Positions 1-64,000 of a stretch of DNA of 64,000 nucleotides are shown here, piece by piece. The stretch is taken from positions 58,443-122,442 of IMG/VR virus record IMGVR_UViG_3300042309_001504. The stretch is one strand, 5' to 3'. Each line of letters begins with the position of its first letter. Within the stretch, counting starts at the first letter, position 1. This DNA comes from a virus. Below the pieces are notes generated by a model. It was not told the origin of the DNA. It saw only the letters and a list, made by a program, of their open reading frames with translations, and ran no database searches. Position numbers and translations under genes: made by a program.

Positions 1-389
1 CTTTGTTTGGCATATTTTTTGATCTTATTAAGAGCATTTGCTTTATCATTATGCTTTATAGCCTGACTAGATTTTTCTATGTATCCATAGCCTTTATAAT
101 TATTGATATCATCGGCTATAGCTTCTTTAATATTTTCTTCTGACCAATTATATCTAGCTATTTCTCTATTAATAGATCTTTGTACATGAAAAGAAAACTG
201 TCCAAGTCTATATGCGATTATGGAACAATCTTCTGGTGTTAACTTTTCAAGCTCATCTCTAGACATATACAAATATTTATTTAATTCTGATTCATCAAAT
301 TGATTTGGTACATAGGTACCCAAACCTAATTGATTCTCATATTCGTCTAGAACTTTATCCCATTCACTAACTTGATCTTTGGTGTTCAT
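1..389 (-). CDS. hypothetical protein, cut by the window edge
   Basis: The N-terminal ~129 residues of a protein whose 3' end lies outside the window. The ATG overlaps the TGA of the upstream endonuclease gene as ATGA, so the two are translationally coupled. The visible part is charged and helical, with no catalytic motif or membrane segment. It follows the UvsX and endonuclease genes, which fits a recombination or replication accessory role, but I do not recognise the family. Confidence 0.75.
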   Translation of the reverse strand, partial: MNTKDQVSEWDKVLDEYENQLGLGTYVPNQFDESELNKYLYMSRDELEKLTPEDCSIIAYRLGQFSFHVQRSINREIARYNWSEENIKEAIADDINNYKGYGYIEKSSQAIKHNDKANALNKIKKYAKQ

Positions 390-787
390 GTTTTAATAAT
401 TTCTTCCCAAGAGTCGATGTTATCATACGATAAAACTATATATTTAATATTATTATTTTCGCACCATTCTTTTTTATTCTCATCTCTTTTTTTATGTTTC
501 ATAAATCCTAATACGGAATTATGAAAAAATTTATTAAACTTAAAATGTTGTTCACCATGAACTTCTACGCAAGTTTTTGTAAGAGGTAAATAAAAATCCA
601 TATATAGAGTTTCTGCTTTTCTTAATGGTATGGCTACTTCTTCTAAAATTTGTAGTGTAGGAAAACATTTATGTAATAGATCTCTTGCTTTAAGATGTAA
701 TGATGATTTATTTTGCATAGAACCATGGGAAATATTACCGATCAATTGCCAATGAACAGTATTATTATCTAAATCTTTTACTTGCAT
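386..787 (-). CDS. Vsr/DUF559-like PD-(D/E)XK endonuclease
   Basis: A 133-residue protein with the pattern of the Vsr-like nuclease fold found in phage homing and repair endonucleases. An MDFYLP strand carries an acidic residue, followed by CVEVHGEQHF with the second acid and conserved His and Gln, then a KRDENKKEWCENN helix and an IKYIVLSY strand. In the family these residues bind metal and cleave DNA. The start overlaps the end of the UvsX gene. It could be a free-standing homing endonuclease or a recombination nuclease; the sequence does not decide. Confidence 0.7.
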   Translation of the reverse strand: MQVKDLDNNTVHWQLIGNISHGSMQNKSSLHLKARDLLHKCFPTLQILEEVAIPLRKAETLYMDFYLPLTKTCVEVHGEQHFKFNKFFHNSVLGFMKHKKRDENKKEWCENNNIKYIVLSYDNIDSWEEIIKT

Positions 788-1797
788 TTTAATCCCATAG
801 TAGTTTTTATCTCATTCCATAAATCTTCGTACACTTTATTGTTATCTACTAAAAATTGTCTAGTTTTTTCTAAACCTTGAAATTTTGGTTTGTCTGGAGC
901 ACTTGTAAGAGTATACCATGCTCCGCCCTTGGATACAAGTCCCATATCAACAGCAAGAGTCAGTAATTCCATATATTTATCTATTCCTTGTCCATATCTT
1001 AAATAAGATGTTATTTTTCCTCCGGGTGGACCTAATGCTGAACATAATACTTGCCATTCGATTTCTTGTCCAATTTGAGGAGAATCGTCGGATAGATTCC
1101 ATGCTTTGAAATAAGTTGCTTTTAATTTAATATCCGTTTGATATGCTATAGCCTGTCCACTTTTTTCTTTCCATTCTACATATCCATTACCGGGATTACC
1201 CATCAAATGAGTTATACCTATAACAATATTTCTGTTCACAGGAATAACATTCGCAACTTTCCTACAAAATTTAGCTAATAATTTTGCCCCATCTGCTCTT
1301 TGCATTTTATTCATATCGCTTGTTATTTCTGCTTCTGTACACAATGCAGAATATGAGTCAATAATTAAAAGAGATCCTGGAATCTCATTAATAATTCTTT
1401 CTGCAATTTGTAAGTATTCTTCAGCATGTAATATTTTACCTGTTTGAGATCCAATCACATGAAATTTATCTAGATTTAATCCTGGTATTCCTTCCAAATC
1501 TCGTTTTTTCAATCGACCTTCAATATTTAGGTAGTACACATCCCTGCCATCTTTAAAAGAGCCGTAAGCATATTCTGGTTTTTGAGCATTTGCACAGAAT
1601 GCTAAAGAAGTCGTGGTTTTTCCACACTTTGGTTGTCCGGTTAGAATTACGAATGATCCTTCCGGAATACCACCATTTAATACAACATCAAGAGATGGAC
1701 TAATTGGTATAGTAATTAGATCTTTATCAACAACAGCATTTCCTGTTAGAATAACCTCAGAACCGAATGTTTTAGAAACATCTTCTTTAAGTCCCAT
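778..1797 (-). CDS. uvsX: UvsX/RecA-like recombinase
   Basis: A 339-residue RecA-fold ATPase expected to form filaments on single-stranded DNA and drive strand exchange. Walker A is GQPKCGKT at about residues 54-61, and the Walker B strand LLIID lies near 143-147. The conserved ATYFKAWNL/IEWQVL C-terminal region resembles phage UvsX rather than full-length bacterial RecA, which has a longer C-terminal domain. A GGGA sequence about 9 nt upstream supports the chosen start. It overlaps genes on both sides, so it belongs to one transcript. Confidence 0.9.
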   Translation of the reverse strand: MGLKEDVSKTFGSEVILTGNAVVDKDLITIPISPSLDVVLNGGIPEGSFVILTGQPKCGKTTTSLAFCANAQKPEYAYGSFKDGRDVYYLNIEGRLKKRDLEGIPGLNLDKFHVIGSQTGKILHAEEYLQIAERIINEIPGSLLIIDSYSALCTEAEITSDMNKMQRADGAKLLAKFCRKVANVIPVNRNIVIGITHLMGNPGNGYVEWKEKSGQAIAYQTDIKLKATYFKAWNLSDDSPQIGQEIEWQVLCSALGPPGGKITSYLRYGQGIDKYMELLTLAVDMGLVSKGGAWYTLTSAPDKPKFQGLEKTRQFLVDNNKVYEDLWNEIKTTMGLKCK

Positions 1798-2206
1798 TAT
1801 CTAAGTCCCTTATTTTAGAAATAATATTTTTTGAAGTAGTAGATTGTCTAAAGTTAGTTTTTGGATTTCTGTCGATAGTTTTTGATAATTGAGTATTTTC
1901 TGATTCCAATTGCAACTTTTCGTATTCTATAATAGGCTTCAGATGGGGCGCTCTCAATGAGTATATATTTTTAGATTTTGGATTAGATAAAGCTCTTACA
2001 ACAGCTTTGTCTCCATATTGCTTAATCAACTTATTAGCCGATGCTATTTGATTTCTAAAAAATTTAGACCATTCATTATTCAGCCAAAATCTATAATGTA
2101 AATCCTTTTTTTCTATCAGAGCCTTTTTTTCACAGATTAACTCGGTAACATATTGAGCAGCAGAGACGGTTGTTTGAGAATACTTGGATGGATATTTATT
2201 TGCCAT
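1787..2206 (-). CDS. conserved hypothetical protein
   Basis: A 139-residue basic protein with a conserved-looking core (ELICEKKALIEKKDLHYRFW, then RAPHLKPII) and a variable, polar C-terminus. The ATG beginning MANKYPSKY was chosen because it leaves an 11-bp overlap with the upstream gene. A longer form starting near 2275 has an AGG-type SD but would overlap by 80 bp. It lies directly upstream of uvsX with overlapping ends, suggesting a role in recombination. No catalytic motif is visible. Confidence 0.75.
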   Translation of the reverse strand: MANKYPSKYSQTTVSAAQYVTELICEKKALIEKKDLHYRFWLNNEWSKFFRNQIASANKLIKQYGDKAVVRALSNPKSKNIYSLRAPHLKPIIEYEKLQLESENTQLSKTIDRNPKTNFRQSTTSKNIISKIRDLDNGT

Positions 2207-2537
2207 TTGGTCTATGAATAGAATTTTTTGCTGTACGGGAAACTGTTGGTGGTAAATTTTTCTTAAACTCATCATTAACCTGAGACGCTTCTTTTGTCAT
2301 AATAGAAACAGACTTATTTCCTTTGACAGAAGTTTGTGATATCATCAAATCTTTAGATGTAACCTTTGAGCTTTTAACATTGATATCCTTACTAGTATCT
2401 ATTGATTGATTTTTTTCAACGAATCTTTTTACTGATTCAAAATCTAATTTAAGATCATGTGATATTTCTTGTTCTGTTTTATTTTTTTCTAGCATATGCA
2501 AAATAGCATACTGTTCGATCTTGGATAATTTTTTCAT
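2196..2537 (-). CDS. hypothetical protein with HTH-like N-terminus
   Basis: A 113-residue protein. Residues 5-42 read like a helix-turn-helix (IEQYAILHMLEKNKTEQEIS, then LDFESVKRFVEK). The remainder is Ser/Lys-rich and probably disordered, ending in a conserved-looking SIHRPNGK. The start overlaps the stop of the upstream gene. DNA binding is inferred from the HTH pattern only. Confidence 0.65.
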   Translation of the reverse strand: MKKLSKIEQYAILHMLEKNKTEQEISHDLKLDFESVKRFVEKNQSIDTSKDINVKSSKVTSKDLMISQTSVKGNKSVSIMTKEASQVNDEFKKNLPPTVSRTAKNSIHRPNGK

Positions 2538-2917
2538 GTCATTTCCCTTTCTGCATTATTTAACCATGCAATATTTTTAGATCTTAAAAAGTTTATATAC
2601 ATATCAAATACCTTTTGGGGTACTTGCTTAAAATCGTATTCTTTTTTTCCTGTTTTTGTTAAAAATTTTGTGTGTCTTCCTTCGCTGTATGCTCCTATGG
2701 GATTATAAATTCTCCCATAAAGACCTATCTTAATAAAATATTTAGTAGTATTTCCTATAATCTTTTTAGCAAATACATCAGCTGTCTCTTTTTTTAGAAT
2801 AGGATTACCTTCGTTATCAATAAGTTTATGTTTACCAAATATGGTATAATAAACATGAGTATCTTCAGAAACTTCATCGTTAGATACTTCTTGTTTTGGT
2901 TGATGTAAAAAAGTCAT
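2534..2917 (-). CDS. hypothetical protein
   Basis: A 127-residue protein of mixed alpha/beta character with a well placed SD (GGAG five nt before the ATG). The N-terminal ~20 residues are acidic and polar. The core has a KHKLIDNEGNPI hairpin and an aromatic region around KIGLYGRIYNP. No catalytic residues or relatives are recognised. It is part of the run of overlapping genes feeding into uvsX. Confidence 0.7.
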   Translation of the reverse strand: MTFLHQPKQEVSNDEVSEDTHVYYTIFGKHKLIDNEGNPILKKETADVFAKKIIGNTTKYFIKIGLYGRIYNPIGAYSEGRHTKFLTKTGKKEYDFKQVPQKVFDMYINFLRSKNIAWLNNAEREMT

Positions 2918-2918
2918 A

Positions 2919-3263
2919 TCATCTCCATTTTATTTTTTTAGGCTTGTTGATTCTCGACATTCCTTTAGGCAAAGGCTTTTGCGACTGCTCGTCCTTATAG
3001 TCATTATGTTTTTTACTTAGTTCATTTTTTTGATCGTCACTCATTCTATCTCTATTCCTATTTGCTAAATCTCCTATTGTTTTCAACTCTGAGTCGTGTT
3101 TAACAATAGATGAATTGATAGTAAGTAAATCATTTTCATAGTCTCTATCTGTCTTAGATTTATTACATGATGGACATTTTGGATGAGCATTATAGTCTTT
3201 TATATAAGAAAATAGCTCAAAAGAATGATTACAAGAATTACAAATATATGAATATGTTGGCAT
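2919..3263 (-). CDS. FmdB-type zinc-ribbon protein
   Basis: A 114-residue protein opening with MPTYSYICNSCNHSFEL, the standard start of FmdB/CxxC zinc-ribbon domains, followed by the second pair CPSCNKSK. The four cysteines should hold one zinc. The rest is charged and low complexity, with a KPLPKGMSRINKPKKIKWR tail. The MPTYSY start was chosen over an upstream one because it matches the family N-terminus and avoids overlapping the HNH gene. In bacteria such proteins are often regulators; in phages the role is unknown. Confidence 0.8.
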   Translation of the reverse strand: MPTYSYICNSCNHSFELFSYIKDYNAHPKCPSCNKSKTDRDYENDLLTINSSIVKHDSELKTIGDLANRNRDRMSDDQKNELSKKHNDYKDEQSQKPLPKGMSRINKPKKIKWR

Positions 3264-3267
3264 AAAT

Positions 3268-3828
3268 TTAAAAAATATAATTAATCCATTCCTCGGGCAG
3301 ATCATTCTTTATGATATCTAGTCTCCTAGTCACAGACAAGTATTTTTTGTGTTTAGATGGGCTTGTTGGAATATTCATTAATTTCATATTGGCTTGTTCT
3401 GGTGTTCTATTTCCTTTTCTTCTGTTACATTCTGTACAGGCCAAAACTATATTTGTCCATGTTGTAGGAGAATAATCATATGACCATTGAGATTTTGGTA
3501 TAATATGATCATATGTCATTTGATTTTTATCTGATTTTTGACCACAATATTGACATTTATAATTATCTCTTACAAATAAATTAGCACGAGAAAATTTAAC
3601 AATACAATTATGTAAATTTAAATAATGTTTTACTCTTATTACAGCAGGAATATAAACCTTATAGTCTATACCAATTAAATAATCATCTTTATAATAGTTA
3701 ACAATTTCTAGTGTTTGAGATAAATCATCTTTATATAGAAAACTAATAGCTTTTCTATAATCTATAATTGACAAAGGAGTATAATCCGCATTCAATACTA
3801 GACACTGTTTATGTTTGGTTTGACTCAT
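3268..3828 (-). CDS. HNH endonuclease
   Basis: A 186-residue nuclease of the McrA-like HNH family. The zinc-binding CQYCG is followed by the catalytic YDHIIPKSQ, then the NIVLACTECNRRKGNRTPEQA knuckle with the second Cys pair and final conserved residues. The N-terminus (VLNADYTPLSIIDYRKAI) is the extension usual in this subfamily. Such enzymes nick or cut DNA and may be free-standing homing or packaging-associated nucleases. It overlaps the phoH gene end by 20 bp. Confidence 0.88.
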   Translation of the reverse strand: MSQTKHKQCLVLNADYTPLSIIDYRKAISFLYKDDLSQTLEIVNYYKDDYLIGIDYKVYIPAVIRVKHYLNLHNCIVKFSRANLFVRDNYKCQYCGQKSDKNQMTYDHIIPKSQWSYDYSPTTWTNIVLACTECNRRKGNRTPEQANMKLMNIPTSPSKHKKYLSVTRRLDIIKNDLPEEWINYIF

Positions 3829-4537
3829 AAGATTCTATTTTCGACATTATATCTGCAATTATAGGATTCCTAATAATATCGGAAGATTCTAAATAACTAA
3901 AACCTATATTATTTATATCTTGTAAAACCTGTGATATAATCTTATATCCACCTTGTAAATTTCTAGCCAAGTCAGATTGTCTAATATCTCCAGTGATGAC
4001 CATTTTACTGTTTTGTCCAATACGTGTCAACAACATTTTTAATTGATCATAGGTAGCATTTTGACACTCGTCCGCAACAATAAATGAATCATGAAAACTT
4101 CTACCGCGCATTAATCCTAATGGCACAATTTCTATTTGATTATTAAGCTTTAATTTATTGTAGTGTTGAATATGAATAAAATGATTTATTTCATCTAAAA
4201 TAGGTAATAAATAAGGATGAATTTTTTCTTCTGCTGTACCCGGTAAATAACCAATTTTTTCACCAGCTTCTATAACTGGTCTAGTAATAATAATTTTTTT
4301 AATTTTTTGATCAGACAAATATTCTAATGCCATACCAATAGCAATATGTGTTTTACCAGTACCAGCAACACCTTGACAAAATGTAATCACATTTTCTGCA
4401 ATAGTTCTTATATAATCCTTTTGATTACTTGTTTTAGGTTTTAAACGATTTTTAAAATTAAAAGTAGTGTCGGGAGTTAATGCAACATTAGTTAAATCAA
4501 TAGGTTTCTTATTCGATTTGTTATTTTTTTTTCTCAA
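3809..4537 (-). CDS. phoH: PhoH-like P-loop ATPase
   Basis: A 242-residue PhoH-family protein. Walker A is GVAGTGKT at residues 56-63 and Walker B is VADE at about 154-157 (IVADECQNAT). The PVIEAGEKIGYLPG stretch is typical of PhoH. The chosen start is a TTG preceded by GGGGA seven nt upstream; no in-frame ATG precedes the P-loop region. PhoH is widespread in marine and T4-like phages; RNA or nucleotide metabolism roles are suggested but not settled. Confidence 0.9.
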   Translation of the reverse strand: MRKKNNKSNKKPIDLTNVALTPDTTFNFKNRLKPKTSNQKDYIRTIAENVITFCQGVAGTGKTHIAIGMALEYLSDQKIKKIIITRPVIEAGEKIGYLPGTAEEKIHPYLLPILDEINHFIHIQHYNKLKLNNQIEIVPLGLMRGRSFHDSFIVADECQNATYDQLKMLLTRIGQNSKMVITGDIRQSDLARNLQGGYKIISQVLQDINNIGFSYLESSDIIRNPIIADIMSKIESYESNQT

Positions 4538-4561
4538 TGATATATCCCCATAAGGATGTGA

Positions 4562-6760
4562 TTAAATTAGACACGCGCCACCAGCACAACTAATTTCCTC
4601 AATCCCTACAGTATTGTCCTCTGTCTCCAACAACTGAGTATAGTCAACTTTCTTAAAACTATGAAATAAATCACAGTATACTTTCCAATTATAAACATCT
4701 TTCATGCAGTATGTTAGTCTTTTAACATCTCCATCAAAATATTTACCAGCAAAATTTTTCATTTTGGTGATAAACATAAGTTTGGATTCGTGATCATCTT
4801 TGTTAGCTTGATTTAAGGTAACATAATCACATGCGGCCCATAAGTTTTTATTAAATGTATTAAGAGCCAACTCTATAAGACCAGAACACCATAATGAAGC
4901 GTCTCCATATTCTTTTACTATTTCTCTGCTTGTATAAACAGTAGTAAATGGTGCTTGTGGATAGTCCTTATCTCCGCTTTGTGGAATTAGACTAATACCA
5001 GCAAAATATTTACGATTATTATAAATATATTCAGTAACCTCTTCCCATTCATCTGGTTTAACCGTTACAGTATTGCTAACATTATGACACAAATAGTCTT
5101 GCGTACATAAAGACCTGTTTTTACCAGAATGTACCCAATTTTTTTGAGTATCTTTTACTATTGATAACATTTCCACAGCCGGTAATTGATTTTTTAATTT
5201 TGCACCATCTGGAACTTCTATTGGAAATTTGACCACTTCGTCTGTATTGTTTGCTGACCAAACCGAACGCTCACAGGCTTGAGGGTTATAAGACTTAAAG
5301 TGTTGGTATGGTGCCTCTAAAACATTAGCCTGTACATGTCTTATATAGCGTTTAGCATGATGTGGATGTATGCCAGATGATGTACCAAGCATACTACTAC
5401 TGGTGCCTTCTGGTTTTAAGCAAGTTACTCTGGCGGCTTGATTAATACCAATTTTTTGAGATAATTCTTTATTGGTTTCTACAGCAATTTTGGCACCAGT
5501 TTTTAATACTTGCTCCGTTAATAATAAATCATGCTTTTCCATTATTCCTGTCATGGAAACGCCTAATAGGGCTTCTCTTTCAAAGATTTGCTCACTGTTT
5601 TCACCAAGATATTCTAATTTGGTAAAACCAGCCTGTAATGTTCCTATGATTGCAGCGGCTTTGCATCGTTCATAAAAATCATTCTCATCGGTAATAGATG
5701 AACAATTAATTGTTGATAGATTGCATCCTTGCCAGCCAGACTCACCAGTTATTTCATTAACAGGCCACAAAGAAATTTCTACACATGGATTAAAAACCAT
5801 TTCTGTAGAATCGCCCCAAATAAATCCTGGTTCGCCATATTCTTTAACCGATTGCATCAATTGAGAGAATTGTTCTAATGATGTTGAGTCTCTTAATAGT
5901 AGAGCAGAATTATTGCTTCGTGCTCTTTGTGGATTTTCAATATACCAATTACCTGTTTTGGCTTTTGTCATTTCATCATCATCTGGGCTAAATAATGCTA
6001 AACTAGCTGATCTTCTTACTCCACCACTTAGAACAGCATCGCTGCTGTGCATAACAATATCATAAGCATCAATTGGTTTTAATTTTTTTTGTCCATTAGC
6101 AACGCATCTATCTAATAGTGCTCTAACTTTTTCCAAGCCCTTTTGTAGTGGTTCAAATCCTGGAGCCTTACCAACTCCAGAACTTAATTCTGATCCTTTG
6201 GGTCTGATATTCGAATAATCAAAAATAATATATTCATCTTGATATTTTTTAAATCTTGATTCTGATGGTTTTGTAAAATACGAACTCAACAAAACACCAA
6301 GAGCATCAGCCCATCCCTCTATACTATCTTCTATTACATACTTGAGTCCTCTATTTGAATCTTTTTGTTTTTGCGATAGCGCTGGTAGTTTTGCAACATG
6401 ATGTTTTTGAACACTAAATCCTGTTCCGCTACCGCAAAGAAGCAACCAAAAACATTCTTGAAAGAATCTTAATCTGTCACAATAAGAAGCTGTACAATTG
6501 TATATTTTAGCATTACGTTTTAGAATTGGTTCGCCACCAAATTGTAAAGCCCTTTGTGATCCAAGAACCTTTTTCTTATACATTATATCATAAGCCCAAT
6601 CGATTTCTGCTTTGATATCTTTATCAGCATACTGTGTATGCATCATATTCTTAACTCTTTCAACCGCTTCTTTCCAAGTTTCTCTACGGTTTTCTTTTTC
6701 TAACCATCTAGCATATTTACTAACAAATGTATAAGATTGTAGTTCTTGTAGGGCTGACAT
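4562..6760 (-). CDS. nrdJ: class II (B12-dependent) ribonucleoside-triphosphate reductase
   Basis: A 732-residue enzyme expected to reduce ribonucleotides to deoxyribonucleotides using adenosylcobalamin. Visible are the first redox cysteine region (NCTASYC, Cys89), the active-site loop NPCVEISLWP (Cys326, Glu328) followed by WQGCNLSTINC with the partner Cys346, and the C-terminal pair CAGGAC (Cys725 and Cys730) that passes electrons. The length suits the monomeric RTPR type. The second ATG is used: GGAG lies six nt before it, inside the longer reading frame. It is coupled to the dCMP deaminase gene just upstream. Confidence 0.93.
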   Translation of the reverse strand: MSALQELQSYTFVSKYARWLEKENRRETWKEAVERVKNMMHTQYADKDIKAEIDWAYDIMYKKKVLGSQRALQFGGEPILKRNAKIYNCTASYCDRLRFFQECFWLLLCGSGTGFSVQKHHVAKLPALSQKQKDSNRGLKYVIEDSIEGWADALGVLLSSYFTKPSESRFKKYQDEYIIFDYSNIRPKGSELSSGVGKAPGFEPLQKGLEKVRALLDRCVANGQKKLKPIDAYDIVMHSSDAVLSGGVRRSASLALFSPDDDEMTKAKTGNWYIENPQRARSNNSALLLRDSTSLEQFSQLMQSVKEYGEPGFIWGDSTEMVFNPCVEISLWPVNEITGESGWQGCNLSTINCSSITDENDFYERCKAAAIIGTLQAGFTKLEYLGENSEQIFEREALLGVSMTGIMEKHDLLLTEQVLKTGAKIAVETNKELSQKIGINQAARVTCLKPEGTSSSMLGTSSGIHPHHAKRYIRHVQANVLEAPYQHFKSYNPQACERSVWSANNTDEVVKFPIEVPDGAKLKNQLPAVEMLSIVKDTQKNWVHSGKNRSLCTQDYLCHNVSNTVTVKPDEWEEVTEYIYNNRKYFAGISLIPQSGDKDYPQAPFTTVYTSREIVKEYGDASLWCSGLIELALNTFNKNLWAACDYVTLNQANKDDHESKLMFITKMKNFAGKYFDGDVKRLTYCMKDVYNWKVYCDLFHSFKKVDYTQLLETEDNTVGIEEISCAGGACLI

Positions 6761-6771
6761 TATTTTCTCCA

Positions 6772-7248
6772 TTAATTTTGAATATTTTCTATTACACTAT
6801 TTAGCCACTGTAAATTAGGTGTTACATAATATGTTTCCATTTTTGTGAGTTGAATAAATTTGTTAAATATTAGTTTCTGGGTTTCATCTATTAGATATGA
6901 TCCGTGTTTATTATGCATATAAACTGTCGATACTCCTTCTTGCCACAACGCCATTATACAATCATTACAACATTGACCAGTAACATATGCTATACCATTT
7001 TCTGGTCTAATTAAACAATTCGACAAAGCATTTCGTTCAGCATGAATCATCCACGGATATTTTTCTGGTCTTGTGTTTGGTAAAATACTATCGTCAATAC
7101 CTCTGGGAAATCCATTGTATCCTATACTAATAACTCTATTTTTTCTATCTGTTATTATGCATCCGTGCTGCGTTTGAGTATCGTGACTTTTTTTAGATAC
7201 AATGTGAGCTAGACCTATATAATAGGATATCCAATCGTCTGGTTTCAT
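6772..7248 (-). CDS. dCMP deaminase
   Basis: A 158-residue zinc deaminase converting dCMP to dUMP, the precursor for ThyX. The zinc site is HAERNAL (His69, Glu71) with the Cys pair in GQCCNDC (Cys94, Cys97). A GTG 21 codons upstream is in frame, but a TTGACA/TAATAT promoter covers that stretch. An AAGGAG lies before the ATG of MKPDDWISYY, and family members begin at this point. It sits immediately before nrdJ, a logical pairing for dNTP supply. Confidence 0.9.
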   Translation of the reverse strand: MKPDDWISYYIGLAHIVSKKSHDTQTQHGCIITDRKNRVISIGYNGFPRGIDDSILPNTRPEKYPWMIHAERNALSNCLIRPENGIAYVTGQCCNDCIMALWQEGVSTVYMHNKHGSYLIDETQKLIFNKFIQLTKMETYYVTPNLQWLNSVIENIQN

Positions 7249-7279
7249 TCTGTAAATCAACTCCTTGTGCGTATAGACT

Positions 7280-7308
7280 ATATTACCACAATCGGTATTT
7301 ACTGTCAA
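7280..7308 (-). promoter_or_regulatory. sigma70-type promoter for deaminase-nrdJ
   Basis: TTGACA (7303-7308) and TAATAT (7280-7285) are separated by 17 nt on the minus strand, about 30 nt before the dCMP deaminase ATG. It lies within a longer in-frame reading frame and so decides the start of that gene. Confidence 0.7.
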
Positions 7309-7317
7309 CACAACAAG

Positions 7318-7488
7318 TTATTCTTTACGAATTTTTGGTATACCGCCATTAGAAACATATATTCTGTATTGGTTAGACCCGTATCCTATTTTAAAGGCTG
7401 GGGTATTTTGAATATTAAAGTTTTGTGCCGATATAGTTTCATTCTCTAAATCTTGTAGTCTCTGTTCCCAAATTTCTTTGTTACTCAT
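7318..7488 (-). CDS. small hypothetical protein
   Basis: A 56-residue protein with an N-terminal charged helix (MSNKEIWEQRLQDLENE) and a beta-rich tail. An SD (AAGGAGAG) lies just before two consecutive ATGs; the second was chosen. It overlaps the end of the glycosyltransferase gene by 8 bp. No family is recognised. Confidence 0.6.
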   Translation of the reverse strand: MSNKEIWEQRLQDLENETISAQNFNIQNTPAFKIGYGSNQYRIYVSNGGIPKIRKE

Positions 7489-8365
7489 CATCTCTCCTTC
7501 CATAAAAATAGTTATAGATCTCTGTATGTAATTTAGGTTTATACGTTTGCCATTTATATATATTATTATTGTCTAATGTAATATCTGCTGTAGCATCAAA
7601 ATTATATTTTTTAGAAATTTCATTTCTTTGAACATATTTCCTATTAGAAAATGTACCATGATATAAATGTTCTAGTGTTCCATTTATATATCCAATATCT
7701 CCCTTTACAAGCTCATAATCTTTGTATCTTGTTAATAAAAAATCTTTGCATGTTGATTTATTCATAGTTTCTAATATTGGATGATACCAATGGCCCATCC
7801 ATGCTATTAATTGATAAAGATCGTTATTGCCAACAATGCATTTATCATATAATCCATTTGGTAAACAATCTCTTCTGAAGCCCCAACATAATCCGGGTTT
7901 GGGCCACAATCCTTTTCTAACTTCCATGTTATCAACATGATATTTTGCAAAACCTATTCCTAATCCATCCCTAGCATAAGTCGCTTCTTCGGGACGTACA
8001 TGGTCTGGTGTTTTTTCATAAATGTATTCAAATAGTTGACAAACAGGTTTAGAATCTAACATTTTTTCGGTTTCTTTATACCAATTTGAATTGTGAAATA
8101 TAATGTCAGCATCAAGCCAAGCAATTTTATCAACATTATTTGGTAAATTTTCTATAGCAATATTTAGTAATCTTTCTTTTTGCCATAAAACATTATTTTT
8201 ATTACCTCTAATATGTATAGCATCATCAATAAAAAAAGGTTGATTATCAAATGATAGTTCTACTGTAATTAATGGATATTGTAGATGCTTTCTAAATTGA
8301 GTATAGTTATCTCTAAATTTTTGATAACCTATTGGATTAAAATAGGAAGTTATACAATACAACAT
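7481..8365 (-). CDS. GT-A type glycosyltransferase-like protein
   Basis: A 294-residue protein with a GT-A arrangement. An N-terminal strand (YCITSYFNP) is followed by KERLLNIAIENLP and the nucleotide-sugar/metal motif AWLDADIIF, with aromatic residues in the acceptor half. The DAD motif stands in for DxD. No membrane segment is present. The acceptor is unknown; host surface glycan, virion protein or DNA are all possible. Ends overlap both neighbours. Confidence 0.72.
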   Translation of the reverse strand: MLYCITSYFNPIGYQKFRDNYTQFRKHLQYPLITVELSFDNQPFFIDDAIHIRGNKNNVLWQKERLLNIAIENLPNNVDKIAWLDADIIFHNSNWYKETEKMLDSKPVCQLFEYIYEKTPDHVRPEEATYARDGLGIGFAKYHVDNMEVRKGLWPKPGLCWGFRRDCLPNGLYDKCIVGNNDLYQLIAWMGHWYHPILETMNKSTCKDFLLTRYKDYELVKGDIGYINGTLEHLYHGTFSNRKYVQRNEISKKYNFDATADITLDNNNIYKWQTYKPKLHTEIYNYFYGRRDDE

Positions 8366-8613
8366 TATTTTTCTGTTAATTTGCTATAAACCAACATAGA
8401 AATTACACTACCAACAATACCCATAAAAATACCTGTTGGTGATATTGCAGAATATGATCCTAGCATATAGAGAATTGCTCCACCAACATAAGATCCGGCT
8501 ACCCCCAATGCTATGGTTTGAAAAAATCCCATATTTTGTTCACCGGGTATAACTGCTTTTGCTATACTTCCAACAAAAATACCATACACAGCCCATACTA
8601 ATAAACTAAACAT
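8365..8613 (-). CDS. GlsB/YeaQ/YmgE-family membrane protein
   Basis: An 82-residue protein made of three hydrophobic segments separated by Gly-rich turns. The family signature is seen in GIFVGSIAKAVIPG and the closing GxxGxVxxMLVY. This 'transglycosylase-associated' family is found in bacterial inner membranes and sometimes in phages. Its function is unknown; in a phage it could alter the membrane or assist lysis. Confidence 0.8.
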   Translation of the reverse strand: MFSLLVWAVYGIFVGSIAKAVIPGEQNMGFFQTIALGVAGSYVGGAILYMLGSYSAISPTGIFMGIVGSVISMLVYSKLTEK

Positions 8614-8995
8614 TGGTTGCCTCCAGAAGTGTTAAAGATTCGCTATCGGTTAATGTTTTTCCAACTTCCATGATGGCATTTTTTAAACTAACTCCGTATT
8701 GTTGATATTGTTTTTTGCTTAGGTGTTGTCTCAATATTCTGTTAAGTCTATAATTATTTAACCAATTATCTTTAACAGTCAAATTAACAATTGTGTGTCT
8801 AAGATCAAGAGCTTCTGTCATCTTATCATTTTTTCTTCTTTTACTTCTACACTCTTGAATAACTCTTATAAGACTGAGGATAACACCTATTACAATAATA
8901 ATAGTTATAGGATCAAAACCATGATTTTCATTTTTGATATTGGCTTTATTTATTACCTTTTGGGCAATAAGTTCAAGATTAGGATCTACTTGCAT
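8606..8995 (-). CDS. hypothetical single-pass membrane protein
   Basis: A 129-residue protein with one hydrophobic segment at about residues 30-48 (ITIIIVIGVILSLIRVI), then a basic stretch CRSKRRKNDK and a cytoplasmic helical domain. The MQVDPN start follows GAGAGA at good spacing; a longer in-frame form lacks an SD. It sits among other small membrane genes. No family is recognised. Confidence 0.7.
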   Translation of the reverse strand: MQVDPNLELIAQKVINKANIKNENHGFDPITIIIVIGVILSLIRVIQECRSKRRKNDKMTEALDLRHTIVNLTVKDNWLNNYRLNRILRQHLSKKQYQQYGVSLKNAIMEVGKTLTDSESLTLLEATNV

Positions 8996-9009
8996 ATTAT
9001 ATCTCTCTA

Positions 9010-9240
9010 TTAGGGTACACAATAACCACAGTCAACCATTTTAATACCATCACCACTCAGATATTTACCACTTCCTTTACATACTGGGCATTCTTTTCTT
9101 TTATACTTTTTATTTGCTTCATTACCTATATTTTTTACAATAGAACCAGCAAGAATAACGGTTGCTGTTGAACCGCCATCATATTTACTAGATGAAAAAA
9201 TTATAGATGCTATTAGGATCGATAAAATTATCTTATTCAT
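9010..9240 (-). CDS. small exported protein with DnaJ-like zinc knuckle
   Basis: A 76-residue protein with a hydrophobic N-terminus like a signal peptide or anchor (MNKIILSILIASIIFSS). The C-terminal CPVCKGSGKYL plus CGYC resembles the CxxCxGxG repeats of DnaJ zinc domains. It could be a membrane-attached zinc protein. Its ATG overlaps the TGA of the gene upstream. Confidence 0.6.
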   Translation of the reverse strand: MNKIILSILIASIIFSSSKYDGGSTATVILAGSIVKNIGNEANKKYKRKECPVCKGSGKYLSGDGIKMVDCGYCVP

Positions 9241-9410
9241 TTTTTACCTCTTGGGAACCATCTTTTTCTTTTATTTGGTGGCAAAGGTATGATTGGTGGT
9301 GGATTATCTATATCAATATTTGATGGTTTAAAAAGTTTAACCATGGATAAGATAAAATTTAAAATAATAGAAATTAATCTATTCAGTGCTAATTTATCTA
9401 ATAGTCTCAT
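9237..9410 (-). CDS. small membrane-associated protein
   Basis: A 57-residue gene that fills the gap between two larger ones. It begins MRLLDKLALNRLISIIL, continues with a hydrophobic helix, and has a proline-rich stretch (DNPPPIIPLPPNKRKRW) with a basic end. GAGG lies seven nt before the ATG, and its TGA overlaps the next ATG, so the signals for a real gene are good. Such layouts recall spanin-like or anchor peptides, but nothing proves this. Confidence 0.6.
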   Translation of the reverse strand: MRLLDKLALNRLISIILNFILSMVKLFKPSNIDIDNPPPIIPLPPNKRKRWFPRGKK

Positions 9411-9419
9411 TAGTATACC

Positions 9420-10349
9420 TCATTGATCTAGATAATCAAAACCATAATTTGGTAATTTTTGCAATGGAAATCCATCAAAATCACTGAAGGCATAAGCCCC
9501 ATTACCATCTAACATTCCTTGTGCAACATCTGATGTTATCAAAAATGATCCATCAGGAATTGGACCCCAATCCGGATGACCACCATCATTCCATTTACCC
9601 CAACTATTTTGTACTAAAAATAATGGTTCATTTCCTGTATCATCACACGCTATCCATGCCATAGCATGAGCCCATGATCCTTGGGGCTTTGCGATTCCTT
9701 TCTTATCTCGTTTGCTGCTAAATCCATAACTACTACAAACACTAATACCATAGCCATTCGCTAAAGCATCTCTTGCTTCGTCTATCGTTTGAATTAAACT
9801 AACTGTTTTTACTTGGTGATCATTTGCTAGATCTATCACTTTATCTGGTAGACTACGACCACCCCAACCGGCTCCTAATGATCCTTGATATTTACTAAGA
9901 TCAACAACTCCTGGATAATTTTTTCTAACTAAAATACCACCATATTGACTAACAAATTGTGCTGCTCTGGAGCAACTCATACCTTGTCCACCATGACCTC
10001 TTGCTCCGTATATCGCTTCAGTGGCCCCTCTTGCTATCCAGCTTTCCCTATGTTTTTTTAAATCAATTTCAACAGCACGACTAACATCAACCGCATTACG
10101 TGTAGAGTGGCTTACACAATCTCCAGTAGTTTGTCTTTCATTATATGGATTCTTATCAAACTTTAATACGCTTTTATATGGTGTAGATAATTTACCTTTA
10201 CCAGTACCACTTATTCTTTTTGCTCCATCACTAAAGTAAGCATATTTAGAATTCTCTAAAAGATTTTCAAATATGTGCTCTTCCCAAAGACATCCCTGAA
10301 AACCATCCTTATAAAGTTTTAATAATTGTTCAGGAGAATATTTTGCCAT
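9420..10349 (-). CDS. papain-like (C1A) cysteine protease
   Basis: A 309-residue protein with the full papain triad: Cys78 in TTGDCVSH, His228 in SWAHAMAW and Asn248 in LVQNSWGKWN. The order and spacing match C1 peptidases, and no signal peptide or long inhibitory prodomain is present. C1 proteases are rare in phages. It lies beside membrane and possible virion genes, so it may be a virion component, a maturation protease or a host-directed effector. Confidence 0.85.
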   Translation of the reverse strand: MAKYSPEQLLKLYKDGFQGCLWEEHIFENLLENSKYAYFSDGAKRISGTGKGKLSTPYKSVLKFDKNPYNERQTTGDCVSHSTRNAVDVSRAVEIDLKKHRESWIARGATEAIYGARGHGGQGMSCSRAAQFVSQYGGILVRKNYPGVVDLSKYQGSLGAGWGGRSLPDKVIDLANDHQVKTVSLIQTIDEARDALANGYGISVCSSYGFSSKRDKKGIAKPQGSWAHAMAWIACDDTGNEPLFLVQNSWGKWNDGGHPDWGPIPDGSFLITSDVAQGMLDGNGAYAFSDFDGFPLQKLPNYGFDYLDQ

Positions 10350-10855
10350 TATTTGCTACCCTCATAACAGGCCCAGGCCAAACCATTAAAAGCTTCTACA
10401 GCCTTTTTTCTAAGTTCTGGATCTAGAGCAACATTATCGTCCCCTATATGTTGTACAACAACATTTGTTGCTGCTTGGGTCAAATTAGTATATTTACCTT
10501 TAAGATCTAGATTATAAAAAGCACCAGCTATTCTATTAGCTTCTCTAATCTCATCGGTATTTTTAATTACTTCATTATCACCGTCTAGTTCTATTAGTCT
10601 AGCCAAGTCAGAGAATAGACTACTTAATTTAACGCCATCAACAGTCCTATCCGAACTGCCAGACTTTAAAATTTCAGTAACCTTTTCACAATTATCTTTT
10701 AATGATGGATCCAATGGAACTAACACTGATGGAGTATGATTTATAGGATTTGTATTAGTATTATTTTTAATAAACGGTACTAGTAAACCATAACATAATA
10801 ATAGTGCTCCTATAATTAAGACTACTATATTAGTATTGATATTTTTCGTATTCAT
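10349..10855 (-). CDS. hypothetical membrane-anchored protein
   Basis: A 168-residue protein with one N-terminal transmembrane helix (IVVLIIGALLLCYGLLVPFI), then a soluble helical domain probably outside the membrane. AGGAG five nt before MNTKNIN sets the start, and the first codons overlap the stop of the previous gene. The helical domain (ARLIELDGDNE, EAFNGLAWACYEG) is not recognised. It forms a unit with the next membrane gene and the C1 protease. Confidence 0.72.
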   Translation of the reverse strand: MNTKNINTNIVVLIIGALLLCYGLLVPFIKNNTNTNPINHTPSVLVPLDPSLKDNCEKVTEILKSGSSDRTVDGVKLSSLFSDLARLIELDGDNEVIKNTDEIREANRIAGAFYNLDLKGKYTNLTQAATNVVVQHIGDDNVALDPELRKKAVEAFNGLAWACYEGSK

Positions 10856-11202
10856 TTTGACTCCTGTCCACAAGCATTAGGACTAAGATGTGGAAAAGCA
10901 CTATCTAAAACTTCAACCGCTTTTGGACATCCCATTTTATCTGCTAAATCTCTAGTGTTTTTCCAACTACTAATAAGATCCAAAAAATGATTATCATTGG
11001 TTTTACTAATAGTGGCAACAGTTGATGATTCTCTTTTTACTTTATTCAGGACTCCTCCTAACAAACCGGATACATAATTTTGTACAGGAGAAAGCTTGTC
11101 TTTAAATAGAACAAATAATATTAGTGCAGCACCACCATAAACCATAAGATCTGTTCCTGACAATCTACTACTAAATTCTTGAAAACTTTCAGTAAAATTC
11201 AT
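10852..11202 (-). CDS. hypothetical single-pass membrane protein
   Basis: A 116-residue protein with a hydrophobic segment at about residues 19-34 (MVYGGAALILFVLF) followed by a Gly-rich amphipathic stretch. The C-terminal domain carries two Cys (GCPKAVEVLDSAFPHL, then ACGQESK). It overlaps the next membrane gene by a few bases. It may form a membrane pair with it; the family is unknown. Confidence 0.68.
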   Translation of the reverse strand: MNFTESFQEFSSRLSGTDLMVYGGAALILFVLFKDKLSPVQNYVSGLLGGVLNKVKRESSTVATISKTNDNHFLDLISSWKNTRDLADKMGCPKAVEVLDSAFPHLSPNACGQESK

Positions 11203-11212
11203 AACTTATACC

Positions 11213-11641
11213 TCATATTGGAAACATTCCTTGATATTGTAATTTTTGTTTAAAAACGCCCACATCCTTGAATACCTTGACCATACTATCTATAGTAGAA
11301 CCAACCAAAATCATGATAAAGGTTTTGATATACTTATGTAGATACGATTCTAGAATTTGTGGTATAAATGGAACATCCACAACTACAAAAATATTATCAT
11401 AAAAATCAGATATTATATTCATTGCTATTTGTTTTTTTTCTGGTCCAGAAAGATCATTACCTATTATTTCAATTATTTGAATAGTTGTTGCTATTAGAAT
11501 TTGCAATATTTTCCATACTTGCTCTAATGTGAATCTTTTGATTTCTTGATAAGAATTTTTAGTTGCGTTTAGTAGTTTTTCTACTTCTTTTAGAATTAGT
11601 TCTTGGCTTGTTGGTTTTACTAGATTTTCTTGATTTATCAT
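11213..11641 (-). CDS. hypothetical membrane-associated protein (holin region)
   Basis: A 142-residue protein with long hydrophobic helices (VWKILQILIATTIQIIEII and KTFIMILVGSTIDSMV). GAGG six nt before the ATG is a strong SD, yet the gene overlaps the preceding one by 83 bp in another frame. The first ~28 codons are therefore read in two frames. Position and topology suggest a holin or antiholin-like role, by inference only. Confidence 0.62.
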   Translation of the reverse strand: MINQENLVKPTSQELILKEVEKLLNATKNSYQEIKRFTLEQVWKILQILIATTIQIIEIIGNDLSGPEKKQIAMNIISDFYDNIFVVVDVPFIPQILESYLHKYIKTFIMILVGSTIDSMVKVFKDVGVFKQKLQYQGMFPI

Positions 11642-11897
11642 CTTTTGCCTCTTCTTTTACAGTTGTTACATTTTCTACTACTTCTGTTTTAATATTTTTT
11701 CTGCTATTAATATATTTATATAATATTACAAATTGACCACCAATTAGAATACAACTTTCTACAGCATGACTAACAACACTAATAAGTTCTTCTTTATTAG
11801 TATGATCATTAATAATACCAGTTAGATATAATCCACTAAAAATAAAACTAACTAATGTAAACCAAAATTCACTTGTACGATATCCAGGTTTGATCAT
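11559..11897 (-). CDS. holin-like protein
   Basis: A 112-residue protein with two hydrophobic helices (FWFTLVSFIFSGLYLTGII and ESCILIGGQFVILYKYI) and a long Lys/Arg/Thr-rich tail (KSSKTNKPRTNSKRSRKTTKRN region). Two helices plus a charged cytoplasmic tail is the class II holin layout. GGAGG lies six nt before the ATG, and a putative phage promoter motif sits just upstream. Membrane permeabilisation for lysis is inferred. Confidence 0.65.
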   Translation of the reverse strand: MIKPGYRTSEFWFTLVSFIFSGLYLTGIINDHTNKEELISVVSHAVESCILIGGQFVILYKYINSRKNIKTEVVENVTTVKEEAKDDKSRKSSKTNKPRTNSKRSRKTTKRN

Positions 11898-11915
11898 AAT
11901 TTACCTCCAAAGGTT

Positions 11916-11929
11916 ATTTTAATATACAC
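11916..11929 (-). promoter_or_regulatory. putative phage promoter motif GTGTATATTAAAAT
   Basis: This 14-mer on the minus strand ends 18 nt before the holin-like ATG. Close relatives lie before two other genes (12945-12958 and 13639-13652). It has no -35 consensus, so it may be read by the phage sigma factor or act as an extended -10. Confidence 0.4.
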
Positions 11930-11943
11930 CAAAATAGTTTTCA

Positions 11944-12411
11944 CTAATAATATCGATCCTGATTAGCCACACACCATTTTATACCATCAAAAGGACTTGT
12001 CCATGATGCATCCCATGGATAATGAGGACCATCAGATGATTGTGCTATTACTGTTGATAAATTTTTATATTTCCAAACATTGTCTTCGTATATAACAACC
12101 TCATCACCATAAAAATATGTTTGATACGGAGGACCGAATCCTGTAGGATCTCCGCCACAACCTGTGCCACTAGCATCCAAACATCTAGTACCATATTCCC
12201 AACCTATCATGATAATACCAGCATGAGAATGAGAGCATGTTACAGAAAAGTAGTATACTCTATCGTCAAATCGATTTTCATATAAATCTATATCTTCTAT
12301 TTGTACTATATCAGATTGATCGCTATTATAGGCTATAATGTTATGAGAATATATTACAATATTACCATTATTAATTTCATTAGATGAAATAGCTTTTGAA
12401 ATATCCGACAT
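11944..12411 (-). CDS. hypothetical protein, paralogue of its neighbour
   Basis: A 155-residue protein, probably beta-rich and rich in aromatic residues, Asp and Gly. It shares the pattern NGxxVxY at the front and the phrase NRFDDxxYY later with the 64-residue protein encoded just upstream, so the two look like products of duplication. Cys residues occur in VTCSHSHAG and CLDASGTGCGGD. A small virion or tail-tip protein is possible; no family is recognised. Confidence 0.65.
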   Translation of the reverse strand: MSDISKAISSNEINNGNIVIYSHNIIAYNSDQSDIVQIEDIDLYENRFDDRVYYFSVTCSHSHAGIIMIGWEYGTRCLDASGTGCGGDPTGFGPPYQTYFYGDEVVIYEDNVWKYKNLSTVIAQSSDGPHYPWDASWTSPFDGIKWCVANQDRYY

Positions 12412-12605
12412 TACGCACCATAATAGTAGCTTGGATCATCAAACCTATTATCATATTTGTCTTCAATATCTCCAATAGCTGGAGTATTAATAACATAAGT
12501 ATTTAATTTATCTTTATCTGTTGGACCGGTAACTTTTGTATAAACAACTAGTGTGCCATTTTTAATTGGTTCGGCATCATCTGCTAATTTAATATCGTTT
12601 GCCAT
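12411..12605 (-). CDS. small hypothetical protein, paralogue of its neighbour
   Basis: A 64-residue protein containing NGTLVVYTK and ending YDNRFDDPSYYYGA. Both parts recur in the longer protein encoded just downstream, which adds a C-terminal domain after this point. The start and stop overlap the flanking genes, so it is translated in the same unit. It may be a subunit or a trimmed duplicate. Confidence 0.62.
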   Translation of the reverse strand: MANDIKLADDAEPIKNGTLVVYTKVTGPTDKDKLNTYVINTPAIGDIEDKYDNRFDDPSYYYGA

Positions 12606-12606
12606 A

Positions 12607-12927
12607 TTATGCCCTTTCTATTCTTTCTTCTAAGGCTTCTAATGTTTTGCCAAGTGTGACTAATTGAATTTTTAATTCGTTCATAACTTCGGTATTTCGT
12701 TGTAATGCGCTAGCAAATGCCGCTTGACTTTCTTTGTTTGCTGCTAATCTTTCCATAATAAATTGACGATCTTGAGAATACGGACTTTGAGTTTCTATCA
12801 TGTGTAAAACATCACTTTTTGTTGCCATATTTTTTCCTACAGTCACCCAAAATCCTATAAGAGTAACAACTATTCCAAAACTTGTGGTGGCTAATACTTG
12901 CCAAAAGTTTATTATGTTTTCGCTCAT
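12607..12927 (-). CDS. membrane-anchored coiled-coil protein
   Basis: A 106-residue protein with one transmembrane helix (LATTSFGIVVTLIGFWVTV, about residues 12-30) followed by a heptad-rich helix to the end (MNELKIQLVTLGKTLEALEERIE). AGGAG six nt before the ATG is a strong SD, and a putative promoter motif lies upstream. This layout is common among phage holin-associated, spanin or virion anchor proteins; the function is not settled. Confidence 0.68.
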   Translation of the reverse strand: MSENIINFWQVLATTSFGIVVTLIGFWVTVGKNMATKSDVLHMIETQSPYSQDRQFIMERLAANKESQAAFASALQRNTEVMNELKIQLVTLGKTLEALEERIERA

Positions 12928-12944
12928 ATTATTCTCCTTTACAA

Positions 12945-12958
12945 AATATAATATACAC
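12945..12958 (-). promoter_or_regulatory. putative phage promoter motif GTGTATATTATATT
   Basis: The second copy of the GTGTAT motif, ending 17 nt before the coiled-coil gene. It lies directly downstream of a terminator hairpin, which is where a new transcript would be expected to begin. Confidence 0.42.
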
Positions 12959-12965
12959 TAAATAA

Positions 12966-12997
12966 AAAACCAACTATGAAAACATAGCTGGTTTTTA
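12966..12997 (-). terminator. intrinsic terminator, possibly bidirectional
   Basis: A 14-bp stem with one G-U type mismatch (AAAAACCAGCTATG paired with CATAGTTGGTTTTT) around a TTTT loop, followed on the minus strand by a T-rich run. It closes the transcript of the gene at 13032-13607, whose stop is 34 nt upstream. Confidence 0.8.
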
Positions 12998-13031
12998 TTG
13001 GATAGAAAACATAGATTTAAAAATTTAATTA

Positions 13032-13607
13032 TCAGCCGGTTTTTGGCTTATAATCATTGTTTGTAACAGGTAGTAAAGCCCCGCCTTTGTAAGTTAATTG
13101 ACCGGGTGCTGAACGTGTTGGATTAGCAGCATTATCTGTTGCTAAAGTATCAACAGCGACAACAGGAAAGCCAGCATCAAATTCACCAGTATACTCATTG
13201 TATTTGCCTGCTCTAATAGCAGCAGTATATCTGCGTGTTCTTAATGTTTCAAGTTTATGAATACTACGAACATTAGCTGGAACAGCAGCACCACTGAGTA
13301 ACACAGTATTACTAACGCCAGATAAACTATCTGTTAGTCTTTTTGCAACGGGCGATTGATTGTTGTATGCAAAAGTACCAGCAGATAATGCTTCGTCTGC
13401 CCAATCATTATCTAATACTGTTGATCCAAAAACTGTTTCGTTGGTTCTGTACACATCAACATTGTCTAATAAATTTGATGCTACTGTGCCACCTCTTGTA
13501 ACAGCACCGCCGTTACCACCAGCACCACTACCAGTTGCATTTGGCGGAACTGTATCGTAATCGGTGCCATCGGATGCTTTAGCAGCTACTATTTGTGAAA
13601 TAGCCAT
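13032..13607 (-). CDS. possible virion protein
   Basis: A 191-residue protein of markedly different composition from its neighbours: rich in Ala, Gly, Thr and Val, with few Lys or Ile and a higher GC content. It reads like a secreted or structural beta protein (TVPPNATGSGAGGNGGAVTRGG near the start, then an Ala/Thr-rich core). GGAG six nt before MAISQIV fixes the start. It is a single-gene transcript between a promoter motif and a strong terminator, as expected for an abundant product such as a capsid decoration protein. The family is not recognised. Confidence 0.7.
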   Translation of the reverse strand: MAISQIVAAKASDGTDYDTVPPNATGSGAGGNGGAVTRGGTVASNLLDNVDVYRTNETVFGSTVLDNDWADEALSAGTFAYNNQSPVAKRLTDSLSGVSNTVLLSGAAVPANVRSIHKLETLRTRRYTAAIRAGKYNEYTGEFDAGFPVVAVDTLATDNAANPTRSAPGQLTYKGGALLPVTNNDYKPKTG

Positions 13608-13638
13608 TTTTATCTCCACATAAGGTTATAAGGAAGTT

Positions 13639-13652
13639 ATATTAGCATACAC
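13639..13652 (-). promoter_or_regulatory. putative phage promoter motif GTGTATGCTAATAT
   Basis: The third copy of the GTGTAT motif, 31 nt before the ATG of the possible virion protein. The gap 13620-13676 holds no ORF, consistent with a promoter and leader. Confidence 0.4.
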
Positions 13653-13676
13653 AATTTTGTAATAAAAAACAAAAAT

Positions 13677-14126
13677 TTACCCAAAAACAGTTTCCCAGGC
13701 TGTTTTTAAAGAGGAGATTTGGTTATTACTATCATTATATTTTAATATATCACACCATATTTGATTATTTTTGATGGGTATAGCTTTATTGATTTTTAGC
13801 GCATCGTCTGCGTATAAAATCATTAATAGTGGATTTATATTGATAATCTTTGATTGATTAATAGATCCTAGGTCATTAACAAATGATTGATCATATGTTT
13901 CATGAGATATAAATAATCTATGATATGATAGATTTTTAACATAATCTAAAATACAATATAAATTTAAAAACATATGGTCATATAATGATCCATTTGGTTG
14001 TTCTAAGATATGATCAATAATTCTGAGATCCACTAACTCTGTCTTAATACATGATATATGAATTATATTTTTATATGTGTTATTATATCCAGAGGTTAGA
14101 ATTATTCTATAATCACTTTGATTCAT
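13677..14126 (-). CDS. hypothetical protein
   Basis: A 149-residue protein without a signal peptide or clear catalytic motif. It is AT-rich with high Ile, Asn and Tyr, like the surrounding glycan genes. It overlaps the next gene by 14 bp and so is co-expressed with the 270- and 437-residue proteins upstream. An accessory role in the same glycan pathway is the likeliest guess from context. Confidence 0.6.
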   Translation of the reverse strand: MNQSDYRIILTSGYNNTYKNIIHISCIKTELVDLRIIDHILEQPNGSLYDHMFLNLYCILDYVKNLSYHRLFISHETYDQSFVNDLGSINQSKIININPLLMILYADDALKINKAIPIKNNQIWCDILKYNDSNNQISSLKTAWETVFG

Positions 14127-14925
14127 ATTTTATATTAGTAAATATTTGATTATCTGCTAATTCATAAACATATTCTTTATATGAATTATTTAGAAACCAA
14201 TTGATAATTAGTTCTTTGTCTGTAATTTGATTTACAATTCCATGAGTATTATTACTAATATTAAAAACTTTATTATATTTTTTATATATGAAGATATATG
14301 AACTCTGTAAAGAACCACCAGATGTTTCTTCTATCCAAACTAAATTAAAATCTTTGGTAAAGATACTATATTTATTATCTTGTGTGCTTCTTGTATTATA
14401 TGTAATCAAATGATTATTAGTATAAAAGGTGTTATTCGTAATAGATTCTATTAAAGATTTTTTTGTTAAGAATATTTGTTTAATTTTTGAATTTTGAATA
14501 AAATTATTATTAATATCTATCTCATATATTGGTTTAACATTAACATAATCTATAGATTGATTGACTAAATGGTCTATTGTGTTTTTAGCATATAGCGGAA
14601 GATATATGTTATTGCCGCTAATAGGGGCATAAAAATTAAAATTAATTAACTTATATTCTTTTACTAATTCAATGTGATCTGATAAAACTGATGTATTGAT
14701 TATAAACAATTTTTTATTATTGATATAGTCTATAAAATAGTTTTCTAATAAAAATAATAGTTTTTGATGAATATTATTATGTTCGGTATGATTTTCTAAA
14801 TTAAAAAACACAACACAGTAAGGATCAATATCTTTTTGAGCAAAAATTGAGAATATAGTTTTTATAAATAAATTTGGTTGCTCTCCATTATTTTTTAATA
14901 TAAACAATACTTTATTTGCTGTCAT
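14113..14925 (-). CDS. hypothetical protein, glycosyltransferase-like N-terminus
   Basis: A 270-residue protein. The first ~90 residues resemble the start of GT-A enzymes (VLFILKNNGEQPNLFIKTIFSIFAQ, then VVFFNLENH), but no DxD motif follows. It overlaps the GlcNAc-transferase-like gene by 14 bp. It may be a diverged or inactive transferase, or a partner protein; confidence in any function is low. Confidence 0.55.
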   Translation of the reverse strand: MTANKVLFILKNNGEQPNLFIKTIFSIFAQKDIDPYCVVFFNLENHTEHNNIHQKLLFLLENYFIDYINNKKLFIINTSVLSDHIELVKEYKLINFNFYAPISGNNIYLPLYAKNTIDHLVNQSIDYVNVKPIYEIDINNNFIQNSKIKQIFLTKKSLIESITNNTFYTNNHLITYNTRSTQDNKYSIFTKDFNLVWIEETSGGSLQSSYIFIYKKYNKVFNISNNTHGIVNQITDKELIINWFLNNSYKEYVYELADNQIFTNIKYESK

Positions 14926-16225
14926 AATAATCTATGGAATCTATATTAATTTTTTGTCCATATCCTTGATTTTTATAGTATGGTATAATTACACAATGAT
15001 GAGGTAATTTTTCTATTCCAATATTTTTTGTCCATACCAAATTATTTTTAATAATATATACAATATCATCATTTTTAAGATCGGCTCTATATAACAGTTT
15101 ATTCATATTATCTTCTATACACAAAGTAATAAATTCAATATTAGGATTTATATATGATAGGAATGATTGATCAAATTGAATATTTATTCTTTTTTTTAGT
15201 AATAGATTCGATTTGAATTCTTCTTCGGACATTATGTATGCAAAAGGACTGTCATTTCTAGAATTAAAAGTATACTTATGAATATCTTTTGTTGCAAAAT
15301 TAACCCCACTATATAGCTCATATTCATGTAAACTTCTTTTTGAACCCAATCCATATTGGCCAAAATTGATATTATTTTTTTCCATACCCAAAAGTTTTCT
15401 AACTCTTTCTTTAGCTTTAGATCCTCTTTGTTCCGCACTAATAACGAATCCATTACCGTTTTGATGATTATCCCAGTGTTTATGCTCTTGTGGTCTTAAA
15501 TAAAAATGCCAAACTATAGGAAATAGAGGATGGAAAAAATCATAACCATGAGTATATGCCCTAGCACTTAAAGATATTTCCTCTCCCCTAAAATAAAGAT
15601 TAGGATCATATATACATTCTTTACAAAATTTTCCTAATGTAAATATAAAATGCCCAGATAAAAATCTAGCTGGAATTGTTGTTTGACCAATAGATTGTAG
15701 CATTGACGATTGTCTAACTACTAAGGGTCTAAAAATTAGATCTCCATCTTCTGTAAAAGTATCAAAAGAATTAATCTGAATACATCCAGGATCACAAGTA
15801 TTATCTAGTCTATATCCCGGACCATATCCACCAATAATTGGTTTATCAAATCCTTCGCTATGCTTTTTTTCCATCATATCTATTAAGATAGAATCCCATT
15901 GCTCAACAAACCTATGATGAGAATCTAGTTGTAAATAATAGCATTGATCATTAAATAATTTTTGCTGTATGTTGTATCTTGCCCAACATGTACCTTGACT
16001 ATCTCTCCAATCATGGAAATCAATAGATAAATTGATATTATATTCTTTTTTAAGATGTTTTAATTTATATAGCTGTTCTTTAGTGTCCTGTAAACATATA
16101 CCAAAATGTAATTTAGACTTTTTATCACTTTTTTTATAACAGTCTATAATTGATGGTATAAGTTCTGGATCTCTGTATGATGCTATACTAATAAAAATAG
16201 TATTATTGGATTTTGTCTGTTTCAT
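14912..16225 (-). CDS. GT60-like (GlcNAc-type) glycosyltransferase
   Basis: A 437-residue protein whose first ~300 residues match the pattern of the 'glycosyltransferase (GlcNAc)' family related to Skp1 hydroxyproline GlcNAc-transferase. It shows IFISIASYRDPEL at the start, ARYNIQQKLF, the metal-site LQLDSHHRF, PIIGGYGPG, FLSGHFIF and FRGEEISLSARAYTHGYD. Transfer of GlcNAc or a related sugar is inferred. The C-terminal ~130 residues are not recognised and may bind the acceptor. Confidence 0.82.
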   Translation of the reverse strand: MKQTKSNNTIFISIASYRDPELIPSIIDCYKKSDKKSKLHFGICLQDTKEQLYKLKHLKKEYNINLSIDFHDWRDSQGTCWARYNIQQKLFNDQCYYLQLDSHHRFVEQWDSILIDMMEKKHSEGFDKPIIGGYGPGYRLDNTCDPGCIQINSFDTFTEDGDLIFRPLVVRQSSMLQSIGQTTIPARFLSGHFIFTLGKFCKECIYDPNLYFRGEEISLSARAYTHGYDFFHPLFPIVWHFYLRPQEHKHWDNHQNGNGFVISAEQRGSKAKERVRKLLGMEKNNINFGQYGLGSKRSLHEYELYSGVNFATKDIHKYTFNSRNDSPFAYIMSEEEFKSNLLLKKRINIQFDQSFLSYINPNIEFITLCIEDNMNKLLYRADLKNDDIVYIIKNNLVWTKNIGIEKLPHHCVIIPYYKNQGYGQKINIDSIDYYDSK

Positions 16226-16859
16226 AAAACATTTTTAATGCATTTAAATTTTTAAATCTTATACCATGAATTTTATTTTTTAATAAATCTATTATATGTG
16301 TTTTTAACCAGATATCAGCAGTAGAAATACATTTTATATTGGTTTTATTATTTAGATAAACACAAGCAATCATATTATCGCTAATATTATCTAACATATA
16401 GCCAGTTGAAGGATAAACCCTTTTAATATTTAAGTTAAATAATATTTCAGCAATTTTACTTAAAAAGATATAATCAAACTTTCTATATTCCAAAATATAA
16501 TTTATTTCTACATTATTAGATAAGCATAAATCATAATTCATTCGTATATCTTCTCTAAACTTATCATATTTTTTATTTATTAATAAGAGTGTTGGCAGCA
16601 CCATATCTATTTTTTGTGCTCCATTTTTTATAGCATTTTCTATCTCGTTCCTACGACTAGAATAATCCAAAATTCCTAATGGGTAATCTATTGGACAGCA
16701 TATTTTAGTATTACTTTCACCTATAATTTTTTTAGCTAATTTAGTATAGTATGGCAATACTGATATATAATCTAAGTTATATTCTTTGATAAGATTTAAT
16801 ATATTTTTAATATCTATATCTTTAGTATCTACATCATGAAGTGCGAATTCTAGTAGCAT
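16203..16859 (-). CDS. divergent DeoC-family aldolase
   Basis: A 218-residue TIM-barrel protein resembling deoxyribose-phosphate aldolase. Visible family segments are CPIDYPLG, EIENAIKNGAQKIDMVLP (Asp85), INYILEY and a phosphate-site-like KIHGIRF. In DeoC the Schiff-base lysine lies in a KTSTG motif; here the aligned segment is VYPSTGY, with Tyr149 in its place. Classic aldolase activity is therefore doubtful. It may use another residue, do other chemistry or be regulatory. It overlaps genes on both sides. Confidence 0.65.
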   Translation of the reverse strand: MLLEFALHDVDTKDIDIKNILNLIKEYNLDYISVLPYYTKLAKKIIGESNTKICCPIDYPLGILDYSSRRNEIENAIKNGAQKIDMVLPTLLLINKKYDKFREDIRMNYDLCLSNNVEINYILEYRKFDYIFLSKIAEILFNLNIKRVYPSTGYMLDNISDNMIACVYLNNKTNIKCISTADIWLKTHIIDLLKNKIHGIRFKNLNALKMFYETDKIQ

Positions 16860-17529
16860 TTTTTTTACGCTTATGTTTTAGGCTATCTACAGTAGGATAT
16901 TCTTTTGAACCCAAAACACCATCAGCAAAACCATAATATATCGCTTCTGCTGCATCAAGTATCCAATCGGACTTATTTGCTAATTGAGATAGAATATGTT
17001 TTTTTATCATCATTTTTTTCCAATTCTTTTCTTCTGCTATGGGACTATCCAAGCATTTTTCCGTAAAAATATCTATCATTTTATCTGTTTCTTTTGCACT
17101 CCATTCAAGACTACTCATTGCTGCTTTATGTTCATTATCTATACTAAGAGATCCATAATGAATTAGAACATGCGTATTAGGCATAAGAATTCTTTTATGA
17201 GCAGCTTGTAATAATACGCTACTAGCTGACTCTACTTTAGAGTATGCTAATATTGTTATAGGACTTTGGCTAAATCGAATAGTATCGAACATTCCCAAAC
17301 AATCCTCCCATACTCCACCAGGTAAATGCATATGTATTAATATTGGATCGTTTGATATAAGATTTAAATATCTAATATTTTTTTCCAATCTACAGGCTGC
17401 TCTAAAATCTGTACCAGACTCCTCATCGCTATCTAATGAAGAATGTAAATATATTTCTCTATTCATAACATCAATATTAAAATCATGTAATATCTGTATA
17501 TAGTTTTCGTTATTTATATTTGTATTCAT
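16834..17529 (-). CDS. ClpP-like (S14) serine protease
   Basis: A 231-residue protein with a ClpP fold. The nucleophile Ser103 lies in KVESASSVLLQAA, the His124 in HVLIHYGS, and the last helix reads DWILDAAEAIYYGFADGV like the Asp-region of ClpP. LPGGVWEDCLGMFDTI matches the oxyanion/handle side. The family includes ClpP proper and phage head-maturation proteases. Here it may process virion proteins or act as an independent peptidase; no Clp ATPase is seen. Confidence 0.82.
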   Translation of the reverse strand: MNTNINNENYIQILHDFNIDVMNREIYLHSSLDSDEESGTDFRAACRLEKNIRYLNLISNDPILIHMHLPGGVWEDCLGMFDTIRFSQSPITILAYSKVESASSVLLQAAHKRILMPNTHVLIHYGSLSIDNEHKAAMSSLEWSAKETDKMIDIFTEKCLDSPIAEEKNWKKMMIKKHILSQLANKSDWILDAAEAIYYGFADGVLGSKEYPTVDSLKHKRKKNATRIRTS

Positions 17530-17923
17530 TTATATAATCATATAATTTATTATTGATTAGACGCATAACACTAGAATCAGAAAATACTTTACCAATACCT
17601 ATTCTGAACCTATATCTTGTAAAAACATCCAAAGTTTCTACTCCGTCTGTAGACTCTATAATATTTGCTATTGATGCAGAAATTGAGAAGTTGGTGTGGC
17701 CTATCCAAAGATTAAAATTTTTCAAACATATATTTGCTGAATTATATGGTAGTATCCCCATAGGAGTAAGCATAACCAATTGTTTAGATATATCATTAGT
17801 AGAAGTATGATTATCATCATCCGATAAATCATCCTCAAATGTATCATCATTATCTTCTTGACTATCTAATTCATCAATAATTTCATCCTGCCATTTTTGC
17901 CATATTATCGCTGGATCTTCCAT
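17510..17923 (-). CDS. conserved hypothetical phage protein
   Basis: A 137-residue protein with an acidic N-terminal third (DSQEDNDDTFEDDLSDDD region) and a folded part starting LVMLTPMGILPY. This part continues with NFNLWIGHTNFSI and a TRYRFRIGIGKVF strand. Its order beside the ClpP-like gene and its look suggest a conserved myovirus protein, perhaps head-related, but I cannot name it. Confidence 0.65.
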   Translation of the reverse strand: MEDPAIIWQKWQDEIIDELDSQEDNDDTFEDDLSDDDNHTSTNDISKQLVMLTPMGILPYNSANICLKNFNLWIGHTNFSISASIANIIESTDGVETLDVFTRYRFRIGIGKVFSDSSVMRLINNKLYDYINEYKYK

Positions 17924-17938
17924 AATTAAATTTACCTT

Positions 17939-18358
17939 TTATTTAGTATTATAATACTTGGAAAACACTTCTATGGGTCTTATTAATGGCGCATTAAGAT
18001 GTTTTTCTTTTGCTTGATTTTCTTTTTCTTTTTCTAAGATTGTCCAATATTTAATAATATCATTACTAAATTGAGTATATTCTTTATTAGATCCAATATC
18101 TTCTATAATAAGCTTTGCTATATTGTATGTCACATGTTCGGAATTAATAGTATTTAAAAAATATGCAATTTTTTCAGTATATAAATTATATTTTTCAATA
18201 GAATTTATTTCTAAATTATCAAATTCAATAAAAACATCCATATCAAAATCATTAGATAAAGATAATTCTATTTTACAAATTTTATTGTTGATTGTTTTTT
18301 GTGGTATAGTATTATTTTTATTAAAAAATTTATTATACCAATGTTTTATTGATAACAT
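17939..18358 (-). CDS. hypothetical protein
   Basis: A 139-residue, AT-rich gene product. Strand-rich in the middle (KIELSLSNDFDMDVFIEFDN) and helical at the end (IIKYWTILEKEKENQAKEK). The C-terminal APLIRPIEVFSKYY looks conserved. No membrane segment or active-site motif is visible. It lies between the sigma factor and the ClpP-like gene. Confidence 0.6.
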   Translation of the reverse strand: MLSIKHWYNKFFNKNNTIPQKTINNKICKIELSLSNDFDMDVFIEFDNLEINSIEKYNLYTEKIAYFLNTINSEHVTYNIAKLIIEDIGSNKEYTQFSNDIIKYWTILEKEKENQAKEKHLNAPLIRPIEVFSKYYNTK

Positions 18359-18761
18359 GATCTATTAATAAATTAAGATTTTTATCTCTAGTAAATCCAA
18401 CAATATCAGAATCATAAATTAGTTTTATCCAATGTGTATTTTTTGTATTATTTTTTTCCATAATACCACCACAAGTAATCAATAATATATTATTTTTATC
18501 ATAATTATTAATGATAGATTCCAAATAATTAATCGAAAAACTATTTTGCAAGCATATTACATCTATATCGCATTCTTCATTAAATTGAAACGATGATGTA
18601 TCAAAAAAATGACGAACATGATATCTAATTTCATCGTCTAAATATGCGATATTATCTATTTTCAGAAACGGAAGTTTAATTTGTGAGGGATCTGTTGATA
18701 AACAGTATGTATTATTTCCATCTGAAGTTAATATAATAAATAGACTATAAATCGAAGTCAT
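18333..18761 (-). CDS. hypothetical protein
   Basis: A 142-residue protein with alternating strands and helices (SIYSLFIILTSDG, ILLITCGGIM, IKLIYDSDIVGFTRD), suggesting a Rossmann-like fold. It overlaps the end of the sigma factor gene by 4 bp and the following gene by 26 bp, so it is made together with the sigma factor. The function is unknown. Confidence 0.6.
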   Translation of the reverse strand: MTSIYSLFIILTSDGNNTYCLSTDPSQIKLPFLKIDNIAYLDDEIRYHVRHFFDTSSFQFNEECDIDVICLQNSFSINYLESIINNYDKNNILLITCGGIMEKNNTKNTHWIKLIYDSDIVGFTRDKNLNLLIDHVINKTLV

Positions 18762-19336
18762 GTTAATATTTCTCTTAATTTTTTAATACTGTTTTTTATG
18801 GTTTGCCTAACGGCCTCCCTTGTTATATTAAAATGATCTCCAATTTCTTGTAATGTATAATCTTCTATATAATACATTCTTAATTGTTGTTTTTGTCTAT
18901 CGTTTAGTATGTTAGAATTAAAGATCATTTCAACTAATTCATTAGTTAGTTCAAGATTTTCATCATTAATAATATTATCTAATGGCTGAATTTCTGATTC
19001 ATCAATAATTAGCTTATCGTAAGTATTATCGTCTTCTTTTATATAATTATCTATAGATAATAATGATCTACCTTTTCCTTTTTTAGTTAAATATGTTTGT
19101 ATCGCCCATATAGCACACTGATTACGATAAGAATAACGCGTTTTTTTCTTTCCTGTTATTTTTCCAACTCTATCATTATCATATTTCCAATCGGCTACCA
19201 TAATAGCATGAGCAACATCAGCAACAACATCTTCGTTCTTTAACATATTTTTTGCCGATGCTTTTCCGAACTTGCTAATAATTTTTTTAGCCAAATTAAG
19301 ATATGAAGACAGATTATCATACTGAACTGTTTGCAT
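18758..19336 (-). CDS. RNA polymerase sigma factor, sigma-70 family
   Basis: A 192-residue sigma factor. Region 4 is clear near the end: LNDRQKQQLRMYYIEDYTLQ, then EIGDHFNITREAVRQTIKNSIKKL, a helix-turn-helix that reads the -35 or equivalent element. The N-terminal half (YLNLAKKIISKFG, then EDVVADVAHAIMVADWKYD) is consistent with region 2. The size fits a small phage sigma, expected to redirect host RNA polymerase to late phage promoters. The GTGTAT motif near 11.9-13.7 kb is a candidate target. Confidence 0.85.
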   Translation of the reverse strand: MQTVQYDNLSSYLNLAKKIISKFGKASAKNMLKNEDVVADVAHAIMVADWKYDNDRVGKITGKKKTRYSYRNQCAIWAIQTYLTKKGKGRSLLSIDNYIKEDDNTYDKLIIDESEIQPLDNIINDENLELTNELVEMIFNSNILNDRQKQQLRMYYIEDYTLQEIGDHFNITREAVRQTIKNSIKKLREILT

Positions 19337-19369
19337 TATTGTCCTTTCAAAAAATCCTAGGTAATTATT

Positions 19370-19861
19370 TTATTTAGTCAATTTTTTCCATTGTTTTGGA
19401 TCTGGACGATCAGGATCTCCGGGTTTAGCTGGTTTATATTTTTTGCCTTCTCTTTCTTTTTTTCTACGAATATTTTCCCATAATCCCGGAAGATTCTTGG
19501 ACGCCTCTGCTCCTTCTGTATCGGTTTCACTCTCTCCAAACATGAGAAAATTGTGAATAGTCAATACATAATCCTCTGTGACAGCAATTTTACCCTGTAA
19601 CCAGCTTTCTGTCAATCTATCTTTTACATCGCCTCGTTCTACTGCATCAACAACCGCTTGAGCATGTTGTGCTATAGATTTTAATGAGCCAAGACTCATT
19701 TGATAATAATCATATTTATATTCCATCAGTTCCATTTCTGGGCTTTCTTTTTCCATCTCTTCTACTTCAGTAAAATCCATATCTTCTGCTTTATTATTTT
19801 TGATACCAAGTTTATCTATTATTTGATCTTGAATACTATTAAGTAATTTTTTATAATTCAT
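19370..19861 (-). CDS. conserved hypothetical phage protein
   Basis: A 163-residue protein, strongly acidic in the first 50 residues. It then has a helical region (MSLGSLKSIAQHAQAVVDAVERGD, then WLQGKIAVTEDYVLTIHNFLM) and a basic end (IRRKKEREGKKYKPAKPGDPDRP). The MNYKKLL start follows AAGGA; a longer form would overlap the methyltransferase gene. The central helix and PAKPGDP end recall small conserved proteins of large myoviruses. The role is unknown. Confidence 0.65.
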   Translation of the reverse strand: MNYKKLLNSIQDQIIDKLGIKNNKAEDMDFTEVEEMEKESPEMELMEYKYDYYQMSLGSLKSIAQHAQAVVDAVERGDVKDRLTESWLQGKIAVTEDYVLTIHNFLMFGESETDTEGAEASKNLPGLWENIRRKKEREGKKYKPAKPGDPDRPDPKQWKKLTK

Positions 19862-19874
19862 ATTACATTCCTTT

Positions 19875-20507
19875 TTATAATTTTTGAAAATATGCGTGAT
19901 ATACATTACTAAACGTAGGCTTGATACAAAAAGTATTAAGTTTTTCTTTTTTATCTGCTAAAAATTCATTTGTCGCTTGTTTTGCTCCAGGAAACTGATT
20001 ATAATCATAATCATCTATAACACATATCGCCCCGCTAACTAATCTTGGATATATATGTTCTAAAGGAATTTTTATAGAATCATAAAGATCCCCATCTAGA
20101 TGAGCATAACAAATTTTATTTGGTAAATTAGTTGGAATAGTTTCATTAAACCATCCAGCAAATATTTGCTTCTTAATATTAAAAATAGATAAATTATTAA
20201 TTAAGATATCTTGTGTGGTCGCAAAATCTCCACGTTTATGAACTGTTGTGTGAGGCTGGTCGTTTTCATGAAATTCTGGTAGTCCACTAAAAGAGTCATA
20301 TAAATATAGTGTTTTATCTACACCACAGTCTTCTAAAACAGCAGCCAATATTTGTGTTGAATTACCAACAAAACATCCACATTCTACTATATCTCCATCA
20401 ATATTCTTATCTAAAACACGAGATAGTAAATGATAGTGATTTAATTTTCTAATAGGACACATTATACCAGTATTTTTAGCTAAAATGTTTGTAATTTTAT
20501 TATTCAT
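19875..20507 (-). CDS. TylF/MycF-like SAM-dependent methyltransferase
   Basis: A 210-residue class I methyltransferase of the macrocin O-methyltransferase type. GDIVECGCFVGNSTQILAAV is the SAM-binding motif, followed by LYLYDSFSGLPEF, AHLDGDLYDSIKIPL and ICVIDDYDYNQFPGAK with the metal-binding acids. Members methylate sugar hydroxyls, which suits the surrounding glycan genes. The start chosen overlaps the upstream stop by 4 bp. Confidence 0.83.
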   Translation of the reverse strand: MNNKITNILAKNTGIMCPIRKLNHYHLLSRVLDKNIDGDIVECGCFVGNSTQILAAVLEDCGVDKTLYLYDSFSGLPEFHENDQPHTTVHKRGDFATTQDILINNLSIFNIKKQIFAGWFNETIPTNLPNKICYAHLDGDLYDSIKIPLEHIYPRLVSGAICVIDDYDYNQFPGAKQATNEFLADKKEKLNTFCIKPTFSNVYHAYFQKL

Positions 20508-20683
20508 TCTTTTGTATCCGATAATGGTCCACCAGTTATCCAAGCATCACACGTTCTGTCTTTTGCGCACTTAAAATCAAACGATTCTTTTAGAAGTTCT
20601 ATTACTTGATTAGTAGAATATCCTTCAACTTGTTGAGCTTGAGCCTTTATTTGATTTTCAATTAATTCTTTGATCGTTTTCAT
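20504..20683 (-). CDS. small hypothetical protein
   Basis: A 59-residue helical protein (MKTIKELIENQIKAQAQQVE) with two Cys near the end (FKCAKDRTCDAW). GGAG five nt before the ATG sets the start and removes overlap with the upstream gene. No family is recognised. Confidence 0.6.
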   Translation of the reverse strand: MKTIKELIENQIKAQAQQVEGYSTNQVIELLKESFDFKCAKDRTCDAWITGGPLSDTKE

Positions 20684-20699
20684 AATATCTCCATTTAAT

Positions 20700-21224
20700 T
20701 TACCAGCTTTTACAAGCCCAATATCTTGCTTTCCATTTTGGCCCAGGATTATCACAATTATGTCTTGCTCTAAAACTTTTACGACGCTCAGGAATGTTCT
20801 TTTTAATTTTCATATTAGGATCACCGAAATTTACTTTTACAACATTACCTTTATCGTTTTTAACATAAACACTAAATTTTTTAGGACCATCTGGTGTTCG
20901 GAATGGTTTGTTTAGTGTTACTTTTCTTCCTCCTTTTTCAGCAGCGATAGCTATTCCATCTTCTGAATATATAGTAATATCTGCTGCTAGATCAACCTCG
21001 AATACAAATTCATCCCAATCATCATCCCAAGAACAATTAGATGCTAAAAGATTATATTGAACTTCTTCTAAAATATTAAAATCACCTTTTGTTCTTGTTT
21101 GACCCAAACATATTGCTACTCTTTGTTTTGTGTCAGGATATTCCTTTTTCATGGTTTCGTTACCCATGCAACGAGAAACGAAGGTGTCTTTTGGTTCTCC
21201 TTGTTTGCGATTAGGAATTGGCAT
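20700..21224 (-). CDS. conserved phage protein with Cys-rich end motifs
   Basis: A 174-residue protein in three parts. The first (MPIPNRKQGEPKDTFVSRCM, then EYPDTKQRVAICLGQ) and the last (RRKSFRARHNCDNPGPKWKARYWACKSW) resemble short modules seen at the ends of phage head-maturation and portal-region proteins. The middle is a strand-rich insert (FVFEVDLAADITIYSEDG). It may be a head-associated accessory protein; this rests on motif memory and should be treated as tentative. Confidence 0.62.
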   Translation of the reverse strand: MPIPNRKQGEPKDTFVSRCMGNETMKKEYPDTKQRVAICLGQTRTKGDFNILEEVQYNLLASNCSWDDDWDEFVFEVDLAADITIYSEDGIAIAAEKGGRKVTLNKPFRTPDGPKKFSVYVKNDKGNVVKVNFGDPNMKIKKNIPERRKSFRARHNCDNPGPKWKARYWACKSW

Positions 21225-22293
21225 ATAAACTATCTCCTATAATTTTGGCAGTATTTTGCCAAGTATACGATTTTGAGGTTTCTAATCCTTTGGGATTATT
21301 TCTAATATCTTTGGAATACACCAATCTCATGTACTCGACCATTTGTTCAATTTGTTTTTTACCTAAAAATGCCCATTCTCCATTTCCAGTAAAAAATTTA
21401 TCGTCTTTAGCAGCACATAATTGATCGATATCTATTAGATAACTATTTTCTGCGGTACAGTATTCTGTATGGGCGGAATAGTTTGTAGTTATAATTGGCT
21501 TATTCATAGCCATAACTTCTAATATTTCATTATTCCATCCTTCTGCTCTTGCTGGAAAAATACCACAATCTGATAAATTAATAATTTGAGCTAAATCTTG
21601 ATGTGTTTTTTGTCTAGGCAATATTTTTATTTTTGAACCAAGTTTACTCTGAGTATATAAATTTTCCCAAATTTTTATTTCTGCACTAGATAGAAAAAAA
21701 TTATGATTTAACATCCATAGTTCAACATTATCTGTTTCATTAAATGCTGCATTAAACGCTTCTACTAAAATATCATGTCCTTTTCTTATTTCCCATTTAC
21801 CAATATTAATAAATACATATTTATTTGGGTCTTTGTTTGTTGATAGTGTGCTTTTAAAAATTTCACTATTTACGGCTAATGGACTCACAACTATAGGAAT
21901 AGTAATATTATTATTTTCTAATACTGTTTTTCCCCATTTACTAGCCACAAACACAACATCCAGATTATTAATCATATTGATTTCTTGTTTATTTAATTTA
22001 TTTAATTCAAAAAATATTAATGATCCATATTTACCGCTTCCAATTCTATGAGCTAGATCATATTGGTGCCATATTTTTAAACATGGATTATTTTTATCCC
22101 AATTAGTGGATGTGTCCTGTAGCATTCTAATTATTTCTTGTCTATCATTTTCTGAATCTACATCAGCATTACCTATTGGAAATAAATGAATATTGTATCC
22201 GTTTTGTTGTAGTCCGCGAAAAATATTATATGAAGATATGCCATATCCTGTACTACTAGTGATTGGACAGTGCAAATTTATTGTTTTATTCAT
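21211..22293 (-). CDS. GT4-family glycosyltransferase
   Basis: A 360-residue GT-B retaining glycosyltransferase. The N-domain starts with a Gly-rich SSTGYGISSYNIFRGL. The C-domain has YVFINIGKWEIRKGHDILVEAF and the nucleotide-sugar segment CGIFPARAEGWNNEILEVMAMNKPIITT, with the EGWNxExLE pattern in place of the usual EGFGLxxxE. Its end overlaps the downstream gene. The donor and acceptor are unknown. Confidence 0.88.
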   Translation of the reverse strand: MNKTINLHCPITSSTGYGISSYNIFRGLQQNGYNIHLFPIGNADVDSENDRQEIIRMLQDTSTNWDKNNPCLKIWHQYDLAHRIGSGKYGSLIFFELNKLNKQEINMINNLDVVFVASKWGKTVLENNNITIPIVVSPLAVNSEIFKSTLSTNKDPNKYVFINIGKWEIRKGHDILVEAFNAAFNETDNVELWMLNHNFFLSSAEIKIWENLYTQSKLGSKIKILPRQKTHQDLAQIINLSDCGIFPARAEGWNNEILEVMAMNKPIITTNYSAHTEYCTAENSYLIDIDQLCAAKDDKFFTGNGEWAFLGKKQIEQMVEYMRLVYSKDIRNNPKGLETSKSYTWQNTAKIIGDSLYANS

Positions 22294-23426
22294 TTTTCGT
22301 ATATCCTATTATGAGTATTATTAACCAGTATAAATGTTGTTTTCTTGCCAAAATCTTTTATAGATTCGGCTCCGATATAAGTACATGCACTTCGTAATCC
22401 TCCTAAAATATCTTTTATTGTATCTTCTGTGCTACCTTTATATGGAATTGTGACACATCTGCCTTCGCTGGTTCGATAGTCTGCTACGCCACCATTATGT
22501 TTATTCATAGCCTCTTTACTGCTCATACCGTAAAACTTCAAAGATTTTTTCCTTTTTTCTGGTGGATGATAGCCAGGATCATTTGCTTGCCACCATTCCT
22601 GAATCACTTTTCTATTATTCCCTATTATAGCACAACGATATTCATATTCCCATTCTCCTTCGCAACAGTCTGTACCAGCAAGCATACTGCCAAGCATAAC
22701 AAAATCGCTGTTGGCACCAAATGCTTTACAAATATCTCCAACAATTTTACATCCTCCATCACTACACACATGACCTCCCAATCCATGAGCAGCATCGGCA
22801 CATTCCATGATAGCGCTCAGTTGAGGATATCCTACACCGGTTTTTAATCTGGTGGTACACACACTACCCGAACCTATACCAACCTTCACTATATCTGCAC
22901 CACCATGTAATAATAATTCCTCTACCATTTCTGGCGTTACGACATTACCGGCCATAATAATTGATTCTGGATATTGATTCCTGATATGATGTACGGCTTT
23001 CACAAACTTTTCGCTATATCCATTAGCAACATCAATACAAAAATTTGGTGGTTTAAAACCTAAATTTTGCAAACCAAAACAGACTTGATTTAATTTGTCA
23101 AGATCAACTTTATTAATGCCTGTGGAGTAAAATATATAATCTCGATTGGATAAACTAATAAAATATTTTATAAATTCTTCTACAGAATAATGTTTATGTA
23201 AACATGTGATACACTGTGATTCATTTAGTTTATTTGCCATATCAAATGAACCAGTTGTATCCATATTGGCTGCACATATTGGAATACATGATAATGATCT
23301 TGTAGAATGTAAAAATTTAAAAGATCTAATTAATGATACATCTGATCGACTTCCAAGTTTTGATCTTTTGGGCCTAATTAGCACATCATCAAAATCTAAT
23401 TTGGTGTCATTGATAATTTTTTGCAT
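22290..23426 (-). CDS. guaC: GMP reductase / IMP dehydrogenase family
   Basis: A 378-residue TIM-barrel oxidoreductase. The catalytic loop is VGIGSGSVCTTR with Cys190. The GMP-reductase style continuation is YGMSSKEAMNKHNGGVADYR, then SEGRCVTIPYKGSTEDTI, where GMPR and IMPDH differ. No CBS domains are present, which also favours GMP reductase (GMP to IMP with NADPH). In a phage this would adjust purine pools. It sits tightly between two glycosyltransferase-region genes. Confidence 0.88.
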   Translation of the reverse strand: MQKIINDTKLDFDDVLIRPKRSKLGSRSDVSLIRSFKFLHSTRSLSCIPICAANMDTTGSFDMANKLNESQCITCLHKHYSVEEFIKYFISLSNRDYIFYSTGINKVDLDKLNQVCFGLQNLGFKPPNFCIDVANGYSEKFVKAVHHIRNQYPESIIMAGNVVTPEMVEELLLHGGADIVKVGIGSGSVCTTRLKTGVGYPQLSAIMECADAAHGLGGHVCSDGGCKIVGDICKAFGANSDFVMLGSMLAGTDCCEGEWEYEYRCAIIGNNRKVIQEWWQANDPGYHPPEKRKKSLKFYGMSSKEAMNKHNGGVADYRTSEGRCVTIPYKGSTEDTIKDILGGLRSACTYIGAESIKDFGKKTTFILVNNTHNRIYEK

Positions 23427-23428
23427 AT

Positions 23429-23959
23429 CTAAATTATACCGAGATCCTTTCTAATATTTTTAATTTTCGAAACATTGAAATTAATATAAATTGACGTTAA
23501 TGATGTTTGATTTATTGGATAGGATATATCTTGATATTGTTGATTTAATAGTATAAACTGTCCATAATCTATATTAACTGGTTTGAAACCATCTTGATTA
23601 AACCAAAATGTATTAGTGTCAAACATTGGTGTTATTGGTAATATAACAGTCAACTGATCATTATCTATGTTCTGATTAGAATATATATTTTTTATTCGAT
23701 TTTTAGGAGTATTGATATAAATTTTTGGTATAATAGTAAAATATATTCTACGAACAGTAATAATTGGTTTTATAATATTTTTAATAAATTGTTTATAAAG
23801 ATACGCAAAAGATGAACAGTAATAACTATTTAATAGATCAATATTTTGAGTCATATGTATATATGGTAAAATATTTTCTTGTATACCAATATTATTAGAT
23901 AAGGTTGTTGCAAAAGGGAAAGTGTCTGTACTATAGTGGAAAATATTATTCGCTATCAT
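23429..23959 (-). CDS. hypothetical protein
   Basis: A 176-residue, Ile/Asn/Tyr-rich protein of likely beta structure (LTVILPITPMFDTNTFWFNQ, then YGQFILLNQQY). It follows the GT2 enzyme with a 14-bp overlap and precedes guaC by two bases. No catalytic residues can be assigned. A sugar-pathway accessory protein is a guess from position. Confidence 0.58.
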   Translation of the reverse strand: MIANNIFHYSTDTFPFATTLSNNIGIQENILPYIHMTQNIDLLNSYYCSSFAYLYKQFIKNIIKPIITVRRIYFTIIPKIYINTPKNRIKNIYSNQNIDNDQLTVILPITPMFDTNTFWFNQDGFKPVNIDYGQFILLNQQYQDISYPINQTSLTSIYINFNVSKIKNIRKDLGII

Positions 23960-25019
23960 TAATAAAATTTAATCCAATAATTTTCTTGATTGCTGTGAGC
24001 CACATATATTCATATAAGATATTATCAGATATGTTATGTATATTTGAGTTTACCTTATGAAAAAATCCAGAAATAGTTTCGGCATGGAATAGATGCTCAC
24101 TTCCTAAATACATAACCTTTTTATTGTTTGAGATATATCTTAAACATAAGTCAATATCTTGCATTGTATGAGACATACTAATATTTAGACCACCAACATC
24201 AATAAAATCTTTAATATTTGTAATATGTATAGCACCAGTTACTGAATGTGTTGCCGTATCCTGAGATGCTAAAAATGTATTATTTTCATCAAATCTATAT
24301 GCGTGAAAAGGTTTCAAACAATGAGATTTAGGTTTTATATAGGATTGATGCGGTAGAAAAACCATTCCTCCATGCTGAATAGTTAAAAAATATTTACTAA
24401 TTTGTCCTATGATATGATTATAGTTACCACACGCCATAGAATAGTCTTGTTCACTTGGATAAATTAATTTTGACCCAGATAAATTAGAATTATATTTTGA
24501 ATGCTTTTCTAATAAATTATTCAAAGTATCTGGTGTAGACGGCCATAAATCATTATTCCAAAAAATAACATTATTTTTTTGATACTTAATAGCATAAGTA
24601 ACTGCAAAATTATTCAGATTTGAATAATGAAAAATATTTTGATTATTATTAATTTTTAAATATGATGTATTATATTTTTGAGCTAGTTCTAAAATAGAAT
24701 CATCTTTTGATCTATCATCAACAATTAGAACATCTGCTAATTCAAATACATTGTTAATTAATAATTTATTCAGAGTATAATTTAATAAATCTCCCAAATC
24801 TTTTGTACATATAACTACGATATTCTTTTTATGTGTAGTAAAACAAGAATTTTTTAATTCTATATTATAGACTATATTTAGTGGATTAATATTTATTTGA
24901 TTATTTGTTATGGATGCAAATGCTGAAGAAATTTCAATAGAATTTTTTTTATATGTATCAAAATTAAAATGGTTTAGACACAAATCAAATGGAAAATTTA
25001 TATATTTAGTAGGAATCAT
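23946..25019 (-). CDS. GT2-family glycosyltransferase
   Basis: A 357-residue GT-A enzyme. NIVVICTKDLGDLL opens the nucleotide-binding fold, ADVLIVDDRSKDDS follows, WNNDLWPSTPDTL is the DxD region, and HSVTGAIHI then TMQDIDLCLRY is the acceptor/base (ED-like) region. The start that overlaps the upstream stop as ATGA was chosen over one six codons earlier; neither has a strong SD. The acceptor is unknown. Confidence 0.83.
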   Translation of the reverse strand: MIPTKYINFPFDLCLNHFNFDTYKKNSIEISSAFASITNNQININPLNIVYNIELKNSCFTTHKKNIVVICTKDLGDLLNYTLNKLLINNVFELADVLIVDDRSKDDSILELAQKYNTSYLKINNNQNIFHYSNLNNFAVTYAIKYQKNNVIFWNNDLWPSTPDTLNNLLEKHSKYNSNLSGSKLIYPSEQDYSMACGNYNHIIGQISKYFLTIQHGGMVFLPHQSYIKPKSHCLKPFHAYRFDENNTFLASQDTATHSVTGAIHITNIKDFIDVGGLNISMSHTMQDIDLCLRYISNNKKVMYLGSEHLFHAETISGFFHKVNSNIHNISDNILYEYMWLTAIKKIIGLNFINDSE

Positions 25020-25546
25020 ATTTGAAAAAAATACCATCTGTTATAGGAATCAAAACTATCACTAATGTTTACGTGTTCCAAATAGTTTATTACTTCATGC
25101 CATTCAGAAAAAATCATTTGATGAGGAATGGTTCCAAATAACCAATCTGGCGTTTCACTTTTACCTTGTGCTATTCTCATAACTATTGGTTTTTTTTGAC
25201 GATTGGCTAAAAAGATTTCTTCCATAGTACCACAAGGATATATGTCTAGATCTAAATTCACAATTAAAAAATCACTAATATCAACCATTCTTAAATCGAC
25301 ATTTCTGATTTCTTTCATGACTGCCGTTAAGGCATCATAATTTTTTAGAGATTTTAATTTTTGTTTATATTTTCTCGAATCCTCATCTTCTTTTGCTATA
25401 TTTATTGGCTTAGAAATAGGATTTAATACACTAACGCCCATTTTTGTAAGTATAGGAGTTAATTGTGTTCTCCATGTTTGACCATTGTTCGGACAACGAT
25501 CCATTGGACCAGCAAGATATACTCTCTGATTTAATAGTCTATTCAT
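25016..25546 (-). CDS. nucleoside 2-deoxyribosyltransferase-like protein
   Basis: A 176-residue protein of the nucleoside deoxyribosyltransferase fold. VYLAGPMDRCPNNG is the N-terminal substrate loop, NVDLRMVDISDFLIVNLD carries the catalytic-side Asp, and CGTMEEIFLANRQKKPIVM contains the usual catalytic Glu. The family swaps bases on deoxyribose or hydrolyses modified nucleotides. With GMP reductase nearby it suggests remodelling of purine deoxynucleotides. Confidence 0.8.
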   Translation of the reverse strand: MNRLLNQRVYLAGPMDRCPNNGQTWRTQLTPILTKMGVSVLNPISKPINIAKEDEDSRKYKQKLKSLKNYDALTAVMKEIRNVDLRMVDISDFLIVNLDLDIYPCGTMEEIFLANRQKKPIVMRIAQGKSETPDWLFGTIPHQMIFSEWHEVINYLEHVNISDSFDSYNRWYFFQI

Positions 25547-25549
25547 ATT

Positions 25550-25624
25550 TTAATTTAATAATGATTTATATATTTGATAAAGTACTGTAACTATTATGAT
25601 AAGACCAAAATTAATTTCTTCCAT
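25550..25624 (-). CDS. possible 24-residue membrane peptide
   Basis: A short ORF (MEEINFGLIIIVTVLYQIYK plus four residues) fills the gap between two genes and consists mainly of one hydrophobic helix. Its ATG begins just after the stop of the GT25-like gene, but there is no SD. It may be real by translational coupling or may be chance in AT-rich DNA. Confidence 0.3.
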   Translation of the reverse strand: MEEINFGLIIIVTVLYQIYKSLLN

Positions 25625-25625
25625 T

Positions 25626-26324
25626 TTAATTTATATTTAAGCATCCTTCTTTGCTTTGAGTCGTTGAACCAAATGCATGATTATGATTTACTATATCATC
25701 TTTAAGGGCTAAGATATTTATCTTGTCTTGATTTCTAGAAATAGTACTATCTATTTGTATTGATAATGGAAAAACATAATCTAAAATTTTTTGTGCTCCT
25801 TCTGGAGTAACTATCATTCCAAATGTACCAAACATAAAACCTCCTGGCTTGCATAATCTATTAGTTATTAGGTTTGATTTGTTAAGAGAAGAGAGTTTAT
25901 GTAATCCCAGATACAGGATATCATATGGTATATTATTAATTAGTATTTCGTCAAGAACTAATTTTAGCATATCATCGAAGTTATTATTTATGGTAATGTC
26001 GTCTTCAAAAATTAAAAATGGTTTGTCAGCTAAACTACATTCTTTATAAATCAAATAATGAGACAATGCACAACCTAATGAGCCATAGGTTAATGAAACA
26101 CCATAATGTTTTTGTGTTTTTTGAGATACGTCTTCTTTTCCTATGGATGTTATAATCTTTGGATTAATTAATCTAATATCTATATTTTGACCAACAACTG
26201 CTTCAAATTTTTCTAAACAATTTTTTAGATTAGACCTCTTAAATATTTTTAATATATGAGACTGCCTGCCAATACTATTTGGCATAGAAATATAATAAAC
26301 TTTGTCAAAATAAGAACACAACAT
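25626..26324 (-). CDS. GT25-family glycosyltransferase
   Basis: A 232-residue protein matching the LPS-type GT25 family. It opens with VYYISMPNSIGRQSHILKIF, has YGSLGCALSHYLIYKEC in the middle, and the metal-binding motif FLIFEDDITIN. IDSTISRNQ and a C-terminal His cluster HNHAF complete the family pattern. Such enzymes add galactose or glucose to surface glycans. It belongs to a run of overlapping sugar genes. Confidence 0.87.
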   Translation of the reverse strand: MLCSYFDKVYYISMPNSIGRQSHILKIFKRSNLKNCLEKFEAVVGQNIDIRLINPKIITSIGKEDVSQKTQKHYGVSLTYGSLGCALSHYLIYKECSLADKPFLIFEDDITINNNFDDMLKLVLDEILINNIPYDILYLGLHKLSSLNKSNLITNRLCKPGGFMFGTFGMIVTPEGAQKILDYVFPLSIQIDSTISRNQDKINILALKDDIVNHNHAFGSTTQSKEGCLNIN

Positions 26325-26325
26325 T

Positions 26326-26622
26326 TTATGTTAATGCGTTATACTCAGATATAATATCAAAAACATTTTTACGAATATTAATTCTTTCTTCTGTCGTATA
26401 TCCTATATCGAACATAGAAGATTTGTCTTTATCTATATTAAATCCGTAATATATCTTTTCGCATATAGTATCTATTGTTTTAGCATCTATTTTTTTCTTT
26501 GTAAAAGAAGACATTAATTGTGTTAAAAGTTGAGACGCTGTTTTATCATTATAAATATTACAGCATCTTAGTCTTAACCAATTTAAATGTCTTAATATTT
26601 TAGTATTATCAATGCGATCCAT
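26326..26622 (-). CDS. hypothetical helical protein
   Basis: A 98-residue, all-helical looking protein with two Cys in LRLRCCNIYND and one in DTICEKIYYG. The start MDRIDN is chosen to reduce overlap with the macro-domain gene, with which it remains coupled (14 bp). It may partner the macro domain. No family is recognised. Confidence 0.58.
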   Translation of the reverse strand: MDRIDNTKILRHLNWLRLRCCNIYNDKTASQLLTQLMSSFTKKKIDAKTIDTICEKIYYGFNIDKDKSSMFDIGYTTEERINIRKNVFDIISEYNALT

Positions 26623-27169
26623 AATAAACTTGAACGTTATAGTTAGCCCACGCATCCTCTATGAGTTTTTCTATAAAATTCCATTCTCCTCCAGATTTGC
26701 CACAACCAAATTTAGTAGTAATAATATTTATATCATCCAACTCATTTTTTCTATTCTTATTTAAGTATGAGCATACTGATTCCATAGTTTTTGACAAAGC
26801 TATATAGTCTAACGATCTATAATTTTTAGAATGTTTTTTACATATCATATTTGCAAAAATAATTTTACCAAAATTTTTACCATTAACATTTGGTATTTCT
26901 ACAAACTGAACTGTTCCATAATTTTTAGGACCACTAAGACAATACATATCTAGATTTATTTTGAGCTGTGGTAATAGGTCAAAAATAGTATGAGCAAATT
27001 TAGAATCATCTCTGGAATCTAGACTATAGCATTCTGGAATTAAAAAATTAGAAGTAACAGATGATCTATTATTAATTGTAGTATCAATAACTGATACTAT
27101 ATCTCCCTTAATATAAGATATATTTTTGGGTTTTGATAGATGATATTTTTTATACAATGGCGTTGTCAT
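26609..27169 (-). CDS. macro domain protein
   Basis: A 186-residue protein with an Appr-1''-p type macro domain. NISYIKGDI starts the fold, and NIITTKFGCGKSGGEWNFIEKLIEDAW is the ADP-ribose-binding loop and final helix as seen in phage and bacterial macro domains (FGCGxxGG-W). The family binds or removes ADP-ribose. GGAGG four nt before the ATG and a TTGACC/TACAAT promoter upstream make it the head gene of a unit. Counter-defence against ADP-ribosylating systems is possible but unproven. Confidence 0.78.
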   Translation of the reverse strand: MTTPLYKKYHLSKPKNISYIKGDIVSVIDTTINNRSSVTSNFLIPECYSLDSRDDSKFAHTIFDLLPQLKINLDMYCLSGPKNYGTVQFVEIPNVNGKNFGKIIFANMICKKHSKNYRSLDYIALSKTMESVCSYLNKNRKNELDDINIITTKFGCGKSGGEWNFIEKLIEDAWANYNVQVYYGSH

Positions 27170-27186
27170 GTGTCCTCCATGAAACT

Positions 27187-27214
27187 ATTGTATAGCCTAA
27201 TCGTCTCAGGTCAA
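27187..27214 (-). promoter_or_regulatory. sigma70-type promoter for the macro-domain unit
   Basis: TTGACC (27209-27214) and TACAAT (27187-27192) with a 16-nt spacer on the minus strand, 18 nt before the macro-domain ATG. The -35 overlaps the end of the preceding sulfotransferase gene. Confidence 0.65.
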
Positions 27215-27868
27215 TACCGAATATGCTTGTAGGAATTCTTCATAACTGTTGAATGGTTGATATCCTAATAGATTTTCGGTAGTCCAATCTATATTATCAT
27301 TAATAGTATTGAACACATCTTCATTGATAGACAAAAAATGATTTTTAGGTCTTTTAAACATTATCTTGTGTGGATAAGATACTATATGAAATTGTGATGA
27401 TATATTATGTTTGATATAAATTGTATTTTTGAGACTTAAAAAATTTTCAAATTGTAGTAGATATTTTTGATAAAATCTTAAATCATATAAATATTTTAGT
27501 TTATTGGATCTTAGTTCAAAAATATTTTTGTATCTTTGTCCATTATTCCAATTTCTGTCTTCATAAATTTCATTATTTGTAAATTCTATTTTTGACCACC
27601 ACTCATGTAATAAAAATTGTTTTAAATCTTTGTATGCAAAACCACAATGATGAGGTCTTTTGAATATTGCTACAAGCCAATCGTAAGGATTTCTTGTTAT
27701 ACAAAAAAATATTGTATCGTCTATGCTCTGATCTTCTAGATGTAATGGCGTAAAAAAATGTTTATGTCCAAACTGTTCAGTATATGGTAAATTAAAACTT
27801 TGAGTAATAAAATTCTGTAAAAAGTTTGTTCCAGTATGTCTTTCGCCATATATAGTAAATTGATTCAT
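27206..27868 (-). CDS. sulfotransferase-like protein
   Basis: A 220-residue protein with a P-loop variant that binds PAPS: YGERHTGTNFLQNFI at the N-terminus, and the 3'-phosphate site FFCITRNPYDWLVAIFKRP about 50 residues later. These two elements in this order define cytosolic-type sulfotransferase folds. Sulfation of a glycan or protein is inferred. It is one of five such genes in the window. Confidence 0.78.
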   Translation of the reverse strand: MNQFTIYGERHTGTNFLQNFITQSFNLPYTEQFGHKHFFTPLHLEDQSIDDTIFFCITRNPYDWLVAIFKRPHHCGFAYKDLKQFLLHEWWSKIEFTNNEIYEDRNWNNGQRYKNIFELRSNKLKYLYDLRFYQKYLLQFENFLSLKNTIYIKHNISSQFHIVSYPHKIMFKRPKNHFLSINEDVFNTINDNIDWTTENLLGYQPFNSYEEFLQAYSVLT

Positions 27869-27887
27869 AATATAACTTAATATTATT

Positions 27888-28112
27888 TTACCATTTATTT
27901 AAAGGACATTTTTGATCAAGCCAAGCTAATTTATTCATAAATATTTTTTTATTATTAATATTACACCCACATTCTAAACATTGATTATTATGATATTTTG
28001 GACATTCTATACAAATATTATATCTAATATTAATTTGTTCTTGATTGGCTTTGGGCATACCGTATCCGATATGAAAAATTAAAGCTTTAATAAAATTAAT
28101 TATTTGTTTCAT
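27888..28112 (-). CDS. small Cys-rich zinc-binding-like protein
   Basis: A 74-residue protein. The N-terminal helix is hydrophobic (IINFIKALIFHIGYGM), then a Cys cluster NICIECPKYHNNQCLECGC is followed by a last Cys in DQKCPLNKW. The pattern suggests one or two bound zinc ions. Similar short proteins are common in phages and near glycan genes, but their role is not known. Confidence 0.62.
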   Translation of the reverse strand: MKQIINFIKALIFHIGYGMPKANQEQINIRYNICIECPKYHNNQCLECGCNINNKKIFMNKLAWLDQKCPLNKW

Positions 28113-28329
28113 TTTTAATTTCAACTAATAGATTTTGTTCATTTTGATAAAAAATAAAAATTTGATCTACCATAGTATCATTATCTAACCATATAATATG
28201 TCCATTATTTAAATTAATACATAGTCTTTTGATATCATCTTTAGATTTTTTATAATCACTAGAAATTATATAACATAATTTATTATATAAAAATTTATTT
28301 CCATTTTGTAATTCTTCTAAATATTTCAT
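28096..28329 (-). CDS. small hypothetical protein
   Basis: A 77-residue protein of probable alpha/beta fold (LYNKLCYIISSDYKKSKDD, then GHIIWLDNDTMVDQIFIFYQ). The ATG overlaps the stop of the GT2-like gene and follows GGGG at six to seven nt. It is encoded tightly between sugar-pathway genes; no function can be given. Confidence 0.58.
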   Translation of the reverse strand: MKYLEELQNGNKFLYNKLCYIISSDYKKSKDDIKRLCINLNNGHIIWLDNDTMVDQIFIFYQNEQNLLVEIKNETNN

Positions 28330-29078
28330 TTTATTCCCCATTTTTTATATCCCAATAAATCCCATTTGTTTAATAAATACTTTTCCGGTAATACTAGGTC
28401 GTATCTGTATCTATTGTATATAGAAGATTCTTTATAGTCTTTTTTAATAGATTCTATCATTAATTTTTTATATGATGCAATAGAAACATTTTCCTGTTTA
28501 CAGGATAAAAAAAAATCAACATGTTCGTGTCCGATTTTAATATTATTATCCCATTTGGGTATTTTATTTTTTTTAGCTAAAAAATGATTTAGGACAGCAT
28601 CGCAACCAAATATATCTCCATATGTATAATTTGACTGATAGCACGAAAGTATTCCGTTTGATATAGATATTTCATACGGTGGATTTGGACCAATAATATC
28701 GTAGTCAGACCTGCATAGTATATTATACATTTGTTTTAATATATTTGGATTTGGTGGCATATTGTCATCATCTGCTAAAAAAATATATTCAGTATTAGCT
28801 TCTAATATCGCAATATTTCTACCATAACTAAGTCCAACTATTTTATCTAAATATATATATTTAATGTTTTCTGTTAGTGATAGATTTGAATTTTTATGTT
28901 TTATTGGAGTATCATCAACCAAAATAATATTAATATTTGGATAATAAAGATTCCAAGTATTGATAATCTTTTGACAACATTCATATCTAATAAATGTTTT
29001 TAATAATATTGTAATATTACTATACCAAAATGGATATTCATTAAAAATTTCATCCCATGAATTTTGCATATTGTTCAT
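28326..29078 (-). CDS. GT2-like glycosyltransferase
   Basis: A 250-residue GT-A protein. NITILLKTFIRYECCQKII opens the fold, INIILVDDTPIKHK contributes the uridine-side Asp, and YIFLADDDNMPPNPNIL is the metal site (ADDD). FGCDAVLNHFLAKK and KIGHEHVDFFLSCKQ form the acceptor half. It resembles N-acetylgalactosaminyl/glucosaminyl transferases with this layout. It starts right after the sulfotransferase gene. Confidence 0.82.
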   Translation of the reverse strand: MNNMQNSWDEIFNEYPFWYSNITILLKTFIRYECCQKIINTWNLYYPNINIILVDDTPIKHKNSNLSLTENIKYIYLDKIVGLSYGRNIAILEANTEYIFLADDDNMPPNPNILKQMYNILCRSDYDIIGPNPPYEISISNGILSCYQSNYTYGDIFGCDAVLNHFLAKKNKIPKWDNNIKIGHEHVDFFLSCKQENVSIASYKKLMIESIKKDYKESSIYNRYRYDLVLPEKYLLNKWDLLGYKKWGIK

Positions 29079-29744
29079 TTATAAGAATAGTCCTAAGGAT
29101 AATGTTTGCATTTTAGTATTAATATATAAATCATAATCTTGTTTATATAATGTTTTAATTTTATCTATATTATTTTTATATAAATCTTTTTTAGAAAAAA
29201 TATATTTTGATGATCCGCTTTTATAGCTGTTATTTAACATAAAATTTAAATTATATTTATCGAATAGTTTATTAGATTGTTCAATAAAATTATCAAAACA
29301 TAATATATGAATATTATTTACATATTTTTTATTTATATAGTGATGTTGGTGTCCATATTGTCCAATAAATTTTGGTTTAATTTTATCTAATAAAATTGAT
29401 ATATTTTTATTAAAAGATTCTATATTATCATTATATCTATTATTGATTCCGTCATAATTGGCAAATGGCATATAGTATGTGCTTATAAATCTATCTAGTG
29501 GATTTCTAATAATTAAAAAAAAATTATAAGAATTCCATAAATTTGGATCATCTTTTAATAATAGATGCCATCTTGCTAGTTTGCTATTCTCACCATATAA
29601 ACATGAATATTTTGGATTTATATTTTTATGATACCATTTATCAAATCTGCCCCAATATATATTATTTTTTTGAGCAATATCTTCTATTGTTGTGCCGCCT
29701 GTTCTTGGAATATGAATAAATTTTAATTTTTTATCGTAAAGCAT
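29079..29744 (-). CDS. sulfotransferase, family 2 type
   Basis: A 221-residue protein. FIHIPRTGGTTIEDIA is the 5'-phosphosulfate loop, and FFLIIRNPLDRFISTYYMPF is the 3'-phosphate site. The family transfers sulfate from PAPS to sugar residues. No membrane anchor is present, unlike Golgi homologues, so it acts in the cytoplasm. It abuts the GT2 enzyme and overlaps the next GT gene, which suggests sulfation of the product they build. Confidence 0.84.
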   Translation of the reverse strand: MLYDKKLKFIHIPRTGGTTIEDIAQKNNIYWGRFDKWYHKNINPKYSCLYGENSKLARWHLLLKDDPNLWNSYNFFLIIRNPLDRFISTYYMPFANYDGINNRYNDNIESFNKNISILLDKIKPKFIGQYGHQHHYINKKYVNNIHILCFDNFIEQSNKLFDKYNLNFMLNNSYKSGSSKYIFSKKDLYKNNIDKIKTLYKQDYDLYINTKMQTLSLGLFL

Positions 29745-30288
29745 TATATGTGGATAATATTTTAGGAATATATATAGGATTACTACTTAATGCATAACAG
29801 TTGGTAGCAAAATATCCATCAGCATTATATTTGTCTATATCAAATTTTATATTTTTACAAATATTTTGTTTAACTATAAAGTTATGACTATCTATATAGT
29901 TAACTTGAATATTAGATCCAACCAATCGTAATGTATTATCTTTATTTGCTTGGTCAAATGATATAAAATCATGTTCTGATGACAGCAGTATATCTGCTAT
30001 ATTTTCCCATAAATTTGGATGTATGATAGTATCATCATCGTTGAAATATATATATCCAGTATCTATAATATCAAGTGCAAAATTTCTTTGTGCATGGCCT
30101 ACTACGCTACCATTTTGGGTATATGCATATGTTTTACATTTTTTAGGAATACAATAATCTGTAGGAATTTTTTCTCTATCAAAAACTACAATCCATTCAT
30201 AATATTTGTCTGGAATATTTATTGATTGTTCAATTAATTTTAGATTTTGTGGCCTATTACAAGGAGTAATAATATTTAATAATGTCAT
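29731..30288 (-). CDS. GT-A type glycosyltransferase
   Basis: A 185-residue short GT-A protein. LLNIITPCNRPQNLKLIEQS starts the fold, EWIVVFDREK follows, and YIYFNDDDTIIHPNLWENI is the DxD motif. The size is near the minimum for a catalytic GT-A core. The start overlaps the stop of the methyltransferase gene by four bases. Confidence 0.78.
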   Translation of the reverse strand: MTLLNIITPCNRPQNLKLIEQSINIPDKYYEWIVVFDREKIPTDYCIPKKCKTYAYTQNGSVVGHAQRNFALDIIDTGYIYFNDDDTIIHPNLWENIADILLSSEHDFISFDQANKDNTLRLVGSNIQVNYIDSHNFIVKQNICKNIKFDIDKYNADGYFATNCYALSSNPIYIPKILSTYNALR

Positions 30289-30836
30289 TGTACTATTAAC
30301 CAACTAGAGTCAGTAAAAACCTTATCTGGCTTTTTATATTCATCGACAGCTTTTATCACATCCGGATGATGGTTATCATAATCATGTCCACATAAAAAAT
30401 AATTATTATTTAATAATTGCTTATAATTATTTATATCCTTTTTAACCTGTTCATATGTATGAAGACCGTCTATATAAACCATTAATATTGGAGGTGCATT
30501 TAACATTAAATTATATATTTTATCAATAGCATTATCAGACGTATCTCTAATATGTATTATATTATTAAAAGATTGTATATTTTCTATAAATTTAGTATAT
30601 ACATAATCTAAAGAAGCAAAACCACAAGTAGGATCTTTTGGATCATAGTCATTTATAAATGGATCTATAGAGAATACTGTGTGAAAATATTGTGCAAAGA
30701 ATGTGGTAGATTGGCCTGTGTATGATCCTATCTCTATCATAGAAAAATTATTTAAGTCGAAATTTTTAGATATATAATCTATTAAATCTGATAGACCATT
30801 ATAATTTGGTCTCATATCGTATAAATTTTTATTCAT
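30285..30836 (-). CDS. class I SAM methyltransferase (Methyltransf_24 type)
   Basis: A 183-residue methyltransferase. SMIEIGSYTGQSTTFFAQYF is the SAM-binding loop, VYIDGLHTYEQVKKDINNY and FLCGHDYDNHHPDVIKAV are the family's metal/substrate segments, and the end DSSWLI is shared with the paralogue at 48390-48938. Sugar or small-molecule O-methylation is likely. It sits in a methyltransferase-glycosyltransferase-sulfotransferase run. Confidence 0.84.
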   Translation of the reverse strand: MNKNLYDMRPNYNGLSDLIDYISKNFDLNNFSMIEIGSYTGQSTTFFAQYFHTVFSIDPFINDYDPKDPTCGFASLDYVYTKFIENIQSFNNIIHIRDTSDNAIDKIYNLMLNAPPILMVYIDGLHTYEQVKKDINNYKQLLNNNYFLCGHDYDNHHPDVIKAVDEYKKPDKVFTDSSWLIVQ

Positions 30837-31359
30837 ATTTTTGAAAAATTCCTATACTATCTTGCCAATTATCATCGGGCGGATAATAAGATTTATCTAT
30901 ATAGCTTTCTATAAGATTAATTTTATATCCATTAATGTTTGCCCAATTACATAAAGATCTCCATGAATCTGGATAAAATCTCCAACTATCACTAGGACAC
31001 TTTTGTGGATGATAAGGACCAGAACTTGGGGCACATATATAGATATATCCTTGAGGTTTAATTACTCTACAAATTTCTAAAAAGGTTACCCAAAAAAACT
31101 CATCGTGTTCAAAACAAGAGGATGATACAACCACATCGAAAGAATTATTGTCAACTGGTATTTTATGAGATGTTCCAACAATATCAACATTTGGTCCATG
31201 CTGAACGTCCAATCCTATGTAATTATGATAAGCAAATATAGATTTAAGAGATCCATTTCCTCCGTCCCAAGATCCTATATCTAATATTTTTTTTATAACA
31301 TCAGATTTACAATATTTATCATAAAATAACTTAGCGTTGATATATGCAGATTTATGCAT
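30829..31359 (-). CDS. SAM-dependent methyltransferase
   Basis: A 176-residue class I methyltransferase (Methyltransf_11 style). KILDIGSWDGGNGSLKSIF is motif I, NYIGLDVQHGPNVDIVG motif II, and SFDVVVSSSCFEHDEFF, then EICRVIKPQGYIYICAPSSG, the motif IV-VI region. An upstream in-frame ATG exists; the one chosen reduces overlap with the previous gene. The substrate is unknown; the neighbours point to glycans. Confidence 0.83.
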   Translation of the reverse strand: MHKSAYINAKLFYDKYCKSDVIKKILDIGSWDGGNGSLKSIFAYHNYIGLDVQHGPNVDIVGTSHKIPVDNNSFDVVVSSSCFEHDEFFWVTFLEICRVIKPQGYIYICAPSSGPYHPQKCPSDSWRFYPDSWRSLCNWANINGYKINLIESYIDKSYYPPDDNWQDSIGIFQKYE

Positions 31360-31546
31360 GATTATCTGATTCCCAATCATCCCACAATTCTTCTTCTCTC
31401 ATTCTACTCTTTTTTTGTTTAAACTCTTTAGAATAAAATTTTCTAGCTTCAATATTATCATCAACATCTTTTCTATCTCTGGATTTATTTTGCAAATTTT
31501 TGCGTCTCAAATTCTTTTTATCATTATCAGGTGCAAAGTCCGACAT
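31352..31546 (-). CDS. small highly charged protein
   Basis: A 64-residue protein made almost wholly of Lys, Arg, Asp and Glu (NLRRKNLQNKSRDRKDVDDN, then EFKQKKSRMREEELWDDWE). GGAG five nt before the ATG fixes the start. It is probably helical or disordered and could bind nucleic acid. It is the first gene after a promoter and leads the methyltransferase run. Confidence 0.6.
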   Translation of the reverse strand: MSDFAPDNDKKNLRRKNLQNKSRDRKDVDDNIEARKFYSKEFKQKKSRMREEELWDDWESDNHA

Positions 31547-31574
31547 ATTTTCTCCTATTAGGCTGGTTTCATTT

Positions 31575-31602
31575 ATGATAACATCTGATACAAAATGGTC
31601 AA
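31575..31602 (-). promoter_or_regulatory. possible sigma70-type promoter
   Basis: TTGACC (31597-31602) and TATCAT (31575-31580) with a 16-nt spacer on the minus strand, in a 134-bp gap without a gene (31547-31680). It would drive the methyltransferase, glycosyltransferase and sulfotransferase run to its left. Confidence 0.5.
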
Positions 31603-31680
31603 GATGACATATAAAAATTTTTAAACTTGACAAATGTCATAATTAAGATTATGTATTATGCATGGGGTATGTTAATATTT

Positions 31681-32685
31681 TTAAAGCACTAAAGCTGCTA
31701 TTAAGCATCCTTTGGATACAGCGTGTAAAGGATCATCTGATTGCTTTACTTCTTTTACTGACAATGGAAATCCATTCTCTACTAGTTTTTTAGCAAATAC
31801 TTCTTTGAATCCTTTTGCTTGCGAGGTTCCACCCGCTATGACTATTGTTAGTGGTGTTTTAAATTTAGGTAAACTTTTACTTTCTTTTAAAGCTACTGTT
31901 AATTGTTTTGTAGTATAATCTATTAGTCTTTCATAATAGGAAGATACTGCTGCTAAAATTGGATTATCATTATTTTTTCCAACAGTAAAATCACCATTTT
32001 CTTTTTCTGTTTGAACTACACCATCTGTTTCATTAACAGCAATAGCAGACATATGATCTATCCAATCTCCAGACTTGGTGGTTGAAAATGTTAAAACGGG
32101 TTCTCCATTCAACATAATACAAACATTTACCATTCCAGCACCCCAAGATAAACCAATGCCCGTATAATTATCATTTTCTAATTCTGCATAACATAATGCT
32201 TGGGCTTCATTAATAGATCTTGGATTATAACCACAATCTTTTAAAACTGTTTTTATAACATCCTCATGATAACTAACATCAAAATCTTCATCTTCTTGAT
32301 CTATAGGTTGAGATGGAACACAAAAAACTATTTTTTCATTTTCTGCTTCTGGTTTTCCAACAACCTCTTTTAATATAAACGATAATATTCTTTTTGAATC
32401 TTTTTCTTTTGGAGATACTATACCTCTATACATTGGTCTTTTGGCGCTTTCATTTTTTTCTAATGCTTTATCAATAGCATCTTGTCCTAAAACAATAAAA
32501 GATCCATCTTTATCTTTAACAAAAATTTTACCAGATAATCCTTTTTCTATCATCTTATTGGCAATAATATTTGTTGGCTCAATAATATAAAAAGCGTCTC
32601 TAAAATCTTTATAAGCTATAGAATCATGAGCTACTTTTTTTGATAAGACTATAAAACTTGTACCAACATCTAAACCTTTAGCCAT
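31681..32685 (-). CDS. actin-like / Hsp70-fold ATPase
   Basis: A 334-residue protein of the actin-ParM-MreB superfamily. GLDVGTSFIVL is the phosphate-1 loop, GIGLSWGAGMVNVCIM the phosphate-2 loop, and LTIVIAGGTSQAKGF the adenosine loop. Connecting residues include EAQALCYAEL before phosphate 2. The length suits ParM/MreB-like filament formers rather than DnaK, which has an extra substrate domain. Filament-based DNA segregation or positioning in the cell is inferred. A membrane protein is encoded one base upstream. Confidence 0.83.
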   Translation of the reverse strand: MAKGLDVGTSFIVLSKKVAHDSIAYKDFRDAFYIIEPTNIIANKMIEKGLSGKIFVKDKDGSFIVLGQDAIDKALEKNESAKRPMYRGIVSPKEKDSKRILSFILKEVVGKPEAENEKIVFCVPSQPIDQEDEDFDVSYHEDVIKTVLKDCGYNPRSINEAQALCYAELENDNYTGIGLSWGAGMVNVCIMLNGEPVLTFSTTKSGDWIDHMSAIAVNETDGVVQTEKENGDFTVGKNNDNPILAAVSSYYERLIDYTTKQLTVALKESKSLPKFKTPLTIVIAGGTSQAKGFKEVFAKKLVENGFPLSVKEVKQSDDPLHAVSKGCLIAALVL

Positions 32686-32686
32686 T

Positions 32687-33034
32687 TTATTTTCCTTTAA
32701 TTAAAGAGGATAACTTATCTACTGATTGATCAATATTATCATTAATCTCGATACTATTTGCTATATTGTCGTATTTTTTCTCCATATCCGAAGTATCAAT
32801 ATTTGCAATAAATTTACTATCATCAATAGTAACCTTTTGCATTTTTTCAATAATATTCTGATGATTTTTTATATTTTTTGAACCAACAGAATCATTAGAT
32901 AACAATATATTATTATATTTTACACCACTTTTTTTGCCTATTATCCAACCCAATAAAAATATGCTAATGTAGCACGTTAGTAATAAAAAAGATAATAGGA
33001 CATCTGGATCGATATATGTTGATATGTTCGGCAT
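32687..33034 (-). CDS. membrane-anchored partner of the actin-like protein (inferred)
   Basis: A 115-residue protein with one strongly hydrophobic helix at about residues 11-33 (LLSFLLLTCYISIFLLGWIIG), then a basic stop (KKSGVK) and an extended polar, partly helical tail. Only one base separates it from the actin-like gene, so both are made together. A tail that recruits filaments to the membrane is an attractive model, but no motif demonstrates it. Confidence 0.65.
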   Translation of the reverse strand: MPNISTYIDPDVLLSFLLLTCYISIFLLGWIIGKKSGVKYNNILLSNDSVGSKNIKNHQNIIEKMQKVTIDDSKFIANIDTSDMEKKYDNIANSIEINDNIDQSVDKLSSLIKGK

Positions 33035-33075
33035 GTTTTTTACTATAATCTGTAGTAATCAAATAGGAATAACTT

Positions 33076-33417
33076 ATGAAATACGGTAAAGTATGGGGTA
33101 TCACCCAACAATTATTTAATAAGAATAATGTTGCTATACACAGAATAACTATTAATAAAGGATCATCTTGTTCAGAACATTATCATGATTATAAATATAA
33201 TATGTTCTATATTGAAAAAGGCAAATTACTTATTAAGCATTGGCAAACTGACTATGATCTTGTTGATGAAACCATTTTGGAAGATGGAGAAAGTTCCACT
33301 ATTCCTCCAAAACATTTTCATCAATTTATTGCTCTTGAAGACACTATAGCATACGAAATATATTATGTTGAATTATCGGATAATGATATTAATAGAAAAA
33401 CATGTGGTAAAAAATGA
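33076..33417 (+). CDS. cupin-domain protein
   Basis: A 113-residue single cupin of the mannose-6-phosphate-isomerase C-terminal type. The metal site is CSEHYHDYKYNMFYI (HxH, then Glu in IEKGKLLI) and STIPPKHFHQF supplies the third His. An AGGA precedes the ATG. It is the first gene of the plus-strand cassette and overlaps the next gene as ATGA. Sugar isomerase or sugar-binding roles are likely. Confidence 0.82.
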   Translation: MKYGKVWGITQQLFNKNNVAIHRITINKGSSCSEHYHDYKYNMFYIEKGKLLIKHWQTDYDLVDETILEDGESSTIPPKHFHQFIALEDTIAYEIYYVELSDNDINRKTCGKK

Positions 33418-34514
33418 GATACGTATTAATTGCTAATAATAAAAAATTAAATAGCGAATTTATCAATAAAATTCAACTAGATGCTAAAAATGATATATTA
33501 ATATTTTTTAATTATATGTGGCCATATTTTACTTTTGAAAAATTAAGAAATCATCCTAGAAAATTTTATATAGGAAGACAAAGACCAGTAAAAGAAGAAA
33601 CAAAACATATTCCATATGCTGGAATAGATTTGGTGAAAGAACACGAAAATGAATTTGAGAAAATTTTTTTTCATACTTGTCCGGATCATATGAAAAAATC
33701 AGAAAATTATGATATGCTAAAAAATGCTGTAGATAGTTTTAATTTTGATCCTAATAAATTAGATTGTTTAGAACCTATCTCTAATGGTATTAGAAAAGAT
33801 ATAGGATATCCAAAAGGTAAAAATATGAGTTCTGGTATTATAGCATATGAATATGTAAAGAGAATAAAAGAACCACATGATGATATTTTATTAGTTGGTT
33901 TTACATCGGAATTAGCAAAAAAATTTCATAATGATGATTGGGAATCTAATTATTTTAGATCTCAAATAAAAAGAAACATTTGTAAAAGTATAGGATGTTA
34001 TGATACTGAACAAAAAAAATATATGTATATATATGATAAATTAAAATGGGGATCCTATCTAAAAGGAAATCATGGAGATAAGGCAATAGATATTGTTAAA
34101 TCTTTTAATCCTAAATCTATTATTGATATTGGTTGTGGACCAAATTTATTTTGTAAACAAACTATAGGCGACTACTGTGAATGTGTTGGGGTTGATTTTG
34201 CTGGTAATTTTTTTGATTTATATAGTGATATTTGTGTTGGTCTTGATACTATTAGTGATAAACAATTTGATCTAGTAACAGCATTTGATGTTATGGAACA
34301 TCTACTACCATCGTGCATACATCATGCTTTAAGAGAAATGAAAAGAATATCTAATAGTTTTATTTTTAAAATAGACTATCATCAAAGTATAAAAATCGTT
34401 ATGGGTTCTACATTACATCCAACAGTTAAACCTAAAAAATGGTGGAAAGAAGAAATATCAGAATATTGTTCTAGTATTGATGAATCCAAAGGCTATCTGT
34501 ATGGCAAATGGTAG
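33414..34514 (+). CDS. fusion: sialyltransferase-like domain plus methyltransferase
   Basis: A 366-residue two-domain protein. Residues 1-~190 resemble the sialyl/capsular glycosyltransferase fold seen near GT29/GT42, with NDILIFFNYMWPYF, KIFFHTCPDHM and SSGIIAYEYVKRI, then DDILLVGFT. From about residue 230 a class I methyltransferase follows: SIIDIGCGPNLFCKQ, CVGVDFAG and FDLVTAFDVMEHLLP. No frameshift is needed. Addition and methylation of a sugar by one protein is the natural inference. Confidence 0.72.
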   Translation: MRYVLIANNKKLNSEFINKIQLDAKNDILIFFNYMWPYFTFEKLRNHPRKFYIGRQRPVKEETKHIPYAGIDLVKEHENEFEKIFFHTCPDHMKKSENYDMLKNAVDSFNFDPNKLDCLEPISNGIRKDIGYPKGKNMSSGIIAYEYVKRIKEPHDDILLVGFTSELAKKFHNDDWESNYFRSQIKRNICKSIGCYDTEQKKYMYIYDKLKWGSYLKGNHGDKAIDIVKSFNPKSIIDIGCGPNLFCKQTIGDYCECVGVDFAGNFFDLYSDICVGLDTISDKQFDLVTAFDVMEHLLPSCIHHALREMKRISNSFIFKIDYHQSIKIVMGSTLHPTVKPKKWWKEEISEYCSSIDESKGYLYGKW

Positions 34515-35508
34515 AAAAAAAACGGCCGTTTTATCAAGATACAAAGAAAAAAACAAAAGTTGGCATCATCTTTTACAACAATATGGTTATGAAACCATTG
34601 TTTTTAATAAATTTGATGGCGATAATTTATTGCCTAATGTTGGAAGAGAAGGCCATACATATTTATATTATATAGTAAACAATTATCATCATCTTCCTCA
34701 TGAAATACTATTTACTCAATATGATCCAAGAGATCACTTTAAAAATAACACTGTAACTAATAATGTTAAATATAATGTTAATATACAAGAATTTTTAAAT
34801 CAATTTTTATATAATTTTATATCTATAAGACCAATCGATTTTGATTCGATTGTAAGAGATAGAAATATCGATTGGATTCAATATTGTAAAACAATTTTTG
34901 AGTTATTTGATGATAAACAAATTAATCGTTTGTTATGTTGTGGGGCAAATCTCAATGGAGTATTTCGTGTTAGTAGAAGAGCAATTTTAAATAGACCACT
35001 ATCTTTTTATACTAGATGTTTAGAATTATTAAGCAACGAAGTTGATCCCGAGGCCGGATATTTTTTTGAAAGAATATGGAAGTTTATTTTTACATCCTAT
35101 GGTTGCAATAATAATAAATATATTTATTTTAATAATGAATATTTTTTATTTGGCACTGACTATGGATTAGATAATCATTGGCATCCAAATTCAAATCCAA
35201 TATCTAGTAATTTTTCTGGCAATATTATTTCTGATAGAAAATGGAAAGACAATGCATATGGACATATCTTTTTACATGAATCTGGACTAATCATGTCTAA
35301 TTATTTAAGCACCAATTTATATAGTAGCCCTCATGAGGCATATTGGAGTATAGATGATGATGATCGTCTTAGATTTTATAATTTATATGGTGGCATAACA
35401 TCTATTTTTGATTTAAAGGATATATCTTGGCCTTTGAAAGGTAATATGTATCAAGGAACTAAAAAAATAATAAATTTTCACTGGCTTAAAAAGAAAATGT
35501 TCATGTAA
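34501..35508 (+). CDS. DUF3431-family protein (glycan-related)
   Basis: A 335-residue protein. The family core NVGREGHTYLYYIVNNYHHLPHEILFTQYDP is split here by position as NVGREGHTYL and the downstream LPHEILFTQYDP; the front reads TAVLSRYKEKNKSWHHLL. Then FRVSRRAILNRPLSFY and GYFFERIWKFIF follow. It is a paralogue of the protein at 36604-37548, about the same length. DUF3431 is thought to be GT-like from its genomic company. The ATG at the chosen start overlaps the previous gene by 14 bp. Confidence 0.78.
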   Translation: MANGRKKTAVLSRYKEKNKSWHHLLQQYGYETIVFNKFDGDNLLPNVGREGHTYLYYIVNNYHHLPHEILFTQYDPRDHFKNNTVTNNVKYNVNIQEFLNQFLYNFISIRPIDFDSIVRDRNIDWIQYCKTIFELFDDKQINRLLCCGANLNGVFRVSRRAILNRPLSFYTRCLELLSNEVDPEAGYFFERIWKFIFTSYGCNNNKYIYFNNEYFLFGTDYGLDNHWHPNSNPISSNFSGNIISDRKWKDNAYGHIFLHESGLIMSNYLSTNLYSSPHEAYWSIDDDDRLRFYNLYGGITSIFDLKDISWPLKGNMYQGTKKIINFHWLKKKMFM

Positions 35509-36592
35509 ATATTTTTTCAATTTTATTTAGTGCGGAACCTATTACTTGATGCATATCATAATACCTATATTCTGCTAATCTACCACCAAAAATATATTTA
35601 GTATTTTGACTACTTAATTTATAATATTTATCGTATATTACATTATTTTGTTGAGTATTAATTGGATAGTATGGAATTTTGTTATGATTCCATTCATCTG
35701 GATATTCTTTTGTTATTATCGTTTGATCCTGATTACCAAATTCAAAATGTTTATGTTCTATGATTCTAGTATATGGAATATTAATATCGGTATAATTAAT
35801 AAGAGCATTACCTTGATAATCTTTAATATCTAGTACTTCATGTTCAAATTTTAATGTTCTATAGTTAAGAATACCATGATAGTAATCATAAAACTCGTCT
35901 ATTTTACCAGTATAAACTATATATTTTGCTTTATTGTCCCAATAATCCCTATTATCGAAATAATCCACACCAAGTTCAATATCTGCTCCGTTTAACATAT
36001 TTTGAATCATGATTGTATAACCATTAACTGGTATTCCTTGATATTTATCATTAAAATAATTATCATCAAATGTTAATCTTATAGGTAGTCTTTTAATAAT
36101 ATCAGAAGGTAATTCTTTTGGATGTAATTTCCATTGTTTAGTCGTATATCCTTTAATAAAAATGTTATATATTTCTTCACCAACTTGAGATAGTATCCAT
36201 TCTTCTAAATTTTTTGGATTATCATTTACAATTCTTTTGTGTTTTAATATATCTTCTGCCTCTATAGGATCTTTAACTCCCCACAATTGATATAATGTAA
36301 ATAAATTAATAGGAAAAGAAAATAATTTATTTTTATAATTAACTTTTGGTCTATTCACATAATGATTAAATTCTGTAAATTGATTGACATAATCCCAGAT
36401 TTTTTTACTATTAGTATGAAATATATGTGGTCCATAAACATGAATATTGATATCATTTCTTTTTTCAGTATAGCAGTTACCACCGATATGATTTCTTTTA
36501 TCAATAATCAATACTTTTTTATTTCTTTTTATACATTCATGTGCAAATACAGAACTATATATTCCACAACCAACCATTAAATAATCATACAT
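35501..36592 (-). CDS. glf: UDP-galactopyranose mutase
   Basis: A 363-residue flavoprotein. YLMVGCGIYSSVFAHECI is the FAD-binding GxGxxx loop, IIDKRNHIGGNCYTEKR is the next conserved segment, and HVYGPHIFHTNSKKIWDYV is highly characteristic of UGM. KGYTTKQWKLHPKELP and the C-terminal GGRLAEYRYYDMHQVIGSAL fit too. It makes UDP-galactofuranose from UDP-galactopyranose, a donor for surface glycans. It is the one minus-strand gene inside the plus-strand cassette; its end overlaps the convergent gene by 8 bp. Confidence 0.93.
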   Translation of the reverse strand: MYDYLMVGCGIYSSVFAHECIKRNKKVLIIDKRNHIGGNCYTEKRNDINIHVYGPHIFHTNSKKIWDYVNQFTEFNHYVNRPKVNYKNKLFSFPINLFTLYQLWGVKDPIEAEDILKHKRIVNDNPKNLEEWILSQVGEEIYNIFIKGYTTKQWKLHPKELPSDIIKRLPIRLTFDDNYFNDKYQGIPVNGYTIMIQNMLNGADIELGVDYFDNRDYWDNKAKYIVYTGKIDEFYDYYHGILNYRTLKFEHEVLDIKDYQGNALINYTDINIPYTRIIEHKHFEFGNQDQTIITKEYPDEWNHNKIPYYPINTQQNNVIYDKYYKLSSQNTKYIFGGRLAEYRYYDMHQVIGSALNKIEKIFT

Positions 36593-36603
36593 TTTAATAT
36601 CCT

Positions 36604-37548
36604 ATGACAAAAGTTGCTATATTATCACGCTATAAAGAGACAGATACCACATGGTATAATATACTAAAAAATGAGTATGACAATGTTATTATTTTTAATA
36701 AATTTAATGGAAAAAATTTACTACCAAATGTTGGACGAGAAGGACACACATATTTATATTATATAGTAAATAATTATGATAATTTGCCTGATGAAATGTT
36801 ATTTAGCCAATACGATCCTACAGATCATTTTCATCGAAAAAATATTCATGAATATAGAGATATAAATCATATGAATTTTTTCTTAAAAAGTTCAATTTTA
36901 GATTTTATTTGTATTAATGCAAAAGATTATGATGTTTTTGTAAGAAAACGACCTGTAGATTGGATTAAATATTATAACTTATTATACAATAATAATATAG
37001 ACTTTAATCATGTGGTTTCAATTGGTGCTTGTTTGAATGGAGTATTTAGAGTAACAAAACAATCTGTACTTAGACATAGTAAAGATTTCTATGATAGAGC
37101 ATTGTCTATGCTATCGAAAGATAGACATCCAACAGAAGGATATTTTTTTGAAAGAGCATGGAAATATATTTTTACTAATTATGGTAATTGTCCAGAAAAA
37201 TATTCTTATTTATTAGATAGTGTGTGGTTATTTGGAAATGATATTATACAGAGTGTTCATAAAACAAGAAGAGATGAAGCTTATGGTCATTTAAAATTAT
37301 ATAGTGATGGTTTAATTGGTGGAAAAAACTTTAGTAGTTTATATGGAAATAGTAATGAACATTACTGGACAGTATATGAGGATAAATTCTATATTTTATC
37401 TGCTGAATCAGCCATAACATCTTGTTTTGTATTACCAGAGAATATAGATAATGTATCGCAGATTTTAGGAGACTATTACAGTCAGGATGGTATCTTAAAT
37501 AATTTTTTCTTTTTAAGAAAACCCATGTGGTCATACTATTTTAAATAG
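36604..37548 (+). CDS. DUF3431-family protein (paralogue)
   Basis: A 314-residue paralogue of the protein at 34501-35508. Shared phrases include AILSRYKETDTTWYNIL, NVGREGHTYLYYIVNNYD, LPDEMLFSQYDPTDHF, GACLNGVFRVTKQSV and EGYFFERAWKYIFTNYG. Its ATG lies 11 bp from the divergent glf start. The duplicated genes flank glf, so the three may act on one galactofuranose-containing glycan. No catalytic residues are assigned. Confidence 0.78.
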   Translation: MTKVAILSRYKETDTTWYNILKNEYDNVIIFNKFNGKNLLPNVGREGHTYLYYIVNNYDNLPDEMLFSQYDPTDHFHRKNIHEYRDINHMNFFLKSSILDFICINAKDYDVFVRKRPVDWIKYYNLLYNNNIDFNHVVSIGACLNGVFRVTKQSVLRHSKDFYDRALSMLSKDRHPTEGYFFERAWKYIFTNYGNCPEKYSYLLDSVWLFGNDIIQSVHKTRRDEAYGHLKLYSDGLIGGKNFSSLYGNSNEHYWTVYEDKFYILSAESAITSCFVLPENIDNVSQILGDYYSQDGILNNFFFLRKPMWSYYFK

Positions 37549-38279
37549 TCATCAATCCATTCAACATGATCACTTATTCTAGTATGAAAACTTTCTGTTT
37601 CATACTCATGAGTATTTTTATCATTTCTTGATACAAAAGAATGTATTCCTGCTAATTCATTACCAATAAATAATCCGCCTCCACTGTCACCATGAAATAT
37701 TAAAAACTCTAATTGTGTTTTATCCGATTTAAGAGATGGACTACAGACTAGAGTATTATTTTCTACTTTATCTATTTTATTTGATCCGGCTCTTCTTTTT
37801 CCGTCTGAAAATGTTTTACCAGATAAAAAATTACCTGTAGCACCATAACCGGCTAAAGAACATATTTTTCCAGATTCGTTTTTTTCTGTATACAAAGATG
37901 GATACCATTTTAATCCTATTGATTCATTTATATTTATTATAGCTATATCATTAAAGCCCTGTTTAGATATATCAAAATCTTTATGAGGAATAAAACTATC
38001 TATCAATATAATTTTATTATTTATACTAACTATATATTTATCATTTTTATCAATAAATACATGAGCAGCAGTCAGCAATACCCTATCACTAATTGCAACA
38101 CATGATCCAAAATATTTTTCCTTATTAGTTTGTGGATCTAAACAGATTATTTTACCCACATATACAAAATTCTCTGCATACGATATATGTTGTTTATCAG
38201 AGTTTGATGGATCTATTAAGCCACTATATGATATTGAAGATAATAAAGATAAAATTATTACTATTAGTAAGTTTTTCAT
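37536..38279 (-). CDS. secreted trypsin-like serine protease (S1)
   Basis: A 247-residue protein with a signal peptide (MKNLLIVIILSLLSSISYSG). The trypsin triad is complete: His73 in LLTAAHVF, Asp111 in FNDIAIIN and Ser199 in FHGDSGGGLF. The usual Cys pair is GSC60 and others. AGGAG six nt before the ATG supports the start. Export to the periplasm or outside is expected; S1 proteases are rare in phages. It could degrade host surface proteins or process virions. Confidence 0.87.
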   Translation of the reverse strand: MKNLLIVIILSLLSSISYSGLIDPSNSDKQHISYAENFVYVGKIICLDPQTNKEKYFGSCVAISDRVLLTAAHVFIDKNDKYIVSINNKIILIDSFIPHKDFDISKQGFNDIAIININESIGLKWYPSLYTEKNESGKICSLAGYGATGNFLSGKTFSDGKRRAGSNKIDKVENNTLVCSPSLKSDKTQLEFLIFHGDSGGGLFIGNELAGIHSFVSRNDKNTHEYETESFHTRISDHVEWIDDYLK

Positions 38280-38326
38280 ATACTACTCCTATCGGGTATA
38301 GTAATACACGATAGTAAATAGTATAA

Positions 38327-39220
38327 TTATATTTTACCAATTATTCTACCCTTTTGTGTTCTAATAGCATAGCCCATTCTGATCAAATATGGTTCGATAC
38401 TATTTTCTATAGTCTCAATAGCAATACCAGTTAAAGATGAAATGCTTTTTAATCCAACCGGATTTCCCTTTTGCTTTGACAAAATATCTAGATACATACG
38501 ATCATAGATATCTAATCCCATATTATCTATTCCTTGCACATTAAAAATCTCATCAACACTAAGATTTTTTTCTGGATTACAAATCTTATAATTTTTATAC
38601 CATTGAAGTCTACCATTTAGAATTCTAGGAGTACCTTTGCTGCGTTTAGCAATTTCTAGTAGATCCTCATCAGAAATAACAATATTCAACTTATCAGCAT
38701 TCGATCTTGCTAGTTTAGCTAAATCATTTGTAGTATAAAATGTAAGATGTTCTTTAATAATAAATCGATCATAAAATGGCTGACTTAAACTGCCTCCACT
38801 AGTTGTAGCACCAATCAGTGTGAATGATGGAAGATCAATAGTTTCTGGCGTTCCATTAACTGTTAAAGATAAACAAAAATCCTCCATGACAGGATATAAA
38901 AATTCTTCTACCAATTTTGGCAATCTATGAATCTCATCAATAAATAAAACAGACCTTGGTGCCATACCCATGATATATGGCATAATATTTTTAACACTTC
39001 TGATGTTAGCCGCATTGACGGTATATAGATTAACATTCAATTCGTTGGCTATTGCACTCGCTATGGTGGTTTTACCTAGCCCCGGAGGACCATCTATTAA
39101 AGTATGTGGCATCACAGTCGATGAACTTAAACAGCCAACCACAGATACCTTTAAACGATCAATCGGGCCACTCTGACCAATAATCTCATCAAATCTAGTA
39201 GGACGAATTCCTTTAGACAT
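38327..39220 (-). CDS. ruvB: RuvB-like Holliday junction helicase
   Basis: A 297-residue AAA+ helicase of the RuvB family. IRPTRFDEIIGQ begins the N-domain, Walker A is GPPGLGKT (residues 44-51), Walker B is VLFIDEIHRL (Asp95, Glu96), and GATTSGGSLSQPFYDRF is sensor 1/arginine-finger region. The RuvB-C winged helix follows (GLKSISSLTGIAIETIE, then GYAIRTQKGRI). It is slightly shorter than bacterial RuvB (about 335). It should drive branch migration during phage recombination. It overlaps a gene carrying a RuvA-like domain. Confidence 0.92.
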   Translation of the reverse strand: MSKGIRPTRFDEIIGQSGPIDRLKVSVVGCLSSSTVMPHTLIDGPPGLGKTTIASAIANELNVNLYTVNAANIRSVKNIMPYIMGMAPRSVLFIDEIHRLPKLVEEFLYPVMEDFCLSLTVNGTPETIDLPSFTLIGATTSGGSLSQPFYDRFIIKEHLTFYTTNDLAKLARSNADKLNIVISDEDLLEIAKRSKGTPRILNGRLQWYKNYKICNPEKNLSVDEIFNVQGIDNMGLDIYDRMYLDILSKQKGNPVGLKSISSLTGIAIETIENSIEPYLIRMGYAIRTQKGRIIGKI

Positions 39221-39605
39221 TTTTTATCTCCAATGATTGTAATGATAGTTTAACCAAATCTATAGTGCTAGTAAGAAAAGGATTGTTTTTGTAGGTCTTA
39301 CTCAGAATATTATCTGCTTCTGCTTTTGTAAAACCATATTGTTGCAATAAGGGGCTTGCTTGATTTAATAGTTCTTTTGGAATATTAATTTCTTTTGTTT
39401 CTGTTTTTGGTTCTATTTTTTCTTCATAAACAACATCTAGACTTTTGATTTGTTTAGGCTTAAAAATAAACCCACATTCACAAACAACTTTGAAATTTTT
39501 TGTTTGAGTTTCTTTGAGTGAAAGCCAATGAGTATAATAACACTCATTATTTGGACATCTATATTCTAGATGACAATTTAGATTAATCGGTTTCTGGAGT
39601 TTCAT
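39213..39605 (-). CDS. zinc-ribbon protein with RuvA domain III-like C-terminus
   Basis: A 130-residue protein with two parts. A zinc ribbon comes first (YRCPNNECYYTHW, then VVCECGFIFKP). After a Lys/Glu/Thr linker, a helical domain (ELLNQASPLLQQYGFTKAEA, then STIDLVKLSLQSL) resembles RuvA domain III or UBA-like folds, the part of RuvA that binds RuvB. It is encoded immediately before ruvB and overlaps it by 8 bp. A RuvB adaptor replacing RuvA is inferred, not shown. Confidence 0.68.
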   Translation of the reverse strand: MKLQKPINLNCHLEYRCPNNECYYTHWLSLKETQTKNFKVVCECGFIFKPKQIKSLDVVYEEKIEPKTETKEINIPKELLNQASPLLQQYGFTKAEADNILSKTYKNNPFLTSTIDLVKLSLQSLEIKNV

Positions 39606-39996
39606 CTTCTTTGCACCAAAATACAAAATCATTTATTTCATGATCATAGGCTGACTCTATCAATCCCTTACTAACCAATGATGATAGTAAATTACTAACC
39701 AAACGTGTGTTCAATGCTTCTACTATTTTAAGAAATATTTCTTCATCAAGAACATATCTAATTTGATTTGTGTGTTTATTAGTTTGCTTTTTAAGAAGAT
39801 TTTTAACTATTACCATAGATTCTTGTTGAGTTAAAACTTTATTAAGTTCTTCCAATGATACATTATCTAGTTTTGCAAACATTTGATCTATAGCATCATC
39901 TTCTGATTCTGCATTTTTTCCAAAACTGTTATAGACCACTTTTCTAGTGGACTCAGTAAACTCATCTAAGTTATCGACTATGTATAATTCTGACAT
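39583..39996 (-). CDS. hypothetical protein, family with 55186-55530
   Basis: A 137-residue protein starting SELYIVDNLDEFTESTRKVV. The last third (SNLLSSLVSKGLIESAYDHE, then DFVFWCKEDE) matches in layout the product at 55186-55530, so both belong to one small phage family. The fold looks mainly helical. It is co-transcribed with the zinc-ribbon and ruvB genes. The function is unknown. Confidence 0.65.
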   Translation of the reverse strand: MSELYIVDNLDEFTESTRKVVYNSFGKNAESEDDAIDQMFAKLDNVSLEELNKVLTQQESMVIVKNLLKKQTNKHTNQIRYVLDEEIFLKIVEALNTRLVSNLLSSLVSKGLIESAYDHEINDFVFWCKEDETPETD

Positions 39997-40005
39997 AATT
40001 TTCCT

Positions 40006-40398
40006 TTAGTTTAGAATATCAAACAATCCCTTATAATAATGAGGCTGTAATATAAAATGTACAGCATGACTTTGAATGTGGTTTAAGTATTCTCTGGCTA
40101 ATCTAGCATTGGCAAAATACTCTTTTTTCCATATTGGTTGTTTCTGATAATTACTCCCCAAATACTGGAAGGTTTTATCCTTACCAGTATTGGAGAAGTA
40201 ACTATTCACAGGAAACGATTTTTTGGGAAAATTTATATACCATACATTTGGTGATCCTTCGACTACATCGTTTAGGGCATCATATAGCATTTTACCCCAA
40301 GCATCCCATGCAGCAGGATCAAACTTAAAATAGTGCTTATATTTGTCTTGAGCATCATCATAATCATGATCGTCATCATAGTCATAATCTTCATTCAT
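40006..40398 (-). CDS. hypothetical protein with acidic N-terminus
   Basis: A 130-residue protein beginning MNEDYDYDDDHDYDDAQDKY, then an aromatic-rich domain (YFKFDPAAWDAWGKMLYDAL, NVWYINFPKKSFPVN). A longer in-frame form reads through the tRNA-like element just upstream and is rejected, so the MNEDY start is used; GAGA lies ten nt before it. The acidic stretch is like the end of the rIIB homologue next door. Confidence 0.65.
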   Translation of the reverse strand: MNEDYDYDDDHDYDDAQDKYKHYFKFDPAAWDAWGKMLYDALNDVVEGSPNVWYINFPKKSFPVNSYFSNTGKDKTFQYLGSNYQKQPIWKKEYFANARLAREYLNHIQSHAVHFILQPHYYKGLFDILN

Positions 40399-40420
40399 TT
40401 TATTTAATCTCTGGTAGAAA

Positions 40421-40506
40421 ATAGTGGGAGGGAATCGAACCCTCTCATATAGCGTATGTTTAAAATTTAAACCAGAGGCTATCATCTTAGTCGCCAGACC
40501 CACCTA
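40421..40506 (-). tRNA. atypical tRNA-like element, type II, possibly Leu
   Basis: The T-arm is canonical (GAGGG TTCGATT CCCTC), and a variable arm (CATA-loop-TATG) precedes it. The acceptor pairs only if one base bulges (TAG[G]TGGG with CCCACTA), the D loop lacks GG, and the anticodon stem is weak. One register reads TAA (Leu), another ATT (Asn). No CCA is encoded. It may be a degenerate or specialised tRNA. Confidence 0.5.
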
Positions 40507-40514
40507 TAATTAAA

Positions 40515-41366
40515 TCAATAGTTTTGATCTAAATCATCTTCGTATTCATCTTCATCTTCATACTGATCCCAGTAATCATCATCATACTCATCATACAACT
40601 GCTCTTCATCCTCATCATAAGAATCTTCGCTAAACTCAGCCTTATAAAGAGGCTTTAGTAGTTCGCCTTGATATTCGCCAACAACTTCATATCTACAAGT
40701 ACGAAGTTTCTCATGATTACAATCACTAGGAACGCTGACCACATCCTTCGGATTAATCTTAACAATCATAATATGATCACCATTATCAGCACTACCATAA
40801 TTAGCCACATAGTTTAAAGCACCAGCATGAAGTCCCTGAGAACAACCAACGCTACGATTGTCATCGACTTTAGCCCTATTCATTTGGCAAACTTTACCAA
40901 CATGATTGTCAAATGTGCCAGCATACTTATCCATATAATCACTACGAACAGCCTTGTATGCTAGAAAATGACCATCCTCAGTAATTGGTAGATGTTCATG
41001 CTCCAAGAAATCATACAGTTCCTTTTGACTTTGCATACTGGGATTTTCCATAAGATTATTCAAAAAGTTTACAAGAGGCTGAAATGGCAGTCCCTTACTC
41101 ATAAACTCTAGAATACGTTTACTAATGCTACCATGAACTTCTTCACCATCAAAAAGCACCTTGCCGTTCTTGACTTCAACAAGACCATCACTAAATGACG
41201 ATACTGCCTTTTCAATATCCACCAGTTCTAGCAACTCATCATTTGTTGCTGTTGGTAGAGCCTCAAGAATCAACTTGTAATTGATATGATCAGGAATAAC
41301 TTGATAAGCCTTATTATTCAAGATCAACGTCAAATTACCATCAACCCACATAAACGGAACGCTCAT
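40515..41366 (-). CDS. rIIB: rIIB-like protein
   Basis: A 283-residue protein matching T4 rIIB. SISKRILEFMSKGLPFQPLV starts the conserved part, followed by LYDFLEHEHLPITEDGHFLA, YKAVRSDYMDKY and GLHAGALNYVANYG, DHIMIVKINPKDVVSVPSDC. T4 rIIB works with rIIA at the membrane against prophage exclusion systems. The last ~45 residues are an Asp/Glu/Tyr-rich low-complexity tail. It lies directly downstream of rIIA. Confidence 0.88.
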   Translation of the reverse strand: MSVPFMWVDGNLTLILNNKAYQVIPDHINYKLILEALPTATNDELLELVDIEKAVSSFSDGLVEVKNGKVLFDGEEVHGSISKRILEFMSKGLPFQPLVNFLNNLMENPSMQSQKELYDFLEHEHLPITEDGHFLAYKAVRSDYMDKYAGTFDNHVGKVCQMNRAKVDDNRSVGCSQGLHAGALNYVANYGSADNGDHIMIVKINPKDVVSVPSDCNHEKLRTCRYEVVGEYQGELLKPLYKAEFSEDSYDEDEEQLYDEYDDDYWDQYEDEDEYEDDLDQNY

Positions 41367-41392
41367 TTTAATTCTCCTCTTTTCCTGTGAAA

Positions 41393-44047
41393 TTATTTGA
41401 TCAAAACACTTAGACTATTTCTTAACTGTTCAATACCGTTTTCATCAATAGTTACAAACCATGCTGGCGGATTATAGTAACGATTATGATGTACTCTAAG
41501 TGGATTGGAGGAACCTATTCCGGTCAATCCAGCATCAGAACCATTTACTTCCAACGCACTGCTCATAATATACTTGAGCATCGGCACCTTGTCAACCTCC
41601 GCTTTAAACCTTTTTCTAAGATCACTACTTTTCGTTATTGACTCACAAAAATCTTTGGATTCTTGAGAAATCGATACCATCTTAGATGTATAATCTACAC
41701 TATACATAGTATTGATCTCGCTCTTTAAGATATTAAACTCTTGAGTTTGTTTACGAATCTTCTCAGGATCAATACCATTCATATTATGCTTTGCTAATAT
41801 TTTTGCCATAACAGCAAAGTATTCTGACTTCTTACAAAACTTCATATCAAAACTATTATGAATAACATGAGCAAAAAAGTAATGAATCATCCATTGATCG
41901 ACCAGATTACAAAGTTCCGATCCACCAATATACTTATCATAATCAATACCAAAAATGCTTAGAATAGTAACCGCTATGTGCCTATCTGCACGAATCCTAT
42001 AATAACCATAAGTCTCATTCTTCTCGTCTGCATTATACTGTTCAGTACAGTAGTCCACAATATTCTTATATGATCCAACTTCTCCACAGAGTTTACTCAT
42101 CATACTCTTTAATTGAGGCTTGATCCAAGCATTGAAATCAACAAGATTCAAATCTTTGATCTTACTAACAGCACTCTGCTTGATAGCAAGAATATTCTTG
42201 TCTTTCAATAGATTGTGAAGAGTATGATTTTTATCTTTAATGATTTTATTAAGATAAGAGATAGATGGAAACCCTTCTACCGAAGCATACCTAATAATAG
42301 GAATATAAATTGTCTCGTCTTGATCTTCAATAGTTTCATAGGTATCTTCGTCTACTTCTCTTAGAAGATCAGAATCATTTATTCCATTACCAGATAGTAC
42401 TAGTTTATCATTAGCGTCTGGACAACCACCAATAATAAAAACCTCACCAGCACTAATCTGACCAAAAGAAACGCTACTCTTGCGTGGTCCCTTGCTAAGT
42501 AGACTACGATAATCAGAAACATTAACTACATTAGTTTCTCCGCCGATATCACTGATGATATCATCAAAACCTTCCGTAGAATCTTCTGGATGACTACTAT
42601 CCACCATAAGATAAGCAAAGCAATCATTTTGATTACAATACTTTGTCACAATCTTTTTGGCAGTTTCTTCACCCTTAATATCACAGCGGAAAAAGATCAT
42701 TTTACCACTCTTTTTGGTTCCGCTCCAATAGTATTGAGGAACCCCCTTGAGTGTTTCGTTATGAATTTTATCTGTTAGATAAACCATACGACGAGAGCGA
42801 TAGCCGGATGTTCTAAAATTAAAAACATACAACTGCTTATTTTTCTTGAACTTATATTCAAGATCTTTACCACTAGTTAATTCGTGGGTCTTGCCAGACT
42901 GGTCTATCCATGATGCACCAGCGGTCCATCCGCCAGCAAGATCGCTCAGATTATAATAGGTCTGATAAGCATCTACCAGATTAGTACACTGAGTAATCTT
43001 TTGAGTCATATCTTCTTTGAGTTGAAGATAAATATCTTGAGTTCTTTCACGCAAAACTTTAATAACATTTTTTGTATACTGTAAGCCTTCACGACTCACA
43101 TCCATTTCCAATTCACCAATATCAAAATTGATTTCAAGATATAGGCCGGACCCTAGAACCTCCTTGACTAGATTCTTCCAGTTATCAACATCTACCTTTT
43201 TAAAGGTACGATTCCATTTCTGGATAGCGTCATTGGATGTATCTTTTTCTGCTTCTCCAATAATCTTTGAACTATCAACAGGATAAGCAATATTACCCAT
43301 GATAGCAACAATACCACTATCAGCATTGTTATATGCTGAAGGATATTGATCATTATTATTTGCTAGTCTACCAATCCTCCAGCCCTTACCATCAATAACA
43401 AAATTAGTATAAGAATACGAATGATCTGACAGATTCTCTCCAAAACCGCCCTCAATAATGGGCTTCATTTTGAAGTAATGGAAAATTCTTTTTGCTTTGG
43501 TAGTAAACTCGCCAAAATCACACTGTTTAACAGCAAAACTAATTTCAAGACCGTTAGGCTCTTTAGTTGCACTAATATCAAACAGATTAAGACTAGGAAC
43601 ACCATTCTCATCCATAGCCGCAATATAAGAATACTTAGTTCCGTTGTAATAAGATACTGTGCTAAAACTCTTGGTATAAGCAAATGGACTCTTGCTACCT
43701 AATCCAAGACAACCAACAAAATCATTACTATCATTCTTGTTGCTTGCACCATAAGTGGTATATAGTTCCTCCATATCTTGCTGACTAAGACCAGTGCCAT
43801 AATCACGCACAGTAAAAGATGGAACCGCTTGTGTTGGCAGAATAACCTTAAAAGGATTCTTGTTGCCGGCAGCAACGTGAGCATCATAAGCATTAGTGCT
43901 TAGTTCACGAATAACCGCCATAACCTTATCAGAATACAGAGAATCCGAAAGGATTTTAAACATTTTGCTCGTTTGAGCAATAGTAAATTGGTTGCTACTT
44001 TCCAAACCCCTACTATGAATTTCAACTGTTCGATCCGCGAGTTTCAT
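41393..44047 (-). CDS. rIIA: rIIA-like protein with GHKL ATPase domain
   Basis: An 884-residue protein. The GHKL ATP-binding site is plain: IRELSTNAYDAHVAAG (N box), FTVRDYGTGLSQQDMEELY (G1) and GCLGLGSKSPFAYTKSF (G2). The rest is poorly conserved, as usual for rIIA. The start at MKLADRTVEIHS is chosen: GGAG lies six nt upstream and a TTGACA/TATAAT promoter covers the in-frame codons before it. The rIIA-rIIB pair is translated in order from this promoter. Confidence 0.88.
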   Translation of the reverse strand: MKLADRTVEIHSRGLESSNQFTIAQTSKMFKILSDSLYSDKVMAVIRELSTNAYDAHVAAGNKNPFKVILPTQAVPSFTVRDYGTGLSQQDMEELYTTYGASNKNDSNDFVGCLGLGSKSPFAYTKSFSTVSYYNGTKYSYIAAMDENGVPSLNLFDISATKEPNGLEISFAVKQCDFGEFTTKAKRIFHYFKMKPIIEGGFGENLSDHSYSYTNFVIDGKGWRIGRLANNNDQYPSAYNNADSGIVAIMGNIAYPVDSSKIIGEAEKDTSNDAIQKWNRTFKKVDVDNWKNLVKEVLGSGLYLEINFDIGELEMDVSREGLQYTKNVIKVLRERTQDIYLQLKEDMTQKITQCTNLVDAYQTYYNLSDLAGGWTAGASWIDQSGKTHELTSGKDLEYKFKKNKQLYVFNFRTSGYRSRRMVYLTDKIHNETLKGVPQYYWSGTKKSGKMIFFRCDIKGEETAKKIVTKYCNQNDCFAYLMVDSSHPEDSTEGFDDIISDIGGETNVVNVSDYRSLLSKGPRKSSVSFGQISAGEVFIIGGCPDANDKLVLSGNGINDSDLLREVDEDTYETIEDQDETIYIPIIRYASVEGFPSISYLNKIIKDKNHTLHNLLKDKNILAIKQSAVSKIKDLNLVDFNAWIKPQLKSMMSKLCGEVGSYKNIVDYCTEQYNADEKNETYGYYRIRADRHIAVTILSIFGIDYDKYIGGSELCNLVDQWMIHYFFAHVIHNSFDMKFCKKSEYFAVMAKILAKHNMNGIDPEKIRKQTQEFNILKSEINTMYSVDYTSKMVSISQESKDFCESITKSSDLRKRFKAEVDKVPMLKYIMSSALEVNGSDAGLTGIGSSNPLRVHHNRYYNPPAWFVTIDENGIEQLRNSLSVLIK

Positions 44048-44081
44048 AAAAGTCTCCAAAAGTGTTTCCTGTGATGCGTCC

Positions 44082-44110
44082 ATTATAGCATCGTCATCGT
44101 AGCGTGTCAA
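44082..44110 (-). promoter_or_regulatory. consensus sigma70 promoter for rIIA-rIIB
   Basis: TTGACA (44105-44110) and TATAAT (44082-44087), both perfect, with a 17-nt spacer on the minus strand, 34 nt before the rIIA ATG. It fixes the rIIA start. Confidence 0.85.
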
Positions 44111-44145
44111 CTACAATCTTTTTTAAGAACCAAATGCTATCTTAA

Positions 44146-44439
44146 TTACAAGTCCTTATTATCAGACCAATTTTCATCTTCTATCTGATCCCCATATGTC
44201 TCATAGTCCTCTGCTTCATATTCATTATACGGATTCCATTCATCATTATCGTCTGGATCCTGATTTATTAGTTCATTAAAATCTTGAATTTGTTCTAGAG
44301 TATCTTCAATATTTTGATTAATGCTAATAATTAAATTTTTTATCTCTAATATCTCTTTAGAATATTTTTTATCTAGAATTAGTATTTGTTTATTTAAACT
44401 ATGTATTTCTTTAAATAATTGATCTAATTCTTTAGACAT
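44146..44439 (-). CDS. small acidic coiled-coil protein
   Basis: A 97-residue protein. The first ~55 residues are a heptad-rich coiled coil (ELDQLFKEIHSLNKQILILD, then IKNLIISINQNIEDTLEQI). The last 40 are strongly acidic (DPDDNDEWNPYNEYEAEDYE). It lies upstream of rIIA and may be made from the transcript of the genes to its right. No family is recognised. Confidence 0.65.
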   Translation of the reverse strand: MSKELDQLFKEIHSLNKQILILDKKYSKEILEIKNLIISINQNIEDTLEQIQDFNELINQDPDDNDEWNPYNEYEAEDYETYGDQIEDENWSDNKDL

Positions 44440-44448
44440 AAATACTCC

Positions 44449-44751
44449 TTATAGTTTTTTATATTCTGGAATATCTCCATGACTAACAATTTTTTGATCT
44501 TCGTACTTGCTTGCTAATCGCCTATAAAACTCTTGTTTAATATTTTCTAATACACCAGTTATCATCGCTATTTTAGCATATGATGGTTTGCCCATTGTTT
44601 GACACAAAATTCTTGTGAACATATAATTTATTTTACCCAAAATTGATATGTATTCCTCGTCAGATAAGCATTTATTTTCTGTTAAAAAATTTACTATATT
44701 TTTTATTTCGATATCTATTTCTAGTCTTGCTTTTTCATTAATATATGGCAT
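44449..44751 (-). CDS. conserved small phage protein
   Basis: A 100-residue protein starting MPYINEKARLEIDIEIKNIV, then LGKINYMFTRIL and VLENIKQEFYRRLASKYEDQ, ending GDIPEYKKL. The layout is that of a small helical family widespread in phage and metagenomic genomes. GAGG six nt before the chosen ATG sets the start. The role is unknown. It overlaps the kinase-like gene by 14 bp. Confidence 0.7.
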   Translation of the reverse strand: MPYINEKARLEIDIEIKNIVNFLTENKCLSDEEYISILGKINYMFTRILCQTMGKPSYAKIAMITGVLENIKQEFYRRLASKYEDQKIVSHGDIPEYKKL

Positions 44752-45271
44752 TAGGTTCCTCACATTTACAAAAATATTCGTAACAATAGTAACATTGTGG
44801 ACCCGGTTTTCCCAATCCCCAAGCATCACTAGAAGGATCAAAACTTTCTAGTCCAGTATCAATACAAACTAATTTATTATTAATTAATCCAATATTATAT
44901 TGATGACAATCCCAAAAGTCTAAATTAGTGTGATGCTTGATATCATCAACCAAGTCTTGTATCTTTTCTAGTAAATGAGTATATTTTTTACTCCACTTCT
45001 TAATTGGTTTTGTCGTTAGATACTCAGCAATTTCTGTGACAAAACCATATGAACTATATAAGGATATATCTTTGATTGGTAATTTAACCACATCGGTATA
45101 TACTATTGGAGATAGTCCATGTTTACTGAGTAGTTGCTGAAAAAATAATGCGGCCTTAGCATCTTTTTCAGATTTAAACTCTTTGAATCCTTTATTAGTT
45201 TCGTCAACTAAAGGATAAAAGTTGCAGTATCCTCCCTCATCAAAATATTCGATATCAATAGTGTAATTCAT
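44738..45271 (-). CDS. protein kinase-fold-like protein
   Basis: A 177-residue protein with the core of a kinase-like fold. LDFWDCHQYNIGLI (Asp121, Asn126) mimics the HxDxxxxN catalytic loop, and KLVCIDTGLESF (Asp138) takes the place of DFG. An N-lobe-like part precedes (FKEFKSEKDAKAALFFQQLL). A Cys-rich end (QCYYCYEYFCKCEEP) may bind zinc. The protein is far smaller than normal kinases, so activity is uncertain. It is encoded just upstream of the rII region. Confidence 0.58.
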   Translation of the reverse strand: MNYTIDIEYFDEGGYCNFYPLVDETNKGFKEFKSEKDAKAALFFQQLLSKHGLSPIVYTDVVKLPIKDISLYSSYGFVTEIAEYLTTKPIKKWSKKYTHLLEKIQDLVDDIKHHTNLDFWDCHQYNIGLINNKLVCIDTGLESFDPSSDAWGLGKPGPQCYYCYEYFCKCEEPNAIY

Positions 45272-45272
45272 T

Positions 45273-45587
45273 TTAGTAAGAAATTACTATGGGATATTCT
45301 CCAGTAATATTATACAAAAAATCTTTTGCTTCTTTAAGATCAAAAAACTCTGCAATAAATACTAGAGAAGGACTAGGATTATTTTCTCTTTTTTCACCAT
45401 ATATTCTATAAAATGGATCATCTATTGCCTTGTATGAATTTTCTAGAAAATCAGCAACATTTCTTATTTCATCAATATATGTTCCACCATCATAATCGTT
45501 ATATTCTCGTACTGTCATTAATATAAAATGACTAATAGGAGACTTAGGATTATAATTAGGAACTCTTCCGTTACATAATCTATTCAT
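45273..45587 (-). CDS. hypothetical protein
   Basis: A 104-residue protein starting MNRLCNGRVPNYNPKSP, with a strand-helix pattern (SHFILMTVREYNDYDGGTY, then PSLVFIAEFFDLKEAKDFLY). A longer in-frame form only translates the tRNA-Leu gene and is rejected. No family is recognised. It begins right after the tRNA. Confidence 0.62.
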   Translation of the reverse strand: MNRLCNGRVPNYNPKSPISHFILMTVREYNDYDGGTYIDEIRNVADFLENSYKAIDDPFYRIYGEKRENNPSPSLVFIAEFFDLKEAKDFLYNITGEYPIVISY

Positions 45588-45590
45588 AAA

Positions 45591-45675
45591 TGGGATAGGT
45601 GGGAGTCGAACCCACACTCCTATAATTGGAAATGGATTTTGAGTCCATCGCGTCTGCCAATTCCGCCACAATCCC
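45591..45675 (-). tRNA. tRNA-Leu (anticodon CAA)
   Basis: An 85-nt type II tRNA. The acceptor GGGATTG pairs with CTATCCC apart from one T-T mismatch, and the D-arm is GGCGGAATTGGCAGACGC. The anticodon arm is ATGGA CTCAAAA TCCAT with anticodon CAA, a long variable arm follows, and the T-arm is GTGGG TTCGACT CCCAC. The discriminator is A and CCA is not encoded. It reads UUG, common in AT-rich genes. Confidence 0.95.
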
Positions 45676-45679
45676 TTTA

Positions 45680-45699
45680 CCAGCAATTTTATTTGCTGG
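45680..45699 (-). other. stem-loop before tRNA-Leu
   Basis: A perfect 7-bp stem (CCAGCAA/TTGCTGG) with a 6-nt loop between the HTH-like gene and tRNA-Leu. No T run follows on the minus strand, so it may be a processing or stabilising element rather than a terminator there; on the plus strand it is followed by GCGTTTT. Confidence 0.45.
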
Positions 45700-45706
45700 C
45701 GTTTTA

Positions 45707-45988
45707 TCAGTTAACACCACAAGCCTTTAGTCTACGAGCGGTTTCGACCATAACATCTATATTATCAATATGACGTTGTGGCTTTGCTCTTTGCATCTCG
45801 GGTAATTCAACTCCTCTTTCTGCAAGAGCCTTCTTTGTGCGAGAAAATCTTGCCATAGTTGTTGCAACCTTTTGGCCTGTCTTTTCAGCAATTTCGGCAT
45901 AAGTTTTGCTGGAAAAAACTGCTTCAAGAAACCTTTCATCACTACAACGAACTCTTGTTTGAACAACACCAGTAGTAACATCTGCCAT
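45707..45988 (-). CDS. small protein with HTH-like region
   Basis: A 93-residue basic protein. Residues 10-55 look like a helix-turn-helix (ERFLEAVFSSKTYAEIAEKT, then QKVATTMARFSRTKKALAERG). The end is helical (VMVETARRLKACGVN). A consensus promoter lies upstream and the tRNA-Leu gene downstream. Regulatory DNA binding is possible. An 81-residue frame on the same strand overlaps it and is not used. Confidence 0.7.
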   Translation of the reverse strand: MADVTTGVVQTRVRCSDERFLEAVFSSKTYAEIAEKTGQKVATTMARFSRTKKALAERGVELPEMQRAKPQRHIDNIDVMVETARRLKACGVN

Positions 45989-46041
45989 AATTTATTCTCC
46001 AAAAAAGGTTAGGTAATCTCAATCGTTCATCGACTACGTTC

Positions 46042-46069
46042 TTTATATCCTATGAATCGTCTATGTCAA
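46042..46069 (-). promoter_or_regulatory. sigma70-type promoter
   Basis: TTGACA (46064-46069) and TATAAA (46042-46047) with a 16-nt spacer on the minus strand, in an 88-bp gap with no gene. It drives the HTH-like gene and probably tRNA-Leu and the genes beyond. Confidence 0.8.
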
Positions 46070-46090
46070 CACCGTTCTTTACTTTTTTTC

Positions 46091-46915
46091 TTATTTCACA
46101 AAAATCCCATCAAACTCATCAATTAAAAACTGTCTAATTTTTTCAGCATCTTTATGGGTCCGCAAATCATTTAATAGTTTTAATTGTGTTGCTGTTACAA
46201 AGTTTTTTATTTTCATGCCTTCATTAAAAGTTTTTTCTGCTTGTATTAGTAAAAATTTTACTGATTCTTTAAATTCTCCATAATTTTTCCAATATTCTTT
46301 ATCATGATCTTTTACTGCCATAGCAAAACAAATGGCATAAATACTAAAATCTAAACATCCGCTAACAGCATCAACATTTTCTGTTATAAGGCCATTATTA
46401 AAATCTTGTACCGCACACTTGCTTCCTAAAATATAAGAATTCCATTCATCTATAATATAGGAAGGCATATCGTTCCAATTTTTTGTTTGTTCTATAAAAT
46501 ATAGATTATATCTGTATGATCGTAGTATTGGAGGTATATATTCTATAACATGAGACATTGTTATGTTAGACTCATTTAATATAATACATTTACCATCTAA
46601 AACATAAAACACATTAAGTTTTTGTTTCCATAATCTTTCGTAATGATTTCTAAGTTCAGAAGTTATGCCATGAGATGTTTCATGAACATTGATACGTCTA
46701 TTAGATTTAGTATAAGGCTCTTGTTTAGAATGATTAAAAACATCGCCATAAATAGTATTTTCTTCAATATTTCTATATTGTATAACAGGATATAAAAATA
46801 CTGGTTTATTATTTGGAACAACTACTGGAATTGGATCAGGAATATTATTCTGTTTTGATGCTGAATTATAACCTAGTAATAAAATTATTATTAATAATCC
46901 TAGCATTTTTTTCAT
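46091..46915 (-). CDS. secreted HExxH metalloprotease-like protein
   Basis: A 274-residue protein with a signal peptide (MKKMLGLLIIILLLGYNSAS). INVHETSHGITSELRN contains HETSH (residues 78-82), the zinc and catalytic signature of metallopeptidases. A third ligand is not certain. The C-terminal half is helical. This domain style, with VHExxHGI, occurs in planctomycete secreted proteins as far as I recall. It would act outside the cytoplasm. Confidence 0.68.
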   Translation of the reverse strand: MKKMLGLLIIILLLGYNSASKQNNIPDPIPVVVPNNKPVFLYPVIQYRNIEENTIYGDVFNHSKQEPYTKSNRRINVHETSHGITSELRNHYERLWKQKLNVFYVLDGKCIILNESNITMSHVIEYIPPILRSYRYNLYFIEQTKNWNDMPSYIIDEWNSYILGSKCAVQDFNNGLITENVDAVSGCLDFSIYAICFAMAVKDHDKEYWKNYGEFKESVKFLLIQAEKTFNEGMKIKNFVTATQLKLLNDLRTHKDAEKIRQFLIDEFDGIFVK

Positions 46916-46922
46916 TTTCTAT

Positions 46923-47729
46923 TCACAGTAATTTTTGATATTCGTTAAGTATACTAGTATTATCTAAATAATCTCTTTGTGTAAAAAAGGCAAAATGAGA
47001 ACACAGTGCCGATCCACAAATAACATTAAATTTATTTAGAGCCTGTGTTTTATTAACAGTAATATCATGCTCTTCATCATGCACAATACCACCAAAATTA
47101 TTATAGATAGTTTGCATATCTGTGCCAAACCAGCATATAGCATTAATTGAGAATCTGGATCGTTCATATATAATATATCTATCAAACATATATTTATTGA
47201 TAGTATTATTACTAAGATTAATTAAAAACTGTTTATGTATTTCTTCTGCTAATTTTGTATCTTGCCAAGCATTAGCAGCACAACCATACGGAATATGAGT
47301 ATTCCAAGTAAATGCACCAATTCTATGATGCAAGTGGTTGCAAATGTCGTTATTGATAATATTTCCAAAAACTAGAAAAAAGTCTGGATTATTAGTTCTA
47401 AAATTAAGTATATTACTTATAAAAGAATTATCTAAATAAACAATATCATCATCAAGTCTAATATAGATTGTGTCTGGATCGCAACATTTATCAAAATATT
47501 GGGCTATATTTTTATTGCCTCCAACACTTGATCTGGTATCTATGGTAACCCAAGGATATTGTGATGCTATTTCGTTAAAAAATACTAAATCTTCTTGATT
47601 ATTAGTATTTTGCCATATACGATACTCATCAATAATATTTGATGATTTTTTTAAGTATTCAAATAATATTTGTTGATATCTTTTTCTGCCAGATGGTGTT
47701 ACCACTACTATTTTATAGTTATTATACAT
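46923..47729 (-). CDS. GT-A type glycosyltransferase
   Basis: A 268-residue protein. YKIVVVTPSGRKRYQQILFE starts a GT-A fold, TIDTRSSVGGNKNIAQYFD precedes the DxD motif DTIYIRLDDDIVYLD, and later HIPYGCAANAWQD and CWFGTDMQTIYNNF complete the acceptor half. It follows the sulfotransferase gene with one base between, so the two likely act on one product. Confidence 0.78.
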   Translation of the reverse strand: MYNNYKIVVVTPSGRKRYQQILFEYLKKSSNIIDEYRIWQNTNNQEDLVFFNEIASQYPWVTIDTRSSVGGNKNIAQYFDKCCDPDTIYIRLDDDIVYLDNSFISNILNFRTNNPDFFLVFGNIINNDICNHLHHRIGAFTWNTHIPYGCAANAWQDTKLAEEIHKQFLINLSNNTINKYMFDRYIIYERSRFSINAICWFGTDMQTIYNNFGGIVHDEEHDITVNKTQALNKFNVICGSALCSHFAFFTQRDYLDNTSILNEYQKLL

Positions 47730-47730
47730 T

Positions 47731-48369
47731 TTAATATCCAAAATAATTAAAATCTTTTTTAAATAATTGATATATTTTATCTAACATACTATCGTTATAG
47801 TAATGTCTATATTTACACTCGTACTCACTATTATAGAAATTTTCTAGAATTAATTCAGATAGTTCGTACTTATCTATGATCTCTTTAAATTCTGTTTTTA
47901 GGTTTTCATACTTAATTATATGATCTATAGCAAATTCATTATTATTATTTATACAATGATCATATTGAGAAATATAAGAATGCCAAATAAAATCTTGATA
48001 CGAACTTCTTTGTAAAACGGGATGATCGTAAAATCCAGAAGGCATAGTTTGTAATAATACATGATTAACAAACGCATCAAATGGTATATTACTACACATC
48101 ATTCTGTATGATGATACTAATTTATCAAAAGGATTTCTAATTACAGCAATTTTAATATAATCTTTAATATTAGTATTTGGATATAATAATCTCAAATAAG
48201 ATTCATGTATTTTAACCGTACCATCAAAAATTCTATAGTTATAACTTGAAGCATCAATGGGGAAAAAGGATGGATCATTTTTCATTATACTATCACTGAT
48301 AGTGATACCACCAGTTTTAGGTATATGAAAAAAAATAATTTGTTTTTCTTTAGAAAAAATAGTAGACAT
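47731..48369 (-). CDS. sulfotransferase, family 2 type
   Basis: A 212-residue protein. IIFFHIPKTGGITISDSIM is the phosphosulfate loop and IKIAVIRNPFDKLVSSYRMM the 3'-phosphate site. It resembles the enzymes at 29079 and 60558. The neighbours are a methyltransferase and a glycosyltransferase, the same trio as at 29-31 kb. Sulfation of a sugar is inferred. Confidence 0.85.
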   Translation of the reverse strand: MSTIFSKEKQIIFFHIPKTGGITISDSIMKNDPSFFPIDASSYNYRIFDGTVKIHESYLRLLYPNTNIKDYIKIAVIRNPFDKLVSSYRMMCSNIPFDAFVNHVLLQTMPSGFYDHPVLQRSSYQDFIWHSYISQYDHCINNNNEFAIDHIIKYENLKTEFKEIIDKYELSELILENFYNSEYECKYRHYYNDSMLDKIYQLFKKDFNYFGY

Positions 48370-48389
48370 TACATTTTACTATAATAGTA

Positions 48390-48938
48390 TCACTTCTTTC
48401 TAATTAGCCAACTGCCATCCCTGAATAAATTCAAATCTTGGATAGAATAATGGTGTGTTAATAAAAAATTATTGACACTGCTCATTACATCGGGCCATTT
48501 ATTATTGTAATCATGACCAGTTAAAAATCCACCACTCTTAATTTTAGGATAATAGTTTTTAATATCTTGACTAATATGATCCATCTGATGATTACCATCT
48601 ATATAAACAACATCAAATGTTTCATCACTAAAATAGCCTTTACTATTATCTGATAATGAATTTATAATATTATATCTACAAGTTTTTATTTCCTGAGAAA
48701 ATTTTTGTTCTAAAATATTACAGGCATCCAATGAACACTCTACACAATATATCTTTTTAATTTGATGAAAACCTAACAATAGTGTTGATGATTCTCCCAA
48801 ATGAGATCCTATTTCTAGCCAAGATTCGATCTTAGGCTGAATAGTCAATATAAAATTAACTAGATCTAAAAATCCTATAACCTGATATATATTATTCTCT
48901 TCCCAGTGAGGAAAAAATCTAACAGACTTGAGATTCAT
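48390..48938 (-). CDS. class I SAM methyltransferase (Methyltransf_24 type)
   Basis: A 182-residue methyltransferase. SWLEIGSHLGESSTLLLGF is the SAM site, then DVVYIDGNHQMDHISQDI and GGFLTGHDYNNKWPDVMSSV. The ending DGSWLI and overall layout make it a paralogue of the protein at 30285-30836. Its start overlaps the glycosylase-like gene by 20 bp. Confidence 0.85.
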   Translation of the reverse strand: MNLKSVRFFPHWEENNIYQVIGFLDLVNFILTIQPKIESWLEIGSHLGESSTLLLGFHQIKKIYCVECSLDACNILEQKFSQEIKTCRYNIINSLSDNSKGYFSDETFDVVYIDGNHQMDHISQDIKNYYPKIKSGGFLTGHDYNNKWPDVMSSVNNFLLTHHYSIQDLNLFRDGSWLIRKK

Positions 48939-49626
48939 TATTTTCTAAAACCCATGACCAGTATCTACTATCTTCCTTTTCTTGTAAAGCGTCCCAATAA
49001 ATTGATCGTGCAATATACGATGGAACATTCAACTTACCACAATTCACACTCCAATGCTGTTCCATACGCTTATATTTATCTGCACCGTTCCTACTTTTAT
49101 TATAGGTCAAATGCTCCATTCCATATAAACGCAATTGATGAACATCGCCACACAATACTCTACACTCATTAGGATGAATCATCTCCAGTGCAAAACTAAC
49201 TTTAGCCATACCAAGACCCATAATACGATTCACAATGGAATCACGCTTTTTAACATGATACTTTTTGGTAGTAAGATAAAAATCTTTCGGATTCTGCCAA
49301 AACTGTTGACTAAAGTTCCAAATATACTTGGTGCGATTATTATGCAATCCTACACCAGAGTTGGCAAGTTTATCTCTTAATTTTTCTTGATCATCAATCC
49401 ATTCATCAAAATTCTTAATGGCTTGATAACCAGAGCAATTACCTTTCCAAGTTGTATGAACAGAGCAGTAAGCAAATAAATAACGCCTAAAAATATCAGA
49501 GGTATTCTGTGGGCGTACACTTTCCCAGTATTCCTTATATGATACAGTCTTTTCTCTAGGAAAGTTTGCAAAAAATTCATCAGCCTTACTCCTACAATAT
49601 GTTGTTTTCTTTTCTGTAGTTTCCAT
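48919..49626 (-). CDS. HhH-GPD DNA glycosylase-like protein
   Basis: A 235-residue, all-helical protein. SGVGLHNNRTKYIWNFSQQF leads into a helix-hairpin-helix (IVNRIMGLGMAKVSFALEMI), then CGDVHQLRLYGM, where Asp161 sits as the catalytic acid does in HhH-GPD glycosylases. No iron-sulfur cluster cysteines follow. A base-excision role is inferred. A consensus promoter stands upstream. Confidence 0.68.
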   Translation of the reverse strand: METTEKKTTYCRSKADEFFANFPREKTVSYKEYWESVRPQNTSDIFRRYLFAYCSVHTTWKGNCSGYQAIKNFDEWIDDQEKLRDKLANSGVGLHNNRTKYIWNFSQQFWQNPKDFYLTTKKYHVKKRDSIVNRIMGLGMAKVSFALEMIHPNECRVLCGDVHQLRLYGMEHLTYNKSRNGADKYKRMEQHWSVNCGKLNVPSYIARSIYWDALQEKEDSRYWSWVLENNESQVC

Positions 49627-49658
49627 GTTTGCTCCAATAGTGCTATGCCAATGTTTGA

Positions 49659-49687
49659 ATTATACGTTATCTAACTATCGTTGTCAA
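49659..49687 (-). promoter_or_regulatory. consensus sigma70 promoter
   Basis: TTGACA (49682-49687) and TATAAT (49659-49664), both perfect, with a 17-nt spacer on the minus strand, 32 nt before the glycosylase-like ATG. Confidence 0.85.
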
Positions 49688-49692
49688 GACCA

Positions 49693-49998
49693 TCATCTGT
49701 ATATCGGTTGGTAAACCCACTCTATTGAGGGCTGATAAATTATATAACTATATCTACAAAACAAACACCTTTTTTCTATTACAATTGGCTTGTTAATAGT
49801 ATAAGGAACCCAACCATAAGTTATGCTAACGGGTCTTAACATAGTAGAATAAGTTACAGATGGTATTAATGGAACCTCTACTACAGGTTGGGTTAAAACT
49901 GGTACGGGTGCTGGTATATAAGGAACCCATACATCATTAGCAAATGAAATATTTGTTAAAAAACATAATAGCAATCCTAGTGATAATTTACTTTTCAT
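49693..49998 (-). CDS. small secreted protein
   Basis: A 101-residue protein with a signal peptide (MKSKLSLGLLLCFLTNISFA). The mature part is rich in Pro, Val and Tyr with no charge clusters (VWVPYIPAPVPVLTQPVVEV). Two Cys occur in KRCLFCRYSY. The Pro/Val-rich style is common in planctomycete exported proteins, which fits a host-derived gene, but no family is recognised. Confidence 0.65.
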   Translation of the reverse strand: MKSKLSLGLLLCFLTNISFANDVWVPYIPAPVPVLTQPVVEVPLIPSVTYSTMLRPVSITYGWVPYTINKPIVIEKRCLFCRYSYIIYQPSIEWVYQPIYR

Positions 49999-50015
49999 TT
50001 TTTAAATCTCCTTAT

Positions 50016-51323
50016 TTATATTGTTCGAGACAATCCATGTAAAACTTTAAAAGTTGGAAAACGCAAACTCAAACCACCATCTTGGTTCTTGCTTTCTTCA
50101 AAATACTGTACAGTTATAACTTTACCAAGAATTTTGTTAGGATTCTTGTAAAAATCTTGTCTTTGTTCAATACTAAAACCAGATCCTACACGAACATTGT
50201 AACCCTTATGTTTAATAGTAACACAACTAAGCATATTTTCTTCAGTTTCCTTACTATCTTTTACATATCGAAATGGTCCCATTTCTACATCTACCACTTC
50301 GTATTCATCGTCAAAAAAACTTTTAAACTTGAGAAGGTCTTTGCTTCGCTTGCCTTTATATGGTTCATCAGCACGAAGCATTAAACCCTCCCAACCATAT
50401 TCTTTTGCTTTTTCTATCCATTCAGCAAAATGCTCATCATCCGCAATAAATTCTTGATCCAGAACAGAGAGACATGGACATTCATTGTCTCTCATTTGAT
50501 AACATAAGCTTTTATAGCGATAAGAGTATGTATTGCTGGGATTTCCCTTCTTACTATAGAATTCATCATGACTAATCATATCAAAAATCTTATACGAAGG
50601 ATTTGAAATAGTATGATCCTTCTTTTTAAGTTGCTTCATAATTCCTTGAAAATCTTCATTACCATTATCATCAACAAGACACAACTCTCCATCAAAAACT
50701 ACATTAGTAATACCCAAAGCCTTAATCCCACCAGCAACAACACCAAGAGTATCAAATTCTTTTCCTGTACGGGAATAGAAAGTAGTGTCGCCATTACTAT
50801 CAACAATAGCGATACATCTAGCCCCGTCAATTTTGCGACTAACATACCATCCATCCTTCCAATCTACAATATTTGGATCATATTTATCTGCCAAAGCAAC
50901 ACTAAACTCTGGAATATGGTCAGGAATAGCCTTATTAATAATCTTATCACCAGCACGGGTTTTCAAATCTTTATCAATGATACAATGAATGAGTTCATCA
51001 AAATATGGATAACTATCAATAAAGGTATTTACTGCACCAATAGCATCGTGACCAGTAATCTTACGACTCTTTAGATCATCAAGCAAAACGAAGAAATTCT
51101 TATATTCTTTTCCGCGAAGTTTAGATTTCTTCTTGAGATTATCACTTGTGACATTATACTGCCAAAGAGGATGATAGGTGTAAAGAAGAATCTTCTTGGC
51201 AAAATTTGCAGCCTCAGAACTATGATTACAATAGTCCTCAATAATACCCACCTTATCAATAGTACTACTTGTGGCCCTAAGATCACGAACCATTCCCAAA
51301 ACATAATTAAAATCGTGAGTCAT
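50016..51323 (-). CDS. lig: ATP-dependent DNA ligase
   Basis: A 435-residue ligase. The nucleotidyl-lysine motif is SRKIDGARC (Lys164), followed by VVFDGELCLVDD (motif III region), WEGLMLRADEPYKG (motif IV) and LLKFKSFFDDEYEVVDV (motif V), then an OB-fold with VRVGSGFSIEQRQDFY. An N-terminal ~130-residue DNA-binding domain is present, as in larger phage ligases. A strong promoter stands upstream, and AGGAG supports the start. Confidence 0.93.
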   Translation of the reverse strand: MTHDFNYVLGMVRDLRATSSTIDKVGIIEDYCNHSSEAANFAKKILLYTYHPLWQYNVTSDNLKKKSKLRGKEYKNFFVLLDDLKSRKITGHDAIGAVNTFIDSYPYFDELIHCIIDKDLKTRAGDKIINKAIPDHIPEFSVALADKYDPNIVDWKDGWYVSRKIDGARCIAIVDSNGDTTFYSRTGKEFDTLGVVAGGIKALGITNVVFDGELCLVDDNGNEDFQGIMKQLKKKDHTISNPSYKIFDMISHDEFYSKKGNPSNTYSYRYKSLCYQMRDNECPCLSVLDQEFIADDEHFAEWIEKAKEYGWEGLMLRADEPYKGKRSKDLLKFKSFFDDEYEVVDVEMGPFRYVKDSKETEENMLSCVTIKHKGYNVRVGSGFSIEQRQDFYKNPNKILGKVITVQYFEESKNQDGGLSLRFPTFKVLHGLSRTI

Positions 51324-51347
51324 TTAAAAAATCTCCTGTGTCCTACT

Positions 51348-51376
51348 ACTATACCACAGTATCGGCATCCTGTCAA
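51348..51376 (-). promoter_or_regulatory. sigma70-type promoter for DNA ligase
   Basis: TTGACA (51371-51376) and TATAGT (51348-51353) with a 17-nt spacer on the minus strand. The ligase ATG lies 24 nt downstream. Confidence 0.82.
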
Positions 51377-51383
51377 CGAGTCT

Positions 51384-52205
51384 TTAAAGATTGTACTCGT
51401 AATCAATTAATTTTATATCATTTAAATAATCGTCTAAATTAGAGATACTTTTAATGTGAGCGTCAGGATCGAAAGTTTGTTTTAAAAAAGTTTCTGTATC
51501 TTTAAGAATAAAATTTGGTAATATTTTTTGTATGTATTGTTTTTTATCTAATAAATTTAATGAATGTAAATCTTCATAACATATTTTAATATAGTCTTTA
51601 TTTTTTCTGTTAAGAATATTTATTGTTTTTTCTAAATTAGAAACTATATTATATTTATATTGTAAAAATTCTATTTTATTCCAGATTACTTGAGTATCCA
51701 AAAGTTTAAAATTATTATCTAATGTATTTGACCACTGATCGTCTATGATTGCTTTTTTTAAGCTTATATAAGAATGTACTAGATTTTTTCTATAATTAAC
51801 AATAATAATATCACAAGAATCTATTATCTTTTCCAAAGGAATATCTGTAGTTTCATGCTCAAAAAAAAATTTAAATATAAAGTTTTTGTTTAATTTATAG
51901 GCTTGTCTTTTAAAAGCGTCTAGCAAATCCATACTATAGATTTTTTTATTCCTATAAAATATAGATAAATTATTATGTATTTCTCTATTTATCCAAAAAT
52001 TATTCCTATCATATATTTGATTGAAAGTTTTAATAATATCATCTTCTATATTTGAAACTACTAATAGATCAGAAATTTTTCTAAAAAATTCTAAATAATC
52101 ACGACAAAATAATTCCGCCATGTATAAAGAATTATTGCCATATAATATATCTCCGAGCCAATTAGATCCAGTTCTAGGATATGTGATTATACCAAGGGTT
52201 TTCAT
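51384..52205 (-). CDS. sulfotransferase-like protein
   Basis: A 273-residue protein. LGIITYPRTGSNWLGDILYG is the PAPS 5'-site, and CDIIIVNYRKNLVHSYISLKK the 3'-site, where Arg-Lys-Asn replaces the usual RNP. This variant is nearer the Stf0/bacterial branch. The rest is helical. It follows a tiny membrane gene with a 4-bp overlap. The substrate is unknown. Confidence 0.75.
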   Translation of the reverse strand: MKTLGIITYPRTGSNWLGDILYGNNSLYMAELFCRDYLEFFRKISDLLVVSNIEDDIIKTFNQIYDRNNFWINREIHNNLSIFYRNKKIYSMDLLDAFKRQAYKLNKNFIFKFFFEHETTDIPLEKIIDSCDIIIVNYRKNLVHSYISLKKAIIDDQWSNTLDNNFKLLDTQVIWNKIEFLQYKYNIVSNLEKTINILNRKNKDYIKICYEDLHSLNLLDKKQYIQKILPNFILKDTETFLKQTFDPDAHIKSISNLDDYLNDIKLIDYEYNL

Positions 52206-52357
52206 TTTGAAAAAACTTTATTAAGTTTTTTAATAAGATTAGATCCTGTATCCTGAAAAAAACATGGTAGTATAGCATGTACTAATAGATATAATCCAGA
52301 TAATAGTGCAATAAAACCATATGTTGATGCAAAAAACATATGCTCAAAATATGTCAT
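52202..52357 (-). CDS. DUF6356-like small membrane protein
   Basis: A 51-residue protein (MTYFEHMFFASTYGFIALLS, then LLVHAILPCFFQDTGSNLIK). The EHMxFAS start, the helix, and the PxxFQxTGS end match the small DUF6356 family of bacteria as I recall it. The M-T-Y start was chosen over one 15 codons upstream that would overlap the endonuclease VII gene. Its role is unknown. Confidence 0.68.
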   Translation of the reverse strand: MTYFEHMFFASTYGFIALLSGLYLLVHAILPCFFQDTGSNLIKKLNKVFSK

Positions 52358-52376
52358 ATTATTTTCTTTTAAATGT

Positions 52377-52751
52377 CTATTCCATTTTTTTATTAATTGC
52401 ATCTTGTTTTCTTCTATTTTTAGACATTATCAAATAGTTGGCAGCCTTAATAATACCTTCTAAGTTATCTCCTAGTTTTCCTATCCCGGTATTACACCTA
52501 TCGCATGTCCAGCCCCTAAAACTATGATCATCATGATCGTGGTCTAATCTCCATTCCGATGGAATCTTACCACAACATTCGCAATGTAATGGCTTTGGCG
52601 GTGCTAATTTATGTAATTTATGTCTAATCTTAGCGTGTTTTTTAACACAAGATCGACATCTCTTATCTAGATTATCTTTAAAATGACAATGCTTAGGAAA
52701 AGATTTTCTATTTTTCCTTTTGCCACAATATGTGCAAATTTTTCTAAGCAT
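52377..52751 (-). CDS. recombination endonuclease VII-like protein
   Basis: A 124-residue His-Me finger nuclease. Zinc cysteines CTYCGKRKNRKSF and CRSCVKKH lead to LHCECCGKIPSEWRLDHDHDDH, and the conserved FRGWTCDRCNTGIGKLGDN closes the site. This is T4 gp49/endo VII, which cuts Holliday junctions and branched DNA before packaging. The DHDHDD run is the metal site. It pairs functionally with RuvB and UvsX here. Confidence 0.9.
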   Translation of the reverse strand: MLRKICTYCGKRKNRKSFPKHCHFKDNLDKRCRSCVKKHAKIRHKLHKLAPPKPLHCECCGKIPSEWRLDHDHDDHSFRGWTCDRCNTGIGKLGDNLEGIIKAANYLIMSKNRRKQDAINKKME

Positions 52752-53983
52752 TATACTAATTCTCTAATAATTTTACCATTATTAGCAATTTTTATTGGTC
52801 GTCCGTTCTTTGAAGTAAATGTGGTTTCCAAAGATATATCTAAACTTTTTAATATTGTTGCCATTAAATCTTCGGATGAATACGGTTCTGTGATAATCTT
52901 TTTTCCATCCTCATCTGTTTCTCCTACTATTATTCCTTTTGTTAATTTACCTCCACCAACAACAGCACTCCAACTTCTTGCCCAATGATCTCTGCCAGCA
53001 TTTTTATTAATATCTGGAGTTCTACCAAACTCTCCCATCCATATTATGGATGTAGTATCTAATAGACCTCTAGTATCTAGATCCTCTATTAAGGCACTCA
53101 TGCTTGTATCCATTTGAGATAATTTTTCTGGTAGAGTTTTGAAAATATCCATATGATTATCCCATCCACCAAAATCAACTTCAATAAATGGAACCCCTAT
53201 TTCGGCTAATCTTCTAGCCATCAAGCATCCTCTACCAAATGAAGTATTACCATATCGTTCACGAATATTTTGTGGTTCTTTATTTATATTAAAGACTTGA
53301 GTATGTGGACCAAACATTAAATCAACAGTTTTATTTAGCATTTTAGCATGATCGCCTGCTAATTCTCCACGTTTTTCCTGAATGAATTTATTCTCTACTA
53401 CAGATAGAAACTCTAATCTTTTTTGTATGGTTTGATAGTCTGCAACTGATTGTAAATTTCTAATCGTTCCATTGTAATCAACAACCAGTGGTGAATATGT
53501 AGCACCTAAAAAGCCGGGACCAATACTTGCTCCACCTATACTAATAAAAGGAGGTATTCCTATCTGATTAGTAGTATCCTTTAATAGTTCATGAGATATA
53601 ACAGATCCATAACTTGGATAATCTATGTTTGGATTTGGCACAAATCCAGTGTGCATATAATATCTACCTCTACCATGATCTGCTTCTCTAGTACTCATAC
53701 TACGAATAATACTAAGATTATTCATTTGTTTAGACAACAATGGTAGATGTTCACATATTTGTATTCCATCAGCATTAGTATTGATTGGCTTAAATGGTCC
53801 ACCAGTACTACTATTTGGTTTTAAATCCCAAATATCTATTGTGCTAGGTCCACCACTCATCCACAATAGTATTGTGCTTTTATTTTCTTTTTTAATTTTT
53901 TGTGCATTTGCTAATATAGCACTCTGTAAAAATAAAGATGATGGTACACTTACTGCATGACGTATAAAATGTCTTCTATTCAT
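52751..53983 (-). CDS. DUF1501 protein (planctomycete-type)
   Basis: A 410-residue protein with a twin-arginine-style N-terminus (MNRRHFIRHAVSVPSSLFLQ). The DUF1501 core is clear: STILLWMSGGPSTIDIWDLK, HLPLLSKQM, MSTREADHGRGRYYMHTGF, YPSYGSVISHEL and GVPFIEVDFGGWDNHMDIF, then IIWMGEFGRTPDINKNAGRDHW. The family is related to sulfatases/alkaline phosphatases and is hugely expanded in Planctomycetes. In a phage it is highly unusual. It follows the tmRNA gene without its own visible promoter. Confidence 0.92.
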   Translation of the reverse strand: MNRRHFIRHAVSVPSSLFLQSAILANAQKIKKENKSTILLWMSGGPSTIDIWDLKPNSSTGGPFKPINTNADGIQICEHLPLLSKQMNNLSIIRSMSTREADHGRGRYYMHTGFVPNPNIDYPSYGSVISHELLKDTTNQIGIPPFISIGGASIGPGFLGATYSPLVVDYNGTIRNLQSVADYQTIQKRLEFLSVVENKFIQEKRGELAGDHAKMLNKTVDLMFGPHTQVFNINKEPQNIRERYGNTSFGRGCLMARRLAEIGVPFIEVDFGGWDNHMDIFKTLPEKLSQMDTSMSALIEDLDTRGLLDTTSIIWMGEFGRTPDINKNAGRDHWARSWSAVVGGGKLTKGIIVGETDEDGKKIITEPYSSEDLMATILKSLDISLETTFTSKNGRPIKIANNGKIIRELV

Positions 53984-54001
53984 AGTAGTACTTTCTATTA
54001 G

Positions 54002-54351
54002 TGGACATGGCGGGAATCGAACCCGCGTCCTAGCATTACTTTATTATACCTTCTACAAGTTTATTTTGTTCATAAATTTTCAGAAAGACTAAAGAACAAA
54101 CAACATTCATCTTTCCGTACCAACTAGTCTCAGGCTAGAACCCGTTGGCTATTCTAGCAGCCGAAGGATTTTACGACAGTTTTTTGGACGCTACCTTCAT
54201 CGCTTCCTAAAACTGTTGCCGCTTAATTAAGCAGCAAGGGCTAACTGATTTGTGCCAGTTAAAGCATTTAATCGACTTTTAAAGTGGCCTGTCGATCAAC
54301 CACTACTTGCTTATATAACTCCATAAATGTAGTCGAAACCTTTACATGCCC
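54002..54351 (-). ncRNA. ssrA: tmRNA (one-piece)
   Basis: A 350-nt RNA gene. The 5' end GGGCATG pairs with CATGTCC at the 3' end (one G-U), followed by discriminator A. The T-arm is GCGGG TTCGATT CCCGC, and the 5' AAGGTTTCGAC matches the tmRNA D-like arm. The tag frame is at 54227-54265, reading ALTGTNQLALAA then TAA; the LALAA end is a classic degradation signal. Pseudoknots are likely in the AT/GC-patterned middle. No CCA is encoded. Used with SmpB, it rescues stalled ribosomes. Confidence 0.95.
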
Positions 54352-54515
54352 GTAATTTTTAATGACTCACTTTCTTTATCTGGATAAACAAATATTATAA
54401 TGGGTTTTTTTCTACATGATTCCAACTCTATATTTCTTTTTATCACTAATATATTAAATCCAATAGATGCAATTAATAATCCAATCAAAATAACATTTAT
54501 TGGATGAATTTTCAT
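54342..54515 (-). CDS. small membrane protein overlapping the tmRNA 5' end
   Basis: A 57-residue ORF: MKIHPINVILIGLLIASIGF opens with a membrane helix, then a basic and acidic tail ending SLKITGM. The ATG overlaps the TGA of the SPOUT methyltransferase gene, and its last three codons and stop lie inside tmRNA (GGGCATG TAA). No SD is seen, so coupling is needed. It appears real from the clean overlap but is unproven. Confidence 0.55.
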   Translation of the reverse strand: MKIHPINVILIGLLIASIGFNILVIKRNIELESCRKKPIIIFVYPDKESESLKITGM

Positions 54516-55048
54516 TGATATATTTCAATTAAATTTCTGTAATAACTCATTATTATTCCGCTGGTAGTTCCAACATTTAATGATCTAACACTACCATAGC
54601 ATGGTAATGTTATGATAGTATCGCAATTATTCAATACAAAATTTGATAATCCATTATTTTCTGAACCAAAAACAAAAATAGGATTTTCAAAAGGATTACG
54701 AATAGTATATAGGTCAAAAGTTTTATATTGATATTCAGGAATATTATTTTCTACACCAATGATAGTATGAGAATATTTATATTTCTCTATAAATTGCATT
54801 TCAGATGGAATATGTTCAATATTTGTATATTTATATGTGCCAACTGCTGATCTTTTATCCCATTTTTTTGTTGCAGAAACATGGAGGCACTTTTTATATC
54901 CGAAAAAATTAGCATTTCTTACAAGAGTACCGAAATTAAAATCGCCCTCGATATTAATCATCGCAATTGAACTATCAATAGAACTATTATCACAATAGTT
55001 TTTTATATCATCAACAGATAAATCTTTAAGTTTGTCTATTACATTCAT
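54512..55048 (-). CDS. SPOUT (TrmH/SpoU) RNA 2'-O-methyltransferase
   Basis: A 178-residue methyltransferase with a trefoil knot. Motif 1 is EGDFNFGTLVRNANFFGYKK, motif 2 IFVFGSENNGLSNFVLNNCD, and motif 3 ITLPCYGSVRSLNVGTTSGI. These match TrmH/TrmL-type tRNA ribose methylases. The substrate may be a host or phage tRNA, or the tmRNA encoded just downstream. Its end overlaps the small membrane gene. Confidence 0.9.
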   Translation of the reverse strand: MNVIDKLKDLSVDDIKNYCDNSSIDSSIAMINIEGDFNFGTLVRNANFFGYKKCLHVSATKKWDKRSAVGTYKYTNIEHIPSEMQFIEKYKYSHTIIGVENNIPEYQYKTFDLYTIRNPFENPIFVFGSENNGLSNFVLNNCDTIITLPCYGSVRSLNVGTTSGIIMSYYRNLIEIYQ

Positions 55049-55193
55049 TATTAATATAGTTTTCTATTAGTTTTTGACATTCTTCTAAACGAATATACAT
55101 TTCTTGACACTTTTTGCATATCTCGGAATCAACATACTCTTTTATAGAATCTAGTTCTTGTTTTAATTCAACAATTATCGAATAGTTATTCAT
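55026..55193 (-). CDS. small coiled-coil protein
   Basis: A 55-residue helical protein (MNNYSIIVELKQELDSIKEY) with two Cys in CKKCQEMYIRLEEC. The MNNYS start limits overlap with the upstream gene to 8 bp; a longer form begins in a hydrophobic stretch inside that gene. It overlaps the start of the SPOUT gene by 23 bp. The role is unknown. Confidence 0.55.
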   Translation of the reverse strand: MNNYSIIVELKQELDSIKEYVDSEICKKCQEMYIRLEECQKLIENYINNECNRQT

Positions 55194-55530
55194 ATTTGTT
55201 CTCGCTATTAGGAACAGAAAAAACCATACGATTTTCTTCGCTATCCCAAGCACAGTCTATTTGATTATCTGATGCTAATTTTGCTAGTCCAATACCAAAT
55301 ATCCAATTACAAATACTATCAAATGCAGACTCATGACCATCTTTATCTAGAATAAGATTATTCTCATCATCGTAGCCATTACAATTTTCTATAATTAGAC
55401 TTTTGGTTTCATTTAAGGAGATATAAGTATCCAAATTTTCATTGGAATAATTCTCATTAATATGACAAGCCGCCAGTTGTCTCATCTCATGGGCGTAACC
55501 ATCAAGATTATTAATAGTATAAACTTCCAT
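55186..55530 (-). CDS. hypothetical protein, family with 39583-39996
   Basis: A 114-residue protein beginning MEVYTINNLDGYAHEMRQLA. It ends with a helix and hairpin (GIGLAKLASDNQIDCAWDSE, then NRMVFSVPNSENKYE) that repeats the layout of the protein at 39583-39996. GGAG six nt before this ATG sets the start. The two copies have diverged strongly. No function is known. Confidence 0.65.
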   Translation of the reverse strand: MEVYTINNLDGYAHEMRQLAACHINENYSNENLDTYISLNETKSLIIENCNGYDDENNLILDKDGHESAFDSICNWIFGIGLAKLASDNQIDCAWDSEENRMVFSVPNSENKYE

Positions 55531-55548
55531 TTTATGCTCCAATTTAAA

Positions 55549-55824
55549 TTAATATATATATTTCTTTATGCTGTTAGATGATTTATTATCCAATATTTTA
55601 TCATTTAAATTATCTATAGTATTTTGTAAGGTGTACTGTCCTCTTGGTAACCAATTTGAATCGTTAATAAGAGCCGTAACAATCTGAGGAACATAATGAG
55701 AATGTGCCAGATAATATTCTTTTTCGCACTCTTTGTTTTGTTGTAAAATGCTCTCAATAGATTCTAAGCATTTAAGAATTTGATTTCTATAATCACACAA
55801 TTCTTGTATAGTATTTTGATTCAT
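55549..55824 (-). CDS. small helical hypothetical protein
   Basis: A 91-residue protein with two helices at the front (ELCDYRNQILKCLESIESIL) and a conserved-looking HSHYVPQIVTALINDSNWLP. It ends with a basic tail. It overlaps the zinc-ribbon gene by four bases. No family is recognised. Confidence 0.6.
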   Translation of the reverse strand: MNQNTIQELCDYRNQILKCLESIESILQQNKECEKEYYLAHSHYVPQIVTALINDSNWLPRGQYTLQNTIDNLNDKILDNKSSNSIKKYIY

Positions 55825-56225
55825 ACTTCTTCTTTCTTTTTAATTTTAAGTAGAGTATGTGGAGTTTTTCTTAAACCAGTATTTTTATCATGATAAGTTG
55901 GTCCCATATAAATGTGACAATAACCACCATCTTTTTCCGTACTCCATGCTAGGATACCCTTATCATCAACTCCCTGTACACTAAATCTTCCACGGTAGCC
56001 CATAGGAACATATTCACCGTCATTATTCATAAAGTATGGACCGCCATTAACCTTAATTAAATCGCCACGAACCAGTTGGTGCCAATCAAAATCTCGTATT
56101 ACTCTATTTTTTCTACCCTTGTTTTTGATTTTTAATACAAATGGAGTATTACACTTTGGGCAAATATACGCACGGGGACCAGTGCAAAAACCGCACGATG
56201 AGCATGACTTACAGCCTTTTGGCAT
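55821..56225 (-). CDS. zinc-ribbon protein
   Basis: A 134-residue protein. The front has a dense Cys cluster (MPKGCKSCSSCGFCTGPRAY, then CPKCNTPFVL), which should bind one or two zinc ions. A KOW/SH3-like strand domain follows (QLVRGDLIKVNGGPYFMNND). The MPKGC start is fixed by AGGAG and by a promoter that covers the longer frame. A DNA- or RNA-binding regulator is plausible. Confidence 0.75.
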   Translation of the reverse strand: MPKGCKSCSSCGFCTGPRAYICPKCNTPFVLKIKNKGRKNRVIRDFDWHQLVRGDLIKVNGGPYFMNNDGEYVPMGYRGRFSVQGVDDKGILAWSTEKDGGYCHIYMGPTYHDKNTGLRKTPHTLLKIKKKEEV

Positions 56226-56259
56226 AACAAATTCTCCTTTGGTTACCGAATCATCTTCA

Positions 56260-56287
56260 AGTATATCACACTTATCGGCTTTGTCAA
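56260..56287 (-). promoter_or_regulatory. sigma70-type promoter for the zinc-ribbon gene
   Basis: TTGACA (56282-56287) and TATACT (56260-56265) with a 16-nt spacer on the minus strand, 34 nt before the MPKGC start. It overlaps the end of the gene at 56291. Confidence 0.75.
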
Positions 56288-56290
56288 CCA

Positions 56291-56539
56291 CTAGCCTTTA
56301 GTTTTTTGTTTTGCGTTGTTTTGACTAGAGAAATCTATATATTTTCTATTATCTGTAGTAAATAAACTATAATGATCACTGTTTATGGTGAGTTCTAGTT
56401 CTTCGCACAATATTCGATAGTCGCTAAAACTTTTGTCTTTATTATAAACTCTGAATACAAAATCTTGAGCTTTAGTATTCCATATTAAAAAACCTTTTGT
56501 TCCACTAGCATTTTTTTCATTAATCATTTTATTTTCCAT
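56291..56539 (-). CDS. small hypothetical protein
   Basis: An 82-residue protein (MENKMINEKNASGTKGFLIW at the start), with strands TKAQDFVFRVYNKD and ELTINSDHYSLFTTDN. A second in-frame Met at residue 5 could be the start; neither has a strong SD. It may be coupled to the ORF that ends over its ATG. No family is recognised. Confidence 0.5.
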   Translation of the reverse strand: MENKMINEKNASGTKGFLIWNTKAQDFVFRVYNKDKSFSDYRILCEELELTINSDHYSLFTTDNRKYIDFSSQNNAKQKTKG

Positions 56540-56660
56540 CTAAAGGATAATAACTATTTAAATTAGCATCACAATTTAAGAATGAATATCTTCTTTCTTT
56601 CAGATACTTTATAGTACTTTTAAAGCATGATTCACATAAATGTATTTCATATCCATAAAT
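56529..56660 (-). pseudogene. startless ORF, possible broken or unusual gene
   Basis: An open frame with the look of protein (YGYEIHLCESCFKSTIKYLK, then YSFLNCDANLNSYYPLDGK) but no ATG, GTG or TTG. AGGAG with ideal spacing points to an ATG at 56656 in another frame, which stops after 15 codons. Either a one-base change separated start and body, or a non-canonical start (ATT) is used. The Cys pattern suggests a small metal-binding protein. Confidence 0.35.
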
Positions 56661-57372
56661 GACTCCTAATATTAATTAGTTCAATTAACTTATCAGTATC
56701 TTCTCTATCATAACTTCTTTCCATCTCATCTATCAAACGATAGTAATGTTTACCATGAGTTGTTTTTGTGATAATATCATAAGGATCATCTCGATTGGGT
56801 CTAGTTTTAGTCCACCACTCATACAATGCTCGTATCTTAATTGATGCTTCTGCTTGTGGAGTCAATTTATTATAATCTGGATCATTAGGATCGCATCCAT
56901 AGTCTTCTTCATTAAATCTTAAATTACTTGCCCACTCAAAATAATCGTATGCTGCCTCAACAGATCGGCCATTTTTAAAAGTATACTTTTTATTTCGATC
57001 CCATTTGCTTAGGTGAGACAGTTCTTTCTCTACAAATTCTACTAATTCATTAAATAAGCCGTGAAGAATTCGGGTATCAAGATCGTACCATTGTCCTTTT
57101 TTTAGATCTGTTTTTAGATTGTGTGTTTGTGTTATATATCTATTACGAACATAGCATTTTATACTATAACAAAGATCAGATGGATAACAAACTAGATTTT
57201 GTAATTTGTGTAGTAATGTGTCGCTCATCCAATATCTCCACGGTCTTTCTCTTTTTTGTTTGTTTCTCCAACTTTCCCAATCCTCTAAAGGTAGAGCAAA
57301 TGGTTTCCTTTCTCCCCTAATCCAATCTGCAATTTTAGAGCAACTCCAGTATTTGATTCGGCTTCTTATCAT
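56647..57372 (-). CDS. conserved hypothetical phage protein
   Basis: A 241-residue protein rich in Trp, Tyr and Arg. It starts MIRSRIKYWSCSKIADWIRG, continues RPWRYWMSDTLLHKLQNLV and has a helical core with EWASNLRFNEEDYGCDPNDP, ending WWTKTRPNRDDPYD and RLIDEMERSYDREDTDKLIE. It seems to be a soluble phage protein of a wide but unnamed family. No active-site motif is assigned. Confidence 0.68.
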   Translation of the reverse strand: MIRSRIKYWSCSKIADWIRGERKPFALPLEDWESWRNKQKRERPWRYWMSDTLLHKLQNLVCYPSDLCYSIKCYVRNRYITQTHNLKTDLKKGQWYDLDTRILHGLFNELVEFVEKELSHLSKWDRNKKYTFKNGRSVEAAYDYFEWASNLRFNEEDYGCDPNDPDYNKLTPQAEASIKIRALYEWWTKTRPNRDDPYDIITKTTHGKHYYRLIDEMERSYDREDTDKLIELINIRSHLWI

Positions 57373-57376
57373 TATT

Positions 57377-57640
57377 TCATTCCTTCTCTGCTTCCATTAT
57401 AATATCTATATTCCATCCTATTGGAGCAAAATATTCTGAACCGGAAACTCTAAGATTACCACTAGTATTAGGATATATTTTTGGTTTTTGATGTAAACTT
57501 GTGATACTTATAATTTGTTCATGGCCGTCTGGTCTAGTAACTTTAATCTTGTGATTATAAGTTTCACAACCAACCAAGCATACTAATAAACAAATTATTG
57601 ATAATAGTTTATTTTTGAATCTTATTACTGATATATCCAT
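57377..57640 (-). CDS. putative lipoprotein
   Basis: An 87-residue protein with a lipoprotein signal: basic start, hydrophobic LLSIICLLVCLVGCETYN with the lipobox LVGC, then a small beta domain (HKIKVTRPDGHEQIISITSL). GGAAG lies before the ATG. Cell-envelope location is expected. Phage lipoproteins often block superinfection or assist lysis; which applies here is unknown. Confidence 0.7.
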   Translation of the reverse strand: MDISVIRFKNKLLSIICLLVCLVGCETYNHKIKVTRPDGHEQIISITSLHQKPKIYPNTSGNLRVSGSEYFAPIGWNIDIIMEAEKE

Positions 57641-57670
57641 AAACTTCTTCCACAGTTTTATTTTGTATTT

Positions 57671-57781
57671 TCATATTGGTTGTGTTCCATATAGTTTTTC
57701 AACTAGCCAAACAGACTTATCTCCACTAAAATTCATATCAACACTTTTTCGTTCATCATAATTTTCAAAGATTTTGTTCAT
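57671..57781 (-). CDS. possible 36-residue protein
   Basis: MNKIFENYDERKSVDMNFSG continues to WLVEKLYGTQPI and fills most of an otherwise empty 124-bp gap. GAGA stands seven to eight nt before the ATG, and the ORF overlaps the upstream gene by 17 bp. The rest of the gap holds only a shorter 21-residue frame ending within the lipoprotein gene. Confidence 0.4.
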   Translation of the reverse strand: MNKIFENYDERKSVDMNFSGDKSVWLVEKLYGTQPI

Positions 57782-57977
57782 TTAGATTTCTCAAAGTATC
57801 AGTAATAGTAAATAAAGTATCAGATGAGAACTCAGTTTCTATTGGCACAAAAACCCATTCGTCTTTTAAAATAAAATATCCGTATTCACATTTGTAAACT
57901 TTGTCGCTCAAAGTAAAAACATGGGGGCCATTACATTTATATGGATTAATACAATTAGGACAAACTGTTTCTTTCAT
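57765..57977 (-). CDS. small zinc-binding-like protein
   Basis: A 70-residue protein. MKETVCPNCINPYKCNGPHV and later YKCEYGYF give four Cys arranged for one zinc. The C-terminal half is acidic (ETEFSSDTLFTITDTLRNLN). It overlaps the phosphoesterase gene by four bases. No family is recognised. Confidence 0.6.
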   Translation of the reverse strand: MKETVCPNCINPYKCNGPHVFTLSDKVYKCEYGYFILKDEWVFVPIETEFSSDTLFTITDTLRNLNEQNL

Positions 57978-58642
57978 TCTAAAAACTCTAATTCTATTTC
58001 TCCATCTTTAATTATTAAATACGAACAATCTTTTTCTGTCCAGCACCCACTATTAGCATACCACACAGAATGGCTTTTGTCAATCATTGGATGATGAGTA
58101 TGTCCTAAACATATAACGTCAATACCTTTTGATACTGCATATTTACGAGAACTATTAACCATATTTTCTGTGCATCTTAAATATATTTTGGATCTATTCT
58201 TAATAAATTTAGGTAGGAATCTTTTATCGAATCTTTGGATTGTTCTATATAAATAATCTGCTACCTTTGTGGTTTTAGGATACTTATATATAAAATCATC
58301 AAATTTATCACCATGTAAACATAATACTATTTTATTTCCACTCACAAAAGAGTATTCGTCTTTAAAATCTACTCCTATTAAGTGAGAAATAATCTCAGCA
58401 TCGCCGTCATGGTTTCCTCTTATCCAAACTATTTCAGTATCTTTACTTAATGTTCTAAGCAAAGATAGTATATTCCAATGATTCTTTTTTAGTCTGCGAA
58501 AATCTAAATTATCAAACAGATCGCCATTGATAATCAATCTATTTGTTTTAGAATCTATCAACTCTAAAAAATCATATAGTTTTTTACTTTCGCAAACATC
58601 ACTACCCAAGTGAATGTCGCTAATTATGATAGCATCATTCAT
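57974..58642 (-). CDS. calcineurin-like metallophosphoesterase (LpxH-like)
   Basis: A 222-residue enzyme with the full dimetal signature: IISDIHLGSD (DxH), LIINGDLFDN (GD), WIRGNHDGD (GNHD), VLCLHGDKFDD, and CLGHTHHPMID (GHxH). The overall pattern is that of the UDP-2,3-diacylglucosamine hydrolase (LpxH) group. It may act on nucleotides or lipid precursors; specificity cannot be read. It overlaps the DUF1559 gene by 8 bp. Confidence 0.85.
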   Translation of the reverse strand: MNDAIIISDIHLGSDVCESKKLYDFLELIDSKTNRLIINGDLFDNLDFRRLKKNHWNILSLLRTLSKDTEIVWIRGNHDGDAEIISHLIGVDFKDEYSFVSGNKIVLCLHGDKFDDFIYKYPKTTKVADYLYRTIQRFDKRFLPKFIKNRSKIYLRCTENMVNSSRKYAVSKGIDVICLGHTHHPMIDKSHSVWYANSGCWTEKDCSYLIIKDGEIELEFLE

Positions 58643-59555
58643 ATTGAATAACGTCGTTATTATTCCTGCTTATAAAGGCAGCGAAAGTTGAGGCGGATAC
58701 ATTTTCATTAATAAATCTTGATGATCCATCTGCCATTACAACAACCATGCCACCAGCATGAAAACTATTTGGTTCACTATCATTATTACAATTCATAATA
58801 CAGGTTCCGGTACTTCCGGTAATATTTAAATTACCAGTGGTTTTATCTGATCCATCAAGAGAACCAGCACCACCGTCTGGATCAATCCAACCATAACCTT
58901 CCGGCCTTGGTAAAACTATGCTTCTACTTTTGCCAAGCACAAACCATTCTGGCCTTCCAGCACTTTCCATTGTTAGTATTGTTTTAGACATACCATCAAC
59001 CATTTCTGATTCTCTAGTTGGTCCCGTTCTATTTAAAGAACCCTCAATATCAGCACCGGGATCGGGCAATCCATTAGCAGTATAAAATGCTCGACGTATT
59101 CTGTGCATAACAATATAATCAGAAGGCCCAAGTGATTTACCAATTATATTTGTTGGGGCTGTAGCATCGGCCACTATTCGTGGATAACCTTTACTACTAG
59201 GACATATAAATAATGGTATGGTTTTTTGCCCATTAGTAATATTAACTAATGAATCCCATCTTTGGTTGATATCATATAATTCTGCTAATGATCCTTCTTC
59301 AAAAAATGGTAGTAAAGAAATGCACCAACTTGTTGGACTATTTGTGCCATCTAATGGTCTTGATCGTGGAAAAGATTTGCGAATAGACATATGATTATGG
59401 AACGCTAATCCTTGTTGTCTAGCATTATTTAGGCACGAACTTCGTCTGGCTGCTTCTCTAGCACTTTGTACTGCTGGTAAAAGTAATCCGATTAGAACCG
59501 CTATGATTGCAATAACAACCAATAATTCAACAAGTGTAAATCCTTTTTTCTTCAT
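58635..59555 (-). CDS. DUF1559 pseudopilin-like protein (planctomycete-type)
   Basis: A 306-residue protein with a type IV prepilin signal (KKKGFTLVELLVVIAIIAVL) cleaved after the Gly. The DUF1559 body follows: LLLPAVQSAREAARRSSCLN, GLAFHNH, SWCISLLPFFEEG, FICPSS, and an end with NSFHAGGMVVVMADGSSRFI. The family is found in tens to hundreds of copies in Planctomycetes and hardly elsewhere. The body is GC-richer than its neighbours. The ATG was chosen over a GTG four codons upstream. Tandem repeats and a hairpin lie upstream. Confidence 0.93.
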   Translation of the reverse strand: MKKKGFTLVELLVVIAIIAVLIGLLLPAVQSAREAARRSSCLNNARQQGLAFHNHMSIRKSFPRSRPLDGTNSPTSWCISLLPFFEEGSLAELYDINQRWDSLVNITNGQKTIPLFICPSSKGYPRIVADATAPTNIIGKSLGPSDYIVMHRIRRAFYTANGLPDPGADIEGSLNRTGPTRESEMVDGMSKTILTMESAGRPEWFVLGKSRSIVLPRPEGYGWIDPDGGAGSLDGSDKTTGNLNITGSTGTCIMNCNNDSEPNSFHAGGMVVVMADGSSRFINENVSASTFAAFISRNNNDVIQYE

Positions 59556-59588
59556 TATATTTCTCACATAGGAAGGATATATGGCGGG

Positions 59589-59609
59589 ATTGGTTTACAA
59601 TAAACCAAT
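59589..59609 (-). promoter_or_regulatory. perfect palindrome upstream of DUF1559
   Basis: ATTGGTTTA, a 3-nt spacer, and TAAACCAAT form a perfect 9-bp inverted repeat, 34 nt before the DUF1559 start. No T run follows on the minus strand. It may be an operator or a leader hairpin rather than a terminator. Confidence 0.5.
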
Positions 59610-59642
59610 GGTATAATATAATATTTTCAAAAACACTCTTTG

Positions 59643-59664
59643 TGTGTTAGAATTGTGTTAGAAT
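59643..59664 (-). repeat. tandem 11-bp direct repeat (operator-like)
   Basis: ATTCTAACACA occurs twice in exact tandem on the minus strand, 88 nt before the DUF1559 start. The 11-bp period equals one helical turn, the arrangement of PhoB/OmpR-type response-regulator boxes. The gap 59556-59670 holds no gene. Confidence 0.6.
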
Positions 59665-59670
59665 CTAATT

Positions 59671-60114
59671 TTATACACAATCTTTATTCTTACAACTGTT
59701 ACATAGAGTAATTATCCATCCTCCTTTATTTGGTTTGCCGCTATTGCCACAAACTTCACAGATTTTATAACTCATTTCTTCCGCCATGCTTACAATACCT
59801 TCTACATAATCATCGCCACCACTAAAGTATATGCGAAGTCCACCAAACTTTTCTTTTATTTGATCAAACTTAACAGGGACATAATCTAAGTCTGATTGAT
59901 CATTTGGTGTACCACATTTATTCCTTACCGCTATTCTTTCAGAGATATTTTGTTCGTGCTGAAATATTCTCCAACAAATAGAGGATAATATTTCATACCA
60001 CCCATCGTTACACTCGATACCCCAATACATACATGATTCCATGCGAGATTTAGTTCTATTAGAGAATAGTTGTGGATATTTTTCAATTAAAATATTTTGT
60101 AATTCTTGATTCAT
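59671..60114 (-). CDS. conserved hypothetical protein with Cys pairs
   Basis: A 147-residue protein. The central DQIKEKFGGLRIYFSGGDDYV and the end YKICEVCGNSGKPNKGGWI, then TLCNSCKNK, form a zinc-binding unit in a pattern widespread among phage hypotheticals. N-terminal aromatic residues (WYEILSSICWRIF) suggest a helical lid. The role is unknown. Confidence 0.7.
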   Translation of the reverse strand: MNQELQNILIEKYPQLFSNRTKSRMESCMYWGIECNDGWYEILSSICWRIFQHEQNISERIAVRNKCGTPNDQSDLDYVPVKFDQIKEKFGGLRIYFSGGDDYVEGIVSMAEEMSYKICEVCGNSGKPNKGGWIITLCNSCKNKDCV

Positions 60115-60116
60115 AA

Positions 60117-60311
60117 TTATATCTCATCTATATTTATCATTAATACTAATTTCTTATTTGTATCATCATCAATATAAAATGTGTCACAACCATATTCATC
60201 ACCAGTTTCAGCATTATGTATTGTCACTGTTTTATTCCAATCAAACTGACCAATATTATGTATACTATTTGCTTGCTCATTCAAAAAGTTATATAATTCA
60301 AGCCAAGTCAT
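60117..60311 (-). CDS. small hypothetical protein
   Basis: A 64-residue protein (MTWLELYNFLNEQANSIHNI, then WNKTVTIHNAETGDEYGCDT). GGAG six nt before the ATG gives the start and shortens the overlap with the upstream gene to 14 bp. It looks like a small alpha/beta fold. No family is recognised. Confidence 0.62.
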   Translation of the reverse strand: MTWLELYNFLNEQANSIHNIGQFDWNKTVTIHNAETGDEYGCDTFYIDDDTNKKLVLMINIDEI

Positions 60312-60555
60312 TATTATCTCCAATTGGCAAAGGATTACCATGAACAATATCTAGTTTCTTGTCTGATGATAAGACACAGAAATAACTAGCACAAATCTTT
60401 CTTTTTACTAAGGAGTCAATTTCATCTTCACAATAAATATTGATTCTATATCTATTAGAATATACATTATTAATTTTTGTTAAAAAATAATTTTTTGGCT
60501 TGTTGACCTGTTGAAATAGTAAATATTCAATATTGTCTACAGTGTTCTGATCCAT
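60298..60555 (-). CDS. small hypothetical protein
   Basis: An 85-residue protein (MDQNTVDNIEYLLFQQVNKP at the start) with a strand pair YRINIYCEDEIDSL and ICASYFCVLSSDKKLD. It lies between the sulfotransferase gene and a coupled small gene. Nothing marks its function. Confidence 0.58.
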   Translation of the reverse strand: MDQNTVDNIEYLLFQQVNKPKNYFLTKINNVYSNRYRINIYCEDEIDSLVKRKICASYFCVLSSDKKLDIVHGNPLPIGDNNDLA

Positions 60556-60557
60556 AA

Positions 60558-61139
60558 TTATATTGATCCTATCTTTGTATAACCTAGTGAAAAATCATTA
60601 TTATAGTAGTCATTAACAGTATCTAGAGTTTGTTGATCGAAATATTCCATAATATCTTTTTCGTATACAGATTGATTTATGATTGGTAATGGTTTGTATT
60701 CACAATTAATACGCTTACATATTTGCTCAAAATCTTTTTCTAAATTTTCAAAACGACCAACAAACTTTGCAAGATGTAAACAATTAAATGGATGGGTTTG
60801 TGGTAATGTATGATGTCTAACGCTAACGTTATAATTTTTAAAAGTATTTCCGCCCCTAAAACCTATAGATTCATCAGTAACTATAGTTAGAAAATCTTTT
60901 AAGGATAATTGAGGCAGATTTTGCCAATCTCTTGTTAACATTTTCCAAGCAGAAATCAATCTATTGTAAGGATTTCTGATAAAAGCAAAAGAAAAACAAT
61001 GAGCATATCTTTGTGGAATTTTACCTTTAAATGGACCATTATACTGTCTATTGAAAAATCCTTTACGAATAGATAATCCTCCAGTTTTAGGAATATGTAT
61101 AAAAACACAATCGTATTCTGGTATATAAAAATTAGACAT
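60558..61139 (-). CDS. sulfotransferase, family 2 type
   Basis: A 193-residue protein. CVFIHIPKTGGLSIRKGFF binds the phosphosulfate part of PAPS, and CFSFAFIRNPYNRLISAWKM the 3'-phosphate. HHTLPQTHPF and FVGRFENLEKDFEQICKRI are typical further segments of the family. It is the shortest of the five sulfotransferases here. It overlaps the TraR-like gene by one base. Confidence 0.86.
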   Translation of the reverse strand: MSNFYIPEYDCVFIHIPKTGGLSIRKGFFNRQYNGPFKGKIPQRYAHCFSFAFIRNPYNRLISAWKMLTRDWQNLPQLSLKDFLTIVTDESIGFRGGNTFKNYNVSVRHHTLPQTHPFNCLHLAKFVGRFENLEKDFEQICKRINCEYKPLPIINQSVYEKDIMEYFDQQTLDTVNDYYNNDFSLGYTKIGSI

Positions 61140-61357
61140 TATCTTGCTCTTTTGTTTGCCCTATGTAGTTTACGAATAGTTTCAGTAGCATTAGCCGGAA
61201 CCATAACCAAACTAGGTGCTGTTTTATGTCCCCAATCCATAAATCCTACCGCTCTACTTTCAACACTACATTCTTTGCATATAATTTTACGACCAGTTTC
61301 TAATAGAAACTCATAACGATCAATTCCAACATCAGTTTTACAATAAATACAGTTCAT
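61139..61357 (-). CDS. TraR/DksA-type zinc finger protein
   Basis: A 72-residue protein with a CxxC...CxxC finger (NCIYCKTDVG, then IICKECSVES), as in TraR/DksA proteins that bind RNA polymerase. The C-terminus is basic (TIRKLHRANKRAR). Its own consensus promoter lies immediately upstream. Modulation of host transcription is possible. Confidence 0.7.
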   Translation of the reverse strand: MNCIYCKTDVGIDRYEFLLETGRKIICKECSVESRAVGFMDWGHKTAPSLVMVPANATETIRKLHRANKRAR

Positions 61358-61367
61358 AAGTACCTCA

Positions 61368-61395
61368 ATTATACCAAGATTGTTGAACGTGTCAA
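61368..61395 (-). promoter_or_regulatory. sigma70-type promoter for the zinc-finger gene
   Basis: TTGACA (61390-61395) and TATAAT (61368-61373) with a 16-nt spacer on the minus strand. The -35 and spacer lie in the last codons of the deaminase-like gene; the -10 overlaps its stop. Confidence 0.85.
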
Positions 61396-61824
61396 GTCAG
61401 AATAAAAAATATCATTAGAATTATTGGTAAAATAATCTTCGTTTGTGCTATAAAAAACATTATACAATTCAAGAGCATCAAGAATTTTTTGACAATTCTT
61501 ACATGGTTTGCTCAATAGTATTCTTCCTTCTCTATTAATCCTAACAACAACAATCTTCCAATTAGTATCAATGGTATCATAGCGATCCAGCAATTTAGAA
61601 ACAAGATGACTTTCAGCATGAACAAATGGGAATTCCTTATAAGTAGAAATATTAAATCGTTCACCCATCTTAAATGCTTTGGCACTAAATCGGATGGGAT
61701 TATTACCAGCAAATGCTATCATCTTATTATTATCAAAAGCAGCAGCATAGTGATAACAACGAATAAGAGGATGGGGCTTCCAACTCTTATACGATCTTTT
61801 AATCGTCTTATCCAAAATCTTCAT
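61369..61824 (-). CDS. zinc-dependent deaminase-like protein
   Basis: A 151-residue protein with the cytidine-deaminase pattern: FPFVHAESHLVSKLLD (His, Glu) and SKPCKNCQKILDAL (Cys pair). KMIAFAGNNPIRF is the strand before. The start follows GGAAA and lies downstream of a promoter covering the longer frame. It is distinct from the dCMP deaminase at 6772. It may act on a nucleotide or a base in RNA or DNA. Confidence 0.75.
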   Translation of the reverse strand: MKILDKTIKRSYKSWKPHPLIRCYHYAAAFDNNKMIAFAGNNPIRFSAKAFKMGERFNISTYKEFPFVHAESHLVSKLLDRYDTIDTNWKIVVVRINREGRILLSKPCKNCQKILDALELYNVFYSTNEDYFTNNSNDIFYSDLTRSTILV

Positions 61825-61858
61825 GAGTGTTTCCAAAAGATTAGCGGTCCATGCCACC

Positions 61859-61887
61859 ATTGTAGCACAGACTGCTTATCGGGTCAA
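61859..61887 (-). promoter_or_regulatory. sigma70-type promoter for the deaminase-like gene
   Basis: TTGACC (61882-61887) and TACAAT (61859-61864) with a 17-nt spacer on the minus strand, 34 nt before the ATG. Confidence 0.72.
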
Positions 61888-61901
61888 TAGGTAATTGACC
61901 T

Positions 61902-62099
61902 TTAATCTTTTTTTGTTATGGGTCTATAGATAGAATCGTTATCTGGTCTTATATGAAAATCATCTTTACTATTAGTTAGTTCATTTTCATAAAGATCAAT
62001 ATCTGTTGGACAAATAGAAGGCATAGGTATTTGTGCCACACTTTTTTGTGTTGGTGCCTCTGGATTTAGTCTTATTCTTTTAGGTTCTGGAGTTTTCAT
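61902..62099 (-). CDS. small proline-rich protein
   Basis: A 65-residue, polar and probably disordered protein (MKTPEPKRIRLNPEAPTQKS, then PSICPTDIDLYENEL). It lies directly downstream of a small membrane gene and is coupled to the UvsE unit. No family is recognised. Confidence 0.55.
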   Translation of the reverse strand: MKTPEPKRIRLNPEAPTQKSVAQIPMPSICPTDIDLYENELTNSKDDFHIRPDNDSIYRPITKKD

Positions 62100-62100
62100 C

Positions 62101-62247
62101 TTATTTACTCGCCAACAAATACAGTCCTATATTACTAAATGAATACCCCAAATATGCTATAAACATACCAGTATTACCTTTATATAATTGTTCCAAAGAT
62201 ACATAAAAATATAAGCAACCAGTAAAAGCGATTAACCACGCACTCAT
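62101..62247 (-). CDS. small membrane protein
   Basis: A 48-residue protein of two hydrophobic helices (AWLIAFTGCLYFYVSLEQLY and MFIAYLGYSFSNIGLYLLA) joined by a short polar turn. AAGGA lies eight nt before the ATG, and the start overlaps the UvsE stop as ATGA. The signals are good for a real gene. Its function is unknown. Confidence 0.68.
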   Translation of the reverse strand: MSAWLIAFTGCLYFYVSLEQLYKGNTGMFIAYLGYSFSNIGLYLLASK

Positions 62248-63158
62248 ACTAATATTCCTTTATATATTTGTTGATATTTTTCTATTGCTAGGTCTTTTGC
62301 TTTCAATTCCATATCCACATCAAAATCCAATCCATAAGTTTCAAATGGAATCTCAGCGTAATCAGCATGAGCCCTTGGATTATTTCCGGGCCTACTTTCA
62401 CTATAATGAAAAAGCGGACGGGTTTGCCAAGTATCATAACACATATTGATTGCTTCAACTTCTGTGGTATTATTTGGATGACATTTATGATGCAGATAGT
62501 CGAAACAAATTGGTATACGGGTTATTGGATGAAAAATATCTACTAATTCACGAACACTCCAACAATTAAGTTTATCATCATTTTCGATAGTCATTCGTTT
62601 TTGACAATTTTCATCAAGACGTTTGAAATTTTCATAAAATCTATGACTAATTTCTTCGCGTGTTCCATTATTATTATGAACATGAAGATTCATAGCGGCA
62701 TTTGTATTTGCTGGCAAACCAATCCTATCAAAAAAACTACTATAAAAGTTTAGTTCAACAATAGTTTTCTCAATAACTTTAGGAGTTAAACTAGATAAAC
62801 TATTAAATTCGCTGGGATGACAAGTTACGCGAACAGTAGAACTGGATATTGTTGATTGTATATTATCAAATTCATCTTGAATTTCATCATGATTAGGCAA
62901 ATCTTCCAAACTAACATTAGCCTCATCATAAGTTATAAGAGGAAAAATATCACTACTAACACGATAAGTATAATTATGTCTGGAACAAAATCTAATAGTT
63001 TCATTCGTTACTTTCAAATTATTAAGAATTCTTTCGCCAAGAATATTTAACGCTTCTTCTCTTGGCAAAGATGAAAAGCGTTTGTATGTCATAGTCTGAT
63101 GACTAAGACCTTGTTCTTTAAGTTTGAGACTAATGCAGCATAGGCCGAATCTAATCAT
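62244..63158 (-). CDS. uvsE: UV damage endonuclease
   Basis: A 304-residue TIM-barrel endonuclease of the UVDE family. MIRFGLCCISLKL, the family start, is followed by NNLKVTNETIRFCSRHNYTY, YRVSSDIFPLITY, VTCHPSEFNSLSS, MNLHVHNNNG, MTIENDDKLNCWSV and ICFDYLHHKCHP, which carry the metal-binding His, Glu and Asp. The enzyme nicks DNA 5' to UV lesions, starting an alternative excision repair. It leads a unit with a TTGACA promoter. Confidence 0.92.
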   Translation of the reverse strand: MIRFGLCCISLKLKEQGLSHQTMTYKRFSSLPREEALNILGERILNNLKVTNETIRFCSRHNYTYRVSSDIFPLITYDEANVSLEDLPNHDEIQDEFDNIQSTISSSTVRVTCHPSEFNSLSSLTPKVIEKTIVELNFYSSFFDRIGLPANTNAAMNLHVHNNNGTREEISHRFYENFKRLDENCQKRMTIENDDKLNCWSVRELVDIFHPITRIPICFDYLHHKCHPNNTTEVEAINMCYDTWQTRPLFHYSESRPGNNPRAHADYAEIPFETYGLDFDVDMELKAKDLAIEKYQQIYKGILV

Positions 63159-63176
63159 ATATGTTCCTTTGTTCGT

Positions 63177-63204
63177 ATCTTACCATAGTATCGGCGTTTG
63201 TCAA
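63177..63204 (-). promoter_or_regulatory. sigma70-type promoter for uvsE
   Basis: TTGACA (63199-63204) and TAAGAT (63177-63182) with a 16-nt spacer on the minus strand, 18 nt before the uvsE ATG. Confidence 0.78.
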
Positions 63205-63212
63205 GAAAAACT

Positions 63213-63821
63213 TTAATTCTTACTACTATGATAGTTATACAGTTGGTTGATTTGATCAATAATATTTTGTGGAGTATGCTTTTTCAAAAACTCATTATCA
63301 TTATCAGTAATATATGCTTGTAGTTCATCATTTATCACACTCTCGTCATATCCTTTATTCAGGATATATTCTATAGATTTTTTAAGTTCTTTTTTGTATT
63401 TTTGACATATAAGATCTATATCTATTTTATACTTAACAGAATATGCAAATAAAGCATGAGATAGTTCGTGTCTTAATGCGGATTGATCTTGTGCTCCTAT
63501 AATATAAAAATTATCATATCTATATTTTAGTAAATCTAATAAAGTAATTTCTTCTTTAGTTAACGGATCAAATAATCCTTCACGAAATGGTTTCAATACA
63601 CTGCTCGGAAAATTAAAACCAGACCAATCCCTAACATAAGTATCTGCTCCATATGTTATAGAATACCATGACTTTAATTGACCTAAAGTAAAAATTTGTG
63701 ATTTAAATTTTGGATTCTCATAGTATTCTTGAAAACGTAAAAAAGTATTACTTAATTCTTCTTGAGAATCAGCGGAAATCCATATACTATTGAAAGGTTG
63801 TTTTTTAATTGTAAGAGACAT
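63213..63821 (-). CDS. HExxH zinc metalloprotease-like protein
   Basis: A 202-residue protein without a signal peptide. ALRHELSHALFAYSVKYKID holds HELSH (residues 118-122), a zinc-protease helix, and NDELQAYI about 40 residues later could supply the third ligand Glu. The N-terminal half (SWYSITYGADTYVRDWSGFN) is strand-rich. Cytoplasmic action is implied. It lies between thyX and uvsE. Family identity is not certain. Confidence 0.68.
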   Translation of the reverse strand: MSLTIKKQPFNSIWISADSQEELSNTFLRFQEYYENPKFKSQIFTLGQLKSWYSITYGADTYVRDWSGFNFPSSVLKPFREGLFDPLTKEEITLLDLLKYRYDNFYIIGAQDQSALRHELSHALFAYSVKYKIDIDLICQKYKKELKKSIEYILNKGYDESVINDELQAYITDNDNEFLKKHTPQNIIDQINQLYNYHSSKN

Positions 63822-63830
63822 TTGATCAAA

Positions 63831-64000
63831 TTATTTCCAGCCTAATGCTTCACTAATTATAGGAAATTGTTCCACAAAGATTTTTTTACAATCATTTGCT
63901 ATATCCATATGTTCTTTTTGTGTTCCATGTCCTGTTCTTAATTGTATATAATGAATCCAACTTCTAACCGTACCATTCATATATAATTTTGTTGGAGTTG
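63831..64000 (-). CDS. thyX: flavin-dependent thymidylate synthase, C-terminal part
   Basis: The last 56 residues of ThyX; the 5' part lies beyond the window. [20 protein letters not shown], then [14 protein letters not shown] matches the ThyX segment that holds the conserved RSxxxxxxLRT/TQxEHR-like residues for substrate binding. The enzyme makes dTMP from dUMP, the product of the dCMP deaminase at 6772. It ends nine bases before the metalloprotease start. Confidence 0.88.

Follow-up and report, generated by a model that had tools for sequence, protein, structure and literature searches.

A phage-encoded one-piece tmRNA and the small membrane protein gene in front of it in a large uncultured phage group

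INTRODUCTION

Does a tmRNA gene that lies among the genes of a virus serve that virus, or is it a stray piece of a host genome? The question is raised by the window analysed here, the final 64 kb of an IMG/VR virus record 122,442 bases long, which holds the only tmRNA of the record directly behind a small open reading frame that runs into it. For the bacterial tmRNA, charging with alanine, 5′ processing by RNase P and the ALAA degron are established (PMC3985003). Phage tmRNAs are known in huge phages (PMC7162821), and one survey counted tmRNA in 402 of 18,146 phage genomes (2.3%; PMC9004378). In a BLAST search, more than 100 phage records showed an end resembling its T arm and acceptor, and many of them have a tmRNA annotation there. 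A first reading made from the sequence alone had called tmRNA known in a few large phages, which understates these numbers. Since phage tmRNAs are already known, the presence of one is not in itself new. The analysis covered its structure, its distribution and its neighbours.

RESULTS

Identity, boundaries and tag of the tmRNA

ARAGORN (54351-54001) and Rfam RF00023 (54351-53999) both identified a complete one-piece tmRNA on the minus strand. The covariance-model check called for in the sequence-only reading thus bears out its claim of such an RNA. The RF00023 match scored 131.6 bits against a threshold of 47 bits (E 3e-51) and covered the full length of the model (positions 1-374 of 374). The 5′ G is at 54351 and the discriminator A at 54002, and CCA is absent from the encoded 3′ end (ACUA). 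The features of the locus are collected in Table 1.

ARAGORN and the Rfam alignment agree on GGC (54256), preceded by UUAACU, as the resume codon. The tag peptide is (A)GTNQLALAA, in which the leading Ala is the residue charged on the tmRNA. The tag proposed earlier, ALTGTNQLALAA, is three residues too long; its extra ALT comes from the codons ahead of the resume codon, and these are nearly constant among relatives while the tag varies. As in other members of RF00023, the tag is short, has a hydrophobic degron end and is followed by the stop UAA.

Table 1. Features of the tmRNA locus (positions in the 64-kb window)
Feature	Position	Strand	Evidence
One-piece tmRNA (ssrA)	54002..54351	-	ARAGORN, Rfam RF00023 131.6 bits, covariation (50 relatives)
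Tag reading frame GGC..GCU + UAA, peptide GTNQLALAA	54227..54256	-	ARAGORN coding part 96-125; UAACU directly before, conserved in all relatives
Acceptor 5′ strand GGGCAUG; pairs with 54003-54009 CAUGUCC; G3:U70	54345..54351	-	Rfam; G3:U70 in 85/85 distinct relatives
T arm GCGGG UUCGAUU CCCGC, canonical T loop	54010..54026	-	Rfam, written-out helices
Pseudoknot PK1, upstream of tag	54268..54304	-	Helices 4-5: pairs kept in 97-98% of cells, compensatory changes
Pseudoknot PK2	54163..54216	-	Helices 6-7, compensatory changes
Pseudoknot PK3	54120..54158	-	Helices 8-9, compensatory changes
Pseudoknot PK4	54066..54115	-	Helices 10-11, compensatory changes
ORF57, small single-TM protein	54342..54515	-	Family HMM; pooled pN/pS 0.28
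SpoU/SPOUT-family RNA 2′-O-methylase, 178 aa	54512..55048	-	PF00588 78.5 bits, E 7e-22
ORF118, conserved gene-block member	55186..55542	-	Upstream in 54/61 distinct tmRNA loci
Putative zinc-ribbon protein, conserved upstream block member	55821..56291	-	Weak PF14690 match below cut-off; synteny
DUF1501 protein, 410 aa, start 18 nt past tmRNA discriminator	52751..53983	-	PF07394 334.5 bits, E 1e-99
Endonuclease VII-type HNH nuclease, 124 aa	52377..52751	-	PF02945, phrog_2633, synteny
ATP-dependent DNA ligase	50016..51323	-	PF01068

Fold and covariation

The window RNA has the tRNA-like domain of RF00023 (7-bp acceptor, G3:U70 and T arm), pseudoknots around the tag frame and canonical D and T loops. 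Covariation was examined in 50 distinct tmRNAs over 12 helices with 78 pairs, namely the acceptor, the T stem, two connecting helices and both stems of the four pseudoknots. Over these pairs 96.0% of cells were paired, and compensatory changes on both sides occurred at 55 of the 78. The covariation score was 0.385; shuffles gave 0.150, with none of 500 reaching the observed value, and slid controls did not exceed 0.09. Because compensatory change keeps the pairing in 50 relatives, the fold is conserved beyond chance. The identity element G3:U70 was present in 50 of 50 tmRNAs of this set and in 85 of 85 distinct sequences, while other acceptor pairs vary. The count of 85 required seven acceptor pairs, not a G-U at position 3, and left out eight loci, mostly contig-end pieces, that did not fit this requirement.

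The D region and T loop of the tmRNA change jointly in related phages. GG is accompanied by UUCRAN(N) in all 69 cases, an AUAG D region with a GGCAGNN T loop in 7 of 7, and AUG-UAUCG with 6-nt UUCGCC/GUCGAA T loops in 7 of 7; equivalents of G19 and C56 are retained despite the change. ARAGORN overlooked the changed-loop tmRNAs (L005, L012, L015, L037, L038, L039, L097, L104, L113, L123, L130, L131, L144 and L160) wherever it was run on them; it misses a share of such tmRNAs because both loops have changed together. In another comparison, the tmRNA bodies of L004/L007 and L009 are near-identical and their T arms differ (AUGGG..CCCAU versus GGGGA..UCCCC), as if the T arm had been exchanged as a cassette. 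Homing by the adjacent endonuclease VII gene is a plausible cause of such swapping. However, this near-constant gene of the group may encode a T4 gp49-like resolvase, which counts against a homing role.

Relatives and the phage group

A scan with the tag returned 48 viral loci, most of which ARAGORN called as tmRNA. Rfam added eight that ARAGORN had missed, and the other loci could be read as tmRNAs whose loops had changed or as fragments at contig ends. When tag residues were left free, the pattern matched at least 119 stretches; among the matches listed, the tags were GTNQ, GETQ, GVTQ, GNNQ, GTTQ, GNTQ, GSHQ, GKTQ and GVNQ, each followed by LALAA, with a few other types. In most relatives the variation is confined to residues 2-3 of the tag and QLALAA is kept. 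The exact tag GTNQLALAA had no match in 84,980 species genomes (contigs of at least 3 kb). A relaxed tag pattern found only -FALAA tags, e.g. GNEEFALAA, in 296 sampled genomes from the phylum of a Bacteroidetes anchor, and nothing in 115 genomes from the phylum of a Verrucomicrobia anchor; the anchors came from chance matches (L082-L091) used solely for phylum sampling. On these results an assignment of host origin from the tag was rejected.

In order to sample relatives without bias towards tmRNA, we used the ATP-dependent DNA ligase. Among 22 ligase-selected loci with at least 6 kb upstream, some of them near-duplicates, 20 had a tmRNA, which makes it a regular part of the group. It may not be indispensable, since L255 and L260 have no tmRNA near the ligase. 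The nearest ligases in cultured phages are only ∼30-35% identical, so that collection of cultured phages contains no close member of the group. The record carries genes for RIIA, RIIB, ribonucleotide reductase, clamp loader, DNA polymerase, primase, a DnaB-type helicase and tail fibre; a search of it with PF07068 (T4 major capsid) gave no match, with the control silent as well. The tmRNA lies among phage genes and not at a host junction, and its synteny is conserved in ∼100 viral loci, which supports the initial view that it is phage-encoded. It is new that this record falls in a large group of uncultured phages that nearly all have a tmRNA. No SmpB gene was found in the 122-kb record or in 13 related records, all possibly incomplete, so the SmpB of the host must be compatible.

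Gene neighbourhood

As first read, the tmRNA lies between a SPOUT methylase gene and a DUF1501 gene (PF00588 upstream, PF07394 downstream). The methylase is nearest to the RlmB type, with 58.4 bits against an NCBIfam cut-off of 160. It falls under all NCBIfam cut-offs, including those for RlmB, TrmH and TrmL, and only membership of the SpoU superfamily can be claimed. A single-sequence scan found no close relatives of it. We considered whether it might be a methylase of the tmRNA D loop and rejected this, as no correlation with D-loop type was visible by eye (L005, L038 and L039 with the SPOUT gene, L015 without). DUF1501 is a family known mainly from cellular genomes. The gene occurs also in relatives L051-L069, and 50,697 phage records gave no match to it.

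In dereplicated loci the membrane protein was found in 52 of 73, endonuclease VII in 54 of 68, ORF118 in 54 of 61, the SPOUT gene in 27 of 61 (loci with enough upstream sequence) and DUF1501 in 4 of 40. The suggestion that the SPOUT gene marks a dedicated RNA module holds as far as the link recurs. The most constant partners of the tmRNA are, however, the membrane ORF, its most regular immediate neighbour, and endonuclease VII, in relatives usually among the first genes after the tmRNA. In L030, L093, L110, L145 and L161 the endonuclease VII start codon is just 2 nt past the tmRNA discriminator, a spacing at which 3′ processing of the tmRNA would leave the nuclease message leaderless.

Relatives (L003, L006, L008, L011, L013 and others) often have a tRNA-Ile with anticodon TAT (reading AUA) some hundreds of bases upstream of their tmRNA. 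The only tRNA of the window is a tRNA-Leu(CAA) at 45675-45591. The window also encodes glycosyltransferases and a UDP-galactopyranose mutase (35501-36592), the latter sharing ∼50-55% identity with copies in phages and prophages.

On the tmRNA strand, the stretch from the SPOUT stop to the tmRNA showed no promoter-like site, nor did the region yield a terminator-like site. The start of ORF57 overlaps the SPOUT stop (ATGA) and its end enters the tmRNA. A polycistronic precursor is likely for these reasons, and the 5′ end of the tmRNA is probably processed from an mRNA; the earlier wording, that it must be, goes too far.

A family of small membrane proteins in front of the tmRNA

ORF57 contains a single hydrophobic segment of 19 aa with a mean KD of 2.45. 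Forty-nine homologous ORFs that end near a tmRNA 5′ end share a short basic N terminus, one hydrophobic helix with the motif G-L-x-x-x-S-x-G-F-N and a charged tail. A family HMM matched 137 of 11,977 ORFs, and 114 of the 137 lie at most 60 nt from a tmRNA 5′ end. The scanned loci were mostly chosen by tmRNA, which biases this count, and each spans several kilobases of other genes. Nearly all other matches are tandem copies 190-450 nt further upstream, and no strong match occurred elsewhere. Such a second member, often of a different subtype from the one adjoining the tmRNA, is found in L025, L044, L098, L101, L104, L130, L135, L145, L148, L208, L233 and others.

The pooled pN/pS of the family is 0.28 over 14 pairs. 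This indicates purifying selection and thus a protein gene. It is highly improbable that ORF57 is a chance reading upstream of the tmRNA: it is short and AT-rich, the window gene has no Pfam or NCBIfam match, and PHROGs gave no convincing match for it or four relatives, yet the 49 seeds share a TM motif and this pN/pS. The ORF57 proteins are an unnamed single-TM family found almost exclusively just upstream of these tmRNAs. A literature search, with subscription journals mostly outside its coverage, found no account of a small membrane protein linked to tmRNA; as the coverage was partial, this is weak evidence that the pair is novel.

Geometry of the overlap

The sequence-only reading was right that a 57-residue membrane ORF runs into the tmRNA, with an overlap of 10 nt. 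Its final codons GGC ATG are tmRNA nt 2-7. The stop, which had been placed inside the acceptor stem, is UAA at nt 8-10, just behind the acceptor strand. An upstream ORF stops within -7 to +11 of the tmRNA 5′ end in 60 of 74 distinct loci, compared with 19 of 61 for tRNA genes of the same loci (Fisher 4e-9; with related sequences, this P value is only a guide). Of the 49 family genes, 23 stop inside the tmRNA (+1, +10, +29, +39) and 26 stop outside it.

This geometry suggests that termination on ORF57 is coupled to the tmRNA 5′ end. Alternatively, the overlap is mere genome compaction with no regulatory meaning, a reading whose truth and falsity we consider equally probable. Genes overlap generally in phages, other upstream genes likewise stop at +10 (the SPOUT gene in L146, a different gene in L057), and fewer than half of the family genes stop inside the tmRNA. 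Compaction explains less well why tRNA genes of the same phages show the close stop less often, and why the membrane family is almost confined to the site upstream of tmRNA.

Where the upstream stop lies inside the tmRNA, maturation by RNase P could make the upstream message nonstop. If termination is coupled in this way, tmRNA maturation and membrane-protein expression might even be mutually exclusive on each transcript: the RNase P cut would remove the stop at nt 8-10, the tmRNA would rescue and tag the nonstop message, and stable membrane protein would accumulate only when trans-translation is short. We regard this scheme as improbable. It recalls arfA, whose nonstop message is held down by tmRNA (PMC10107115), in that the message of a small ORF, here in part of the ORF57 family, may lose its stop by RNA processing. 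In contrast, ArfA is a rescue factor whose message is cut by RNase III, whereas ORF57 is a membrane protein adjoining the tmRNA and the cut would be made by RNase P. Since only 23 of 49 genes have the nonstop geometry, it cannot be the general function of the family. Loss of the stop, which an ArfA-like system would show in all members, is possible for the window gene. As a general function, competition between the terminating ribosome and acceptor folding could apply.

DISCUSSION

The window tmRNA shares with the bacterial one-piece tmRNA (ssrA, RF00023) its helices, four pseudoknots, G3:U70, the UAACU-like stretch before the resume codon and the ALAA end. It differs in lying in a phage operon, in not encoding CCA, in a tag absent from 84,980 species genomes and in having no SmpB gene alongside. 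The Melnitz-type tmRNA of an OM43 phage (PMC9004378) is likewise a complete tmRNA of an aquatic phage, in an operon and without integrase context. That RNA, however, is a permuted two-piece form with a glutamine riboswitch, whereas the window tmRNA is one-piece, near-universal in its group and preceded by the membrane protein. The tmRNAs of Streptomyces phages (e.g. Elmer, tag ANSNVASAYALAA) and mycobacteriophages are also one-piece, and their BLAST likeness is restricted to the T arm and acceptor. Elmer has another tag, and upstream of its tmRNA are a hypothetical protein, a DnaQ-like gene and tRNAs; its annotation names no membrane protein directly upstream.

We conclude that this is very probably a functional phage-encoded tmRNA for host-dependent trans-translation, a long-kept component of the group and not a recent capture from a host. 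Its expression, processing, charging and use in tagging we infer as follows. It would form part of the transcript of a tight operon that runs from SPOUT through the small membrane protein, tmRNA, DUF1501 and endonuclease VII genes and further genes to the ligase. RNase P together with 3′ processing by the host would free it, and CCA would be added. Host AlaRS would charge it with alanine via G3:U70. During infection it would then act with host SmpB and EF-Tu where truncated mRNAs have stalled ribosomes, rescuing these and adding the ALAA-type degradation tag (A)GTNQLALAA.

A working tmRNA might instead act mainly as a decoy or competitor, which binds host SmpB or stalled ribosomes, swaps the host tag for a phage tag and so has nascent chains steered differently by host proteases. 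The exact tag is indeed absent from the species genomes searched, no phage SmpB was found, and a CDS-less form of the tmRNA of phage DS6A inhibits endogenous tmRNA in E. coli (PMC11915505). We nevertheless think this unlikely, because the tag keeps an ordinary ALAA end and an intact, conserved frame, as it should if tagging is what counts. Integration at ssrA is common. Such capture has been proposed for phage ssrA (PMC9004378), but that this tmRNA is a decaying passenger, acquired by chance e.g. through imprecise excision from an ssrA attachment site, is hardly credible: the intact structure and strong covariation already contradict it, as do its presence in 20 of 22 ligase-selected loci, the conserved synteny and a tag absent from the searched species genomes.

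What is new, on the reading as a functional phage tmRNA, is its near-universal presence in the group, the tag absent from searched genomes, the covariation-supported fold and the unnamed single-TM partner family. Phage tmRNAs are usually treated as isolated curiosities. This one occurs almost throughout a large uncultured group, in which ARAGORN alone would give an incomplete count of them. The recurrence of the tmRNA and membrane gene throughout this group makes the pair look like a kept working unit and not a stray host gene. Were the two products mutually exclusive, the phage would possess a self-contained device that senses stalled ribosomes and acts on a membrane protein, perhaps to time lysis. 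As a defined unit of two genes, the pair lends itself to asking why phages maintain a ribosome-rescue RNA of their own, a question to which the answers so far are conjecture.
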